Origin: Gammaproteobacteria bacterium
Lineage (GTDB): Bacteria > Pseudomonadota > Gammaproteobacteria > Pseudomonadales > Cellvibrionaceae
Length of the DNA: 50,802 nucleotides
Assembly (NCBI GenBank): GCA_025362015.1
Contig: JANYIO010000201.1
Location: 1-50,802, forward strand
Direction: 5' to 3'
The number at the start of each line of letters is the position of its first letter. Position 1 is the stretch's first letter. The notes below the pieces were generated by a model. That model was not told the DNA's origin, did no database searches, and saw only the letters and a list, made by a program, of their open reading frames with translations. This document shows, piece by piece, positions 1 to 50,802 of the stretch. The position numbers and the translations under genes are program-made.

Positions 1-784
1 AAACAATCATCACAGCAGCTCCACCTATTGTGTTGGAACTGCCACCCATAAATTCAATCACATAAAAATAAGACCAAACGATGGCCGCTAAAATTGCAGC
101 CCTTGCCATTGTGACGCCAATTGCAGAGCGAACATCCATAAGATTATTTTGAATTGTTGCGTAAAAAAGCAAACTAATAAACACGATGTTGGCTACGGCG
201 CCCACAAGTTTTAAATAGAAACTGTATTTCACCAAATATATACTAACTAAACCCATGATTAAAATTAGCATCACGGTCATTAACAACCATCTAATTCTTT
301 GTTTTTCTCTATGTGTTGCCGACTTAAATTTAGCTGCCCCAAAAGATATAGTGGCTAACAAACACAACAAAAAACTTCCCGCAAAGAAATAAAAAATATT
401 ATCAATTTTGGGTAGATAACCGCCAATAGCCGGCACCAACACGGAAGGGAAAAATAATAAATTTGAAAAAGCTAAAATTGCACTGAAGATAAAATTAGGT
501 ATGACGACTGAATACAAAAATAATCTAGCTCCGCCTCCGATCAAGCGCCATACCAAAAATGCTATAGAGGGAGCAATAAAAAACATACCCCATCTTGTCA
601 GATGAAACAACAATGTTAATGTTGGGAGGTCCTTCACAACAGTCAATAGAAATAGCTCCATCGACCATAAGCCTATACTAAAAGCTGTTAATGCCAAGGC
701 TTTAGCAGCAGAATTGTTCCGTTTAGATAAGGCTAAAAAGACAACAAAAAAATCAACCAGACACGTTACTAAGTAATGAACCAT
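1..784 (-). CDS. 7TM sensor protein, N-terminal part (histidine-kinase-type membrane sensor), cut by window edge
   Basis: An open frame runs from an ATG at 784 off the left edge; about 261 residues are visible. Translated by eye it is nearly all hydrophobic, with seven or eight putative membrane segments. A basic loop (FKSATHREKQRIRW) is followed by two more helices and the phrase LFYATIQNNLMDVRSAI, which resembles the last-helix signature of N-terminal 7TM regions of sensor histidine kinases (a Y-x-I-x-x-x-x-L-M-D-I type motif). The start lies 31 bases inside the preceding acyltransferase gene, with a GTGAGG ribosome site 6 bases before the ATG, so translation is probably coupled. The output domain (kinase, GGDEF or other) is outside the window, so the family call rests only on the membrane region. 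It could also be an acyltransferase or permease of another family, but the motif favours a sensor. Confidence 0.62.
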   Translation of the reverse strand, partial: MVHYLVTCLVDFFVVFLALSKRNNSAAKALALTAFSIGLWSMELFLLTVVKDLPTLTLLFHLTRWGMFFIAPSIAFLVWRLIGGGARLFLYSVVIPNFIFSAILAFSNLLFFPSVLVPAIGGYLPKIDNIFYFFAGSFLLCLLATISFGAAKFKSATHREKQRIRWLLMTVMLILIMGLVSIYLVKYSFYLKLVGAVANIVFISLLFYATIQNNLMDVRSAIGVTMARAAILAAIVWSYFYVIEFMGGSSNTIGGAAVMIV

Positions 785-1412
785 TCACAACCTCACTCCG
801 ACGAGTTCTACTGTATATTTTATCTCGAAACGCATTAACATCGGGACATATCGCTAATACAGTTTTAAAACTTAAATGGGGGTATGATCTTTCTTCAGAC
901 AGTATTTCAAAATGAAGAAATTTATAAAACTTAATGTGTTCTGTTCTTATACCCGCTACTAAATATTTTGCATCATGTGCAACAATAGAATTCACAATAT
1001 TTTCGTATACATTTAACCTTGCAACTACTCCAGCCTTATCTTGAAAGCTAGGATCTATAACAAGTTTATTGGCTTCAATAAATGTTGAGCCATAGCCAAT
1101 GCTTTCATCTATTTCTTTACCAAACACCTCCATCACCGGAACTATATTGTTCAGCTCTGGATTAAATGAACATGTCCGTACCGAACCAAAAGCTTTGTCT
1201 TTATAATAGGTTAAAAAAGATGTGCAATTTGGCTTGGCATCGTATTCATCCATAAATTTATGCGATGAGTTTTTCTCAATATAATCCTTCGCACTATAAC
1301 TTCTATAGCGCATAGAATACACCCTATCTAACATAGGGCCCTTAGCAGCAATACTATAATAATCGCTTTCACTGCGAAATTTTTCTTGGACTTGCAAGGC
1401 AGTAGATAACAT
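753..1412 (-). CDS. FeeM/LuxI-fold N-acyl amino acid synthase-like acyltransferase
   Basis: A 219-residue protein from the ATG at 1412, which has GTGAGG 6 bases upstream; an in-frame GTG at 1424 lies inside that ribosome site and is unlikely to be the start. The layout matches the GNAT-related fold of acyl-homoserine-lactone synthases and FeeM-type N-acyl amino acid synthases: an Arg/Tyr-rich block (RVYSMRYRSY) near residue 35, an acidic pair D-E-Y-D near residue 57, an Arg after a short strand (GSVRT, about residue 79) and a Glu in IEANKLVI (about 113), followed by a CoA/ACP-binding-like region. In those families an acyl chain from acyl-ACP is moved to an amino acid or S-adenosylmethionine. 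The product here cannot be deduced. The 3' end overlaps the start of a membrane sensor, so the two are probably one operon. PEP-CTERM-associated acyltransferases are an alternative family, but no PEP-CTERM genes are seen nearby. Confidence 0.62.
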   Translation of the reverse strand: MLSTALQVQEKFRSESDYYSIAAKGPMLDRVYSMRYRSYSAKDYIEKNSSHKFMDEYDAKPNCTSFLTYYKDKAFGSVRTCSFNPELNNIVPVMEVFGKEIDESIGYGSTFIEANKLVIDPSFQDKAGVVARLNVYENIVNSIVAHDAKYLVAGIRTEHIKFYKFLHFEILSEERSYPHLSFKTVLAICPDVNAFRDKIYSRTRRSEVVNGSLLSNVSG

Positions 1413-1466
1413 TTTGAACCTCACTGAAAATATTAATTTTGATTTATGGACAACTGGACGAGTAAA

Positions 1467-1494
1467 AAATTACATAAAATGCTTTACGCGCCAA
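1467..1494 (-). promoter_or_regulatory. Possible sigma70 promoter for the acyltransferase gene
   Basis: On the minus strand TTGGCG (1494-1489) and TAATTT (1472-1467) are separated by 16 bases and lie about 55 bases before the ATG at 1412. The match is partial and the surrounding DNA is AT-rich, so chance matches are likely. Confidence 0.25.
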
Positions 1495-1853
1495 CATAAC
1501 GAATCAGACGACAAACCATAAAAACAAACTTTCGCCGCCATTCCATTATGCTCAAAAAAAAAACTATTCCAATACAATAGGTCTAGAATTCACGATTTCT
1601 TTGCTTAAATTATCAACAATAAAAAAAAAATCTTCTCTTTAGCAAGAAAATTGAAGCGATAGGTACACATTAGGTGAAAAAATAAGTTTTATTGCAGATA
1701 AAAAATAGCGCATGCGATATCAGGCAGATAATAATGAAGCAAATGTATTACAAAATTAATTAAGGAGAGGTGCAATAAATTTTAATCGCAGCATTTTTAA
1801 ATTTCGAAAAGACCTAACAATCCCTGAATAATATTTCTCTAAATTCTTAAAAA

Positions 1854-1882
1854 TTGACATTCTTGCCACCAGTGTATTTATC
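1854..1882 (+). promoter_or_regulatory. Possible sigma70 promoter for the lipoprotein gene
   Basis: TTGACA (1854-1859) is a perfect -35 match. With 17 bases of spacing the -10 would be TTTATC (1877-1882), about 100 bases before the ATG at 1986. The -10 match is weak. Confidence 0.3.
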
Positions 1883-1985
1883 TATCAACGGTCAAAAGTA
1901 AAATAACTGTGTAAAATGACAATAATGCGCCAAACCCTACTAACATCATAAAACGTTCAATATGGACTATTTCTGGAATATCATA

Positions 1986-2498
1986 ATGAAACCTTGCTCA
2001 GCCCTCGCTCTACTTATTGTACTCACTAGCTGTGCTACACAGCCTATCCCATCCAATATGAGCGTAACTAGTTTTGGGGTATACGGAAATTGGTGCGGGC
2101 CTGACCATCCAAAAGATATGAGTACAGCAGGCTTGCCCATTGACGGGCTCGATGCTAGCTGTATGCGTCATGATATGTGCTATGCAGAAAAGGGGAAATA
2201 TGCGTGCGAATGCGACAAGATATTAAGCGAAGAACTGAAAACGAATTTATTGGCTAACAACTACCCGGCGGAACAAAAGTATTATGCACGTTCGTTTTAT
2301 CAATACTTTAAAGGGTCGTGGTGCAATGGAACACCAGACAGCAAAATCGGCGCTAGTAGAGCATTACACAATATTTATAATAATACGTCAGAAAAAGCAG
2401 TAAGTATTTATGATTACATTGTTGGCAACCCGGAAGAACATTCAGAAAATGAAAGTGCTCCCGTTACTACAAGTCAAAATGATGTTAAGAAAAAATAG
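1986..2498 (+). CDS. Phospholipase A2-like lipoprotein
   Basis: 170 residues from the ATG at 1986. This start gives a textbook lipoprotein signal (MKPCSALALLIVLTSC, lipidated Cys16); an in-frame ATG at 1962 would add eight residues in front of it. The mature part carries the hallmarks of secreted phospholipase A2: a calcium-loop-like YGNWCG (residues 33-38) and an active-site-like block SCMRHDMCY (58-66) with the His-Asp pair at 62-63, then paired Cys (CEC). The predicted role is Ca-dependent phospholipid hydrolysis at the outer membrane or periplasm, which is inference from motifs. The C-terminus is low-complexity and Lys-rich. It stands alone and converges on the lytic transglycosylase gene 8 bases away. 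Confidence 0.6.
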   Translation: MKPCSALALLIVLTSCATQPIPSNMSVTSFGVYGNWCGPDHPKDMSTAGLPIDGLDASCMRHDMCYAEKGKYACECDKILSEELKTNLLANNYPAEQKYYARSFYQYFKGSWCNGTPDSKIGASRALHNIYNNTSEKAVSIYDYIVGNPEEHSENESAPVTTSQNDVKKK

Positions 2499-2506
2499 TC
2501 TAATCC

Positions 2507-3295
2507 TTATTTATTTGCCAGTACCATCTGACTCTTATAACGCTGCTTAAGGATATTCACTCGTTTAACATAGGTTTGTGTTTCTTCGTAAGGTGGGATT
2601 CCATTATAGCGGGCTACTGCATTTGGTCCTGCATTATAAGCAGCAGTTGCACGGTTTTGATCACCATCAAAGGTTCGCAGCAGGCTTGCGAGGTATTTAA
2701 CTCCACCCTGAATATTCTGCTGTGGATCCGAGGCATTTCTAACGCCCATATCTTGTGCGGTAGCAGGCATTAATTGCATCAACCCCATTGCCCCTTTGCG
2801 TGAACGTGCTAGTGGGTTAAAAGCAGATTCAGCATGAATAACAGCACGAATATAGGCGACATCGACATTGTATAAAATAGCAGCTTGGTTAATCGTATCA
2901 GTAAACTCATTCATATAAAGCCTTGTGCTTAGCCAATCAATATTTGAGCTTAGGCTACAGGCGTAACAGCTATTATAAACAATCATTTGGTAAGGAGTTT
3001 TAAAGGGAGCGCTGTCGGCAAACATCACAGTGCCATTTTTCTGATACTTAAACACTTTAAGTGGCAGCATTGTGCTGCCCCTTACATTACTGGTAGCCGC
3101 GAGCCGCGCTTGTTCTTTCCTGGCTCTTTCTGCCGCAGCTGTTCGCTCTGCCATTCCCCTCACTTGTCTTTCAAAATCAATAATGCTGCTCGAATTTCCG
3201 GTATTATTCTGTTCAGTATTGACAGCATCTTCCGCCAAGCATCGACCAGCGATAGCAAAACCTGTGCAACAAATGAAAAGAATCAATCTACCCAC
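2507..3295 (-). CDS. Secreted lytic transglycosylase, SLT domain
   Basis: About 262 residues if started at the GTG at 3295, which yields a clean signal peptide (GRLILFICCTGFAIAGRCLA, cleavage before EDA). The frame is open up to another GTG at 3367, which would add 24 residues with no signal-like features. An Ala/Arg/Glu-rich helical stretch (around 45-70) and a DUF4124-like strand block precede a C-terminal SLT (lysozyme-fold) domain: AVIHAESAFNP with the catalytic Glu, then GAMGLMQLMPATA and AAYNAGPNAVARY. Such enzymes cleave the MurNAc-GlcNAc bond of peptidoglycan to give 1,6-anhydro ends. The conserved tail YVKRV is also present. Single gene, with no obvious secretion-system neighbours. 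Confidence 0.85.
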   Translation of the reverse strand: MGRLILFICCTGFAIAGRCLAEDAVNTEQNNTGNSSSIIDFERQVRGMAERTAAAERARKEQARLAATSNVRGSTMLPLKVFKYQKNGTVMFADSAPFKTPYQMIVYNSCYACSLSSNIDWLSTRLYMNEFTDTINQAAILYNVDVAYIRAVIHAESAFNPLARSRKGAMGLMQLMPATAQDMGVRNASDPQQNIQGGVKYLASLLRTFDGDQNRATAAYNAGPNAVARYNGIPPYEETQTYVKRVNILKQRYKSQMVLANK

Positions 3296-3568
3296 AACTA
3301 AATCTCTACTGTTAGTTAACTTATTTTCGCCTAAATTTACTAATGAGCAAGGCGCGCAAAACAACACTTTGAAGATAAGTGTAGCCCATAGAACTGCGAT
3401 AGTGCTTCAAAAACGTCTATTTTTGTCAACAACTTACATTCAAAACCACTTTAGTCTAACCAAAATTATTTTATAACTTTTTGCAGAGTATAACCGTGGG
3501 CTCCTTTTACGAAGCCCCTATTTCTAAAATGCCATGGGATATTATTTACTTAAGGAGATATTTGAATA

Positions 3569-4066
3569 CTAGTCGTGATGATGTCCACCCACCCCATGCG
3601 CATGACCATGCGCCAATTCTTCCTCAGTAGCGTCGCGAACATTAACTATCTCAATATCAAATGTGAGCGTTTTTCCTGCTAGAGGATGATTACTGTCAAT
3701 GTCCACATTGAATTTACCCACCTTCAATACAATGGCTTCCCACGGGCCATTAGGTGTATTTACACGAACAACAGCGCCAATCTTTAATTTATTTTTTTGC
3801 GCTGAATATTCGTGCAAGTGTTTAATGGGAATACGTTGGGTAGCACCATCACGTCGCTCACCATAGGCCTGCTCAGGCTTAAGTGTAATACTGATTTTTT
3901 CGCCGGTGGATTTACCGAGCATAGCTTCTTCTAATGCAGCCAACAGATTACTGTGCCCGTGCAAGTAAACTGTTGGTTCAGCATTGTGGGAAGACTCGAG
4001 CGTACTGCCTTGAACATCAATAAGATTATAGTGAAAACTGACTACTTTATTTGCTGAAATTTGCAT
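3569..4066 (-). CDS. slyD: FKBP-type peptidyl-prolyl isomerase, SlyD-like
   Basis: 165 residues from the ATG at 4066, preceded by GGAGA at 7 bases (a TTG at 4069 is also in frame). The FKBP half-domains (1-70 and about 130-150) flank an insert-in-flap chaperone domain (70-125), as in SlyD. The family signatures HPLAGKTLTF and IVNVRDAT are present, and the C-terminus is His-rich (HGHAHGVGGHHHD), the nickel-binding tail type although shorter than in E. coli. SlyD accelerates prolyl isomerisation, acts as a cytoplasmic chaperone and delivers nickel. The -10-like TATACT at 4086-4091 (minus strand) may belong to its promoter. Confidence 0.88.
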   Translation of the reverse strand: MQISANKVVSFHYNLIDVQGSTLESSHNAEPTVYLHGHSNLLAALEEAMLGKSTGEKISITLKPEQAYGERRDGATQRIPIKHLHEYSAQKNKLKIGAVVRVNTPNGPWEAIVLKVGKFNVDIDSNHPLAGKTLTFDIEIVNVRDATEEELAHGHAHGVGGHHHD

Positions 4067-4280
4067 CAACTTCTCCGTAAATCCGAGTATATCGCCTAAA
4101 TAAAACCGGCAGTATGGAGAGAAGAGAAACGCGAATCAACTAATAAAATATTAATTTAATGAACGAAAACTTGGCGGATAAATCGGGAATGCGCAATACA
4201 AATCCATTAATTTTACATAAAAATAAAATAAGTGAGCTTAAAAAAATGAGAATGGATAATACGAGAAGAGGAATAACTAA

Positions 4281-5042
4281 TTAAAAATTATCTTTAAGAT
4301 ATTGAGTTGCAAGACGTGCAGCATCACCAGAACCTGCAGCCGCTTCATTCAGCAATGCTTTAGCATGAATTTTATCACCCATTAAATGATAAACCTTGCC
4401 TAACTTAAATTTGGCATCAGGAACTTTATTGCTATTAGGAAAACCTTCAATTAATTTGGCAAACCATTCACGTGCTTGCGGTAATTGATTTTTAAGTAAA
4501 AAAATTTCACCTAACCAATAGCAGCTATTACCAGCAAAATCACCACTAGGGTATTTTTTTAAATATTCTTTAAACGCTAACAAAGAAGCATCAACTTGGC
4601 GTTGGCGCAACAAATCATAAGCTGCTTTATATTCATCAGCTTCACTAAGACCGCTAGCAGAAACATTCGTAACAGGAGTTGCTGACACAGAATCAACAGC
4701 ACCCACAACAGAAGGTGACTCTGTAGATGGCGTTTTAGTAGCACCGCTCAATATGGCAACACGGCGATCAAGATCGACATAGTTATCCAATTGCAGTTGT
4801 TTTAAGCGGGAAAGTTCATGCCCTTGTTCTTCAAGCAGTGAACGTAATTCGGAGACTTCTTGCTGGAGAGACTGAATCTGATTATAGGCTTCGGTTTTTT
4901 GCTCAATAGATTCTTGTTGACGATTCACCCCAGAGCGTACGCTCTGGGGTGATGAATCAACAACCCGTACTTGTGCTGCCACGACTGGAGCTGTTAAACC
5001 TTGAATTATAAAAAGGACAACAGCAAACAGATATTTCAACAT
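4281..5042 (-). CDS. cpoB: Cell division coordinator CpoB (YbgF)
   Basis: 253 residues. A signal peptide (about 1-23) leads into a coiled-coil trimerisation region (about 45-90, heptads with LQQEVSELRSLLEEQ) and a C-terminal TPR domain (about 130-253) with DEYKAAYDLL, YWLGEIFLL and KLGKVYHLMGD. CpoB sits in the periplasm, binds TolA and links Tol-Pal constriction to PBP1B-driven septal peptidoglycan synthesis. It is the last gene of the tol-pal operon, 13 bases after pal. A perfect 26-bp palindrome lies in codons 31-39 (described separately). Confidence 0.95.
   Translation of the reverse strand: MLKYLFAVVLFIIQGLTAPVVAAQVRVVDSSPQSVRSGVNRQQESIEQKTEAYNQIQSLQQEVSELRSLLEEQGHELSRLKQLQLDNYVDLDRRVAILSGATKTPSTESPSVVGAVDSVSATPVTNVSASGLSEADEYKAAYDLLRQRQVDASLLAFKEYLKKYPSGDFAGNSCYWLGEIFLLKNQLPQAREWFAKLIEGFPNSNKVPDAKFKLGKVYHLMGDKIHAKALLNEAAAGSGDAARLATQYLKDNF
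4926..4951. repeat. Perfect 26-bp palindrome inside cpoB
   Basis: The 13-base arm CACCCCAGAGCGT (4926-4938) is followed directly by its exact reverse complement (4939-4951). It lies 91 bases after the cpoB start codon and would form a very stable hairpin in the mRNA, or a dyad site in DNA. It is coding (around SPQSVRSGV) and GC-rich unlike its surroundings. Confidence 0.9.
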
Positions 5043-5055
5043 ACGGGCAAGACTC

Positions 5056-5532
5056 TTAGTACTTAACTTCTACACGACGGTTTTGAGACCAAGAAGTTTC
5101 TTCGTGACCAGTAGCAACTGGACGCTCTTCACCATAGCTCACTGATTCCAAAGATGCAGCTTTAACACCTTGCAACACGAGGAAATCACGTACAGCGTGA
5201 GCACGTTTTTCGCCCAAAGCCATGTTGTATTCACGTGAACCGCGCTCATCAGCGTGACCTTCCAAACGCACAGCCATTGACGCGCCTTTCAGTTTTTCAG
5301 CGTGAGCCAACAATATCGCGCGAGATGCTGGAGTCAGGTCATACTTGTCGAATTCAAAGTAAACAACATTAGCAACTTGAACTTCAGGAGCTTTAACTGG
5401 AGCCTCAACTACTGGTTGTGCTACCGGTGCGACTACTGGTGTTGTTTTTTTCTTGTCACTGGTTGAACAGCCAACCAAGAAAGCCATTACAACTGCGAAT
5501 GTTAAACCTTGTTTTATTGCTTTAGTAATCAT
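5056..5532 (-). CDS. pal: Peptidoglycan-associated lipoprotein Pal
   Basis: 158 residues from the ATG at 5532 (GGAG upstream; a TTG at 5550 is the only longer option). Lipobox LVGC puts the lipidated Cys at 22. A Pro/Ala/Val-rich linker (30-60) precedes an OmpA-like domain with YFEFDKYDL and the peptidoglycan-binding segment [12 protein letters not shown]...LGEKRA. Pal anchors the outer membrane to peptidoglycan by binding diaminopimelate and is relocated to the septum by TolB and TolA. It lies between tolB (50 bases upstream) and cpoB (13 bases downstream). Confidence 0.97.
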
Positions 5533-5582
5533 GTGTGTTACTCCAATCAATTAGTAGATCTTTAGTTGTGAAAAAAAACAGT

Positions 5583-6863
5583 TTAAAAAAACGGTGACCA
5601 CGCGGGTTCACGTACATCACCTTGTTTTGACGGCAATCGAACCTTAGTACGGGCATCTAACGATACTGCTCCCAAGATACCTTTATTACCAAGACTCGTC
5701 GCATACATGAGCATTGCGCCGTTGGGCGCTATAGTAGGCGATTCGTCTAAATTTGTCTCGGTTAGAATGCGTAAATTGCCTGATTTAATGTCTAGAGCGG
5801 CGATTAAACAACAACCATCACGCTGATGAACCATTACCAAACTTTTACCATCGGGTGAGACGCGACCGCGAGCGTTATACTCGCCGTCGAAGGTTACACG
5901 CTCTGTTTGCCCGCTTGCAAGTGTTACTTTATAAATTTGTGGCTTTACTCCACGATTAGATGTGAAAAATATACCCAAGCCATCGTTGGTCCATGAAGGC
6001 TCTGTATCAATTGCAAAATGATTAGTCACTCGTGTTAATGCCATCGACGTCAAATTCAAAGTATATATTTCGGGGTTACCATCTTTTGATAATACCATCG
6101 CTAAATTTTGTCCGTCAGGAGACCACGCCGGCGCGCCATTCAAGCCGTGGAAATTAGTCACTTGCTCGCGACGCCCGGTGCTTAAATTTTGCACAAAAAT
6201 TGCGGGACGATCATCAGCCTCATAAGATACATAAGCTACACGAGTTCCCTCAGGCGACCAGACCGGGGACAAAATAATACGCTTGGAATCTAACAGTACG
6301 CGCGAGCGAGCTCCGTCAACATCGGACAACATTAACTGCCACTTTGCAGGTTTTTGGAATGCCTCGACATAAATAATTTTAGTAGAAAAAATACCGCGAA
6401 TTCCAGTAATAGTTTCGTAAGCTTTATCGCTGATGCGATGCGCAATGTCGCGCAACTGTGTTTCACCGCCTTCAATAGGCACGCTACGCGATAGCACACG
6501 CTTTTGTTGTACAACGTCAAACAATTCGAAGTTGGCAAAATAGCGACCCGCCTGCTGAGTAATATCGCCTATTAATAAAAACTCAGCATTAATCATCTTC
6601 CAATCGCGATATTGAATTTGCGCTTCACTTTGCGGATATGAAATCATTTTTTCAACGGGAATGGATTCAAACTGTCCGCTAAAATTTAAATCATTGCGAA
6701 TAATTTCCGAGATATCTTCCGGCAATGCAGGGCCTACATAATTAAACGGCACAATTGCTATTCGTGTGGGGTTATCGACACCGTGAGTAATGGTTATGTT
6801 CGTTAACTGAGCTTGCGCAAAACCAGTTACAAAAAATAGAGTTAACAATAAAAAACGTTTCAC
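5583..6863 (-). CDS. tolB: Tol-Pal system beta-propeller protein TolB
   Basis: 426 residues, the usual TolB length. It starts at a GTG whose GTGA overlaps the tolA stop (TGA at 6860-6862), and GAGG lies in the tolA tail, so it is translationally coupled. A signal peptide (MKRFLLLTLFFVTGFAQA) is followed by the N-terminal alpha/beta domain (to about 160) and a six-bladed propeller whose blades carry the recurring WSPEG, WSPDGQ, WTNDG, VSPDGK and WSPFF motifs. TolB is periplasmic and binds Pal and TolA. Confidence 0.97.
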   Translation of the reverse strand: MKRFLLLTLFFVTGFAQAQLTNITITHGVDNPTRIAIVPFNYVGPALPEDISEIIRNDLNFSGQFESIPVEKMISYPQSEAQIQYRDWKMINAEFLLIGDITQQAGRYFANFELFDVVQQKRVLSRSVPIEGGETQLRDIAHRISDKAYETITGIRGIFSTKIIYVEAFQKPAKWQLMLSDVDGARSRVLLDSKRIILSPVWSPEGTRVAYVSYEADDRPAIFVQNLSTGRREQVTNFHGLNGAPAWSPDGQNLAMVLSKDGNPEIYTLNLTSMALTRVTNHFAIDTEPSWTNDGLGIFFTSNRGVKPQIYKVTLASGQTERVTFDGEYNARGRVSPDGKSLVMVHQRDGCCLIAALDIKSGNLRILTETNLDESPTIAPNGAMLMYATSLGNKGILGAVSLDARTKVRLPSKQGDVREPAWSPFF

Positions 6864-7708
6864 CGACGTAAATCCTCAGGATTAAAAGTAAAGGTAAATT
6901 GGCGATATCTTTTCTCAAAAATATCAGGTGGAATATTTTTAACTTCTTCAAAACGATCAACTTTTTTTACTGCTTGCTCTGCAGAGCGATCAAAAGCAGA
7001 ATCACCGCTGCTTTTGATAACACTTACACCAACAACCTGACCAGTGGGCAACATTCTAATTTCCAATATGGCCACCATGCCTTTTACAGCCGAAGGAGGA
7101 CGACTCCAATTTTGCGCAACACGTTCGCCAATCATTTGATCATAACTTTTCGTATTAACATTCACATCATCAACGTGATCACTCAGCATCTGATCCTCTT
7201 TTTGCATGGCGGCATCAAGTGCTTTTTGCTCTTCTTTCGCTTGCTGGTCACGTTTTTTCTTTTTGTCTTGCTCTAACTTTTGCTTTTGCTCTTCTTCCAG
7301 CTTTTTTTGCTTTTCAGCTTTGGATTTTTCATCAGCTTCTTTTTTAGCCTTTTCTAACTTCAATTTTTCATCGCGCACTTTGGTTTCAGCTTCAGCTTTT
7401 TCCTTTTGCTCTTGTACTTTTTCATCCTGCGCTTTGGCTTCAGCTTCTTGATGTTCTTGTTCTTGCTGTTGTTTTATTTGTTTTAATTCAGGATTTTTCT
7501 TCCCATCTAAAATTTGCTCTTTTGGCTGTTGTGGTGCAGGTTTAGTCTTAGGCGTAAGATCAATTAAAGTAGCTGTGACAAAATGTGGCTGATAGGGTTC
7601 AGCTTCTTTTTTAAAAAAATCAAATTTAACAATAATAAATACCAAAAGCGCAGTGTGTAGAAATACACTGAGAAACACCGGCAGTGAAAATAATCTTGCT
7701 AACTTCAT
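6860..7708 (-). CDS. tolA: TolA envelope-spanning protein
   Basis: 282 residues in the three-domain TolA order: a short N-terminal membrane anchor (about 10-33), a long Lys/Glu/Gln/Ala helical rod (about 70-170) that spans the periplasm, and a C-terminal domain (190-282) with the TolA/TonB fold (AILEIRMLPTGQV, SSGDSAFDRSAEQAV). TolA is energised by TolQR and transmits proton-motive force to the outer membrane through TolB and Pal. The rod makes the DNA low in complexity (7200-7480). It lies 26 bases after tolR and overlaps tolB by 4 bases. Confidence 0.96.
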   Translation of the reverse strand: MKLARLFSLPVFLSVFLHTALLVFIIVKFDFFKKEAEPYQPHFVTATLIDLTPKTKPAPQQPKEQILDGKKNPELKQIKQQQEQEHQEAEAKAQDEKVQEQKEKAEAETKVRDEKLKLEKAKKEADEKSKAEKQKKLEEEQKQKLEQDKKKKRDQQAKEEQKALDAAMQKEDQMLSDHVDDVNVNTKSYDQMIGERVAQNWSRPPSAVKGMVAILEIRMLPTGQVVGVSVIKSSGDSAFDRSAEQAVKKVDRFEEVKNIPPDIFEKRYRQFTFTFNPEDLRR

Positions 7709-7734
7709 ACTAACCAGAAACCTGTAAAGAGCAC

Positions 7735-8166
7735 CTAGTGTGCGGGCGGATCAGTGATTAAACCAACAGATGTTGCACCCGCACCTTTTAATTCACTCAT
7801 CAGCGTAACAATGACGCCGTATTGAACACTGTGATCCCCTTGCACAAATACCAGCGTGTTAGGTTTTTGGCTAAGCACTTTACTCACGATAGATTTCACT
7901 TCAGCAAGCTTACGTGGCTTCTCAGGGTCGCTCCCTAAATCAATATAATAAGTACCATCTTTTTTAACCGAAACATTAATCGGTTCTTGATCTTTGGTAT
8001 CGATAGGCTCTGCCGCAGCCTTTGGCAATTCGACTTTAACACCTTGCGACATCATAGGTGCAGCCACCATAAACACAATCAACAGCACCAACATAACATC
8101 AATGTATGGCACTACATTGATGTCAGCCATAGGTTTTTTTTTAATTTTTGCTTTAAATTCAGCCAT
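7735..8166 (-). CDS. tolR: TolR proton-channel subunit
   Basis: 143 residues of the ExbD/TolR family. The single membrane helix has the essential Asp at residue 23 (NVVPYIDVMLVLLIVFMVAA), at the same position as in E. coli TolR. The periplasmic domain follows (SVKKDGTYYIDLG, VFVQGDHSVQYG). It forms the inner-membrane TolQ-TolR motor that drives TolA. There are 70 bases between tolQ and tolR. Confidence 0.96.
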   Translation of the reverse strand: MAEFKAKIKKKPMADINVVPYIDVMLVLLIVFMVAAPMMSQGVKVELPKAAAEPIDTKDQEPINVSVKKDGTYYIDLGSDPEKPRKLAEVKSIVSKVLSQKPNTLVFVQGDHSVQYGVIVTLMSELKGAGATSVGLITDPPAH

Positions 8167-8236
8167 AATATTTTAACAACTCAACGCCATTCATCGAATT
8201 CATGTATCTAGTTCGCGACCACAAAACCTTGAACGA

Positions 8237-8923
8237 TTATTTACTATGAACTTGTCGATGCAGAATTGTAGAGAACTCTTCTGCAAACGTTTGGTAACTA
8301 TTACTAAGCGCTTCCGATCGCGCAGAAAATTTGTTGTAAGCCAAGACCGCGGGTATTGCTGCAAACAAACCCATTGCAGTTGCAACCAAGGCTTCAGAAA
8401 TACCAGGGGCAACTGCCGCCAGCGTAGTTTGTTGAACATGTGCCAAACCGCGGAATGAATTCATAATTCCCCACACAGTGCCAAACAAACCTATATAAGG
8501 ACTGACTGATGCAACGCTGGCAAGAAAGGGTAAATTTTCATCAAGTTTTTCTTCTTCGCGCGCAAGTGCCACACGCATAGCCCGCTGACTGCCCTCCATA
8601 ATAGCTTCTGAATCTGCACCGGCTTGTTGACGTAAGCGCGTAAACTCTTTGAAGCCTGCGCGAAAAATATTTTCAATACCTTCTACTGATTCATTGCGAC
8701 CATTACCTTGGCGATAGAGCTGGTTTAAATCTATGCCCGACCAAAATTGTTTTTCAAAATAATCAAAAGCTGTTTTCGCCTTACTTTGATAAAAGGCGCG
8801 CTGAAAAATCATGACCCAGGAAACCATTGAGGCACAAAATAAAATCAGCATAACAATCTTCACCAGCAAACTTGCGTCGCTAACTAAAGTCCATAGTGAG
8901 AGGGTATTATCAGTTTCAGACAT
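8237..8923 (-). CDS. tolQ: TolQ motor protein
   Basis: 228 residues of the ExbB/TolQ family with three membrane segments: about 16-38 (LLVKIVMLILFCASMVSWVM), 136-158 (SVSPYIGLFGTVWGIM) and 170-192 (ALVATAMGLFAAIPAVLAY). The GTVWGIM and ATAMGLFAAIPA motifs are the conserved channel-lining stretches. It pairs with TolR in the proton-driven motor of the Tol-Pal machine. The start codon is 8 bases after the ybgC stop, as in the usual operon. Confidence 0.97.
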   Translation of the reverse strand: MSETDNTLSLWTLVSDASLLVKIVMLILFCASMVSWVMIFQRAFYQSKAKTAFDYFEKQFWSGIDLNQLYRQGNGRNESVEGIENIFRAGFKEFTRLRQQAGADSEAIMEGSQRAMRVALAREEEKLDENLPFLASVASVSPYIGLFGTVWGIMNSFRGLAHVQQTTLAAVAPGISEALVATAMGLFAAIPAVLAYNKFSARSEALSNSYQTFAEEFSTILHRQVHSK

Positions 8924-8931
8924 AACAATAT

Positions 8932-9351
8932 TTAACCTTGAGATTGAGGTTCGACAAAATGGACTAATTGTTTGTGCATATGCATAGGTAAAGCGTTAGG
9001 TTTCATAGTGGAACTATTAACACACGCAACACGGATATTACCAACACAAAGTAACTCTTGATTACGCATAACCTGTTGCTTAAATTCAATATATGTACGT
9101 GCTAATTTTACGAGGCTGGTAGTAACCTGCAACTCATCATCTAATCGTGCAGAACGACGGTAGTCTATTTGCGCAGAATGAACTACCAACAATAGACCAT
9201 CGTCCAAAATAGCAACCTTATGATACCCCAACGCGCGTAAAAATTCTGTACGCGAACGCTCCATGTATTTTAGGTAATTCACGTAATAGACAATACCGCC
9301 AGCATCTGTATCTTCTATATAAACACGAATAGAAATACTAAATTCAGTCAT
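8932..9351 (-). CDS. ybgC: YbgC-type acyl-CoA thioesterase
   Basis: 139 residues from the ATG at 9351 (a TTG at 9372 would add seven). It is a hotdog-fold thioesterase with the 4-hydroxybenzoyl-CoA-thioesterase-type active site: the Asp in YIEDTDAGGIVYYVNY and the following ERSRTEFL. It hydrolyses acyl-CoA or acyl-ACP and interacts with acyl carrier protein; its link to the Tol system is positional (first gene of the tol-pal operon). It lies 39 bases after ruvB on the same strand. Confidence 0.92.
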   Translation of the reverse strand: MTEFSISIRVYIEDTDAGGIVYYVNYLKYMERSRTEFLRALGYHKVAILDDGLLLVVHSAQIDYRRSARLDDELQVTTSLVKLARTYIEFKQQVMRNQELLCVGNIRVACVNSSTMKPNALPMHMHKQLVHFVEPQSQG

Positions 9352-9390
9352 CAATCGTTTTCTTCTGTACAAAAATTATTCACAGTTAAC

Positions 9391-10419
9391 TTATTCATTC
9401 AGATCTTGTTGCAGCCGCTTCGGCATCGACATTCCAAAATGCAAATAGGCATTATTGGTTAATACACGACCACGGGGTGTGCGCGCCATAAAACCTTGCT
9501 GAATGAGATAAGGCTCAATAACATCTTCAATAGTTCCGCGATCTTCACTAATTGCCGCAGCCAGACTTTCGACACCGACTGGGCCACCATCAAAATTATT
9601 CATCATTGCCATTAATAGGCGACGATCCATATGATCAAAACCACGCTCATCAACATTGAGCATATTTAAAGCACTATCTGCCATTGCCAGGGTAACAATG
9701 CCATCCCCTTTCATTTCTGCATAATCCCGTACACGGCGCAGCAAACGATTTGCAATACGTGGTGTGCCGCGCGCGCGCTTAGCCACTTCTTTTGCACCTT
9801 CGGCATCCATGTTCACTCCCAGCAACGCCGCAGAGCGCGCGACGATATGTGTGAGATCGGCGACATTATAAAACTCCAGACGCTGAACAATACCAAAACG
9901 GTCACGTAAAGGTGATGTTAATAATCCAGCACGAGTCGTTGCACCGACAAGTGTAAATTGCGGTAAATCGAGCTTAATGGAACGCGCAGAGGGCCCCTCG
10001 CCGATCATAATATCCAGCTGAAAGTCTTCCATCGCAGGATAAAGAATCTCTTCTACCACAGGGCTTAAGCGATGTATTTCGTCAATGAACAACACATCAC
10101 CCGGCTCTAAATTAGTCATCAGAGCTGCCAGATCGCCCGCTTTTTCAAGTACGGGACCAGACGTACTTTTAAGCGACACTCCCATTTCATTAGCGATAAT
10201 ATGTGCAAGTGTTGTTTTACCTAAACCGGGCGGACCAAATACCAAGGTATGATCCAGAGCTTCGTTGCGCTTCTTGGCAGCACCGATAAAAATTTCCATC
10301 TGCTCACGCACTACCGGCTGGCCAATATAGTCAGCAAGACTTTTTGGCCGCACAGTGCGGTCAAGAAACTCTTCGCGCTCTTGAGCGGCGGGTGCAATTA
10401 AGCGATCTATTTCTATCAT
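9391..10419 (-). CDS. ruvB: Holliday junction branch-migration ATPase RuvB
   Basis: 342 residues. AAA+ motor: Walker [12 protein letters not shown] (about 62-72), Walker [10 protein letters not shown], sensor 1 LVGATTRAG, arginine-finger region LRDRFG and the C-terminal winged helix ([18 protein letters not shown]). RuvB hexamers loaded by RuvA pump DNA through Holliday junctions. The gap to ruvA is 36 bases, so they are cotranscribed. Confidence 0.98.
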
Positions 10420-10455
10420 TTTTTACTCAGCAATCATTTTTGAACATCAAAAAAT

Positions 10456-11073
10456 TTACGAAGATGCAACAGTGCGTAAAGCTAAGCGAATTAATTCTTC
10501 ACTTTTGGCTTCAGGCTTTTGTTTGGCCGCTGTCGCAATCATTTTCGCTGCTTCAACGGGTTTGTAACCCAATGAAATTAACGCACTTTCTGCTTCAGCG
10601 TAAGCATCGTTAGCACCACCGATTTTTGGCATCTCGCCATGCGCAGTTAAATCACTCGGTGATGAATTCCAACTTTTTAACCGGTCGCGTAATTCAATCA
10701 CCAACCGTTCAGCTGTTTTTGTGCCGATTCCCGGAACTTTGGTAAGTGCAGCAATATTATTATCGCGAACACAACGCGCAATATCATCAGATTCCATGCC
10801 CGATAAAATCGCAATCGCCAATTTAGGGCCAACACTGCTGACTTTAATTAAGGTGCGAAATAAAGAGCGGTCGCGTTGATCAAAAAATCCAAACAACTGA
10901 TGTAAATTTTCAGTGACAGATAAATGTGTATGCAAAATTATTTCTGAGCCTACCGCTGGCAGACGATAAAACGTCGTCATAGGCGCTTGTAATTCGTAAC
11001 CCACACCATTTACATCTAACAATAAATAGGGCGGTTGTTTTTCAATTAAAGTACCGCGTAAACGTCCAATCAT
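10456..11073 (-). CDS. ruvA: Holliday junction DNA helicase subunit RuvA
   Basis: 205 residues from the ATG at 11073 (MIGRLRGTL, the usual RuvA N-terminus); a TTG eight codons upstream is in frame but not needed. There is an OB-fold domain I (1-65), two helix-hairpin-helix motifs in domain II (VSSVGPKLAIAIL and VPGIGTKTAERLV), and a flexible linker before domain III (ALISLGYKPVEAAKMI) that contacts RuvB. It is separated from ruvC by an inserted repeat element, so the ruvC-ruvA join is not the usual close spacing. Confidence 0.97.
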   Translation of the reverse strand: MIGRLRGTLIEKQPPYLLLDVNGVGYELQAPMTTFYRLPAVGSEIILHTHLSVTENLHQLFGFFDQRDRSLFRTLIKVSSVGPKLAIAILSGMESDDIARCVRDNNIAALTKVPGIGTKTAERLVIELRDRLKSWNSSPSDLTAHGEMPKIGGANDAYAEAESALISLGYKPVEAAKMIATAAKQKPEAKSEELIRLALRTVASS

Positions 11074-11100
11074 TTTTTGTAACCCATTACTCGCCAAGCG

Positions 11101-11201
11101 AGAAAGAATATTTATTTTTCAAGACCGTCGGAGGCAGGATGCCGACGTCGAGCTTACAGGGATGTATTTACAGCGAGTATTGAAAAATAAATATTCTTTC
11201 T
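11101..11201. repeat. 101-bp inverted-repeat element (MITE-like) between ruvC and ruvA
   Basis: The 22 bases at 11101-11122 (AGAAAGAATATTTATTTTTC plus AA) recur as an exact reverse complement at 11180-11201. The 57-base core is GC-rich, holds a smaller hairpin (GTCGG and CCGAC arms) and the phrase GAGCTTACAGGGATGTATTT. This phrase resembles a non-coding repeat that I recall as dispersed in several marine and soil gammaproteobacteria. There is no coding capacity. A degenerate relative may be present at 22219-22255. The hairpin would also interrupt ruvC-ruvA transcription or processing. Confidence 0.8.
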
Positions 11202-11224
11202 AGCGACTCACATTATTTCATAGG

Positions 11225-11743
11225 CTACACAACACGCCCACGGCGAAAACTACTAGATCCCGCAAGTTTTATTAAAAGCTGTTGCGAGTTCGCATGGCAG
11301 AGCGCAACTGCCAGCGCATCCGCAGCGTCTTCCTGTGGTACCGCAGGTAACCGCAATAGCGTTTTTACCATATGTTGAACTTGTAATTTATCCGCTGCGC
11401 CATTACCAACGACGGATTGCTTAACTTTACGTGCTTCGTATTCTGCTACCGGTAAATTCTGCGCAACCGCCGCCACAATCGCAGCGCCACGCGCCTGCCC
11501 CAGTTTCAATGCTGAGGCCGCATTTTTCGCCATAAAAACTTGTTCGATCGCCATTTCTTGTGGGCAGTATTGATTGATAATTTGAGTCAAAGAATTAAAA
11601 ATAATTTTTAGCCGTTCCGGCAACTCATCATCAGGAATACGAATAACACCGCTAGTCACGTACTCGATTTTACTACCAAGCACATTGATAATACCGAAAC
11701 CGGTTTTGCGTGAACCAGGGTCTATACCTAGGATGAGAGCCAT
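11225..11743 (-). CDS. ruvC: Holliday junction resolvase RuvC
   Basis: 172 residues from the ATG at 11743 ([17 protein letters not shown]); the frame stays open 19 codons further but this start gives the family length. RNase-H-fold nuclease with catalytic acidic residues in GIDPG, AIEQVF and [12 protein letters not shown]. It cuts four-way junctions held by RuvAB. No good ribosome site is visible, so expression may depend on readthrough from yebC. Confidence 0.97.
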
Positions 11744-11822
11744 ATTTATGTACGATGAATAAAATTGATGCAGTGTTACACGGAGGGAGAAGGCAAGCAA
11801 GTTACTAGCACCTATCCGCTAG

Positions 11823-11859
11823 CTATTGTTTGCTAAAAACGGTCGATTAAAAACAATAG
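11823..11859. repeat. 9-bp inverted repeat between yebC and ruvC
   Basis: CTATTGTTT (11823-11831) and AAACAATAG (11851-11859) are exact inverted arms around a 19-base loop. It is in the yebC-ruvC spacer. No T-run follows on either strand, so it is not a typical terminator. Confidence 0.5.
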
Positions 11860-11881
11860 GCAAATGACTAACCAGGATAAA

Positions 11882-12625
11882 TTAACCAATCATTTCCATT
11901 ATCTCGTCCGAAATATCTGCATTGGTATGCACATTTTGCACATCGTCCAAATCTTCCAGTAAATCAATCAAATCGAGAATCTTTTCAGCTTGGTCTTTAT
12001 TCAGCGAAATAGTCACCGAGGGGATCATGACAATATTGGCGTTGACAGGTTTAAAGCCAGCAGTAGTTAATACATTTTTTACCGTAAAATAATCTTCAAA
12101 ACTCGTTATTACATCAAACGAACCATCATCATTGGCGACCACATCGTCAGCACCTGCTTCAAGTGCAGCTTCCATAAGCACATTTTCGCTGATACCAGCC
12201 GCAAAACTGATTTGACCTCTGCGCGAGAAGAGGTAAGAAACAGAACCATCAGTTCCCAAGTTACCACCACGTTTATCAAACGCGTGACGTACTTCACCTG
12301 CAGTCCGGTTGCGGTTGTCTGTCATGCACTCAACAATGAACGCGACACCGTTGACTCCGTAACCCTCGTAAGTTAATTCTTCATAGGCTTCTGCGTCTGT
12401 AGTTCCTGCGCCACGAGCAATGGCTTTTTCTACAGTGCCGCGCTTCATATTTTCATAAAGCGCATTTTCTACTGCAGCGCGTAACCGTGGGTTATCCGCA
12501 GGGTTAGCACCACCTTTGGCCGCAACAGTAAGCTCGCGAATTAGCTTAGTAAAAATTTTGCCGCGTTTAGCATCCTGGCGACCCTTACGATGCCTGATAT
12601 TTGACCATTTAGAATGACCGGCCAT
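11882..12625 (-). CDS. yebC: YebC/TACO1-family regulatory/translation protein
   Basis: 247 residues from the ATG at 12625 (MAGHSKWSNIRHRKGRQDAK, the invariant N-terminus), with a strong GGAGG 5 bases upstream; the TTG at 12637 is inside the ribosome site region and unlikely. The three-domain family is described both as a DNA-binding regulator and, more recently, as a ribosome-associated factor easing translation of proline stretches. It is normally directly downstream of aspS; here a Wzz-like gene and a terminator intervene. Confidence 0.95.
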   Translation of the reverse strand: MAGHSKWSNIRHRKGRQDAKRGKIFTKLIRELTVAAKGGANPADNPRLRAAVENALYENMKRGTVEKAIARGAGTTDAEAYEELTYEGYGVNGVAFIVECMTDNRNRTAGEVRHAFDKRGGNLGTDGSVSYLFSRRGQISFAAGISENVLMEAALEAGADDVVANDDGSFDVITSFEDYFTVKNVLTTAGFKPVNANIVMIPSVTISLNKDQAEKILDLIDLLEDLDDVQNVHTNADISDEIMEMIG

Positions 12626-12633
12626 TATTTCCT

Positions 12634-12670
12634 CCAAAAAAAACGTTTCTCATTTACCACAAGAAACGTT
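12634..12670 (-). terminator. Rho-independent terminator after the Wzz-like gene
   Basis: On the minus strand AACGTTTCT (12670-12662), an 11-base loop and AGAAACGTT (12650-12642) are followed by a run of T (to 12636). It lies directly in front of the yebC ribosome site, so the hairpin would end most aspS-wzz transcripts before yebC. yebC either relies on readthrough or has a promoter inside the upstream gene. Confidence 0.85.
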
Positions 12671-12693
12671 CTATTTATTACTATTTTTACAAA

Positions 12694-13818
12694 TTAATGC
12701 GGAATAGTTTTGTGATTTCGAATGGCCGAGCGGATCAACACAAAAAACACGCCAAAAACTCCTGACAAGAAAACTACGGCAATAAAAATGAGAGCTTTTT
12801 GAGGTTTGACAGGGTCTAATGAGGACTCAGGCTGGTTGACAACAGAAAATAAATGCGTTTTATCATTCAAATCTTTAATGCGCTGTAAGTCTGATGTCAT
12901 CTGCTCACGCCATGTTTCCATTTTTCGCAACTCAAGTGAATACGGAGATAAAGATCCGCTTTGACGAGCAACAAAAATCTCGATTTGTTTTGCTAAAGGC
13001 TTAGTACCTAGCAAATACAATCGACTATTCATAAGGCTAGATTGAATATTTTCCAACTCTTTAAATGGCGTTTCCTTAATACCCAAAGATTCAGCTATTT
13101 TTAGATTTTCACGCCAAACAATTAAATCATCATTTAATTTTCTTGATTCAACCATTTTTTTAGTATTGTAACTTATGTCTAACACTTTCAAATTGGAATT
13201 ATAGCTTGCCTCCACTTTCGCAAAATATTCCAACCATAACTGTTGATTTACAAAATCCAAATACTGACCGAGTAAAGCCACACCTTCTTCCGGATCTTGA
13301 AACTCAAAAGAAATTTTTCTGGCTGTTACAGTAGGGGTTTTTAGATTAGGAGCTGCAAGCAAAAAGGATTTTTGAAAGTTTTTAAATGCTATGACATCAT
13401 CAGTTATTACTGCATTACGTCTCAAATCCAAAGATTTTCCTATTTTTTTTTCCCAAAAACTCTTTAAAAGACTTAAAGAATTGATTTTTAACAGCGCATC
13501 ATCATAAATTTTATTTTCATCCGGAATAGAAATCTGATACTCCATAAAAGCAGATTTACCGTCCAAAACCTTGTACTCCTTACCATCCAGAACCGTAGGA
13601 TACAGGGGGCGCAAATCTTCAATACTAACTTTATCTATTGTAGTTTCAATTTGATAATATACAGGTGTTAATTTTAATCCTACAAAAGCAACGACTGCAC
13701 TAATGAGTATAATTCCTGCAATCAATACTTTGCCATTCCAGATTTTTTCAAACACTTCAAACAAATCAATTTCATCAGAATTGGTTTGCAATGAAATTTC
13801 CTGTCGATTACTTTCCAT
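12694..13818 (-). CDS. Wzz-like polysaccharide chain-length determinant
   Basis: 374 residues with the Wzz (PCP1) layout: cytosolic N-terminus (IDLFEVFEKIWNGK), membrane helix about 32-52 (VLIAGIILISAVVAFVGLKL), a long periplasmic helical domain and a second membrane helix near 342-366 (ALIFIAVVFLSGVFGVFFV) with a preceding Pro-rich segment (PVKPQKA). Wzz proteins set the modal length of O-antigen or related polysaccharides made by Wzy. No Wzy, Wzx or glycosyltransferase gene is in the window. It starts 27 bases after aspS with an AAGGTTAAGGT ribosome site, so it is cotranscribed with aspS. Its position inside aspS-yebC suggests insertion. Confidence 0.82.
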   Translation of the reverse strand: MESNRQEISLQTNSDEIDLFEVFEKIWNGKVLIAGIILISAVVAFVGLKLTPVYYQIETTIDKVSIEDLRPLYPTVLDGKEYKVLDGKSAFMEYQISIPDENKIYDDALLKINSLSLLKSFWEKKIGKSLDLRRNAVITDDVIAFKNFQKSFLLAAPNLKTPTVTARKISFEFQDPEEGVALLGQYLDFVNQQLWLEYFAKVEASYNSNLKVLDISYNTKKMVESRKLNDDLIVWRENLKIAESLGIKETPFKELENIQSSLMNSRLYLLGTKPLAKQIEIFVARQSGSLSPYSLELRKMETWREQMTSDLQRIKDLNDKTHLFSVVNQPESSLDPVKPQKALIFIAVVFLSGVFGVFFVLIRSAIRNHKTIPH

Positions 13819-13845
13819 ACCTTAACCTTTATTTAAAAAATTTAA

Positions 13846-15651
13846 TTACATGCCATATTCAGCAGTTTCAACAGCCGCAGAGGCCTGTTCTTTTTTTCGC
13901 AAGCGAATATGCAACTCACGCAATTGTAATTCGTCTACCGCACTTGGAGCATCCGTCATCACACAAGCAGCGCTTTGGGTTTTGGGGAAAGCAATTACGT
14001 CACGAATCGAGCTCGCGCCGAGCATCAACATAATCAAACGATCCAAACCAAACGCTAAACCGCCGTGTGGTGGTGCACCGTATTTTAATGCATCTAACAA
14101 GAAGCCGAATTTCTCGCGTTGCTCTTCTTCGCTGATACCTAAAATACCAAACACTGTTTGTTGCATTTCTTTGGTATGAATACGAACCGAACCACCACCT
14201 AATTCAGTGCCGTTCAATACCAGATCGTAAGCTTGAGACAAGGCTTCAGCAGGATTCGCCGCCAATGCTTCTGGAGTACAAGAAGGTGCTGTGAACGGGT
14301 GGTGGATAGCCGTTAAAGCACCGTTATCAAGCTCTTCGAACATGGGGAAATCAACAACCCACAACATTGCCCATTCTTTAGTGTAAAGGCTTAAGTCAGC
14401 ACCCAATTTACAGCGCAACGCTCCCAAAGCTTCGGTTACGATTTTGTGTTTGTCGGCTCCGAAGAAAATTATGTCGCCATTTTCAGCACCCACGCGATCA
14501 AGAATCGCAGCGCGCACAGGGATCGGCAAGTTTTTAACGATAGGTGATTGCAAGCCCTCCTCAAGATCCGACTTGTCATTCACTTTAATGTAAGCCAAAC
14601 CTTTAGCGCCGTAGATACCCACAAATTTAGTGTACTCATCAATTTGCTTACGCGTAAGTTTGTCATTACCACCGGGAACTTTCAGTGCGGTAACACGCGA
14701 TTTAGGATCATTAGCGGGACCCGCAAACACCTTGAAATCAACTTCTTTTACCAGGTCATTGATATCAACCAATTCCAGTGGAATACGCATGTCCGGCTTA
14801 TCTGAACCGTATTTTGCCATAGCTTCGGAGAAAGGCATGCGTTGTAATTCGTCGAACTCAATACCTTTCAAATCTTTAAATATTTCGCGGATCATACCTT
14901 CAGTGACCGACATGATTTGCTCTTGGGTCATGAATGAGGTTTCGATGTCGATCTGCGTAAACTCTGGTTGACGGTCAGCACGTAAATCTTCGTCGCGAAA
15001 ACATTTAGCGATTTGGTAGTAACGATCAAAACCCGCCACCATCAACAATTGTTTAAATAATTGCGGTGATTGTGGCAACGCAAAAAACTTACCATCGTGG
15101 GTGCGTGACGGCACCAAATAATCGCGCGCGCCCTCAGGCGTTGCACGAGTTAGGATGGGGGTTTCGATATCCAAAAAGCTATTGCGATCCAAATAGTTGC
15201 GAATCGCACTAGTCACTTTAGAACGGAAACGCAGGCTTTTTTGCATTTCTAAACGGCGTAAGTCAAGAAAGCGGTACCTCAAGCGTACGTCTTCGCCGAC
15301 AGTTGAATAAGAATCCAAAGGAAAAGGAATGGTTTCCGCTTCATTTAAAATAGTGAGTCCTGTGGCATAAACCTCAATGCTGCCAGTAGCCATGTTTGGG
15401 TTCACTGTAGCAGCGGCACGCGCTCGCACTTTACCCTCGACCTGTAATACATATTCACCGCGTACTTTATTGGCCAATTCAAAATTTTCTTTGGCATCTG
15501 GATCAAACACCACTTGCACAATACCGTCGCGATCGCGCAGGTCGATAAATATCACACCGCCATGGTCACGACGACGATCCACCCATCCGCAGAGGGTGAC
15601 TTCTTGATCAATATGAGCGGCATTTAAAACACCACAGTATTGGCTGCGCAT
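13846..15651 (-). CDS. aspS: Aspartyl-tRNA synthetase
   Basis: 601 residues. N-terminal OB-fold anticodon-binding domain ([15 protein letters not shown]), class II catalytic core with motif 2 ([19 protein letters not shown]) and motif 3 ([15 protein letters not shown]), and the bacterial insertion domain (around 290-420). It charges tRNA-Asp. It lies downstream of the FmdB-family gene with 64 bases between and is probably the head of an aspS-wzz unit. Whether it also charges tRNA-Asn cannot be seen here. Confidence 0.98.
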
Positions 15652-15715
15652 AGGACTATCCTGTTATCAATTGAGGCTGTTTGTTTAATGAGTATGAATA
15701 AAATATTGTTGGTTA

Positions 15716-16027
15716 TTAGTCCCTGGACTTGGTCGCAGGTGCAGCACTCGCCGCTGGCTGACTCGCAGATGAACTGCTTGCCGCCGCCGCTGGCGAAGGA
15801 GACGAACCAGAAGAGCTAGCATCGCCTGCTATATTCTTCTTACTGCCAGATTTAAAATCAGTTTCATACCAACCTCCGCCTTTCAAGCGAAAACCTGCTG
15901 CTGATATTTGTTTCTTTAATGTAGGTTTATTGCATGCCGGGCAATCGACAAGTGCGGCATCACTCATTTTTTGCAAAGCCTCTTCTATATGATTGCAAGC
16001 TTCACATCGGTATTCATAAATAGGCAC
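15716..16027 (-). CDS. FmdB-family zinc-ribbon protein
   Basis: 103 residues from the GTG at 16027 (MPIYEYRCEAC), preceded by AAGGTGG; further in-frame GTG codons lie just upstream. The FmdB/Zn-ribbon domain has four Cys in two CxxC pairs (CEAC and CPAC) within the first 45 residues. The last 50 residues are a Gly/Ser/Ala/Pro low-complexity tail. Family members are small regulatory-type proteins of unproven function, often found just upstream of aspS, as here. Confidence 0.88.
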   Translation of the reverse strand: MPIYEYRCEACNHIEEALQKMSDAALVDCPACNKPTLKKQISAAGFRLKGGGWYETDFKSGSKKNIAGDASSSGSSPSPAAAASSSSASQPAASAAPATKSRD

Positions 16028-16217
16028 AACCACCACCTTAACAAGGTCTTAAACACGGATAACACACAGGCGTTGGTGCAAAATTCCACCACAGCCACAA
16101 AAAGGCTCGAGATTATAGCCTAAGCCACTGCCAGCGAGAACCCAAGTTTGAAGGATTATAGTTAAGAAGAATATCGTTAAAAATAGCCACTATGAAGACT
16201 AAGACGTGCTCTTAAGA

Positions 16218-16910
16218 TTAAGGCACGCTCGAATAGCGCATTCGCTCCAACACAGTCTGCGCATGAGAGGCCACATAGCCAGGATATCTTTTCTCGAACT
16301 TGCGCGGATTAGGCAACATGACCGCGATACGCACGGCCTGTTGCTCACTGAGCATGGAAGCATGCACTTGATAGTAATGCTGTGCTGCCGCTTCTGCACC
16401 AAACACACCGCTACCCCACTCCACCACATTCAAATACACTTCCAGAATACGCCGCTTATCCCAAAGCAATTCAATCATTACGGTAATAGCGGCTTCTTCT
16501 AATTTACGAAAGTATGAGCGCGATGGCGATAAAAATAGGTTTTTAGCGAGTTGCTGGGTAATGGTTGAACCACCCGAAACAGATTTCCCTTTACGTTGAT
16601 TTTTCTCCAAAGCATCGTGCATACCTTCCCAATCAAAACCATTATGCTCCATAAACTTATCGTCTTCGGATGCTACAACTGCACGTTTTAAATTGATCGA
16701 TATTTGTGTGTAAGCTACCCATTTATGATTCAGCATTGCATTAGGATTTTTCTCTTGTAGCTCATCTAAACGCAGCACCATAAAACTAGTTGTTGCAGGA
16801 TCAAACCATTTCCAATAAAGCACGTGCGCAAATAGCCACAATTGATAAACAAATAGTAACGCCAATACTACCCATAAAAATCGCTTACACACTTGTACAA
16901 AAGACTTCAT
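16218..16910 (-). CDS. mtgA: Monofunctional peptidoglycan glycosyltransferase MtgA
   Basis: 230 residues from the ATG at 16910 (MKSFVQVCKRFLWVV); another ATG at 16949 would give 243. One N-terminal membrane helix (about 8-32) is followed by a GT51 domain with the catalytic-Glu motif AVVASEDDKFMEHNGFDW, the second motif SGGSTITQQLAKNLFL and EVYLNVVEWG. It polymerises lipid II into glycan strands at the periplasmic face of the inner membrane. It may share a transcript with the DUF4124 gene, since only 49 bases separate the two. Confidence 0.93.
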   Translation of the reverse strand: MKSFVQVCKRFLWVVLALLFVYQLWLFAHVLYWKWFDPATTSFMVLRLDELQEKNPNAMLNHKWVAYTQISINLKRAVVASEDDKFMEHNGFDWEGMHDALEKNQRKGKSVSGGSTITQQLAKNLFLSPSRSYFRKLEEAAITVMIELLWDKRRILEVYLNVVEWGSGVFGAEAAAQHYYQVHASMLSEQQAVRIAVMLPNPRKFEKRYPGYVASHAQTVLERMRYSSVP

Positions 16911-16959
16911 CCACAAATTCCATGACCATAAAAAACTTAAGTTGCACATTTTTAGACTG

Positions 16960-17406
16960 CTAAATACCGGCTCGACGTTCCATAGCCGCTCTTATTTTTT
17001 GTATATTTTCCATCGCCTGCTTTGCATCATCGGCAGGCTTTTCAGCAGTACCAATATTAGGAGTATTTGTCATGGGCAGAACATTGGCATCCGGATGAAC
17101 GCTTATTTGTGCGGCACCTTTCACTGGTTGATTATCATAATGCACCACACCATTGGCATCGGTCCATTTATAAATCTGTACCGGAGCCGCACTGGGAGTT
17201 GCAAAATTACTCCCCGTTACATCGTTAGCCATTTTTTTTGCTTGTGCAACAAATTTGCCCGAGGAAATTTTTTTAAGGGTGCCCACAAACCCATCATGCT
17301 GCAGCTGCTCACTCCAATCATGCACTGGAATATTGCCCGTTTTGTAATAGATAAAACCACAAAAAATACCTAAACCTAACACTATAACGATTAATAAATT
17401 TTTCAT
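16960..17406 (-). CDS. DUF4124-domain membrane-anchored protein
   Basis: 148 residues. An N-terminal hydrophobic stretch (4-22, LLIVIVLGLGIFCGFIYY) may be a signal anchor. Around residues 77-95 lies IYKWTDANGVVHYDNQP, the DUF4124 signature (a K-W-x-D-x-x-G-x-x-x-Y pattern). The C-terminus is helical and charged. The function of the domain is unknown; it is common in Cellvibrionales and Pseudomonadales envelope proteins. Confidence 0.75.
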   Translation of the reverse strand: MKNLLIVIVLGLGIFCGFIYYKTGNIPVHDWSEQLQHDGFVGTLKKISSGKFVAQAKKMANDVTGSNFATPSAAPVQIYKWTDANGVVHYDNQPVKGAAQISVHPDANVLPMTNTPNIGTAEKPADDAKQAMENIQKIRAAMERRAGI

Positions 17407-17471
17407 AACTTCCCTAAATAAATGTAGTAGTTAATATTCAACAGCAAAAATACAGACTTCGTTAATAGCCA

Positions 17472-18788
17472 TTAGACTACCAAATCCAGCAACAATACAC
17501 CAATCAACCCTGCGAGCCCCACAATGGTTTCCATGGCGGTCCAGGATTTAAAGGTGTCACGCAAACTTAAATTAAAATATTCTTTGTACATCCAAAAACC
17601 AGAATCGTTTACATGTGAACACATTAAGCTACCTGCGCCAATTGCCAGCACCATTAAATTCGGGTTAATGCTTGACGTTGTCAGCACCAAAGGCGCCACG
17701 ATGCTGGCGGCAGTCAAGCCCGCAACTGTTGCGGAACCCAAACAAACACGAATAATAAAGGCAATCAACCAGCCGAGCAGTAGCGGGTTAAGAGGAATAT
17801 TTTTTAGCGTCGTGGCGATCTCATTACTCACGCCACTATCTACAAAAACCTGTTTTAGTGCACCCGCACCGGCAATGACAAATAAAATCAGAGCGATATC
17901 TTTAATTGCCTGGGTGTAGCTTAGCATTAACGTTTTAATGTTAATGCCCTGTTTCAAACCCAAACTATAAGTGCCTACCGCCAAAGCAACCAGCATCACT
18001 ATTAGCGGGTTACCTGCAAAAATAATAAAATTTTTATATTGGCTGTTCTCTGCAAGCACCAACGGCAACAAGGCTGCCAAACTCAACATCAACACGGGCA
18101 ACAAGGCGATAAAAAAACTATTGCGTGCTGAAGGCAAACTTTCTTCATCAATAAACTCCGGCATAAAAGTTGCCAGAGGTGCGCAATGAATATTTTTAAG
18201 TATGCCTGCAAAAACTGGCCCTGCTAATACCATAGTCGGTAAACCAATAATTAAACCATAGAGTAACGTTAACCCAATATCTGCGTTAAATTGCGGTACT
18301 AGTGCGGTAGGTGAAGGGTGCGGCGGCAAAAAACCATGCGTGACTGAAAGTGCTGCCAATAAAGGAATACCTAAATAAACTGCTGGTAATTTTGTTTGCG
18401 CAGCCACTGCAAACACAAGGGGTACTAACAACACAAAGCCAACGTTGTAAAACAGCGGGATACCAACAATAAAACCCGTCAGCATCAGCGCCCAGGTAAT
18501 ATATTTTTTACCGCACACACGAATCAACACAGTCGTAATTTTTTGCGCCGCCCCACTATCCGCAATCAACTTACCAAACATTGCACCCAGGCAAATAATT
18601 GCAGCCAAGGAACCCAGCATTGAACCAATGCCTTGTTCAATGGATTGTGGAATTTTAACAAGTGGAATACCCAGCAGCACTCCGCCCACTAGCGCACTTA
18701 TTAAAAACGCAATGAACGGATTAAAATGCCAATAGGCAATGAGCAATATTAAGAGGGCAAGACACAAAATAACCGCAATAATTGACAT
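17472..18788 (-). CDS. GntP-family gluconate:H+ symporter
   Basis: 438 residues, the length of E. coli GntT, with about 12 to 14 hydrophobic segments. Family stretches are visible: HGFLPPHPSPTAL, ISALVGGVLLGIP, MLTGFIVGIPLFYNVGFVL and CSHVNDSGFWMYKEYFNLS. It imports gluconate or a related sugar acid with protons. No gluconokinase or GntR-type regulator is adjacent, so the substrate is uncertain. A good ribosome site (AAAGGAAAG) precedes the ATG, and an 18-bp tandem repeat lies in its leader. Confidence 0.9.
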   Translation of the reverse strand: MSIIAVILCLALLILLIAYWHFNPFIAFLISALVGGVLLGIPLVKIPQSIEQGIGSMLGSLAAIICLGAMFGKLIADSGAAQKITTVLIRVCGKKYITWALMLTGFIVGIPLFYNVGFVLLVPLVFAVAAQTKLPAVYLGIPLLAALSVTHGFLPPHPSPTALVPQFNADIGLTLLYGLIIGLPTMVLAGPVFAGILKNIHCAPLATFMPEFIDEESLPSARNSFFIALLPVLMLSLAALLPLVLAENSQYKNFIIFAGNPLIVMLVALAVGTYSLGLKQGINIKTLMLSYTQAIKDIALILFVIAGAGALKQVFVDSGVSNEIATTLKNIPLNPLLLGWLIAFIIRVCLGSATVAGLTAASIVAPLVLTTSSINPNLMVLAIGAGSLMCSHVNDSGFWMYKEYFNLSLRDTFKSWTAMETIVGLAGLIGVLLLDLVV

Positions 18789-18802
18789 GGCTTTCCTTTC
18801 TA

Positions 18803-18851
18803 GTTGCTTACATCTTTATTGTTGCTTACATCTTACATATTATTACTTACA
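18803..18851. repeat. 18-bp tandem duplication upstream of the gluconate permease
   Basis: GTTGCTTACATCTTTATT (18803-18820) is followed directly by GTTGCTTACATCTTACAT (18821-18838), and a decayed third piece (TTACTTACA) follows. The repeat is in the divergent spacer between the permease and the DUF1704 gene (18789-18964), close to the permease ribosome site. Confidence 0.75.
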
Positions 18852-18964
18852 CAAAATTTTTACTGTTCCGGCGAGCACTTTATCAGCAAGAACCTATAGA
18901 ATGATAATCTTAACGACATCGCTCACAAATTTATTATTGAAGTTTTCTCTATGATCATTCCTCT

Positions 18965-20302
18965 ATGAAGAACGAAGCCTATTTGGAGCGTTTACGCGGC
19001 TTGTCGACGCGCTTGGTAGCACTGCAAAAACCGATTCGCATTCTCGATGCCATCAAATGGCCAGCCGACATAGAAGAACGATTTCTCGCCCATGCCGGGC
19101 GCCAACTGCCTGATATCAGTGCAGATTTCTACCAACGTCAGCCGCTAGCCTTTGACCCCGATAGTATCTATCAATCTCTCAAAGATTTAAAAGCCGAGGT
19201 ACGCAAGCAACTAGGACGCGGTGATTCGCTCGGCAAAATACTCTACGCCACCGTCGACCAATACCAAATCGTCATAGAATTACTACGCCACCGTGGCACC
19301 GACCAATTCGGCCACTTTAGCAAACTACTTTATGGCTCGGCTCAAGACAAAATTCGTGGTGATCGCAAAACCTTGCGCCAAATGGGCGAGCGCTTGTGTC
19401 ATATTTTCTCGTTGCCAGCGGCCGAATACTTGCACCGCCCTTATCCGCATCACATCAGCGCAGAACAAGCAGTAAACGTATTACACCATCGTATGAATAA
19501 TTATTTTGGTGTCAACGAAGTACGTGTTGAACTCAGCGACAATATAGTTTCCGATGCCTCTGCCGGTGGTGACTGTATAAAAATCAATCGCCGTGCACAA
19601 TTTTCTGAATTAGATTTACAAGTGTTAGAAGTTCACGAAGGTTGGGTACATGTGGGCACGACCCTGAACGGGCGCTTACAGCCTTGGGCGACTTGGTTGA
19701 GCGTAGGGTCACCACGCATTACGGCGATCCAGGAAGGTATGGCAGTATTAATGGAAACGCTTACCTTCAGCTCGTTTCCCCAGCGCGCACGGCGCATTAG
19801 CGACCGCGTAGTGGCAGTAGACTTAGCCGAACAAGGTGCTGATTTTTGTGAAGTTTATCGCTACTTTTTAGAGCGTGGCGTCAGTGAACACGACAGTTAT
19901 CGCGTGACCCAACGCGTGTTTCGCGGCGGCACACTCACCGGCGGCTCAGTATTCACCAAAGATATTTCTTACGTAAAAGGTTTTGTCGAAAATGTAAATT
20001 TTATTCGCAGTGCGATACAATCTGGTGTGCCTGAAATTATTCCCATGTTATTTGTAGGCAAAGTCACGCTTGATGATCTACCTTTACTTTATGAACGTTA
20101 TTTAGAAGGTGTTATCGCAGCCCCTAAATATTTACCCCCTATGTTTCGCGATTTAAACGGACTTTATGTATGGTTTGGGTTTTCGAGCAGCATGTCAGTA
20201 ATGAATATTGGTCGCGTGCAGCAACACTTCAGTAAACTTTTTAAAAATATGCCCGCATCCACACCACTCTACCCTGGCACCAATGATGCAGAAGCAAATT
20301 AG
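18965..20302 (+). CDS. DUF1704/MATCAP-like metalloprotease (QEGLA-motif protein)
   Basis: 445 residues. The family motifs are clear: HEGWVH (residues 224-229, an HExxxH zinc site) and QEGMA (256-260), the variant of the QEGLA motif that names the bacterial family, plus GTTLNG between them. Bacterial members were first annotated as flavohemoglobin expression modulators; the fold is shared with the vertebrate tyrosine carboxypeptidase MATCAP, so a metallopeptidase role is likely. The substrate in bacteria is not known to me. It transcribes away from the gluconate permease and is followed 15 bases later by a small gene on the same strand. Confidence 0.83.
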   Translation: MKNEAYLERLRGLSTRLVALQKPIRILDAIKWPADIEERFLAHAGRQLPDISADFYQRQPLAFDPDSIYQSLKDLKAEVRKQLGRGDSLGKILYATVDQYQIVIELLRHRGTDQFGHFSKLLYGSAQDKIRGDRKTLRQMGERLCHIFSLPAAEYLHRPYPHHISAEQAVNVLHHRMNNYFGVNEVRVELSDNIVSDASAGGDCIKINRRAQFSELDLQVLEVHEGWVHVGTTLNGRLQPWATWLSVGSPRITAIQEGMAVLMETLTFSSFPQRARRISDRVVAVDLAEQGADFCEVYRYFLERGVSEHDSYRVTQRVFRGGTLTGGSVFTKDISYVKGFVENVNFIRSAIQSGVPEIIPMLFVGKVTLDDLPLLYERYLEGVIAAPKYLPPMFRDLNGLYVWFGFSSSMSVMNIGRVQQHFSKLFKNMPASTPLYPGTNDAEAN

Positions 20303-20317
20303 AAGGCACTTAGTTAG

Positions 20318-20686
20318 ATGATGTACTACAAAGTTGTAATATCAGGTGAAAATATTTTTTTTGAAAACTATGATAGCACTGAACCTATCATAGGTTTTAT
20401 TGCCTGCCGATTAGTAAAATCCCAATCTGAAGAACTTGCGATTGCCATGGCAAAACGCGACATTCTTGTCCATTGGAACCAAAGTTTTAATGCCGACCGT
20501 CGTTTAGGTATGCCTGCGTTGCAGCTCGAACACGTTGCGCTGTTTAACGGTTGGAAAAAACCTAAAACCAAACATGATTATTATTGGTTTAGTGATCTAG
20601 AACACAAACAGAAGCATTTGGATAAATTTACACAACCACCAAAAAAATGGTTTTGGCAAAGATGGTTTTTGGTGGGCAGTGTCTAG
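20318..20686 (+). CDS. Small uncharacterised protein downstream of the DUF1704 gene
   Basis: 122 residues, unrecognised. It starts at ATGATG with AGAAGG upstream and lies 15 bases after the metalloprotease gene, so the two probably share a transcript. There is no signal peptide or membrane helix. It is rich in Trp and Lys near the C-terminus (PPKKWFWQRWFLV). The N-terminal part (YYKVVISGENI) looks like a beta-hairpin. The TAG stop is part of the TAGGTTGG unit that begins the following repeat, so the natural end may have been changed by the repeat insertion. Confidence 0.7.
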   Translation: MMYYKVVISGENIFFENYDSTEPIIGFIACRLVKSQSEELAIAMAKRDILVHWNQSFNADRRLGMPALQLEHVALFNGWKKPKTKHDYYWFSDLEHKQKHLDKFTQPPKKWFWQRWFLVGSV

Positions 20687-20855
20687 GTTGGTATTGCGCG
20701 TAGGTTGGCGCTGAGCTTGCGAAGCCCAACACAAATATGCAGCAACATTCATAATAAATAATACGTAATTTTTTAATTTTCAGATCAAATATTAGGCAAG
20801 CAATACGCCCTGCTGAACACAGTAGTGTTGGGCTTCGCAAGCTCAGCCCAACCTA
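20683..20855. repeat. REPIN-like inverted doublet between a hypothetical gene and avtA
   Basis: A unit at 20700-20732 (GTAGGTTGGCGCTGAGCTTG, continuing GCGAAGCCCAACAC) recurs inverted at 20825-20855 with one small indel. Each unit is itself a hairpin: in the right copy GTTGGGCT and AGCCCAAC flank a 10-base loop. About 92 bases separate them. A partial extra TAGGTTGG copy starts at 20684. Palindromic units placed head to head fit REP doublets (REPINs). The right copy ends 5 bases before the avtA stop codon. There is no coding capacity. Confidence 0.8.
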
Positions 20856-20860
20856 CTTTA

Positions 20861-22117
20861 TCAGATTTTTCCAAACACCCGCCTAACCTCCTCCGCAATA
20901 ATGACAGCCCCTTTTTCAACAATCTCTACATCTTGACAATAAGTCACCCTTATACATTCGCGACTATGCTGCCAATTATCCGCGAGCCCGGGGAAAAAAT
21001 GATGCCCGGAAATTACTAAAACACCACGGGCTTTCAAGCATTGATAAAGTTCTTCACTACTAATCGGTAAATCTTTAAACCACAACCACAAAAAAATAGC
21101 GCCTTCAGGTTTGTGAATGTAATACGGCAAATCGCCCAGATGGTGTTTAAAAATTGCCACTGCTTTTTCCATGCGATCACGATAAAAAGGTGCAACAATT
21201 TCGCGGCTGAGTGCTAATATTTTTCCATCCTGCAGTAAATTATGTGCGAGGGCTGGGCCAAAATTTCCGCAAGCTAAATTTAAAATAGTGTTAGCTTTGG
21301 CGAAGGCATTGATGACTTGTGGGTTTGCAATCACAATGCCAGTACGCGCACCAGGTAACCCCAGCTTAGATAAACTTAATACCAAAATAGTGTTGCTATT
21401 CCAATGCGGTTTTATATCCGCAAATAAAATATTAGGAAAAGGTGTACCGTAGGCGCCATCGACAATCAGAGGCACTCCGTTTTCTAGTGCTAATGTATCA
21501 AGATGTTGTAGCTCTTCATCACTAATAACATTACCTGTAGGATTGGTGGGGCGCGAGACACAAACTGCGCCGGTGCGTTCAGTAATTTTTAGTTGACTGA
21601 AATCAACATGATATTTAAAAAAACCATCGCCAAGAATTTCAATTGTCGGGCGCGTCGCGGTGAAAAAATCATCGCTGATACCCAAATCGCTGTAGCCCAA
21701 ATATTCCGGGGCAAGCGGAAATTGAATTTGTTTTTTAATGCCATTTTCAAACTCACCGGCAAACATATTAAATAAAATAAAAAATGCTGATTGGCTACCG
21801 TTAGCCAGCGCAATATTGTCACGCGTAAGTGGCCAGTTATATTCCTTGCTGAGCATAGATGCGAACGCATCCAATACATCCGCATCACCTTGCGGTGGTT
21901 GATAAACACCTAAAAGTTGATGCGCTTGCTGTGGATCAGAGAGAGTTTGTTCAAGTGCTTCGGCAAATGCAGCTTCCATTTCAGGAATCCGTGCGGGGTT
22001 GCCGCCGCCCATAAAAATCATATCGGGATTGGTGCGCAGGGCATCGCCTAAATCATCCATTAAGGTGACTATGCCAGCATTGCCGCTAAGTTTTTGACCT
22101 AATCGGGAGAATTGCAT
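20861..22117 (-). CDS. avtA: Valine-pyruvate aminotransferase AvtA
   Basis: 418 residues from the ATG at 22117 (a GTG two codons earlier is also possible). Fold-type I PLP enzyme: MGGGNPARIP near the N-terminus, LANGSQSAFF, VSRPTNPTGNVISDEE, the Asp in VDGAYGTPFP, and the PLP lysine in VLSLSKLGLPGARTG. AvtA makes valine from 2-oxoisovalerate using alanine or alpha-aminobutyrate. It is a single gene and converges on the small gene across the REPIN-like element. Confidence 0.93.
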   Translation of the reverse strand: MQFSRLGQKLSGNAGIVTLMDDLGDALRTNPDMIFMGGGNPARIPEMEAAFAEALEQTLSDPQQAHQLLGVYQPPQGDADVLDAFASMLSKEYNWPLTRDNIALANGSQSAFFILFNMFAGEFENGIKKQIQFPLAPEYLGYSDLGISDDFFTATRPTIEILGDGFFKYHVDFSQLKITERTGAVCVSRPTNPTGNVISDEELQHLDTLALENGVPLIVDGAYGTPFPNILFADIKPHWNSNTILVLSLSKLGLPGARTGIVIANPQVINAFAKANTILNLACGNFGPALAHNLLQDGKILALSREIVAPFYRDRMEKAVAIFKHHLGDLPYYIHKPEGAIFLWLWFKDLPISSEELYQCLKARGVLVISGHHFFPGLADNWQHSRECIRVTYCQDVEIVEKGAVIIAEEVRRVFGKI

Positions 22118-22218
22118 AAACACTTACCAACTTTTTAAAATCAGGCTGGCAATTTAACGCGGAAATGCATGGATGGGAACTGAAGAAATCAGTGCCATAA
22201 AAATTTCGTACTTACTCT

Positions 22219-22255
22219 GCCGCCGTGAGCCTACATAGACAGATTCGTGGCGAAT
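22219..22255. repeat. Possible degenerate copy of the ruvA-ruvC repeat core
   Basis: GCCGCCGTGAGCCTACATAG and the bases after it align with the core of the element at 11101-11201 (GCCGACGTCGAGCTTACAGG), sharing GCCG, CGT, GAGC, TACA, GA, ATT and GCGA in order. The flanks do not form long inverted arms. A small hairpin (GATTCG, TGG, CGAATC) ends the stretch. It lies in the 165-bp spacer between avtA and the response regulator. Confidence 0.35.
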
Positions 22256-22282
22256 CGAAAAGTGGAATTCATATCGCCAGAA

Positions 22283-22648
22283 CTAAATCAACCCAAACTT
22301 ACGCAACACTTCTTGCAGTTTTTCGGGGTTAACGGGTTTTTGAATAAACTCTATAGCGCCGAGTTTCGTGACGCGGGCATGGGCATCGGGTTGAATATCG
22401 CCAGAGATAACAATAATCATGCTATCGAGCCCTTCCGTTTTTACGGCTTCGAGTACTTGATAGCCATCCATTTCAGGCATGGTGAGATCCAGAAATACCA
22501 TCTCACCTTTACCTTCACGAATGGCTTTAATACCTTCTAATCCATTGGTGGCAAAAGTAATATCAACATCCCAACCTTCCGGCAATGCGCGCGCAACTTG
22601 TTTACGCGCCATGTTCGAGTCATCACAAATAAGCAGAGGTATGGGCAT
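22283..22648 (-). CDS. Single-domain response regulator (CheY-like)
   Basis: 121 residues, a receiver domain only. Acidic pair D9-D10, phosphoacceptor D54 (VFLDLTMPEMDG), Ser82 (ISGD) and Lys104-Pro105 (QKPVNPE) are all present, so it should be phosphorylatable. There is no output domain and no kinase next door, so it acts by protein contact or as a phosphate shuttle or sink. It is unpaired in this window. Confidence 0.9.
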   Translation of the reverse strand: MPIPLLICDDSNMARKQVARALPEGWDVDITFATNGLEGIKAIREGKGEMVFLDLTMPEMDGYQVLEAVKTEGLDSMIIVISGDIQPDAHARVTKLGAIEFIQKPVNPEKLQEVLRKFGLI

Positions 22649-22706
22649 AGTGAATTTTGGAGCCTGTAATTAAAAGAATAACCTGAGTATAGACAGGCAT
22701 TTCCTA

Positions 22707-23984
22707 TTAGATAGAAATATTTTTAGTGTCTCCAGCATCGCAGTCTCTAGCTTCAAAAAAGGCTTCTATTGTCATATTCAAAGACTCATTTTCAACCGCA
22801 TCCAATTGCCCCAGATATTGCTGTGCATGCACAAGCCAGGGTAGATTTTTAAGGTGCGATACGTCAGCAGGTAACCGCTGCGAGGTACCCAAAAAATGCT
22901 TAATATCCCAAAGACTGAGGCGCGCCAAATCACGGCTCAAGACAAACTCATTTTGCTGGTTAGAGCTAATCACACTGTTGTTGAGTAAAATCTCACGCAA
23001 ATGCAGCCATTGTTCCATTGACAAGCCGAGGTGCAATAATTGCGTATTAGTCACGGCTCGCCCCTTAAAAGAAGCTAGATGAAATTGCCACAACACCAAT
23101 AAACAACCAAAAAAATCGGGATAACCACGATTTTTCAATCCCACTTGATAAAGGCTAATACTGCGCACAAATACGGCACCACCCAGCACTAACATCCAGC
23201 TAAGATTGATCCACAATAAAAATAAGGGCACTACTGCAAAGGCACCATAAATAAATTTAAGCGATGAATGAGTTACTACCCAACCAAAGCTTAATTTACA
23301 TAATTGAAACGCCAACATAGTCAGTAACCCACCGAGGGCCGCATGGCTAATGCGAACCTTACAGTTGGGCACGGCAACAAATAAAAGCGTAAAAGCAGCG
23401 CTAGTAAACAACAATGGTAACCACTTGAATAATTGCGCGACTATATCGAAACTATCGTAGTTACCCACAAACATTTGCAAAGAAAGTAAATAGGTATTCA
23501 TTACCAACGCCAACCCCAGTAATAAAGGCCCTAGACTCAGAATAGCCCAATAAAGTAAAAAATTAGATACACCACGGCGCCCACGCGGCACATTCCAAAT
23601 GGCGTTGAAATGTTGCTCAATATTTTTGAGCATAAAATAAGCGGATGCCATTAAGAACACCACGCCAAATACGGTTAACTTGCGCGCTTGTTGAGAAAAG
23701 TCCTGAATATATTTAATCACTACCTGTTCATTACTAGGCAAAATGTTAGCAAATATCATGGTCTGAAACTGACTACCCACGACCTGAAAAGCTGGAATTA
23801 TAGAAAACATTGAGTAAGTTACTGTCATTAGCGGCACTATGGCAAAGAGCGTCATATACGTCAGCGATGCCGCACTTTGCTGGCAGGACTTTTTGATATA
23901 TAAGTCAACCGCGAGGGTCATAAAACTTTTCGCGATGTAAAAATATTGATAGGTTTTTGTTAACAACGATTTCACCGAAAACAC
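22707..23984 (-). CDS. YihY/BrkB-family inner-membrane protein
   Basis: 425 residues. Six hydrophobic segments in the first 290 residues and the family motifs QQSAASLTYMTLFAIVPL, LPSNEQVV and FNAIWNVPRGRRGV identify the YihY/BrkB family (once misnamed RNase BN). The C-terminal 120 residues are a soluble winged-helix-like extension (LSRDLARLSLWDIKHFLG). The function is unknown; it is a putative transporter. The first GTG (23984) is very close to the GAGGG sequence, so the GTG at 23975 may be the real start. It is divergent from arsC. Confidence 0.88.
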   Translation of the reverse strand: MFSVKSLLTKTYQYFYIAKSFMTLAVDLYIKKSCQQSAASLTYMTLFAIVPLMTVTYSMFSIIPAFQVVGSQFQTMIFANILPSNEQVVIKYIQDFSQQARKLTVFGVVFLMASAYFMLKNIEQHFNAIWNVPRGRRGVSNFLLYWAILSLGPLLLGLALVMNTYLLSLQMFVGNYDSFDIVAQLFKWLPLLFTSAAFTLLFVAVPNCKVRISHAALGGLLTMLAFQLCKLSFGWVVTHSSLKFIYGAFAVVPLFLLWINLSWMLVLGGAVFVRSISLYQVGLKNRGYPDFFGCLLVLWQFHLASFKGRAVTNTQLLHLGLSMEQWLHLREILLNNSVISSNQQNEFVLSRDLARLSLWDIKHFLGTSQRLPADVSHLKNLPWLVHAQQYLGQLDAVENESLNMTIEAFFEARDCDAGDTKNISI

Positions 23985-24054
23985 GCCCTCTTTTAAGACA
24001 ATTAACCGCTATAATGCAGCAGCCTATGGTTCACCCACATTATGGGAATTAAGA

Positions 24055-24399
24055 ATGGTCACACTTTACCACAACCCACGCTGTGCAAAATCACGTGAAG
24101 CACTTACATTACTGCAAGCCCACACCCAAAAAATAAATGTGGTGCTCTATCTGGAAAACCCTCCTACCGCCAAAGCATTAAAAGAATTGCTGGCCATATT
24201 AAATATCAACGCGCGACAATTGTTGCGCAAAAGTGAAGATACTTATAAAGAACTTAATCTCGCTGATGAAAAACTCAGCGAAGCAGCACTGATTAAAGCA
24301 ATGGTGTCGAACCCAAAACTGATTGAACGACCAATTGCGATTAATGGTAATAAAGCCATAATTGGTCGTCCCCCTGAAAATGTACTGAGTATTCTGTAA
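24055..24399 (+). CDS. arsC: ArsC-family arsenate reductase (YfgD-type)
   Basis: 114 residues, thioredoxin-like fold with the catalytic Cys10 in NPRCAKSR, and IERPIAINGNKAIIGRPPE carrying the conserved Arg. It is glutaredoxin-linked (single-Cys motif) rather than thioredoxin-linked. No ars operon genes are nearby; it heads arsC-wrbA-DUF2069, a grouping typical of gammaproteobacteria where the arsenate role is uncertain. wrbA starts 12 bases downstream. Confidence 0.9.
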   Translation: MVTLYHNPRCAKSREALTLLQAHTQKINVVLYLENPPTAKALKELLAILNINARQLLRKSEDTYKELNLADEKLSEAALIKAMVSNPKLIERPIAINGNKAIIGRPPENVLSIL

Positions 24400-25522
<1,123 letters not shown>

Positions 25523-25533
25523 AGGAACCTCCT

Positions 25534-27405
25534 GTGAATTATCCTTATCAAAAACCACGCAGCTTTTTTCGCCGCTTTTTTAGCGGCCTATTTAACGGCA
25601 TAGGTGCATTTATTACATGGCTACGCAATACCATAATGAATGTGATTTTTTTAATAATATTCCTTGGTATCATTTTTGCCATTGGCAGTAAAACGCAAAA
25701 GCCATTACCTGAAAAATTTGCCTTGCGTATAGCTCCCTCGGGCATGTTAGTAGATCAACGCAATTATATGGACACCGCGAGCATGCTGCTGAGCGATGAA
25801 AAGAAAGATGCCGAAACGTTGGTACGTGATGTTGTTGATGCAATTAATCGTGCTGCTGACGATAAGCGTGTCGACAGCATTGTATTAGAGCTCGGCGAAT
25901 TGGATGGTGGTGGCATCACCAAAATGGAAGAAATCGGTCAAGCCTTAATTGCATTCAAAGCTAAACAAAAAACCATTCTCGCGATAAGTGATAACTACAG
26001 TCAAGATCAATACTATCTTGCCAGCTTTGCCGACGAAATTTATTTACACAGCATGGGTGAAGTGCAGTTAACTGGCTTTGGTCGCTATATTACCTATTAT
26101 AAAAGCGCACTGGAAAAACTCGGCGTGAATGTGCATGTATTCCGCTCCGGAAAATATAAAGATTATGTAGAGCCTTACTTACGCGACAACATGAGTGACG
26201 AATCTCGCGAGCACAACAGCCAGTGGCTTAATCAATTGTGGGCACAATACACCAGCCGCGTTGAAGAACAGCGCAAACTACCCGCTGGCAGCTTGAATGA
26301 ATTAATTAATCATTTAGATACTAAACTTGCTGCTGTAAATGGTGATAGCTCGCAACTCGCATTAAACGAACATTTAGTGGATAAATTAGTGGATCGAAAA
26401 ACTATCGATAACTTATTGATTGAAAAATTTGGCAAAAGCAGCGATGACGATTTTTATAACTGTGTCGGAGTTCACGCTTACAATGCTGAAACAAAATCGC
26501 TCGGCTCATCCAAAGCTGACAAGATCGGCTTGCTAGTAGCCTCTGGTACTATTGTTGATGGCCACCAACCTGAAGGTACCATCGGCAGCGAAAGCTACGT
26601 AGAATTATTGCGCGGGATCAAAGACGATGACGATATTAAAGCCTTGGTCATTCGTATCGACAGTGGCGGCGGTAGCGCCTTCGCCTCAGAAATTATTCGC
26701 AGCGAAATTGCTGCCGTGCGCGCACAAGGTATTCCTATATTTATTTCAATGGGCACGGTCGCTGCATCCGGTGGTTATTGGATGGCAACCGCTGGCGATG
26801 AAATTTGGGCTATGCCCACCACCATCACCGGCTCCATCGGCGTCTTCGGTGCATTCCCCACATTAGAAAATAGTTTACAAAAAATTGGTTTAAATACTGA
26901 TGGTATCAGCACTACCGAATTAGGCGGCGCCCCCAGCTTAGACCGTCCACTCGCGCCAAAAATGGCGAACGTGATTCAGTCAGGTGTAGATCACACCTAT
27001 CAACATTTTTTAAAATTAGTTGCAGATGCACGTAAAAAAGAAGTTCCTGAAATTAACGAGATCGCCCAGGGCCACGTATGGACTGGCCAAAAAGCGCTGG
27101 AAATTGGCTTGGTAGATCATTTGGGAAATTTAAACGACGTGATTGCCGCCGCTGCTGCACATGTAAAAATTAAAGATTACTCCGTGAAGTTAATAACTCA
27201 AAAACTTTCACCTAAAGAAGAGTTAGTCCGTAAAATTGTGGGAGAAGATGCTCGTGGCTTTATTCCTAAAACACTCATTAAACCTTATGCAGATGTTGCA
27301 GCACTGCAACAGTTATCACCGTTATTAAAACCGTTAATGACGCTACAAAAAATGACTAACCCACAAGGAATTTATGCAAGTTGTTTAGAATGTTTGGCAC
27401 CCTAA
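25534..27405 (+). CDS. sppA: Signal peptide peptidase SppA, 67-kDa type
   Basis: 623 residues starting at a GTG with AAAGGA upstream. A membrane anchor (34-52) precedes two Clp-like domains. The catalytic Lys209 is in FRSGKYKDYVEP, the same number as in E. coli; the catalytic Ser is at about 412 in MGTVAASGGYWM, with the IRIDSGGGSAFASEI segment preceding it. It digests leftover signal peptides in the inner membrane on the periplasmic side. It lies 11 bases after the DUF2069 gene and ends in a strong terminator. Confidence 0.96.
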   Translation: MNYPYQKPRSFFRRFFSGLFNGIGAFITWLRNTIMNVIFLIIFLGIIFAIGSKTQKPLPEKFALRIAPSGMLVDQRNYMDTASMLLSDEKKDAETLVRDVVDAINRAADDKRVDSIVLELGELDGGGITKMEEIGQALIAFKAKQKTILAISDNYSQDQYYLASFADEIYLHSMGEVQLTGFGRYITYYKSALEKLGVNVHVFRSGKYKDYVEPYLRDNMSDESREHNSQWLNQLWAQYTSRVEEQRKLPAGSLNELINHLDTKLAAVNGDSSQLALNEHLVDKLVDRKTIDNLLIEKFGKSSDDDFYNCVGVHAYNAETKSLGSSKADKIGLLVASGTIVDGHQPEGTIGSESYVELLRGIKDDDDIKALVIRIDSGGGSAFASEIIRSEIAAVRAQGIPIFISMGTVAASGGYWMATAGDEIWAMPTTITGSIGVFGAFPTLENSLQKIGLNTDGISTTELGGAPSLDRPLAPKMANVIQSGVDHTYQHFLKLVADARKKEVPEINEIAQGHVWTGQKALEIGLVDHLGNLNDVIAAAAAHVKIKDYSVKLITQKLSPKEELVRKIVGEDARGFIPKTLIKPYADVAALQQLSPLLKPLMTLQKMTNPQGIYASCLECLAP

Positions 27406-27426
27406 TAATTTAGATGCTCAGTAAAT

Positions 27427-27457
27427 AAAAAAGGTCAGCAGTTTGCTGGCCTTTTTT
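27427..27457. terminator. Bidirectional terminator between sppA and moaE
   Basis: GGTCAGCA (27433-27440), a 3-base loop and TGCTGGCC (27444-27451) are flanked by six A on the left and six T on the right. It can end sppA (plus) and the moa operon (minus). Confidence 0.93.
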
Positions 27458-27472
27458 ATTGGTAGCAAAAAA

Positions 27473-27919
27473 TTACTCCCACCGCTGCATAGCTTGTTGA
27501 TCTTTTTCTTGCGAATCTAACCAAACACTTCCATCCGCAGTTAATTCTTTTTTCCAAAATGGTGCGCGCGTTTTTAAATAGTCCATTAAAAATTCTGCCG
27601 AATGAAAAGCATCTTCACGATGTGCACTACTCACCCCAACAAAAACAATATTATCACCCAGATATAAATTTCCAATACGATGAATAATTCGCCAGCGCAA
27701 AATTTTCCAGCGTGATTGCGCTTGCGCAACAATCTCTTGTAATGACTTTTCTGTCATCCCGGGATAGTGCTCCAACTGCAGGCCCTGCACTTCGCGGGCT
27801 AAATTTAAATCGCGTACGCGCCCAACAAAGGTAACTACGGCACCAGCGGCAGTGTCGTTAGCAACAAGTGCCGCATATTCATCACCCACATTAAAATCGT
27901 TTTGTTGAATAGAGATCAT
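27473..27919 (-). CDS. moaE: Molybdopterin synthase catalytic subunit MoaE
   Basis: 148 residues from the ATG at 27919, with GGAGG 6 bases upstream inside the moaD end (a longer frame starting at 27961 would overlap moaD extensively). Motifs AGAVVTFVGRVRD, LEHYPGMTEKSL, VSSAHREDAF and TRAPFWKKEL (active-site Lys) are typical. With MoaD it converts cyclic pyranopterin monophosphate to molybdopterin. It is the last gene of moaCDE. Confidence 0.95.
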   Translation of the reverse strand: MISIQQNDFNVGDEYAALVANDTAAGAVVTFVGRVRDLNLAREVQGLQLEHYPGMTEKSLQEIVAQAQSRWKILRWRIIHRIGNLYLGDNIVFVGVSSAHREDAFHSAEFLMDYLKTRAPFWKKELTADGSVWLDSQEKDQQAMQRWE

Positions 27920-27920
27920 A

Positions 27921-28169
27921 TTAGCCTCCGGTAACCGGCGGAAAAAAAGCAACCTCGTCACCCGATTGCAAAACTTGCGAAACTTTTACAATAGTTTGAT
28001 TAACGGCCATCAATAATTTTTCATTATTTAAAAATTCTGCCCAAAGCGGATGCTGCCCTGTTAAATACTCATGCAATTGCGCAAGGGTTTGCGCATCGCT
28101 CTCAGCAACACTCAATTCTGCGCATTGCAATTGCTCACGTAGTTGTGCAAAAAATAAAACTTTAATCAT
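27921..28169 (-). CDS. moaD: Molybdopterin synthase sulfur carrier MoaD
   Basis: 82 residues, ubiquitin-like fold. It ends in GDEVAFFPPVTGG, the Gly-Gly tail that is thiocarboxylated. The N-terminal IKVLFFAQLRE is the first beta strand of the fold. The stop is one base before the moaE start, and moaC ends 5 bases upstream, so the three genes are one operon. Confidence 0.94.
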   Translation of the reverse strand: MIKVLFFAQLREQLQCAELSVAESDAQTLAQLHEYLTGQHPLWAEFLNNEKLLMAVNQTIVKVSQVLQSGDEVAFFPPVTGG

Positions 28170-28174
28170 GGCTG

Positions 28175-28678
28175 TTACCCAATTGCGCTGCCTGATTGAT
28201 TTGTGAGGTCACGTCGATAGTGACCTCGTCGACCACCTGACTTTTCCAACAAACAAATTTGTTCAATCACCATATTCATGTCAATGGCTTTACACATATC
28301 ATAAATAGTCAGTGCGGCAACGCTGGCCGCGGTGAGCGCTTCCATTTCCACTCCAGTTTGCCCGGTAAGCTTGCAAAGCGTATTTATTTCAACGCAATTT
28401 TCTTGAACATTTACCGCAAAATCCACGCTGACTTTACTGAGCGCAAGCGGATGACAGAGTGGAATTAAATCTGCACATTTTTTGGCAGCTTGAATACCGG
28501 CAATACGCGCAACGGCGAGCACATCGCCTTTTTTCAACGCGTTGGCTTGAATTTGCGCAAGCGTTTCGGCGCGCATACACACCCGTGCAAATGCACGAGC
28601 TTCACGTACAGTTGAAAGTTTGTCAGACACATCAACCATACTGGCTTTGCCTTGTGAATCTATGTGCGTTAATACCAT
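28175..28678 (-). CDS. moaC: Cyclic pyranopterin monophosphate synthase MoaC
   Basis: 167 residues from the ATG at 28678 ([20 protein letters not shown]), with AGGA upstream; an upstream in-frame start at 28714 would add twelve residues with no support. Motifs [30 protein letters not shown] and YDMCKAID are those of MoaC, which with MoaA makes cPMP in molybdenum cofactor synthesis. moaA and moaB are not in the window. Confidence 0.95.
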
Positions 28679-28810
28679 GAGAGTTTTCCTATATCGGCAA
28701 GAACAGCCAGCCACAACAGCTAGAGAGAACAGATTGGAGTATGATAAACGCCCCTTGTGATTGCGTCAGTAATCATTTTTATTTCAATTAAAGAATCTAT
28801 TGCAACCACT

Positions 28811-29857
28811 ATGATCGCTTCTGCTCATACACCGCAACAATCAGCAACATCCCCACTCAACCGTCGGTTTACGGCTGCGCCCATGATGGATTGGTCAGAT
28901 TCACATTGCCGTAGTTTTTGGCGTTTACTCACCAAAAAAACCGTGTTTTACAGCGAGATGATTACCACAGGTGCCATTATTCATGGTGATCGCAAACGAT
29001 TTTTGGATTTCAACGCCTGCGAACACCCCTTAGCCCTTCAACTAGGCGGCAGCGATCCTAAAGCCTTGGCTGAGTGTGCGCGTATCGCCGAAGATTGGGG
29101 CTACGATGAAGTAAACCTCAACTGCGGCTGCCCCAGTGATCGAGTACAAAACAATATGATTGGCGCCTGTTTAATGGCCGAACCCAAGCTAGTCGCAGAT
29201 TGTATCGCCGCGATGCAACGCGCCGTAAAAACTCCCGTTACTATCAAACACCGTATCGGGATAGACGACATGGAAGATTACACAGGCTTGGTCGATTTTG
29301 TCAGTACCGTTGCAGAAACTGGCTGTAAGACTTTTATTGTTCATGCCCGCAAAGCCTGGTTAAAAGGCTTAAGCCCCAAAGAAAACCGTGAAGTTCCACC
29401 ATTGCAATATGACAAGGTTGTGCAGCTAAAAAAAGATTACCCCGCCCTTGAAATCATCATTAATGGTGGCATAACTACCTTAGAACAATCACTTTCGCTG
29501 CTGACAGAAGTTGATGGTGTAATGCTTGGCCGTGAGATTTATACTAACCCTTATTTGTTAGCGGAAGTCGACCAAAAAATATTTGGCTCTACACAAAAGA
29601 TTGTTAGCCGGGAAGAAGTTATTGAAGGTTTTATCGACTATGCCGAAGCGCAATTGCACCAAGGCATACGCTTAAATTATATAACACGGCACATTTTAGG
29701 TTTGTATCAAGGCATGCCCGGAGCACGCCGTTTTAGACGAGTTATTTCTGAGCAAGCTCACAAACCAAATGCCGGCATTGAGGTAATAAAACAAGCCTTA
29801 GCCGCATTAAATGAGGTACCATTTGGTAATGCAATGAGTAGCAACTTAAATGAATAG
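28811..29857 (+). CDS. dusA: tRNA-dihydrouridine(20/20a) synthase DusA
   Basis: 348 residues from the ATG at 28811 (a GTG at 28757 would extend it). TIM-barrel flavoenzyme: APMMDWSDSHCR, LNCGCPSDRVQ with the catalytic Cys, and HARKAWLKGLSPKENREVPP, the stretch that separates DusA from DusB and DusC. It reduces uridine at tRNA positions 20 and 20a. It stands next to the transaldolase gene, as in Pseudomonas. Confidence 0.95.
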   Translation: MIASAHTPQQSATSPLNRRFTAAPMMDWSDSHCRSFWRLLTKKTVFYSEMITTGAIIHGDRKRFLDFNACEHPLALQLGGSDPKALAECARIAEDWGYDEVNLNCGCPSDRVQNNMIGACLMAEPKLVADCIAAMQRAVKTPVTIKHRIGIDDMEDYTGLVDFVSTVAETGCKTFIVHARKAWLKGLSPKENREVPPLQYDKVVQLKKDYPALEIIINGGITTLEQSLSLLTEVDGVMLGREIYTNPYLLAEVDQKIFGSTQKIVSREEVIEGFIDYAEAQLHQGIRLNYITRHILGLYQGMPGARRFRRVISEQAHKPNAGIEVIKQALAALNEVPFGNAMSSNLNE

Positions 29858-29979
29858 TTGTACTCTAATTATTTATCACCAAGGCATTTAATAGCTTCGC
29901 GTTTTATGAAATAAGATTGCTTTAATGCGTGTGCGCTAAAGACCATACTATACATTCCACTTTTATTAGGAACTCTATC

Positions 29980-30936
29980 GTGACCAGTAAACTTGACCAA
30001 TTGAAAAAATTTACCGATGTCGTAGCCGATACTGGCGACATTGATGCTATTCGCCAGTACAAACCTATGGATGCAACAACTAATCCATCTCTCGTGTATA
30101 AAGCTGCGCAAATGCCGCAATATCAAGCATTAGTAACTTCAGCAATTAATGCCGCCAAAAGTATTACCAATAGCGCCGAACAATTAAGTGCCGCTTGCGA
30201 TCATTTGGCTGTTGGTATTGGCCTGGAAATTTTAAAAATTGTTCCTGGGCGCGTGTCTACTGAAGTTGATGCACGCTTGTCATTTGACACCAAAGCCAGT
30301 ATTAATAAAGCACGCCACCTGATTGAGCTTTATGCAAAGGGCGGTGCGGATAAATCGCGCGTGCTAATTAAATTAGCATCTACATGGGAAGGTATTCGTG
30401 CGGCTGAAATATTAGAAAAGGAAGGTATTAATTGTAACCTCACCTTATTATTCGGCTTTAACCAGGCAGCAGCTTGTGCAGACGCTGGCGTATTTTTAAT
30501 CTCCCCTTTTGTCGGCCGTATTTTAGATTGGTATAAAACCAATACTGATAAAAAAGAATATACCGCCGCAGAAGACCCTGGCGTCATATCAGTTCATCAC
30601 ATTTATAACTACTACAAACAACATGGTTACAACACTGTTGTTATGGGTGCAAGTTTCCGTAACCTCGGCGAAATTGAAGCTTTAGCCGGTTGTGATCGCT
30701 TAACGATTAGCCCACAATTTTTACAAGAATTGGATCAAGACCACAACGAACTAAAACGCGTTCTTTCTCCTAATAATACTGGTGATGTCATTACTAAACT
30801 CATCGAGTCTGAGGCTAGCTTCCGCACCGGAATGAATCAGGATGCGATGAGCAATGACAAATTAGCAGAAGGTATTCGCGGTTTCGTGAAAGATCAAATT
30901 AATCTCGAAAATTTGTTGAAAGCTCGCACTCAATAA
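29980..30936 (+). CDS. tal: Transaldolase, TalB type
   Basis: 318 residues from the GTG at 29980 ([19 protein letters not shown]) with TAGGAA upstream. Active-site Lys131 lies in [26 protein letters not shown] and FVGRILDWY are further signatures. It interconverts sedoheptulose-7-P and glyceraldehyde-3-P with erythrose-4-P and fructose-6-P in the non-oxidative pentose-phosphate pathway. Confidence 0.96.
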
Positions 30937-30991
30937 AATTAAGTCTCGCACTTACGCTAAGTTTCATACTGCAGCCATCGAAGAGAGTCGC

Positions 30992-31465
30992 ATGCTCAAC
31001 AAAATTTCTGCGTTTTTTGAACGCCACCTGCAACCTGCCGGTGGCGTTTCTGCTTCGCTTTCGTACGAACAAAAACAATTAACTATTGCCGCTTTATTGA
31101 TTGAAGTCGCAATGGCTGATCATGTATTCAACGAACACGAATTGACATCGTTGCAACAATTACTCAAGCAAAAATTTTCACTGAGTGATGTGCAAATCAA
31201 TGAACTCATTGAATTAGCAAGAGAAGAGTCTGCAGAAGCCACCTCATTGCATCAATTTACTCAATTAGTTCATCAATATTGTGACGATACAGAAAAATTT
31301 GAATTGTTAGTTTCGATGTGGGAATTAGCTTTTGCAGATGATAACCTGGATAAATACGAGGAATATATTATTCGCAAAGTAGCGGATTTGATTTACGTTT
31401 CACATTCGGAGTTTATTCGCGCAAAGAAAATTGCAAAAATCAAAAAATTTAACGCGGCACAGTAA
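30992..31465 (+). CDS. TerB-like tellurite-resistance domain protein
   Basis: 157 residues, all helical. LTIAALLIEVAMADHVFNEHE, VSMWELAFADDNLDKYEEY and IIRKVADLIYVS are the acidic repeats of the TerB/DjlA-N fold, each with Asp/Glu side chains proposed to bind metal. No other ter genes are present, so it is probably a stand-alone family member of unknown role. It lies 55 bases after tal. Confidence 0.85.
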   Translation: MLNKISAFFERHLQPAGGVSASLSYEQKQLTIAALLIEVAMADHVFNEHELTSLQQLLKQKFSLSDVQINELIELAREESAEATSLHQFTQLVHQYCDDTEKFELLVSMWELAFADDNLDKYEEYIIRKVADLIYVSHSEFIRAKKIAKIKKFNAAQ

Positions 31466-31487
31466 TAAAGATTTTTTAATGCTATCA

Positions 31488-31970
31488 CTAGGGCTTTTCA
31501 AGCATCGCTACGAGATTACGAAATGTTTCGTGATTTTTTTCGTTGAGCCCCATTAATATCTTGTGCGCTTCAAGTACCTTCTCTTTAACTTGATTTTCAT
31601 CGCATTCGATTGCCGTTAGATTTTTTTCTGGCGTAAATTCTACTTCAAGCTTATCTACAATAGTGAAAATATCAGCGAAACCCATTGTCTGTAAAATACG
31701 CTGGATACTCGCATTGGTCGCCAAAATCAACGGCGTTATGTCGCGCTTTTCTTGTGCCAACAAGGAAATTTTTGCCATCAGGCCCAACGTCGTACTATCA
31801 ACCGCTTCTGCTTCCGACAGGTCAAACAACACCGATGAGAAGTTAGGTTCAGCAAGCATTGTATTGATGAATCTATCAAAGGAAATACAAAGAGTAAGAC
31901 GTACATCACCGGTCATCTTAATGACATAAACACCCACGTGGTCGGCTACTAATATCTGCCCGGGACGCAT
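31488..31970 (-). CDS. STAS-domain anti-sigma-factor antagonist, RssC-like
   Basis: 160 residues from the ATG at 31970, one base after the stop of the response-regulator phosphatase gene, with GAGGT in that gene's tail. STAS fold with the phosphorylatable Ser59 in AEAVDSTTLGLM. Proteins of this size partner with receiver-PP2C phosphatases in Pseudomonas (RssC, HsbA) and Shewanella (CrsA), switching sigma-factor availability. Downstream of it the gene pair converges on the TerB gene. Confidence 0.85.
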   Translation of the reverse strand: MRPGQILVADHVGVYVIKMTGDVRLTLCISFDRFINTMLAEPNFSSVLFDLSEAEAVDSTTLGLMAKISLLAQEKRDITPLILATNASIQRILQTMGFADIFTIVDKLEVEFTPEKNLTAIECDENQVKEKVLEAHKILMGLNEKNHETFRNLVAMLEKP

Positions 31971-31971
31971 T

Positions 31972-33159
31972 CTATTTACCTCGACTAATAATAAGGATGG
32001 CAATATCATCTGGCGACTCGCCATCATCATCAACCTGTAAAGTATTGCAGACAGATTCAAGACTGCCACTTGTTGTTGCGATTTTTTCTAATAATTGCGC
32101 TTCTTTTTCCTGAAGCATATGGGCGGGTAAAATCTCCAGCACCCCATCCGAAAAACATAGCAGAGAAAACTCTTGCGGTAATTGCAAGCTATACACCTGC
32201 CAAGTCACCTCTTTGAAAATACCTACGGGCTTACCCATACCCTCAAGATAAATACTACTTTCTGCTGTTTGCAATATTGGCATGGGTAAATGCCCGGCTA
32301 CTGAATAGTTCATTTTTTGAGTATGTGTATCAATAACGCCAACAAAAAAAGTTAAATGATGATTTAAGCGCGTTTCTTTAATTTCTCGGTTGACTGTTTG
32401 CAGTAATAGGTTAGTGCCGGTAGCAAAAGACTCTTCATTACCAAATAAATCTTCTTCTCGCACCATGCGGCTCACGAGATGTTTTAACCAGATAGTGACA
32501 AAAGCAGAGGAAGAACCATGGCCTGAAACATCGGCAAGATAAAATGCGAGGTAACGTTTTTGAATATGAGCGTAGTCAATGAAATCGCCACTTAAAAACA
32601 GGGATGGTGCTACATAATGTTCAGCTTGGTAATAATCTTTGGTTATCAATCGTTTAGGCATTAAACGCTTTTGAACCTGTTTACCGGCTAGTTGATCGCG
32701 CTCCAGTACTCGCAAACTTTCGCGCAATTCACTATTGGCGCCTTCTAATTGCTCTCGGTAACGCTGATTCTCTATCAGTAAATCTTGTCGCTCTAAAGCT
32801 TTATTGATGGCATGTACGAGCATTTCCATATCAAGAATAGGCTTAATCAAATAATCACTCGCCCCCAATCTTAACGCCCCCACCACATCACCCAAGCTAC
32901 CCGCACCGGAAATGATAATCACAGGTAAAAACGGCTGAGCTTGCTTAACTTGTCGCAATACTTGAAGGCCATCTGCACCCGGCATACGTAAGTCAGTAAT
33001 GACCAACTCGGGCTGGAACTGTTGAATCGCACCGTTCAATTGCGTAGCATCAGCGGCCTCAAAAACCTCAAAACCACTGTCTTCCAAATAAACTGCGATA
33101 CTGCGACAAACCAATATGTCATCATCAATAATAAGCAGTTTTCTGCGTATCCCAGTCAT
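31972..33159 (-). CDS. Response regulator with PP2C/SpoIIE phosphatase domain, RssB-like
   Basis: 395 residues from the ATG at 33159; the frame is open 26 codons further. Receiver domain (1-125) with D12-D13, phosphoacceptor D56 (VITDLRMPGADG) and Lys106, a coiled linker (125-160) and a SpoIIE-type PP2C domain (170-395) that keeps its metal-binding Asp residues: SGDFIDY, LADVSGHGSSSAF, FSDGVLE and PDDIAIL. In enterobacterial RssB this domain is degenerate; here it looks active and would dephosphorylate the adjacent STAS protein. Synteny with dusA, tal, PilZ and mlaA matches the Pseudomonas rssB locus. HsbR is the alternative family name. Confidence 0.86.
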   Translation of the reverse strand: MTGIRRKLLIIDDDILVCRSIAVYLEDSGFEVFEAADATQLNGAIQQFQPELVITDLRMPGADGLQVLRQVKQAQPFLPVIIISGAGSLGDVVGALRLGASDYLIKPILDMEMLVHAINKALERQDLLIENQRYREQLEGANSELRESLRVLERDQLAGKQVQKRLMPKRLITKDYYQAEHYVAPSLFLSGDFIDYAHIQKRYLAFYLADVSGHGSSSAFVTIWLKHLVSRMVREEDLFGNEESFATGTNLLLQTVNREIKETRLNHHLTFFVGVIDTHTQKMNYSVAGHLPMPILQTAESSIYLEGMGKPVGIFKEVTWQVYSLQLPQEFSLLCFSDGVLEILPAHMLQEKEAQLLEKIATTSGSLESVCNTLQVDDDGESPDDIAILIISRGK

Positions 33160-33469
33160 TTGTATGGCTTCTCGAGTTGTTAAACGTGCATGCCTGAATT
33201 GGCGCACAACACTACTCTTCTGACCGTCAAGTCGCAAGCAATTCCGCGTTCAATCTAGCGCCCAAAATGGTGCAGCTGATAACATGCGTTTTGTTTGCAA
33301 AATAATCCCTGCGCGCTAAAAGTTTTTCAATTACACATTAAGCTGACACTTTCAGTTTTCGTTGTTTTTTAATTCTCTGTGCTACACTCTTCAGGAGATT
33401 TGCAGGACATTATATAACCAACCATCGCACCCCAGTGATAACAAGATCATAAGATGACGAGGATTGAAT
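33160..33469. other. Divergent regulatory spacer between rssB-like and PilZ genes
   Basis: A 310-bp stretch without a gene. It must hold the promoters for the leftward rssB-rssC pair and the rightward PilZ gene. Apart from the promoter candidate at 33362-33388 nothing distinct is seen. Confidence 0.5.
33362..33388 (+). promoter_or_regulatory. Possible extended -10 promoter of the PilZ gene
   Basis: TGCTACACT (33380-33388) is an extended -10 element. A weak -35 (TTGTTT, 33362-33367) is 15 bases upstream, and the -10 is about 80 bases before the ATG. Confidence 0.35.
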
Positions 33470-33778
33470 ATGAGCTCTATTGACAAAGGCTTTAGTGAAA
33501 AACGCGATTTTATCCGCATGAAAATCAGTGCGCCCTTGAGTGCTACACTTTCACATGGCGAAGGAGTTATAGACGGATTATGCCGCGATTTAAGCGGCGG
33601 AGGTATGCAGGTTGAAACCAAAACTAAAATCGCATTAGATACTGAATTGGTCGTTGAAATATCGTCTGACCACGGCCACAACCCAACCCTGCATGCTCGT
33701 GTCAAAGTAGCTCGCTGTACCGAAGACCAAAGCCAAGGCTTTTTATTAGGGTTAGAAATTCTCGAAATACTTAAATAG
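33470..33778 (+). CDS. PilZ-domain c-di-GMP-binding protein
   Basis: 102 residues from the ATG at 33470, with GAGG upstream (a TTG at 33464 is in frame). A single PilZ domain with both c-di-GMP motifs: RDFIR (RxxxR) near residue 12 and CRDLSGGGMQVE (D-x-S-x-x-G) near residue 40, so it should bind the second messenger. Its place beside rssB and mlaA is conserved in Pseudomonas, where the role is unclear. Confidence 0.9.
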   Translation: MSSIDKGFSEKRDFIRMKISAPLSATLSHGEGVIDGLCRDLSGGGMQVETKTKIALDTELVVEISSDHGHNPTLHARVKVARCTEDQSQGFLLGLEILEILK

Positions 33779-33803
33779 CCTGAAACGCGAGAGTGGGTTT
33801 GGG

Positions 33804-34601
33804 CTAATAACCATCCCCGTCTCCACTCTCACCTGAACCAAAACTATCTTCAACAACTCCATCATTAATCAGATAGTTACGACGCTGCAAATAAACATCG
33901 CGAATGAATACATATTTATCGCCAGTGATACTTTTTTCCAATGGCAGATAACCAGCACGCGTATTTAGGAGCGAAGTCGCTCTAACTGTATTACTTGTCG
34001 GAACATGATCAATGTAAGATTTTGGATCTGAGTACCAGTCAACGGGCAAGGCGACCGTGTCGCGCAAGGTACTTGGCCCTAAAAGAGGTAATACAACATA
34101 AGGCCCCGATTTCACGCCCCACACCGCAAGAGTTTGACCAAAGTCCTCACCCTCACCATTTTGCAAGCCCATATGCTGTGCGACATCAAACAATCCGGCT
34201 ACCCCTAGAGTTGTATTAATAAGTAACCGCCCACTATTGTGCGCTGCATGGGATAATTTGCCTTGCAACACGCCGTTTAAAGCACTCGGCACTTCAAGAA
34301 TATTAGAGAACACATTGGCGACCCCTTGGCGAAAAAAGCCAGGGGTGAGCCTTACATAAGCTTTTGCCAAAGGTTTGAGAAGGTACTTGTCTGCTTTTAA
34401 ATTAAAACCAAACATGGCGCGGTTATAACCTTGCCACGGATCAACATTGGCTGCAGCAGGCGGCGCCAATATTGCATCAACCGATGAAGGCGCCACTGCA
34501 GAATTAGTGTCTGAAGTATCTGCTGTAGTTTGTGCTTTAGCATTCAAAGCAAAAACAAAAAATAAGAAAAAACCAATAAGCTTAAGCGACGAAATTTTCA
34601 T
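33804..34601 (-). CDS. mlaA: MlaA/VacJ-family outer-membrane lipid-asymmetry protein
   Basis: 265 residues. The MlaA domain spans about 50-250: DPWQGYNRAMFGFN, KPLAKAYVRLTPGFFRQGVANVFSNI, GRLLINTTLGVAGLFDVA, GEDFGQTLAVWGVKSGPYVVLPLLGPS. MlaA pulls mislocalised phospholipids from the outer leaflet and hands them to MlaC. Oddly, the N-terminal signal (MKISSLKLIGFFLFFVFALN) ends in AKAQ with no Cys, so there is no lipobox and it may be a soluble or membrane-embedded form. No mlaBCDEF genes are here. Confidence 0.9.
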   Translation of the reverse strand: MKISSLKLIGFFLFFVFALNAKAQTTADTSDTNSAVAPSSVDAILAPPAAANVDPWQGYNRAMFGFNLKADKYLLKPLAKAYVRLTPGFFRQGVANVFSNILEVPSALNGVLQGKLSHAAHNSGRLLINTTLGVAGLFDVAQHMGLQNGEGEDFGQTLAVWGVKSGPYVVLPLLGPSTLRDTVALPVDWYSDPKSYIDHVPTSNTVRATSLLNTRAGYLPLEKSITGDKYVFIRDVYLQRRNYLINDGVVEDSFGSGESGDGDGY

Positions 34602-34612
34602 TTATCTCACTG

Positions 34613-34629
34613 ATGCACCGATAGTGCAT
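34613..34629. repeat. Small hairpin in front of mlaA
   Basis: ATGCAC (34613-34618), a 5-base loop and GTGCAT (34624-34629) form a 6-bp hairpin 12 bases upstream of the mlaA start codon on the leftward transcript. No T-run follows, so it may be a leader structure; it may also be chance. Confidence 0.35.
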
Positions 34630-34744
34630 GGCTACTAACAGGATTGAGCGGCACCTAGGAGCGATACCCCAAAGCCAACCACTTTACCCAATCACTGCCT
34701 TAGCAACAAGTATTAGCACGTCAGTAACCGGTATTGTTTCTAAC

Positions 34745-35227
34745 TTAGAGGCAAGAGTAGGTGAGCTCCAGCTGCAACAGCTGAGTTTCAGTGGGCAAAT
34801 AACGCTCTTTATCTAGCACAAATCCTTTAGCACACTCTCGAGCTGCTTTGCGGATCAGCTCATAGCGAACACTTACTAATTGTTGCGCTACACCAAACTC
34901 CGCACTTACCACATGAGGCAAAATTGCTTTTGCTGTTACAGTATCAGCAGTTGCTTTTACACTTTCGCGGCTTGCAGCTACGTCAAGCTTTTCAATTTTT
35001 GTTTCAGTGTCTACTTTTTTATTAGTTGATACTTTTTCTTTATTAGCAATGGCACGATGTAAAACACCGTTTAATCCCGTATTCGAATAATCACAATCCC
35101 CATTCGCATTGCTACCTAATCTATCAGCAGCATCTACCGCTGACTCACATTCGGCCTTCATTTCATCCGCAAAAACAAGCGTTGTCATTAACCAAAACAA
35201 GTTGCACAACAAGAATTTTTTTAACAT
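34745..35227 (-). CDS. Small secreted protein of unknown function
   Basis: 160 residues with a signal peptide (MLKKFLLCNLFWLMTTLVFA, cleavage before DEM). The mature part has four Cys (CESAV, CDYS, CAKG and the C-terminal SCL), a Lys/Thr/Val-rich middle and a helical C-terminal half. I do not recognise the family. It follows the porin gene on the same strand, 61 bases after it, but a terminator intervenes, so it may have little shared expression. Confidence 0.65.
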   Translation of the reverse strand: MLKKFLLCNLFWLMTTLVFADEMKAECESAVDAADRLGSNANGDCDYSNTGLNGVLHRAIANKEKVSTNKKVDTETKIEKLDVAASRESVKATADTVTAKAILPHVVSAEFGVAQQLVSVRYELIRKAARECAKGFVLDKERYLPTETQLLQLELTYSCL

Positions 35228-35246
35228 TTTTTACTCCCACAAAAAC

Positions 35247-35271
35247 GCAAAAAGGGTGCCGAAGCACCCTT
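35247..35271 (-). terminator. Rho-independent terminator after the porin gene
   Basis: On the minus strand AAGGGTGC (35271-35264), a TTCG tetraloop and GCACCCTT (35259-35252) are followed by more T to 35247. It lies 18 bases after the porin stop. The UUCG-type loop makes it very stable. Confidence 0.92.
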
Positions 35272-35288
35272 GATAACTTACTTGAAAA

Positions 35289-36425
35289 TTAAAAAGAGAA
35301 TTCCATTGCTAAGCCAACCCACTTGTCATCATGCTCAAGCTTCGTATCATATAATTTAGTAGCAGTGTTGAAACCATCATCTTTCAATGTAGTAAAGTAA
35401 CCGGTTAACTTGGTGCTTTTCGACATTTTGTAGTCAGCTCCAATACTCGCCGTGTTGCCGCTTTGCTTAACAGCAGAATTGCCACCGGCAACCTTTCCGG
35501 TATCTACCATATCAGATGTGCCGTACTGACCTTTTACAGCCCATTTATCCGTAATATTATAGATCGCCGATACCATTTTGCCATCCAGCGTCTCATTGCC
35601 ATTGCTATTGGCTACGCCATTGTCGTAAGTTTCGTACATAACTCCCAATACAACTGGACCAAGTAGAAAACGACCCACAAGACGCACAATGTCAGTATCT
35701 AGTCGAGGCGTTGGTGCAAAAGTCTGAGCCGAATTCGCAATGGACACATTATGATCCGCAGCCAAAGCTACATAAATCGCTTTAGTATCGTAAACCAGTG
35801 AATGCGTATAACCATTTTTTGCAGTATTTTCATAGCCTTGCTCACTGCTTACATAAGCATTGTTATACGTTATATGAAAAAAAGCAGGTGTGGAATATTG
35901 AATAATATTTTTGGCGCGGGTTTCACCTTGAAATACATTTTTCCAATCACCAGTCATATCTTTAAATACATCTGTTTTTTCTTGCGCAAGCTTCAATGGA
36001 GTATCAAACATCCCTGCTTTAACAGTACCAAAATTTCCTTGTAAACCAATGAAGGTATTGCGTTGGGAAAAAGGATTGCCATCAATCTTACAAGTCGTTG
36101 TAGTCTTGGTAGTTGCTGCTGGTACTGTAGTGACGCTAGTGGAAGTCGCGTCGCATTTATCATTTAATTTTCCGTCATCCGCACCAATTTTCAATTCATA
36201 TTGATAAATAGCTTTCAAACCATCACTAATCTCTTCGCTACCTTTAACACCAAGGCGAGATTCATTATTTCTTATATCAGTGAAAGTACCACTAACACCT
36301 GGAGTAAAGTTTTTAACGTCAGTATTTTCAAACGCTAACCATGCCTTGCCATAAACAATAACATCAGCAAATGCCGCCGATGGCACAATGGAAGCAATAA
36401 CTAACGGTAATAGAGCTTTTTTCAT
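35289..36425 (-). CDS. Gram-negative general porin
   Basis: 378 residues. A signal peptide (MKKALLPLVIASIVPSAAFA, 1-20) is followed by a 16-strand-type beta-barrel: DVIVYGKAWLAFE, ESRLGVKGSEEISDGLKAIYQYE, NTFIGLQGNFGTVKAGMFDTPLK (loop-3-type region) and a C-terminal aromatic residue (AMEFSF) recognised by the Bam machinery. It forms trimeric diffusion channels in the outer membrane. A loop with CDATSTSVTTVPAATTKTTT is Thr/Ser-rich and unusual. It has a strong AGGGGA ribosome site. Confidence 0.92.
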   Translation of the reverse strand: MKKALLPLVIASIVPSAAFADVIVYGKAWLAFENTDVKNFTPGVSGTFTDIRNNESRLGVKGSEEISDGLKAIYQYELKIGADDGKLNDKCDATSTSVTTVPAATTKTTTTCKIDGNPFSQRNTFIGLQGNFGTVKAGMFDTPLKLAQEKTDVFKDMTGDWKNVFQGETRAKNIIQYSTPAFFHITYNNAYVSSEQGYENTAKNGYTHSLVYDTKAIYVALAADHNVSIANSAQTFAPTPRLDTDIVRLVGRFLLGPVVLGVMYETYDNGVANSNGNETLDGKMVSAIYNITDKWAVKGQYGTSDMVDTGKVAGGNSAVKQSGNTASIGADYKMSKSTKLTGYFTTLKDDGFNTATKLYDTKLEHDDKWVGLAMEFSF

Positions 36426-36766
36426 GAGGCTGTCCCCTAAGTTTTAATAAATATGGTTTACAGTAAAAAACTGTTGGCAAATATGACGCTTTTGTTGCGT
36501 TCTGGCGTGCATTATGTGGCGCTTATATTGCAGTTGTATGACAGTGATGGCAAGAAAGGGGGTAATCAATAATTTTTATGTTGTTTTTGGTGCCATGACT
36601 TTCGCTGAGCGGAAACAGGTTCTTAGTCAAACCACTTACTTTAATTTTTATTTTTTATGCTGTAACAAATCTACCTGCTTTACATCTACTATTGGTAGTT
36701 GAGGTTTATAGATATCCCCTCAACCTTCTTTAAAACTTACCCACTTAACGATTGGAGATTTACGAT
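36426..36766. other. Divergent spacer between the porin and bufferin-type operon
   Basis: A 341-bp stretch without a convincing gene. It contains the porin promoter region (TTGCCA at 36480-36475 on the minus strand, no good -10) with an inverted repeat ACAGT-N5-ACTGT at 36460-36474, which could be an operator. On the right it must hold the promoter of the copper-peptide operon; no clear -35/-10 pair was found, which would fit an alternative sigma factor. Confidence 0.5.
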
Positions 36767-37024
36767 ATGAACAATAAAACTACTCAAGCTCTAGTACTGG
36801 CTGCTGCAACTTTATTTTCTGCAGGTATGGCTTTTGCTGACGACAAAGCGGCTGCTCCGTCAGAAGGTTTGGTAAAATGCGTTGGCGCCAATGCATGTAA
36901 AGGCCATTCAGCCTGTCAAACTGCCAGCAATTCGTGCAAAGGACAGAATAGTTGCAAAGGCAAAGGCATGGCGGAAACCACCGCAAAAGATTGTAAAGCA
37001 AAAGGTTTGCAAGAACTTAAATAG
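36767..37024 (+). CDS. bufA: Bufferin-type RiPP precursor, six-Cys (BufA2-like)
   Basis: 85 residues from the ATG at 36767 (TTGGAGA upstream; an upstream in-frame TTG is inside the ribosome site). Signal peptide MNNKTTQALVLAAATLFSAG...AFA, about 24 residues. The mature part has six Cys at 38, 44, 50, 57, 63 and 76 in spaced C-x5/6-C repeats (KCVGANACKG, NSCKGQNSCKGKG) and a Lys-rich end. Bufferins are exported copper-binding peptides whose Cys residues are converted to thiooxazole heterocycles by a DUF692 enzyme and its DUF2063 partner, both encoded just downstream. Copper buffering in the periplasm is the expected role. Confidence 0.85.
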   Translation: MNNKTTQALVLAAATLFSAGMAFADDKAAAPSEGLVKCVGANACKGHSACQTASNSCKGQNSCKGKGMAETTAKDCKAKGLQELK

Positions 37025-37060
37025 CTTTCCTGTAAAAATCATTATCTTGTAAAGATCAAT

Positions 37061-37099
37061 AAAGGCTGTAGAAGTCTCTCTAACTTCTACAGCCTTTTT
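37061..37099 (+). terminator. Terminator/attenuator between precursor and enzyme genes
   Basis: AAAGGCTGTAGAAGT (37061-37075), a 7-base loop and the exact complement (37083-37097) form a 15-bp stem ending in a T run. It lies 36 bases after the precursor stop and before the DUF692 gene, so it would make precursor mRNA far more abundant than enzyme mRNA. Confidence 0.93.
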
Positions 37100-37124
37100 A
37101 ATAGATTCAATTTCTGGAATCACC

Positions 37125-37988
37125 ATGTCAAGTAAAACACTGCTGCAGCCGCACTTGGGGTTTGGTCTCGGTTTACGCCGCGAACATTATATTGATCTCA
37201 TTGATGGTCATCCCGCCGTCGACTGGCTGGAAATACTCACTGAAAATTACATGGTGCCAGGCGGCAAGCCGCTTTATTATTTGGATAAAATCCGCGAGCA
37301 CTATCCGCTAGTAATGCATGGAGTGTCTTTATCCATTGGCAGCGTTGATCCATTGAATATGGACTATTTACGCGAATTAAAAACTCTCGCTCAGCGAGTA
37401 AAACCTAAGTGGATTTCTGATCATTTATGTTGGACTGGCACACAAGGAATAAATTTACACGACTTATTACCGCTACCCTATACTCAAGAAGCGCTACAAC
37501 ACCTTATTACTCGGGTAAGCCAAGTCCAGGACTTTCTTGGCCAACGCATCCTGCTGGAAAATGTCTCCAGCTATTTAAGTTACCAACACTCAACCATTTC
37601 TGAGTGGGAATTTATGCGCGAACTTGCCACCAAAGCCGACTGCCTAATTTTACTCGACATTAACAATATCCATGTTAGTGCGCATAATCATAACTTTGAC
37701 CCTCTCACTTATTTAGACGCCATGCCTGCAGAACGCATACAACAAATTCATCTCGCTGGCCATTTAAATAAAGGTGACTATAGTATAGATACGCATGACC
37801 ATGAAATAGTCGATGCGGTTTGGTCACTCTATGCCGATGCCATAGCAAAATTTGGCCAGATTAGTACGATGATTGAGCGAGATGACGATATCCCCCAGCT
37901 GGATACCTTGCTGGCCGAATTGCAAACTGCCCGCAATATTTCGGCACAAGCACTTGCCAATAATCGTCGTTTACAAAATCACTATTAA
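37125..37988 (+). CDS. bufB: DUF692 multinuclear-iron oxidative enzyme (BufB/MbnB-like)
   Basis: 287 residues, TIM-barrel DUF692 family of MbnB and TglH. Metal-ligand candidates along the chain: H65 (MHGVSLS), H100 (SDHL), E145 (LENVSSY), D178 and N180 (LDINNIHVS), H183, H209 (IHLAGH), D225 and H226 (THDHE), E251 (IERDD). These mixed-valent iron enzymes use O2 to turn peptide Cys into heterocycles. Their partner is the DUF2063 protein two genes on; the substrate should be the upstream six-Cys peptide. Confidence 0.92.
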   Translation: MSSKTLLQPHLGFGLGLRREHYIDLIDGHPAVDWLEILTENYMVPGGKPLYYLDKIREHYPLVMHGVSLSIGSVDPLNMDYLRELKTLAQRVKPKWISDHLCWTGTQGINLHDLLPLPYTQEALQHLITRVSQVQDFLGQRILLENVSSYLSYQHSTISEWEFMRELATKADCLILLDINNIHVSAHNHNFDPLTYLDAMPAERIQQIHLAGHLNKGDYSIDTHDHEIVDAVWSLYADAIAKFGQISTMIERDDDIPQLDTLLAELQTARNISAQALANNRRLQNHY

Positions 37989-38015
37989 CAGCAATCCAAC
38001 TAGCGAGTACTTACT

Positions 38016-38483
38016 ATGAAAAATATCTGCGGCACTTTTTTAAAAGCAACCCTTCTTTGGCCAGAAAAAGTTTCTACTTATTTAACATGGCTAGCGCCCT
38101 TAATGGCGCGTTTAATTGTTGGCGAAGTATTTATTGTTAGTGGTTTGGGCAAACTTAATAACCTGGAAATTGTCACTGGAAATTTTATTTCCTGGGGAAT
38201 TCCGTTACCACATGTTTTAACTCCTTTTGTTGCAGGTGCCGAATTTGTAGGCGGTTCGCTATTAGTACTGGGCCTACTAACACGAATATCCGCAGGCATG
38301 CTGGGTGTAATAATGATAGTGGCAATTTACAGTGCCTTATGGCCGCAAGTTAACTCCATTGATACATTCTTCGGCTTTGAAGAAATGGCCTATCTCGCAT
38401 TGTTTACATGGCTTGCCATTGCTGGAGCAGGCAAGATATCCGTTGACCATTGGTTATTAAAAAATTGCCGAACTTCTGAATAA
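38016..38483 (+). CDS. DoxX-family membrane protein of the bufferin-type operon
   Basis: 155 residues with four hydrophobic segments: APLMARLIVGEVFIVSGLGK (DoxX signature), LTPFVAGAEFVGGSLLVLGL, AGMLGVIMIVAIYSAL and YLALFTWLAIAGAG. DoxX proteins are common companions of bufferin-type operons and may supply redox partners or help export. Its usual place is after the DUF2063 gene; here it lies before it. The 3' end is made of short tandem repeats. Confidence 0.88.
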   Translation: MKNICGTFLKATLLWPEKVSTYLTWLAPLMARLIVGEVFIVSGLGKLNNLEIVTGNFISWGIPLPHVLTPFVAGAEFVGGSLLVLGLLTRISAGMLGVIMIVAIYSALWPQVNSIDTFFGFEEMAYLALFTWLAIAGAGKISVDHWLLKNCRTSE

Positions 38484-38518
38484 TAAACCTCTGAATAACT
38501 AGCTTCTGAGTAAACATA
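38473..38518. repeat. Tandem repeats spanning the doxX stop codon
   Basis: Three copies of a roughly 14- to 17-base unit: CTTCTGAATAATAAAC, CTCTGAATAACTAG, CTTCTGAGTAAACAT. Each carries CTGARTAA, so the stop-codon region is repeated. Together they fill the spacer to the next gene. Confidence 0.7.
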
Positions 38519-39325
38519 ATGCACAGTTTGACGCTTGCAGAACTCCAAAATACTCTGCAACAATATTTACTACATCAGCAAAACAATATTGACTCGCTAA
38601 CGTTAGAGACTGCCGCTTTTACGCGGCAGCAGCGTTTGGCGATTTATTATGACGCCTATCGTCTGCGTTTAATTGATGCGCTGCATAACGATTTTCCTGC
38701 TTTGGAAATGACACTTGGTACAGAAGATTTTGCGCAACTTATGGCAGAATATATTGCTCAGCATCCATCGCAACATCCATCCTTACGTTGGATGGGTGGA
38801 AAATTACCACTGTTTTTACGCACTCATCCAACAGGGCAGCAACAATCAGCTATTTTTGAACTAGCTGAATTTGAGTGGGCACAAATCATGTCGTTTGATG
38901 CCGAGGATTCAGTGCCAGCAACATTAGATGACTTACGTTTGTTAAAAAATACCCAATGGTTAGATTTACAGTTAGAGTTTCAACCATCACTACAAATAGT
39001 CAGTTGCTTTAGTAATGCACCTAATATATGGAATGCTGCAATAAAAGATGAATCTCGTATTGCAATAGAAACGTCTAGCGAAGAAAAAACCTGGTTAATA
39101 TGGCGATCCGAATTACAAGTCGTTTACCGAGTTATGAATCAATCGGAAACCTGGTGCTTACAAGCATTCTCAAACCATAAAAACTTCGCTGATGCCTGTG
39201 AAGGATTATGCGAATGGTTCCCCGTAGACCAGGTACCACTCAAAGCCGCGCAATATTTACAGCAATGGCTGCAGGATGGCCTAATTAAATCAATTATTGC
39301 ACCACCAATAGAAAATTCTCATTGA
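38519..39325 (+). CDS. bufC: DUF2063 protein, partner of the DUF692 enzyme (BufC-like)
   Basis: 268 residues. N-terminal DUF2063 helical domain (about 1-95): LQNTLQQYLLHQQ, RLAIYYDAYRLRLIDALHNDFPAL and the repeat IAQHPSQHPSLRWMG. The C-terminal half is a beta-rich domain. Members bind the leader region of the precursor and hand it to the DUF692 enzyme. The stop codon abuts the convergent hrpA stop with no spacer. A 12-base tandem duplication near 38760 encodes QHPSQHPS. Confidence 0.87.
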   Translation: MHSLTLAELQNTLQQYLLHQQNNIDSLTLETAAFTRQQRLAIYYDAYRLRLIDALHNDFPALEMTLGTEDFAQLMAEYIAQHPSQHPSLRWMGGKLPLFLRTHPTGQQQSAIFELAEFEWAQIMSFDAEDSVPATLDDLRLLKNTQWLDLQLEFQPSLQIVSCFSNAPNIWNAAIKDESRIAIETSSEEKTWLIWRSELQVVYRVMNQSETWCLQAFSNHKNFADACEGLCEWFPVDQVPLKAAQYLQQWLQDGLIKSIIAPPIENSH

Positions 39326-42300
39326 TTATTTTTGTTGCAGCACAAGCTCCCACTGCTTATCCAAACGCTTTGCCGATATAGGAATTAATGTTTTCACTGC
39401 CTGTGCAAATAGCGATACCCGCAATTCTTCCACCCACCAACGATATTCTTGCAGTGCTGCATTTTGCTCGATAACGAACTCGCCCTCTTTCTCTACATAT
39501 TCTGCAAAATTTTTCCAATAAGTCTGAACTTCAGCCAAGGCAAGTTTATCTTTTTGAGGATTAAGTGCCGCCTTTTCCAAACGTAGTTGAATTGCGCGTA
39601 AATAACGTGGGTATTGACGCACCCATGTGGCGGGGGTTTTGTACAGCAAACCGATAAAAAATAATTGTTGCAACTGCTGATTAATGTCATTCAAAATAAA
39701 TGCAAGGGTTAAAACATTTTTTTGTTGTTTAATCTGTTTTTTTATTTCTACCAACAATTTTAAACTAACTAATAAACTATTTGATAGTTCCTGCGCATGC
39801 TCGATTAATTTATCGCGCACCAAAACCAAACACTGTTCAAATTCCACCGCTGATCGAGGTAATTGACCTTGATCAGTCAGTGCTATTTGCTTAATGGAAG
39901 CTAAAATTAAATCATCAATGACTTGTGTGCGCATACCTATACCGGCGAAGGTTAATACAACATCCTGCCCCTTTAGCAATTCTTTTTGTAAATATTTAAC
40001 AGTTTGAGTTGACTGTAAAAAAATTAAACGTGCAATTCCACGTTGCGTAATATGCTGAGCCTGCTGCGGATTATCTAAAACTTGCAAAGCAACCGATGTA
40101 TTTTTATCAACTAAAGCCGGATAAGCACGAAGGCTCATACCACTACGTTGCAATTGTATGCTGGCTGAAAGCTCACCAAAATCCCAAGCCACAATATTAT
40201 CTTTTTCAATATCAATTGCAGCGGATTGAATATTTTGTTGGACACGCTCACGGTATTTTTCACGCAGCTTGGTTAAGTCGCGATCACTGGCAAGCAACTT
40301 ACCTTTTTCATCCACTACTCTAATATTAAAAAGATAGAAGTTATCGACTTTAATATCTAGCCACACCTCTTTGGGCACATCAATTCCCGTTTGACGCTTC
40401 AACTGAAAAGCGAGGGATTCAGTTAAAGGTTTATTATCTGGCGCCATTGCCGCTAAAACTTTGTCCACCACATCTGGCACCGGCACAAAATGTTTACGTA
40501 TATTTTTTGGTAAGCTTTTCACTAAATTGATGCACTTATCGCGCACCATACCTGGCACCAACCACTCCAGACGTTGCTCTGGCACTTGATGCAACACGCT
40601 AACGGGTACATGAATACTTACCCCATCATCCAAATGATTTGGTTCAAAATGATAGCTCAGTGGGAATACCATGCCACGCCATTCCAATTCATTGGGAAAT
40701 TGAGCATGAGTAACGTCATCAGCATCGTGGCGCATAAGCGTTTCACGCGTGATAAATAAAAGCTGTGGATTCGTTTGTTCGGCTTTTTTACGCCAGCTTT
40801 CAAAACCCGCAAAATTAACAATGCTTTCTGGTATTCGCTCATTATAAAAATCAAAGATAACTTGCTCGTCAGCTACGATATCGCGTCGCCGCGCTTTCGC
40901 TTCAAGATCTTCCAATTCTTTTAAAAGTTTTTCTTGATGGGTAAAAAAATCAACTGCTACAGGTTTTTGTTGTAGCGATTTTTGTTGTAAGTTTTTTCTT
41001 TTGGGATGTTGTCCGTACTGCCCTTCCACAAATGCCGCACGAATAAAAATTTCCCGACACAGGAGCGGATCTATATGGCTGTAACTAACGCTCTGCTTCT
41101 CAATAATGACCAAACCATAAAGACTGACTTTTTCATATGCCATCACCTGCCCACTATTACTACTGTAATGTGGTTCAATATATTGGCGCTTTACTAAATG
41201 ATTAGCCGCAGCTAATACCCACTCTGGCTCAATTTTGGCGACTGTATGAGCAAATAATTTTGAAGTTTCAAGCAATTCAGCAGCCATAATCCATTTAGGC
41301 GTTTTTTTAATTAACGACGAACCGGGGAAAATGGAAAACTTGCGGTTGCGCGCTCCGAGGTACTCTCGTTCCTCGTGGTTAAAACCTAAATTGCCCAACA
41401 AACCGCAGAGCAAAGCCTTATGTATTAAATCATGAGTAGCAGGTTCATGATTGATTCTAAAACCAAGGTCTTTGACGGCAATACACAACTGGTGATGCAC
41501 ATCGCGCCACTCGCGCAACCGCAAATAAGAAATAAATTCTTTTTTGCATAACTTTCGCAATTGATTTTGATTAAGTTCCTGACGCTGGGTTTCTACATAA
41601 TCCCAGAGATTCACAAAACCGATAAAATCAGAATTTTCTGCCCAAAAACGACGATGAGATAAATCTGCAGCCTGTTGTTTTTCAATCGGACGTTCACGAG
41701 GGTCTTGCACAGACAGCGCACTAACAATAATTAATAATTCACGTAAGCAAGATTGATCATGTGCAGCTAATACCATGCGCGACAAACGTGGATCAAGTGG
41801 CAGCTTGCTTAACTGCTCGCCTACAGCAGTTAATTTATTATTGTCATTAACTGCCTGCAATTCTTCCAGCAATTTAAAGCCATCACTAATCAACCGATGA
41901 TCAGGGCTATCAAGAAAGGGAAAGTGATGAATATCGCCCATACGCATTTTCAGCATTTGTAAAATAACAGCTGCCAGATTTGTACGCAAAATTTCTGCAT
42001 CGGTAAATGCTGGGCGACTATTAAAATCTTCTTCGCTAAATAGACGAATGCAAATTCCTTCTGCAATACGACCACAACGACCTTTACGTTGATTTGCACT
42101 TGCTTGCGAAATGGGCTCAATGGGTAAACGTTGAATTTTGGTACGATAGGAATAGCGGCTGATGCGCGCGAAGCCAGGGTCAATCACATAGCGAATACCG
42201 GGCACAGTAATCGATGTTTCTGCCACATTAGTTGCCAACACCACACGTCTCCCGGTGTGCGGTGAAAATACTTTTTGCTGTTCGGCCAAACTTAAACGCG

Positions 42301-43294
42301 CATAAAAAGGTACCACTTCCATATGCGAAAATTGTGCTTTACGTAAAACTTCCGCCGCTTCACGAATTTCACGCTCACCGCTTAAAAAAATTAAAATATC
42401 GTCGCCACGCGCGCCCTTATTAATTTTTTCATGCAATTCAATTTCATGTATTGCATCAACCATAGCAGAATATTGATCTGGCTCAATTTCACTTTCTTCA
42501 TCGATATTTTCTAGCAGGGGTCGATACCAAATATCTACCGGATAAGTTCGACCAGACACTTCGATAATAGGTGCATTATTAAAATGCTGCGAAAAACGTT
42601 CAAGATCGATGGTGGCAGAAGTGATAATAAGTTTCAAATCCGGGCGACGTGGCAATAACTGTTTTAAATAACCGAGTAAAAAATCAATATTTAAACTGCG
42701 CTCATGGGCCTCATCAATAATTAAGGTATCGTATTTATTGAGGTAAGGATCATTTTGAATTTCAGCTAACAAAATACCATCAGTCATCACTTTAATTAAT
42801 GTATTTTCATTCGACTGATCGCTAAAACGAACTTGATAACCTACTTTTTCTCCAAGAGTAGTATGCAACTCTTCCGCGATGCGACTCGCCACAGTATGCG
42901 CCGCAATACGGCGCGGTTGAGTGTGACCGATCAACCCTTTAGTACCGCGATTTAATGTTAAACAAATTTTAGGAATCTGCGTGGTTTTACCTGAGCCGGT
43001 TTCACCTGCCAAAACCACTACCTGATTCGCAGCAATAGTCGCCGCTATGTCTTCACGTTTTTCACAAACAGGCAGGTTGGGAAATTCAATAACCGAGGGT
43101 ATAAGTTGCTGGCGGAAAGCGACTGTTGCCTGCGAGCGCGATAATTGCAGCTGCCATTTTTCTAACATTTTCTCGTAAGGTTTTTGTGCCCGGGCCAACT
43201 TTTCAATTTCTTGCAAACGGCGTTGCAAAATGTGCTGGTCTTTTACCATCACATTAGCAATTGATTGTTTGAAATCCAGCCACTTATTTGTCAT
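39326..43294 (-). CDS. hrpA: ATP-dependent RNA helicase HrpA
   Basis: 1322 residues, full HrpA length. DEAH-box core: Walker A GETGSGKTTQIPK (97-109), DEAH at 194-197 (LIIDEAHERSLN), SAT, motif V TNVAETSITVPG and motif VI QRKGRCGR. HA2 and OB-fold-like regions follow, then the long HrpA-specific C-terminal half (DUF3418 region). HrpA resolves stalled or collided ribosomes and processes mRNA. A 15-base tandem duplication at 40964-40993 encodes LQQKSLQQKP. It converges on bufC with no gap. Confidence 0.95.
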   Translation of the reverse strand: MTNKWLDFKQSIANVMVKDQHILQRRLQEIEKLARAQKPYEKMLEKWQLQLSRSQATVAFRQQLIPSVIEFPNLPVCEKREDIAATIAANQVVVLAGETGSGKTTQIPKICLTLNRGTKGLIGHTQPRRIAAHTVASRIAEELHTTLGEKVGYQVRFSDQSNENTLIKVMTDGILLAEIQNDPYLNKYDTLIIDEAHERSLNIDFLLGYLKQLLPRRPDLKLIITSATIDLERFSQHFNNAPIIEVSGRTYPVDIWYRPLLENIDEESEIEPDQYSAMVDAIHEIELHEKINKGARGDDILIFLSGEREIREAAEVLRKAQFSHMEVVPFYARLSLAEQQKVFSPHTGRRVVLATNVAETSITVPGIRYVIDPGFARISRYSYRTKIQRLPIEPISQASANQRKGRCGRIAEGICIRLFSEEDFNSRPAFTDAEILRTNLAAVILQMLKMRMGDIHHFPFLDSPDHRLISDGFKLLEELQAVNDNNKLTAVGEQLSKLPLDPRLSRMVLAAHDQSCLRELLIIVSALSVQDPRERPIEKQQAADLSHRRFWAENSDFIGFVNLWDYVETQRQELNQNQLRKLCKKEFISYLRLREWRDVHHQLCIAVKDLGFRINHEPATHDLIHKALLCGLLGNLGFNHEEREYLGARNRKFSIFPGSSLIKKTPKWIMAAELLETSKLFAHTVAKIEPEWVLAAANHLVKRQYIEPHYSSNSGQVMAYEKVSLYGLVIIEKQSVSYSHIDPLLCREIFIRAAFVEGQYGQHPKRKNLQQKSLQQKPVAVDFFTHQEKLLKELEDLEAKARRRDIVADEQVIFDFYNERIPESIVNFAGFESWRKKAEQTNPQLLFITRETLMRHDADDVTHAQFPNELEWRGMVFPLSYHFEPNHLDDGVSIHVPVSVLHQVPEQRLEWLVPGMVRDKCINLVKSLPKNIRKHFVPVPDVVDKVLAAMAPDNKPLTESLAFQLKRQTGIDVPKEVWLDIKVDNFYLFNIRVVDEKGKLLASDRDLTKLREKYRERVQQNIQSAAIDIEKDNIVAWDFGELSASIQLQRSGMSLRAYPALVDKNTSVALQVLDNPQQAQHITQRGIARLIFLQSTQTVKYLQKELLKGQDVVLTFAGIGMRTQVIDDLILASIKQIALTDQGQLPRSAVEFEQCLVLVRDKLIEHAQELSNSLLVSLKLLVEIKKQIKQQKNVLTLAFILNDINQQLQQLFFIGLLYKTPATWVRQYPRYLRAIQLRLEKAALNPQKDKLALAEVQTYWKNFAEYVEKEGEFVIEQNAALQEYRWWVEELRVSLFAQAVKTLIPISAKRLDKQWELVLQQK

Positions 43295-43333
43295 GCCAAA
43301 CTTACCTTACAAAGTTGGCAAGCATAATAGCAA

Positions 43334-43357
43334 AAACCCGGCAGTACCGGGTTTTTT
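43334..43357. terminator. Bidirectional terminator between dps and hrpA
   Basis: AAACCCGG (43334-43341), a 5-base loop and CCGGGTTT (43347-43354), with T on the right and A on the left. On the leftward strand it ends the dps transcript. A second hairpin (TTTCAAC, GAA, GTTGAAA, 43364-43380) lies between it and dps. Confidence 0.85.
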
Positions 43358-43414
43358 GTCGACTTTCAACGAAGTTGAAATAAAGAATACCGTTTAAGAG
43401 GAATTCGTTAAAAA

Positions 43415-43882
43415 CTACTCCAATAAGCTTCGCAACATCCACGCGGTTTTTTCATGCAGCTGAATACGTTGTGTGAGTAAATCTGCGGTAGCTTCATCAC
43501 TCGCCTTTTCAACCACAGGATAAAGTGAGCGTGCGGTGCGCACTACCGCCTCTTGCCCCTCGACTAAAATACGGATCATATCTTGCGCCTTGGGAATGCC
43601 TTGCTCTTCCTTAATACTACTTAATTCAGCGTATTGTTTGTAGGTACCAGGAGCAGGAAAACCTACTGAGCGAATGCGCTCGGCAATTAAATCTACCGCC
43701 AACGCAAGTTCCGTGTATTGCGTTTCAAACATAAGATGCAGTGTTTGAAACATTGGACCGGTAACATTCCAATGAAAGTTATGGGTTTTTAAATAGAGCG
43801 TGTAAGTATCCGCCAATAATCTAGATAGACCTGTAGCGATTTCTTCACGATTTTCAGGGGTAATGCCAATATTGATGTTCAT
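43415..43882 (-). CDS. dps: Dps-family ferritin-like DNA/iron-protecting protein
   Basis: 155 residues. Four-helix bundle with the Dps ferroxidase ligands in [13 protein letters not shown] (two His) and AVDLIAERI (Asp and Glu). The end [14 protein letters not shown] matches the fourth helix. The dodecamer oxidises Fe(II) with H2O2 and protects DNA; the N-terminus is short and lacks the Lys-rich DNA-binding tail of E. coli Dps. Confidence 0.93.
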
Positions 43883-43998
43883 AACGCTGAGCTCCGTTCA
43901 CAGGTTGTTGAGAGTACTGTTTCAAATTAGATGATTACCATCAAAGAAACCAGTTAAGTTTGTTTATGGCCGCTATGCAGTATAACTATTAGTGTGAG

Positions 43999-44451
43999 CT
44001 AGTTGTGAGCAAATGAATTATGAATAAATCCCATGAGTATCCAACCGCGCTTACGTTCGCGATAGCGCAAATAAACATCGCCAATATCTTGCGGAACTTG
44101 CTCCGCGGAAAAACATGTAAACCCGACATTCTCATAAAAATGTTGCAAGGGTGTTGAGGTAAAACAGAAACAATTTGTTGGTACCAGCTGCAGTAAAATT
44201 TCTGTAAGGAAATGTGATGCAATGCCCTGCCGCCTATAATTTGGTGAAACGCATAAATTTCGCAATAGATAGGTATTTGATTGTTGCAAAATTAAACGCG
44301 CGGCAGCGATAATTTTTCCATTCAGGGTAAAACTATACACTCGATCAAGGCGGCCACATTTAACGCTATATTTACTCTCAGCATAAAATCGTTCGACCAG
44401 TGGTAAATATAGTTCTTCAACGATGTTCAACCGATAAGTACTAACAGGCAA
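43999..44451 (-). CDS. GNAT-family N-acetyltransferase
   Basis: 150 residues starting at TTG (44451); no better start is in frame, and no strong ribosome site is seen. GNAT motif A is VSPNYRRQGIASHFL (about 70-84, acetyl-CoA pyrophosphate loop RRQGIA), with FYENVGF later as motif B. The substrate is unknown; it lies between dps and the VWA gene with no clear pathway. Confidence 0.82.
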   Translation of the reverse strand: MPVSTYRLNIVEELYLPLVERFYAESKYSVKCGRLDRVYSFTLNGKIIAAARLILQQSNTYLLRNLCVSPNYRRQGIASHFLTEILLQLVPTNCFCFTSTPLQHFYENVGFTCFSAEQVPQDIGDVYLRYRERKRGWILMGFIHNSFAHN

Positions 44452-44497
44452 GATAACAGATTCGTTAATTTTTCATTTCCTTCATTATTCGCTGCAT

Positions 44498-46528
44498 TTA
44501 TGTTTCATCCTCCATATCATCCAGAGGGAATAAAGTATCCATTGAGGTAGCCTCGTTCATAGGAATATTGGCGGGCTTTTCTTCATTCAAATTAATTTTC
44601 ATTTTTCCTGATGAATTTTTGTCAGCCACCTTTGCCGTACCTGGTTTGGCGTCCATCGTCAAAGTTTTTTCAAGCTCTGCAAGTTCATCCTTAACTTTGC
44701 TACCAAAAAACATTCGATAGGCAAAGTAGCCCAACGCAATAATCAATAAATTGCCAACAGCAATAGCAACATACAAAACCTTATTACTACCCACATCTGG
44801 TGTCGATGTAGGGAGTTTTACTGGCGCAGGCGTTTCCACTTTTGTTGGTGCAACAGGTTCTGGAGGTTTTACTTGAATCGCTTTTTCCTGGTAAGAAAAT
44901 GTTTCCGCATTAACGCTTTCATCAAACTCATCACCTTCAACCATTTCACCGAGGGCATGAAAGCTAATATGGTACTCAGCCGTCTGTTCTGGAGAGAAAG
45001 CAAACTCCCAGTGATTGCCATCAATTAATTCCAATTCTCGATCACTATTATTATTTTTCGAATTTTTTACAGCAGCAGTCAGTTTAGTTTTACTTAAATT
45101 AACTAATTTTTCATCCGCACTAACTTTATAGCTATAGGTTATTTTCCCATCTGCAGCTGTACTATTACTTTTATTGACTGTTAACAGCGAATCCCTAACA
45201 CTGAGGCTATGTTTAAACTCACGTTTAAAGGTTTTCCCATCTACATAAACATGAACCTCATAGTCACCGACTTCAGCAAAGGAGCTCAAACTTTGGTGAT
45301 ATATGCCATCGGCCGGCGGTGCAGGCATCTCAAGTGTGAGCGCCGTGTTTTCTTTACTACCCTCTTTAACAATAATGACATTGGTTTCTAACAAATTTAA
45401 GAAATCGACATTCGTTACTGTTTTATTATTTTCTTGAAAAGAATAATTCAACGCTAAACTATCATTACTGTGAATATTATTTTTCAATGATTGCATAACC
45501 AACTGCAGATTACTGACAACAGTGATGCGACTTTGCGGTGTGATTTCTGTTTTTATCTTCCACTGCCCTGCTTTGGGAGTATCTGCGGTGATGAGATCGT
45601 ACTGACTAGTTCGATACCAATTGATACCATCTTGAGGATTAGTGGCCGAATATTCTTTACCGTCGGGAGCAAGAATGACTGTTTTTTCAACACCGGGTTT
45701 GCGAAAAATTAAAGCCGTAAACTCTTTAACACTGTCGTCCACCAAAAAACCATTATTTTCTAAAGGTACACGCTCTGCTGGCACCGCTTGATCAAATATT
45801 TTTAAAAATGTACTGGTTAATTCATCAGCCGAATGCGCAGTAGTAAACACGCCATCCGTTGCGACAGATATTTTTTTCAACAAATCAGTATCGGCATCCG
45901 CTGACAATGCAATGGTATGAACGATATAGCCAGCATTTTTTAAACCTGGCAATACATCAGTTAAGATCCGCTGCCGTTCTTTTATGTTATCTACAGCTTC
46001 TTTGCTAATATCAACAACACCATCGGTTAATAAAATAATATGTGTTTTGTAATCCTGGCTAAGATTTTTACGATCAAAACTAACCTCATCTAATGCTTTA
46101 CCAATATTGGTGTAGAGTGCGATTGAATTAATTTTTTTAGCGTTGGGTGCCGCTTGTTTGCGCCAATTAGCATCAACGGTGTTATGCGGCACCAACATAT
46201 TAACGTCGTTGCCAAAAATCCAAACACCTGCGCGACTTTTATCAGGGAGTAAACGCACAATTAAATCGAGCGCAGGTTTACGTAAATTTTGTGGGTCCGT
46301 TTTTTTCATGCTACCGGATATATCGATAAGCACACGTACATCGGAGGGTAAAATTTTGAGGGTTTTACTGCTAGCCTTAGGCCTAGTTGTATCTTGAGCC
46401 CTAGCGGTATCTTGAGCTTGATCCTGTGTCGATGTCGGTGCAACTTGCTCGTGGATATCCGCGCCAACACCGAAAACTGTATTGGCTAGTACCAAAAACA
46501 TGACAGCAATCCACACACGAATACGCAT
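44498..46528 (-). CDS. VWA-domain membrane protein
   Basis: 676 residues from the ATG at 46528 (a GTG at 46540 is possible). A signal peptide (1-22) leads to a VWA domain (about 64-250) with a complete MIDAS: DISGSM (D69, S71, S73), T140 and D169 (LLTDGVVD). Ig-like periplasmic domains (about 250-570) follow, then a Pro-rich linker, a membrane helix near 605-627 (YVAIAVGNLLIIALGYFAYR) and a cytosolic acidic tail. Function unknown; such proteins often bind ligands or assemble with MoxR-type ATPases, none of which is here. An 18-base tandem duplication (46381-46416) encodes QDTARAQDTTRP. Confidence 0.82.
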   Translation of the reverse strand: MRIRVWIAVMFLVLANTVFGVGADIHEQVAPTSTQDQAQDTARAQDTTRPKASSKTLKILPSDVRVLIDISGSMKKTDPQNLRKPALDLIVRLLPDKSRAGVWIFGNDVNMLVPHNTVDANWRKQAAPNAKKINSIALYTNIGKALDEVSFDRKNLSQDYKTHIILLTDGVVDISKEAVDNIKERQRILTDVLPGLKNAGYIVHTIALSADADTDLLKKISVATDGVFTTAHSADELTSTFLKIFDQAVPAERVPLENNGFLVDDSVKEFTALIFRKPGVEKTVILAPDGKEYSATNPQDGINWYRTSQYDLITADTPKAGQWKIKTEITPQSRITVVSNLQLVMQSLKNNIHSNDSLALNYSFQENNKTVTNVDFLNLLETNVIIVKEGSKENTALTLEMPAPPADGIYHQSLSSFAEVGDYEVHVYVDGKTFKREFKHSLSVRDSLLTVNKSNSTAADGKITYSYKVSADEKLVNLSKTKLTAAVKNSKNNNSDRELELIDGNHWEFAFSPEQTAEYHISFHALGEMVEGDEFDESVNAETFSYQEKAIQVKPPEPVAPTKVETPAPVKLPTSTPDVGSNKVLYVAIAVGNLLIIALGYFAYRMFFGSKVKDELAELEKTLTMDAKPGTAKVADKNSSGKMKINLNEEKPANIPMNEATSMDTLFPLDDMEDET

Positions 46529-46709
46529 ATAAAAGCTCACTATTTGACAAAAAAGTTAAAGGGAATTCAATGCGTAAAATTATGCCGGTTTAAGCGCAAA
46601 ACTCCTGATCCACTTACCCCTTTATTTATAGCACCTTCATGCCAATTCGCCACATTGAATCTCTTATCCTTGAGCTGCTTACAATTGCTAACCCATTCAA
46701 GAGTTAAGG

Positions 46710-47237
46710 TTAATCTCTAATGGCACGCATTGGCACTTCGCCCGCCATACGCTCGGTGCGCGCGCGTCGCTCGTCGGAGCTTAAATCGTTCAATTCAGAA
46801 CGATTTGTTGGTTCTGAATGGGTAGACGGAAATGACCTGCTGCGTTTGATTCTCCGCGATTGCCCGGAAGAATTCTGAGATTCGAAATCATCCTCTGTAT
46901 CTGATACGTCAGCATGTTTTACCCAGCGACGGGTGAGAATTACCAGAGCAGCCACTAAAATAATAGCAATTAACCAGATACCTACCATAAGTTTTATTAG
47001 TGGTTTAATTGATTCGATGCCTAGCGATAATCCATCAAACACCAGCGTATAAATAGCGGGCGCCATGGCCATAGTTTCGTGATCAATAGCAAAGGGAGTG
47101 AATAAAATGACCATGACTGTGACTACTGCGGAGTAACGCACGAAGCGCCATGCCCACTGAAACATCCACCAGGTAGCCGCACAACAACCTAGGCTACCTG
47201 CCGCATAAATGATCCACGCATACTGTATATGTGTCAT
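46710..47237 (-). CDS. Uncharacterised inner-membrane protein
   Basis: 175 residues. Three hydrophobic segments (about 5-25, 35-55, 80-102) and a 70-residue charged C-terminal tail rich in Ser, Arg and Glu (RRIKRSRSFPSTHSE). It looks like a small envelope protein of the type seen next to ycgN and rnd in Pseudomonas. I do not recognise the family. It is probably cotranscribed with ycgN across a 69-bp repeat-containing spacer. Confidence 0.7.
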   Translation of the reverse strand: MTHIQYAWIIYAAGSLGCCAATWWMFQWAWRFVRYSAVVTVMVILFTPFAIDHETMAMAPAIYTLVFDGLSLGIESIKPLIKLMVGIWLIAIILVAALVILTRRWVKHADVSDTEDDFESQNSSGQSRRIKRSRSFPSTHSEPTNRSELNDLSSDERRARTERMAGEVPMRAIRD

Positions 47238-47260
47238 AGATTTCTCTCTCTCTTTTACTT

Positions 47261-47314
47261 AACGGGTTATTTATACCGAACGGATTATTTATACCCGACG
47301 GACCACTTATACCC
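47261..47314. repeat. 18-bp tandem triplication at the ycgN stop codon
   Basis: Units AACGGGTTATTTATACCG (47261-47278), AACGGATTATTTATACCCG (47279-47297) and ACGGACCACTTATACCC (47298-47314). On the coding strand each contains GGTATAA, the ycgN C-terminal codons plus stop, so the gene end appears to have been duplicated downstream. Confidence 0.8.
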
Positions 47315-47747
47315 AACGAATTATGTAATCTTCCAAATCATTAAGGTCGACATTATTTTCATGCACTACTTGCCCCGCCACCGACATACCCGCTTTATGA
47401 ACTGAATCGGGATCACCCGAGACGAGCGGATGCCAATCAAATAGCGGAACACCTTCATCAATCAAACGATAGGCGCAAGTTTCAGGTAACCAATAAGTTT
47501 CTTTGACTGTTTCTGGCTTGAGAACAACGCAATCAGAGACTTGTTGCTGGCGATCGTTATAAGTTTGACACTTACAGCTATCATGATCGAGAAAACGACA
47601 AGCTACTTTAGTGTAAAACACATCCCCATTATCTTCATTTTCTAGTTTGTGCAGGCAACATTTCCCACAGCCATCACAGAGTGATTCAAATTCTTCTATT
47701 GTCATTTGCGCTAGTGTTTTAGCGCGCCAAAAAACCTGTACTGGCAT
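47307..47747 (-). CDS. ycgN: YcgN-family cysteine-cluster protein (UPF0260)
   Basis: 146 residues. Cys cluster CDGCGKCCLHK near 23-33 and further Cys (ACRFLDHDSCKCQTY) form the UPF0260 pattern, a likely zinc or iron-sulfur site; TYWLPETCAYRL is also conserved. Function unknown. It is usually linked to ycgL and rnd, as here. The stop codon is part of the third tandem repeat. Confidence 0.92.
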   Translation of the reverse strand: MPVQVFWRAKTLAQMTIEEFESLCDGCGKCCLHKLENEDNGDVFYTKVACRFLDHDSCKCQTYNDRQQQVSDCVVLKPETVKETYWLPETCAYRLIDEGVPLFDWHPLVSGDPDSVHKAGMSVAGQVVHENNVDLNDLEDYIIRWV

Positions 47748-47800
47748 TTGTTTTTAACCTGACTGCATTATTAACTTAATTGGATTTTAACTGGATAGCA

Positions 47801-48097
47801 TTACGAACTTGATAGCTTGGAATTGTATGCGCGCATTTGCGCCATTTCAGAATCTTCTTCATTACGCGGCGGCAATTGCAAATAAAAGCCTTGTGATTCT
47901 AAACTTTCCGCCACTTTTTCTACACTCACACGTGCTAATTTTTTTTCAGGGGTGAGTAATAACACCATAGCGGGTTGCGGCTTTCCGAACAACGCCAACA
48001 ATTCATCAGGGACTTGTGTTAAACCTGCTTCTTTTTTTACGTAAAGGTACATACCTTCTTCTTTTGGGCTGCGATATATTTGACAAATAATTTTCAT
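47801..48097 (-). CDS. ycgL: YcgL-domain protein
   Basis: 98 residues. IICQIYRSPKEEGMYLYV, VPDELLALFGKP and GFYLQLPP are family motifs. The E. coli protein is a small alpha/beta protein of unknown role. It is 35 bases downstream of rnd and upstream of ycgN on the same strand. Confidence 0.9.
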   Translation of the reverse strand: MKIICQIYRSPKEEGMYLYVKKEAGLTQVPDELLALFGKPQPAMVLLLTPEKKLARVSVEKVAESLESQGFYLQLPPRNEEDSEMAQMRAYNSKLSSS

Positions 48098-48132
48098 GAA
48101 TAACTTCTTAAGGGTTAATGTTGGAACAGGTT

Positions 48133-49284
48133 TTATTCACTTACCGTAGTTGGCACAAACTGTTGCGCCGCCATCAAAAGCTTTTCACCAATGACCGGGT
48201 AACGCCAACCTTGTAATCGCTCAGGCAATGCATAAGTTCCACCTTTCAAACCAGAACGCACCAATGCTTCATATTCTTTTTTGCGAATTAATATTTCTGC
48301 AGGAAGATTTAATGTTTCAGCAATATCACGCACACATTGCTTAAGTGCTTTTAATAGCGCCCCTTCAGACAAAGCCAGTGGCTGCTCTAAACGTGCGGGC
48401 CAGGAACTCGCATCAGTTTTGCTGCTTGCGCTAATAATATCCAGCAAGATTTGTGCATCGTTTCTTAAAGTACGCGAAGGAATATCTTCAATACGTTGCA
48501 GTTGAACAATATCTTGTGGTTGTTTCCGCGCCATTTCCCAAAGGGCAGGCTCTTTAATTAAACGATTGCGCGGAATATCGCGGCTACGCGCTTCTACTTC
48601 ACGCCAAACACACAAATCACGCAATATTGCCAACTCTTGCGTTCGCAACTTCCAGGCAAAACCCACTTTATGATAGGCATCGTTAAAATTGTCTGGCTTG
48701 CGCGCATTAGTCACTAAATCGGCACAGTCATCTTTGACCCATTGCAAACGCTCGCTCGTTTTTAACTGCTGTAAAAACATGCCATAGATAATTAACATAT
48801 GCGCGACATCTAGCGCCGCGTATTTAATTTGTGAAGCGCTGAGCGGACGCTGCAACCAATCTGAGCGCGTTTCTTCCTTGGGAATCTCAGTGTTCAATAC
48901 AACTTTTACTAATGGTGCATAACCAAGAGAAAAACCAAAGCCCGCAAATGCAGCGGCAATTTGGGTATCAAAAATAGGTGAAGGAACAATGCCAAGTAGA
49001 CACGCAAACACTTCAATATCTTCCGAACAAGAATGCAAGACTTTGGTAACGGACTCATCGGTAAATAATTCACGCAGTGGCGAAAAATCAGTAATAGTCA
49101 GTGGATCAATTAAATAACATTGTGTGCCATCACCAATTTGAATTAAACCTGCGATAGGATAAAAAGTATCGCTACGCATAAATTCAGTATCTACGGCAAT
49201 CGCCGCTTGTTGGCGCAACCGCAGGCATAATTCAAGCAGTTCATTATTTTGCGTAATCCAAATCGGGTCAGTAGAAATTTGCAT
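48133..49284 (-). CDS. rnd: Ribonuclease D
   Basis: 383 residues. 3'-5' exonuclease domain of the DEDDy type: D32 and E34 (AVDTEFMRSDTFYP), the HSCSEDIEVF segment, and KYAALDVAHML. Two HRDC-type domains follow (VWREVEARSRDIPRNRLI and the C-terminal block). It trims the 3' ends of tRNA precursors. It reads into ycgL and ycgN, a conserved cluster. Confidence 0.96.
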   Translation of the reverse strand: MQISTDPIWITQNNELLELCLRLRQQAAIAVDTEFMRSDTFYPIAGLIQIGDGTQCYLIDPLTITDFSPLRELFTDESVTKVLHSCSEDIEVFACLLGIVPSPIFDTQIAAAFAGFGFSLGYAPLVKVVLNTEIPKEETRSDWLQRPLSASQIKYAALDVAHMLIIYGMFLQQLKTSERLQWVKDDCADLVTNARKPDNFNDAYHKVGFAWKLRTQELAILRDLCVWREVEARSRDIPRNRLIKEPALWEMARKQPQDIVQLQRIEDIPSRTLRNDAQILLDIISASSKTDASSWPARLEQPLALSEGALLKALKQCVRDIAETLNLPAEILIRKKEYEALVRSGLKGGTYALPERLQGWRYPVIGEKLLMAAQQFVPTTVSE

Positions 49285-49332
49285 AGATTAATGAATATCA
49301 AAGGGGCGACAAAATAAACACAAATTAAAAAT

Positions 49333-49926
49333 CTAGAGTGCTCTTCGGCTTGCAAAAGCGTGCGACAGTGTTCCACCATCAATAAATTCCAATTCACCGC
49401 CAAGCGGCACACCATGCGCAATACGCGATACTATTACGCTTAAATGTTTGGCCCGCTCGCTGATATAAAATGCAGTGGCTTCCCCCTCAACCGTGGGATT
49501 AGTAGCGAGAATAACTTCTGTAATAGGTTCCTGATGCAATAAATTAATAAGCTGATCTATACCGATATCTTCAGGGCCAATGCCATCTATCGGTGATAAA
49601 TGACCCAGCAATACAAAATATTTTCCCTGATAAGTTCCTGATTGCTCTATCGCTAACACATCCACAGGAGTTTCAACGACACACAACAAAGAGTTTTCAC
49701 GCCGCGTATTAGTACAAATGCCGCAAAGTGTTTGCTCGGTAAGTGTGCGGCAACGTTGGCAGCGGCCAACATGTTCAATAGCTTTAAGTAAACCTTGTGC
49801 CAAACGCTCAGCGCCTTCACGATCGCGCTCCAATAAATATAACGCCATACGTTGCGCAGATTTAGGGCCGACACCGGGTAAACAGCGCAAGGAAGACATG
49901 AGTTCATCGATAAGAGGGCTGAACAT
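49333..49926 (-). CDS. recR: Recombination mediator RecR
   Basis: 197 residues. HhH region [20 protein letters not shown] (13-32), four-Cys zinc finger (C56, C59, C68, C71) and Toprim domain ([31 protein letters not shown]). It works with RecF or RecO in gap repair. It starts 31 bases after dnaX; the ybaB gene normally found between the two is absent. Confidence 0.96.
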
Positions 49927-49957
49927 TACTATTTATTTCTCAAAGAAATTTTAAAAT

Positions 49958-50802
49958 TTAGGTGGGTTGAATTGTATCTTCGCGCAAGCTCGCGCCAAAT
50001 TGTTCAATAAGCCGCTGCACAATGGGGTCAGTTTTTATCGCAATCACCGCATTAGCTTGACGCTCTTGTTTGTGGCGCAATGCAATCATCGCTGGCGTTT
50101 CCACAGTTACTTTTCCCGGCTGAATGATTACCTGTATAGCTTCATTAAAATAATTGCTGAGTAAATCTGCCAAACGTTTTTGATGACCAGGGTCGTAAAG
50201 CGTACTATTGTTTTCATCCACAATAAAATTAAATTCATTGCCCTGACGCGTGACTAATTGGCAATTGGCAATGGTACTTTGCAAAATTCCACTCACGCCT
50301 AAACCCAAATAAATGTTTGGCCAATCGTTTGGCGTAGCATGTTCATAAAGAATTTTTGTTAGTGTTGGCTGTGCTGTAATTCGTTCTACTGGCATTCGCT
50401 CTACTGTCATTCGCTCTGCTATCAGAGGTTGAGTCAATAATTGCGACGATGTATTAAGCTCAGGGGCACTTTCAATATTAACTTGCGGCACGGCCTCAAC
50501 GAATACTGGCGCGTCCGCTTCAAACTTTTTTGATGTCGCTATCTCATTCTCATTTAACGTTTTTAGTTCGGTAGCTTTGTCAGTATCAGTTTTTACGCTG
50601 GCTTCAAAATAAGCAGGTGCCGCCGCATATTCATCCTCGTCACTATCACGACCGCTGTAATCTTCACCCAAATTATCAGGTGCGTTGCCGTAAGAGGCAT
50701 TGTCGTAAGGTGCATCGAATGGCAGTGCTTCAACTTTATTTTTTAACACCGGCTCTGGAATAGAACCAACCTCGACTTCAATTGATTGTTGCGTGATTGA
50801 TT
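49958..50802 (-). CDS. dnaX: DNA polymerase III subunit tau (dnaX), C-terminal part, cut by window edge
   Basis: About 281 residues of the 3' end are visible; the frame continues off the right edge, so no start codon is called. The last 120 residues are the tau C-terminal domain that binds the polymerase alpha subunit: NDWPNIYLGLGVSGILQS, VTVETPAMIALRHKQERQANA, DPIVQRLIEQFGASLREDTIQP. Before it is an acidic, low-complexity linker that includes a triple 15-base tandem repeat (50379-50423, coding ERM/ERI). The ATPase part lies beyond the window. Confidence 0.9.
   Translation of the reverse strand, partial: SITQQSIEVEVGSIPEPVLKNKVEALPFDAPYDNASYGNAPDNLGEDYSGRDSDEDEYAAAPAYFEASVKTDTDKATELKTLNENEIATSKKFEADAPVFVEAVPQVNIESAPELNTSSQLLTQPLIAERMTVERMPVERITAQPTLTKILYEHATPNDWPNIYLGLGVSGILQSTIANCQLVTRQGNEFNFIVDENNSTLYDPGHQKRLADLLSNYFNEAIQVIIQPGKVTVETPAMIALRHKQERQANAVIAIKTDPIVQRLIEQFGASLREDTIQPT

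Follow-up and report, generated by a model that had tools for sequence, protein, structure and literature searches.

Does the overlap of a gene for a FeeM-type N-acyl synthase with a gene for a membrane sensor kinase mark a matched pair that makes and perceives a signal, and if so, to what output is that pair connected? The question is raised by the left edge of the window, by which we mean the whole stretch of DNA analysed (50,802 nt); it is one entire contig (C151) of a Cellvibrio assembly of 4.5 Mb in 328 contigs. The original prediction for this edge was an acyltransferase gene of the LuxI/FeeM fold whose end overlaps the start of a gene for a seven-transmembrane (7TM) histidine-kinase-type sensor. 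The features concerned are as follows.

2-784, minus strand: 7TM sensor histidine kinase, N-terminal part of at least 261 aa, truncated by the contig end (PF16927, below its cut-off)
125-1229, minus strand: stretch corresponding to the exchanged cassette of relatives, from about synthase residue 62 to about kinase residue 220, with limits transferred from Cellvibrio relatives
753-784, minus strand: overlap of the synthase and sensor coding regions, 32 nt, read from the sequence
753-1412, minus strand: FeeM-family N-acyl synthase, candidate signal synthase, 219 aa, ATG at 1412 (PF21926)
791-799, minus strand: GGAGTGAGG before the sensor ATG, ribosome-site-like by resemblance only
1413-1961, no strand: AT-rich intergenic stretch upstream of the synthase, 29.9% GC
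1419-1424, minus strand: GTGAGG before the synthase ATG, ribosome-site-like by resemblance only

The synthase and its family

The synthase belongs to the Pfam FeeM family (PF21926; E=3e-32, 112 bits against a cut-off of 27), which bears out the predicted acyltransferase, and its products may be N-acyl amino acids. FeeM was the sole family found in a Pfam scan to E<=5, with no match to Autoind_synth or to the LuxM/AinS family, and an identity as a LuxM/AinS-family synthase was rejected on this basis. When a profile of 11 relatives (A9) was compared with the PDB, FeeM (2g0b; E=1e-5) was the only credible match, the others up to E=1 being three short chains of one unrelated protein. An identity as a LuxI autoinducer synthase was likewise rejected, as the window's protein has no match to Autoind_synth (PF00765) at E<=5, that of the relative L021 reaches 19.8 bits against a cut-off of 24, and the structural match is to FeeM and not to LuxI. 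Membership of the PEP-CTERM-associated acyltransferases (TIGR03694) was also discarded, the window's protein scoring 12 bits and that of L021 26 bits (E=5.5e-6) against a cut-off of 111.95. All 11 aligned members carry the motif E-x-N-K, the counterpart of which in LuxI is E-x-S-R, and the aligned synthases conserve the Arg, Asp and Glu residues that characterise the LuxI/FeeM fold.

The overlap with the sensor gene is confirmed, its length being 32 nt and not 31 as originally counted; the length is the same in 8 of the 10 loci compared, including that of Teredinibacter, with the two genes 3 and 1 nt apart in L019 and L023. Sites of the GTGAGG type precede both genes, as had been noted. The first 1,400 nt have a GC content of 36.0% against a mean of 41.7% (sd 2.4) over 248 overlapping segments of that size, seven of which rank lower; the left edge is thus AT-rich but not extreme. 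A promoter search in positions 1 to 2600 gave 9 promoter-like matches against 10.4 expected, which is the level of chance. Divergent from the synthase lies a gene for a lipoprotein-like protein of 178 aa (1962-2498, plus strand) with a sub-threshold match to phospholipase A2 (30.7 against 32.1 bits).

The sensor kinase

The sensor fragment scores below the cut-off of HisKA_7TM (PF16927; E=1.9e-5, 25.1 against 28.6 bits), and the kinase core would lie beyond the contig end; the remainder was not found in the window's own assembly. The fragment matches the profile A3, of which it is itself a row, at E=2.7e-118, and when aligned with complete relatives it falls at the kinase N terminus. In the one complete relative scanned, L021, the kinase narrowly passes the HisKA_7TM cut-off (29.1 against 28.6 bits) and matches HATPase_c (PF02518; E=8e-16, 58.8 bits), so that the predicted 7TM sensor is upheld by the complete relative. 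It had been considered that the sensor might lack an output domain or be a transporter. Complete relatives, however, continue into a phospho-acceptor box and HATPase_c, which rules out a transporter, and all 10 complete kinases examined have intact H, N and G boxes (HHEIK replacing HHDIK in one). Where the locus is unbroken, in seven relatives, the kinase has 693-698 aa, and a rough hydropathy scan suggests about seven plus two transmembrane helices. A REC domain is absent from the Pfam matches of the L021 kinase. The same protein aligns over nearly its full length with PrsK (TIGR02916; residues 12-661, E=5e-22), but its 78 bits fall well short of the cut-off of 300 and membership was rejected.

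Partner genes and locus layout

The order of genes is the same in seven unbroken Cellvibrio loci: a TonB-dependent receptor (TBDR) gene and a gene for a DHp-like plus REC protein (DHp-REC) lie on one strand, with the synthase, the 7TM kinase and a regulator running divergently. The locus of an eighth relative (G010) is split over two contigs. Conservation of the pair in other genomes, the lack of which would have told against the original prediction, is therefore observed.

The regulator, about 324 aa counted from the conserved start, matches PDB chain 6sy9 (E=3e-35, residues 4-271 of 324), a structure labelled in the PDB just as "Response regulator" which we take to be LqsR. Its phospho-aspartate D102 is conserved in 12 of 12 regulators and, assuming a 20-residue tag in 6sy9, aligns with the counterpart of D108, the phospho-aspartate position given for LqsR in the relevant part of PMC3376566; this agreement supports our reading of 6sy9. 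With matches to both the receiver and the C-terminal part and the phospho-aspartate present, the protein is identified from its sequence as a probable LqsR-family response regulator. Inspection by eye of the Cellvibrio and Teredinibacter loci showed no LqsA alpha-hydroxyketone synthase.

The DHp-REC protein (L021 8572-9291, and relatives), of about 240 aa, combines a histidine box, HDIATPL, with a REC domain and has no ATPase match. The DHp reading is putative, HDIATPL being its sole basis; the N-terminal half matches no Pfam family, nor any PDB chain among the best 60 of 80 PDB matches. The gene adjoins that of the TBDR on the same strand; the protein also occurs in Teredinibacter and, with a changed box, in G553.

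In Teredinibacter sp. ISS155 all five genes are present in a different arrangement. The window's genome also holds all five parts, on three contigs, two cut by contig ends: the DHp-REC gene and the start of the TBDR gene are on C75, and the regulator (L064, C294, 6580-7557, minus strand) lies between lnt- and corC-like genes, as named by eye, with no adjacent kinase. A role in phage defence was rejected, there being no PADLOC match at E<=1e-5 for four proteins, as was a recent plasmid relative, since the 12 plasmid records that match all do so at below 60% identity (25-31% in the five listed).

Distribution

The synthase was found in 8 of 36 other genomes searched as relatives, all of the same genus, and the synthase and kinase pair in 9 of 21 Cellvibrio genomes, the window's included. 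The pair is also present in Teredinibacter sp. ISS155 and, twice, in G553, which belongs to another order; no adjacent partners accompany it in the window's genome or at one of the two G553 loci. The synthase is narrowly distributed, its profile matching 3 of 390 genomes of the order at E<=1e-8 (that of the window, a second Cellvibrio and a weak match). At class level a FeeM-family match occurs in 85 of 369 genomes at E<=0.001, 70 of them above the family cut-off, and among 30 of these loci, viewed to about 1.5 kb either way from the synthase, two have a kinase of the same type beside it, those of the window and G553. Among 57 genomes around and including G553, two match at E<=1e-20, G553 and a congener; in the congener a diverged synthase homolog (L179 2386-3099, minus strand) has a changed E-x-N-K motif and no adjoining kinase.

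A near-full-length regulator is present in 14 of the 21 Cellvibrio genomes, nine of which have the FeeM-type synthase, four a thioesterase-like gene instead and one (G007) a kinase fragment at a contig end. The other seven have no match to either type of synthase, and weak REC-type matches alone (E 5e-6 to 1e-4) occur in four more of the 21.

Exchange of a synthase and sensor cassette

The strongest new evidence comes from a gene-by-gene comparison of eight Cellvibrio loci. The backbone, meaning linked genes only and not an independent species tree (kinase from residue 216 to the end, regulator, DHp-REC and TBDR), divides L020, L021 and L024 from L017, L018, L022 and L023, with L019 apart. The synthase and kinase residues 1-215 fall into quite other sets: allele A (L018, L020, L022, L024), allele B (L017, L021) and allele C (L019, L023). 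Pairwise distances of the synthase and the N-terminal part of the kinase are closely correlated (r=0.96, exact permutation P=0.0006), whereas neither follows the C-terminal part of the kinase, the regulator, DHp-REC or the TBDR (r -0.02 to 0.09), which correlate among themselves at r 0.84-0.96. In the cassette tree, alleles A, B and C have bootstrap values of 100, 99 and 100 and the two backbone groups are rejected (AU p 7e-71 and 3e-42); the backbone tree in turn rejects A, B and C (AU p 1e-5, 1e-101 and 5e-60) and needs four allele changes against a minimum of two, these AU p-values being post hoc because alleles and groups were named after the matrices had been viewed. Support for the second group in the backbone tree (94/97) is slightly below the starred level.

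The extent of the exchanged region was followed in 40-residue steps through DHp-REC, synthase, kinase and regulator. In every step from synthase 41-80 to kinase 181-220, similarity is higher within alleles than between them, by over 8 points; outside this range none follows the allele, three being neutral. As the correlation with TBDR distances recovers gradually beyond the edges (0.05-0.51 in the first 60 synthase residues, 0.14-0.18 in kinase residues 201-280), these edges are blurred. Change-point fits on DNA for five pairs of the same group and different alleles place the left limit at synthase residues 61-69 in four, and upstream of the synthase in one, and the right limit at kinase residues 207-235 in four and at residue 417 in one. 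No cassette block appeared in six other comparisons. Four of these were between loci of the same allele, where none was expected; the other two set L019 against L020 and L021, which differ from it in both allele and group and where overall divergence is high. The cassette therefore extends from about synthase residue 61 to about kinase residue 220, the end of the 7TM region, and exists as three alleles that cut across the history of their neighbours. No mixed synthase and sensor allele was found in the eight loci. Both this exchange and the LqsR-family regulator with its further partners go beyond the original prediction.

The window and Teredinibacter share a fourth, deeper allele, with 60% identity in the synthase and 62% in the sensor. 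The suggestion that the region looks acquired can be kept in part: its GC content is low and the closest relative found for the pair is that of Teredinibacter. The regulator and DHp-REC of the same genome are, however, closer to those of Cellvibrio (61-65% and 48-55% to the eight loci, against 32% and 35% to Teredinibacter).

Proposed mechanism and alternatives

A catalytic half and a sensing half that change together on steady machinery are the expected trace of selection for a matched signal and receptor, and we regard the exchange as strong support for such a match, although not as proof. The segments are adjacent, so that a single recombination tract takes both along, and linkage accounts for some of the correlation of 0.96. 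We consider it probable that the locus encodes a membrane-kinase quorum-sensing system made up of a FeeM-type N-acyl synthase, a 7TM kinase and an LqsR-family regulator, with co-exchanged specificity halves. In such a system the FeeM-type enzyme would link a fatty acyl chain to a head group that bears an amine, and the N-acyl product, acting as a signal, would accumulate with cell number and be bound by the 7TM part of the kinase, whose gene follows and overlaps that of the synthase. This binding may shift the balance of the kinase at the histidine of the HHDIK box, from which phosphate would pass to the aspartate of the LqsR-family regulator. DHp-REC could serve as a relay or phosphate sink, and the TBDR as a target or uptake partner. 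Swapping of the specificity halves (the catalytic part of the synthase and the 7TM part of the kinase) together between species would then create distinct signal types that feed one output pathway.

There is the possibility that the enzyme is instead a LuxI-type synthase of an ordinary acyl-homoserine lactone, coupled to a membrane receptor by the logic of LuxM/LuxN. The conserved Arg, Asp and Glu positions and the sub-cut-off match of L021 to Autoind_synth would fit this, but the absence of such a match in the window, the structural match to FeeM and the reading of E-x-N-K for E-x-S-R in every aligned member make it quite unlikely. Another reading is that the enzyme's product is an N-acyl amino acid lipid or surfactant which remains within or close to the envelope, as may the products of long-chain synthases linked to PEP-CTERM/exosortase systems, and that a kinase distantly related to PrsK reads the state of the envelope and not cell density. 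The matches of the L021 kinase to PrsK and of the L021 synthase to TIGR03694 point in this direction, both far below their cut-offs. Craig and colleagues are said to have linked long-chain synthases to PEP-CTERM in 2011, which counts for it as well. Surveillance of envelope lipids is nevertheless unlikely, since a catalytic part that is exchanged along with the 7TM part suggests a matched ligand and the regulator is of the LqsR family, whereas PrsR is described, in the part of PMC1569441 concerned, as sigma-54-interacting.

A connection by linkage only, in which the genes stand side by side through descent, the kinase responds to some other cue and the recombination tract happens to span both segments, would agree with segments that are contiguous and overlap in most loci, and with fitted limits that are not independent, as the compared pairs share loci. 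We consider this very unlikely and favour a functional link, because the right limit falls close to the end of the 7TM region in four of five pairs and the left limit at synthase residues 61-69 in four of five, no mixed alleles occur in the eight loci and the pair persists away from its partners in the window's genome and at one G553 locus.

The favoured quorum-sensing system resembles LuxM/LuxN of Vibrio harveyi in having a paired synthase and receptor, a membrane histidine kinase as receptor and, as we infer here, a small N-acyl signal. It differs in its FeeM-type synthase, in a HisKA_7TM/PrsK-like sensor region with no REC domain matched in the kinase, and in having an LqsR-family regulator, not LuxU/LuxO, beside the kinase. 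The proposal that the pair is a solution unrelated to LuxM/LuxN is supported, FeeM being the only family found for the synthase in the Pfam scan to E<=5 and the only credible match in the PDB. For LuxN, nine transmembrane helices are predicted, with a ligand site between helices 4 and 7, as set out in part of PMC5007282. LqsA/LqsS/LqsR of Legionella and CqsA/CqsS of Vibrio share with our loci the LqsR-family regulator and the clustering of synthase, kinase and regulator, according to passages of PMC3376566, but no alpha-hydroxyketone synthase was seen here and the kinase is a protein of about 690 aa with HisKA_7TM. Membership of the Lqs system was rejected, as no LqsA lies beside the regulator by eye whereas 4 of 4 comparator loci tested have an LqsA-like gene. 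FeeM and the TIGR03694 synthases linked to PEP-CTERM/exosortase are of the same enzyme family (PF21926), although the TIGR03694 cut-off is not reached here (12 against 112 bits). We know of no sensor paired with either. In Staphylococcus, the agr system is divided into strain or species types in which the genes for production and sensing match. A division of this kind within one signalling system is likewise described for Vfm of Dickeya, in part of PMC9306890. Both Vfm and agr have other signals and gene families, and here the limits of exchange lie inside the synthase gene and the kinase gene.

No description of a pair of FeeM-type synthase and 7TM kinase was found in the accessible portions of the open-licence PMC literature. 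With less assurance, the balance tipping modestly in its favour, we would go further and propose a Gram-negative quorum-sensing class in which a FeeM-type synthase, and not LuxI or LuxM, acts through a 7TM kinase on an LqsR-type regulator, and in which dialects are swapped as an intragenic cassette on one conserved output. A matched swap of synthase and sensor parts is what would be expected of a private chemical language. FeeM-family synthases are common, and a receptor that is linked to one of them and exchanges its sensing domain alongside the enzyme gives their products a testable function, signalling. The natural alleles are ready-made experiments on the residues that determine the acyl chain, the head group and the preference of the receptor.

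A possible shared output: the regulator

The LqsR family would gain a further input beside Lqs and Phc. PhcX of Ralstonia is also an LqsR-family regulator moved from Lqs to another quorum-sensing input, in that case the Phc system, and FeeM does not appear in the part of the account in PMC10653808 on which this rests. LqsR-type regulators occur in 16 of 390 genomes of the order at E<=1e-15. Among 16 loci fetched from 14 of these genomes, two Cellvibrio being left out, eight have an LqsA-like synthase next to the regulator by eye, and the four of these tested all exceed the NCBIfam cut-off for alpha-hydroxyketone-type synthases.

In four Cellvibrio genomes the same regulator lies beside a thioesterase-like protein and a kinase of 456-463 aa (L066, 7386-10552; L067, 7574-10691; L068, 7492-10648; L069, reverse strand; shorter kinase convergent). 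The one such locus tested matched 4HBT_2, and its kinase HisKA_7TM plus HATPase_c. The thioesterase-like gene, present in these 4 of 21 Cellvibrio genomes, was found in none of the nine with the FeeM-type synthase, and together with the shorter kinase it is a candidate second synthase-sensor module. The thioesterase type does not form one group in the regulator tree, in which long branches leave the deep part unsure, and inputs thus appear to have been exchanged. This suggests that the LqsR-type regulator is a general output onto which differing synthase-receptor modules are placed.

In three genomes of one genus of the same order (L134, L135, L137), where no synthase was recognised by eye, an LqsR-type regulator lies within a few kb of kinases like those of Cellvibrio; two of these are of 707 aa (E 7e-33 and 2e-31), and the third is cut by a contig end.
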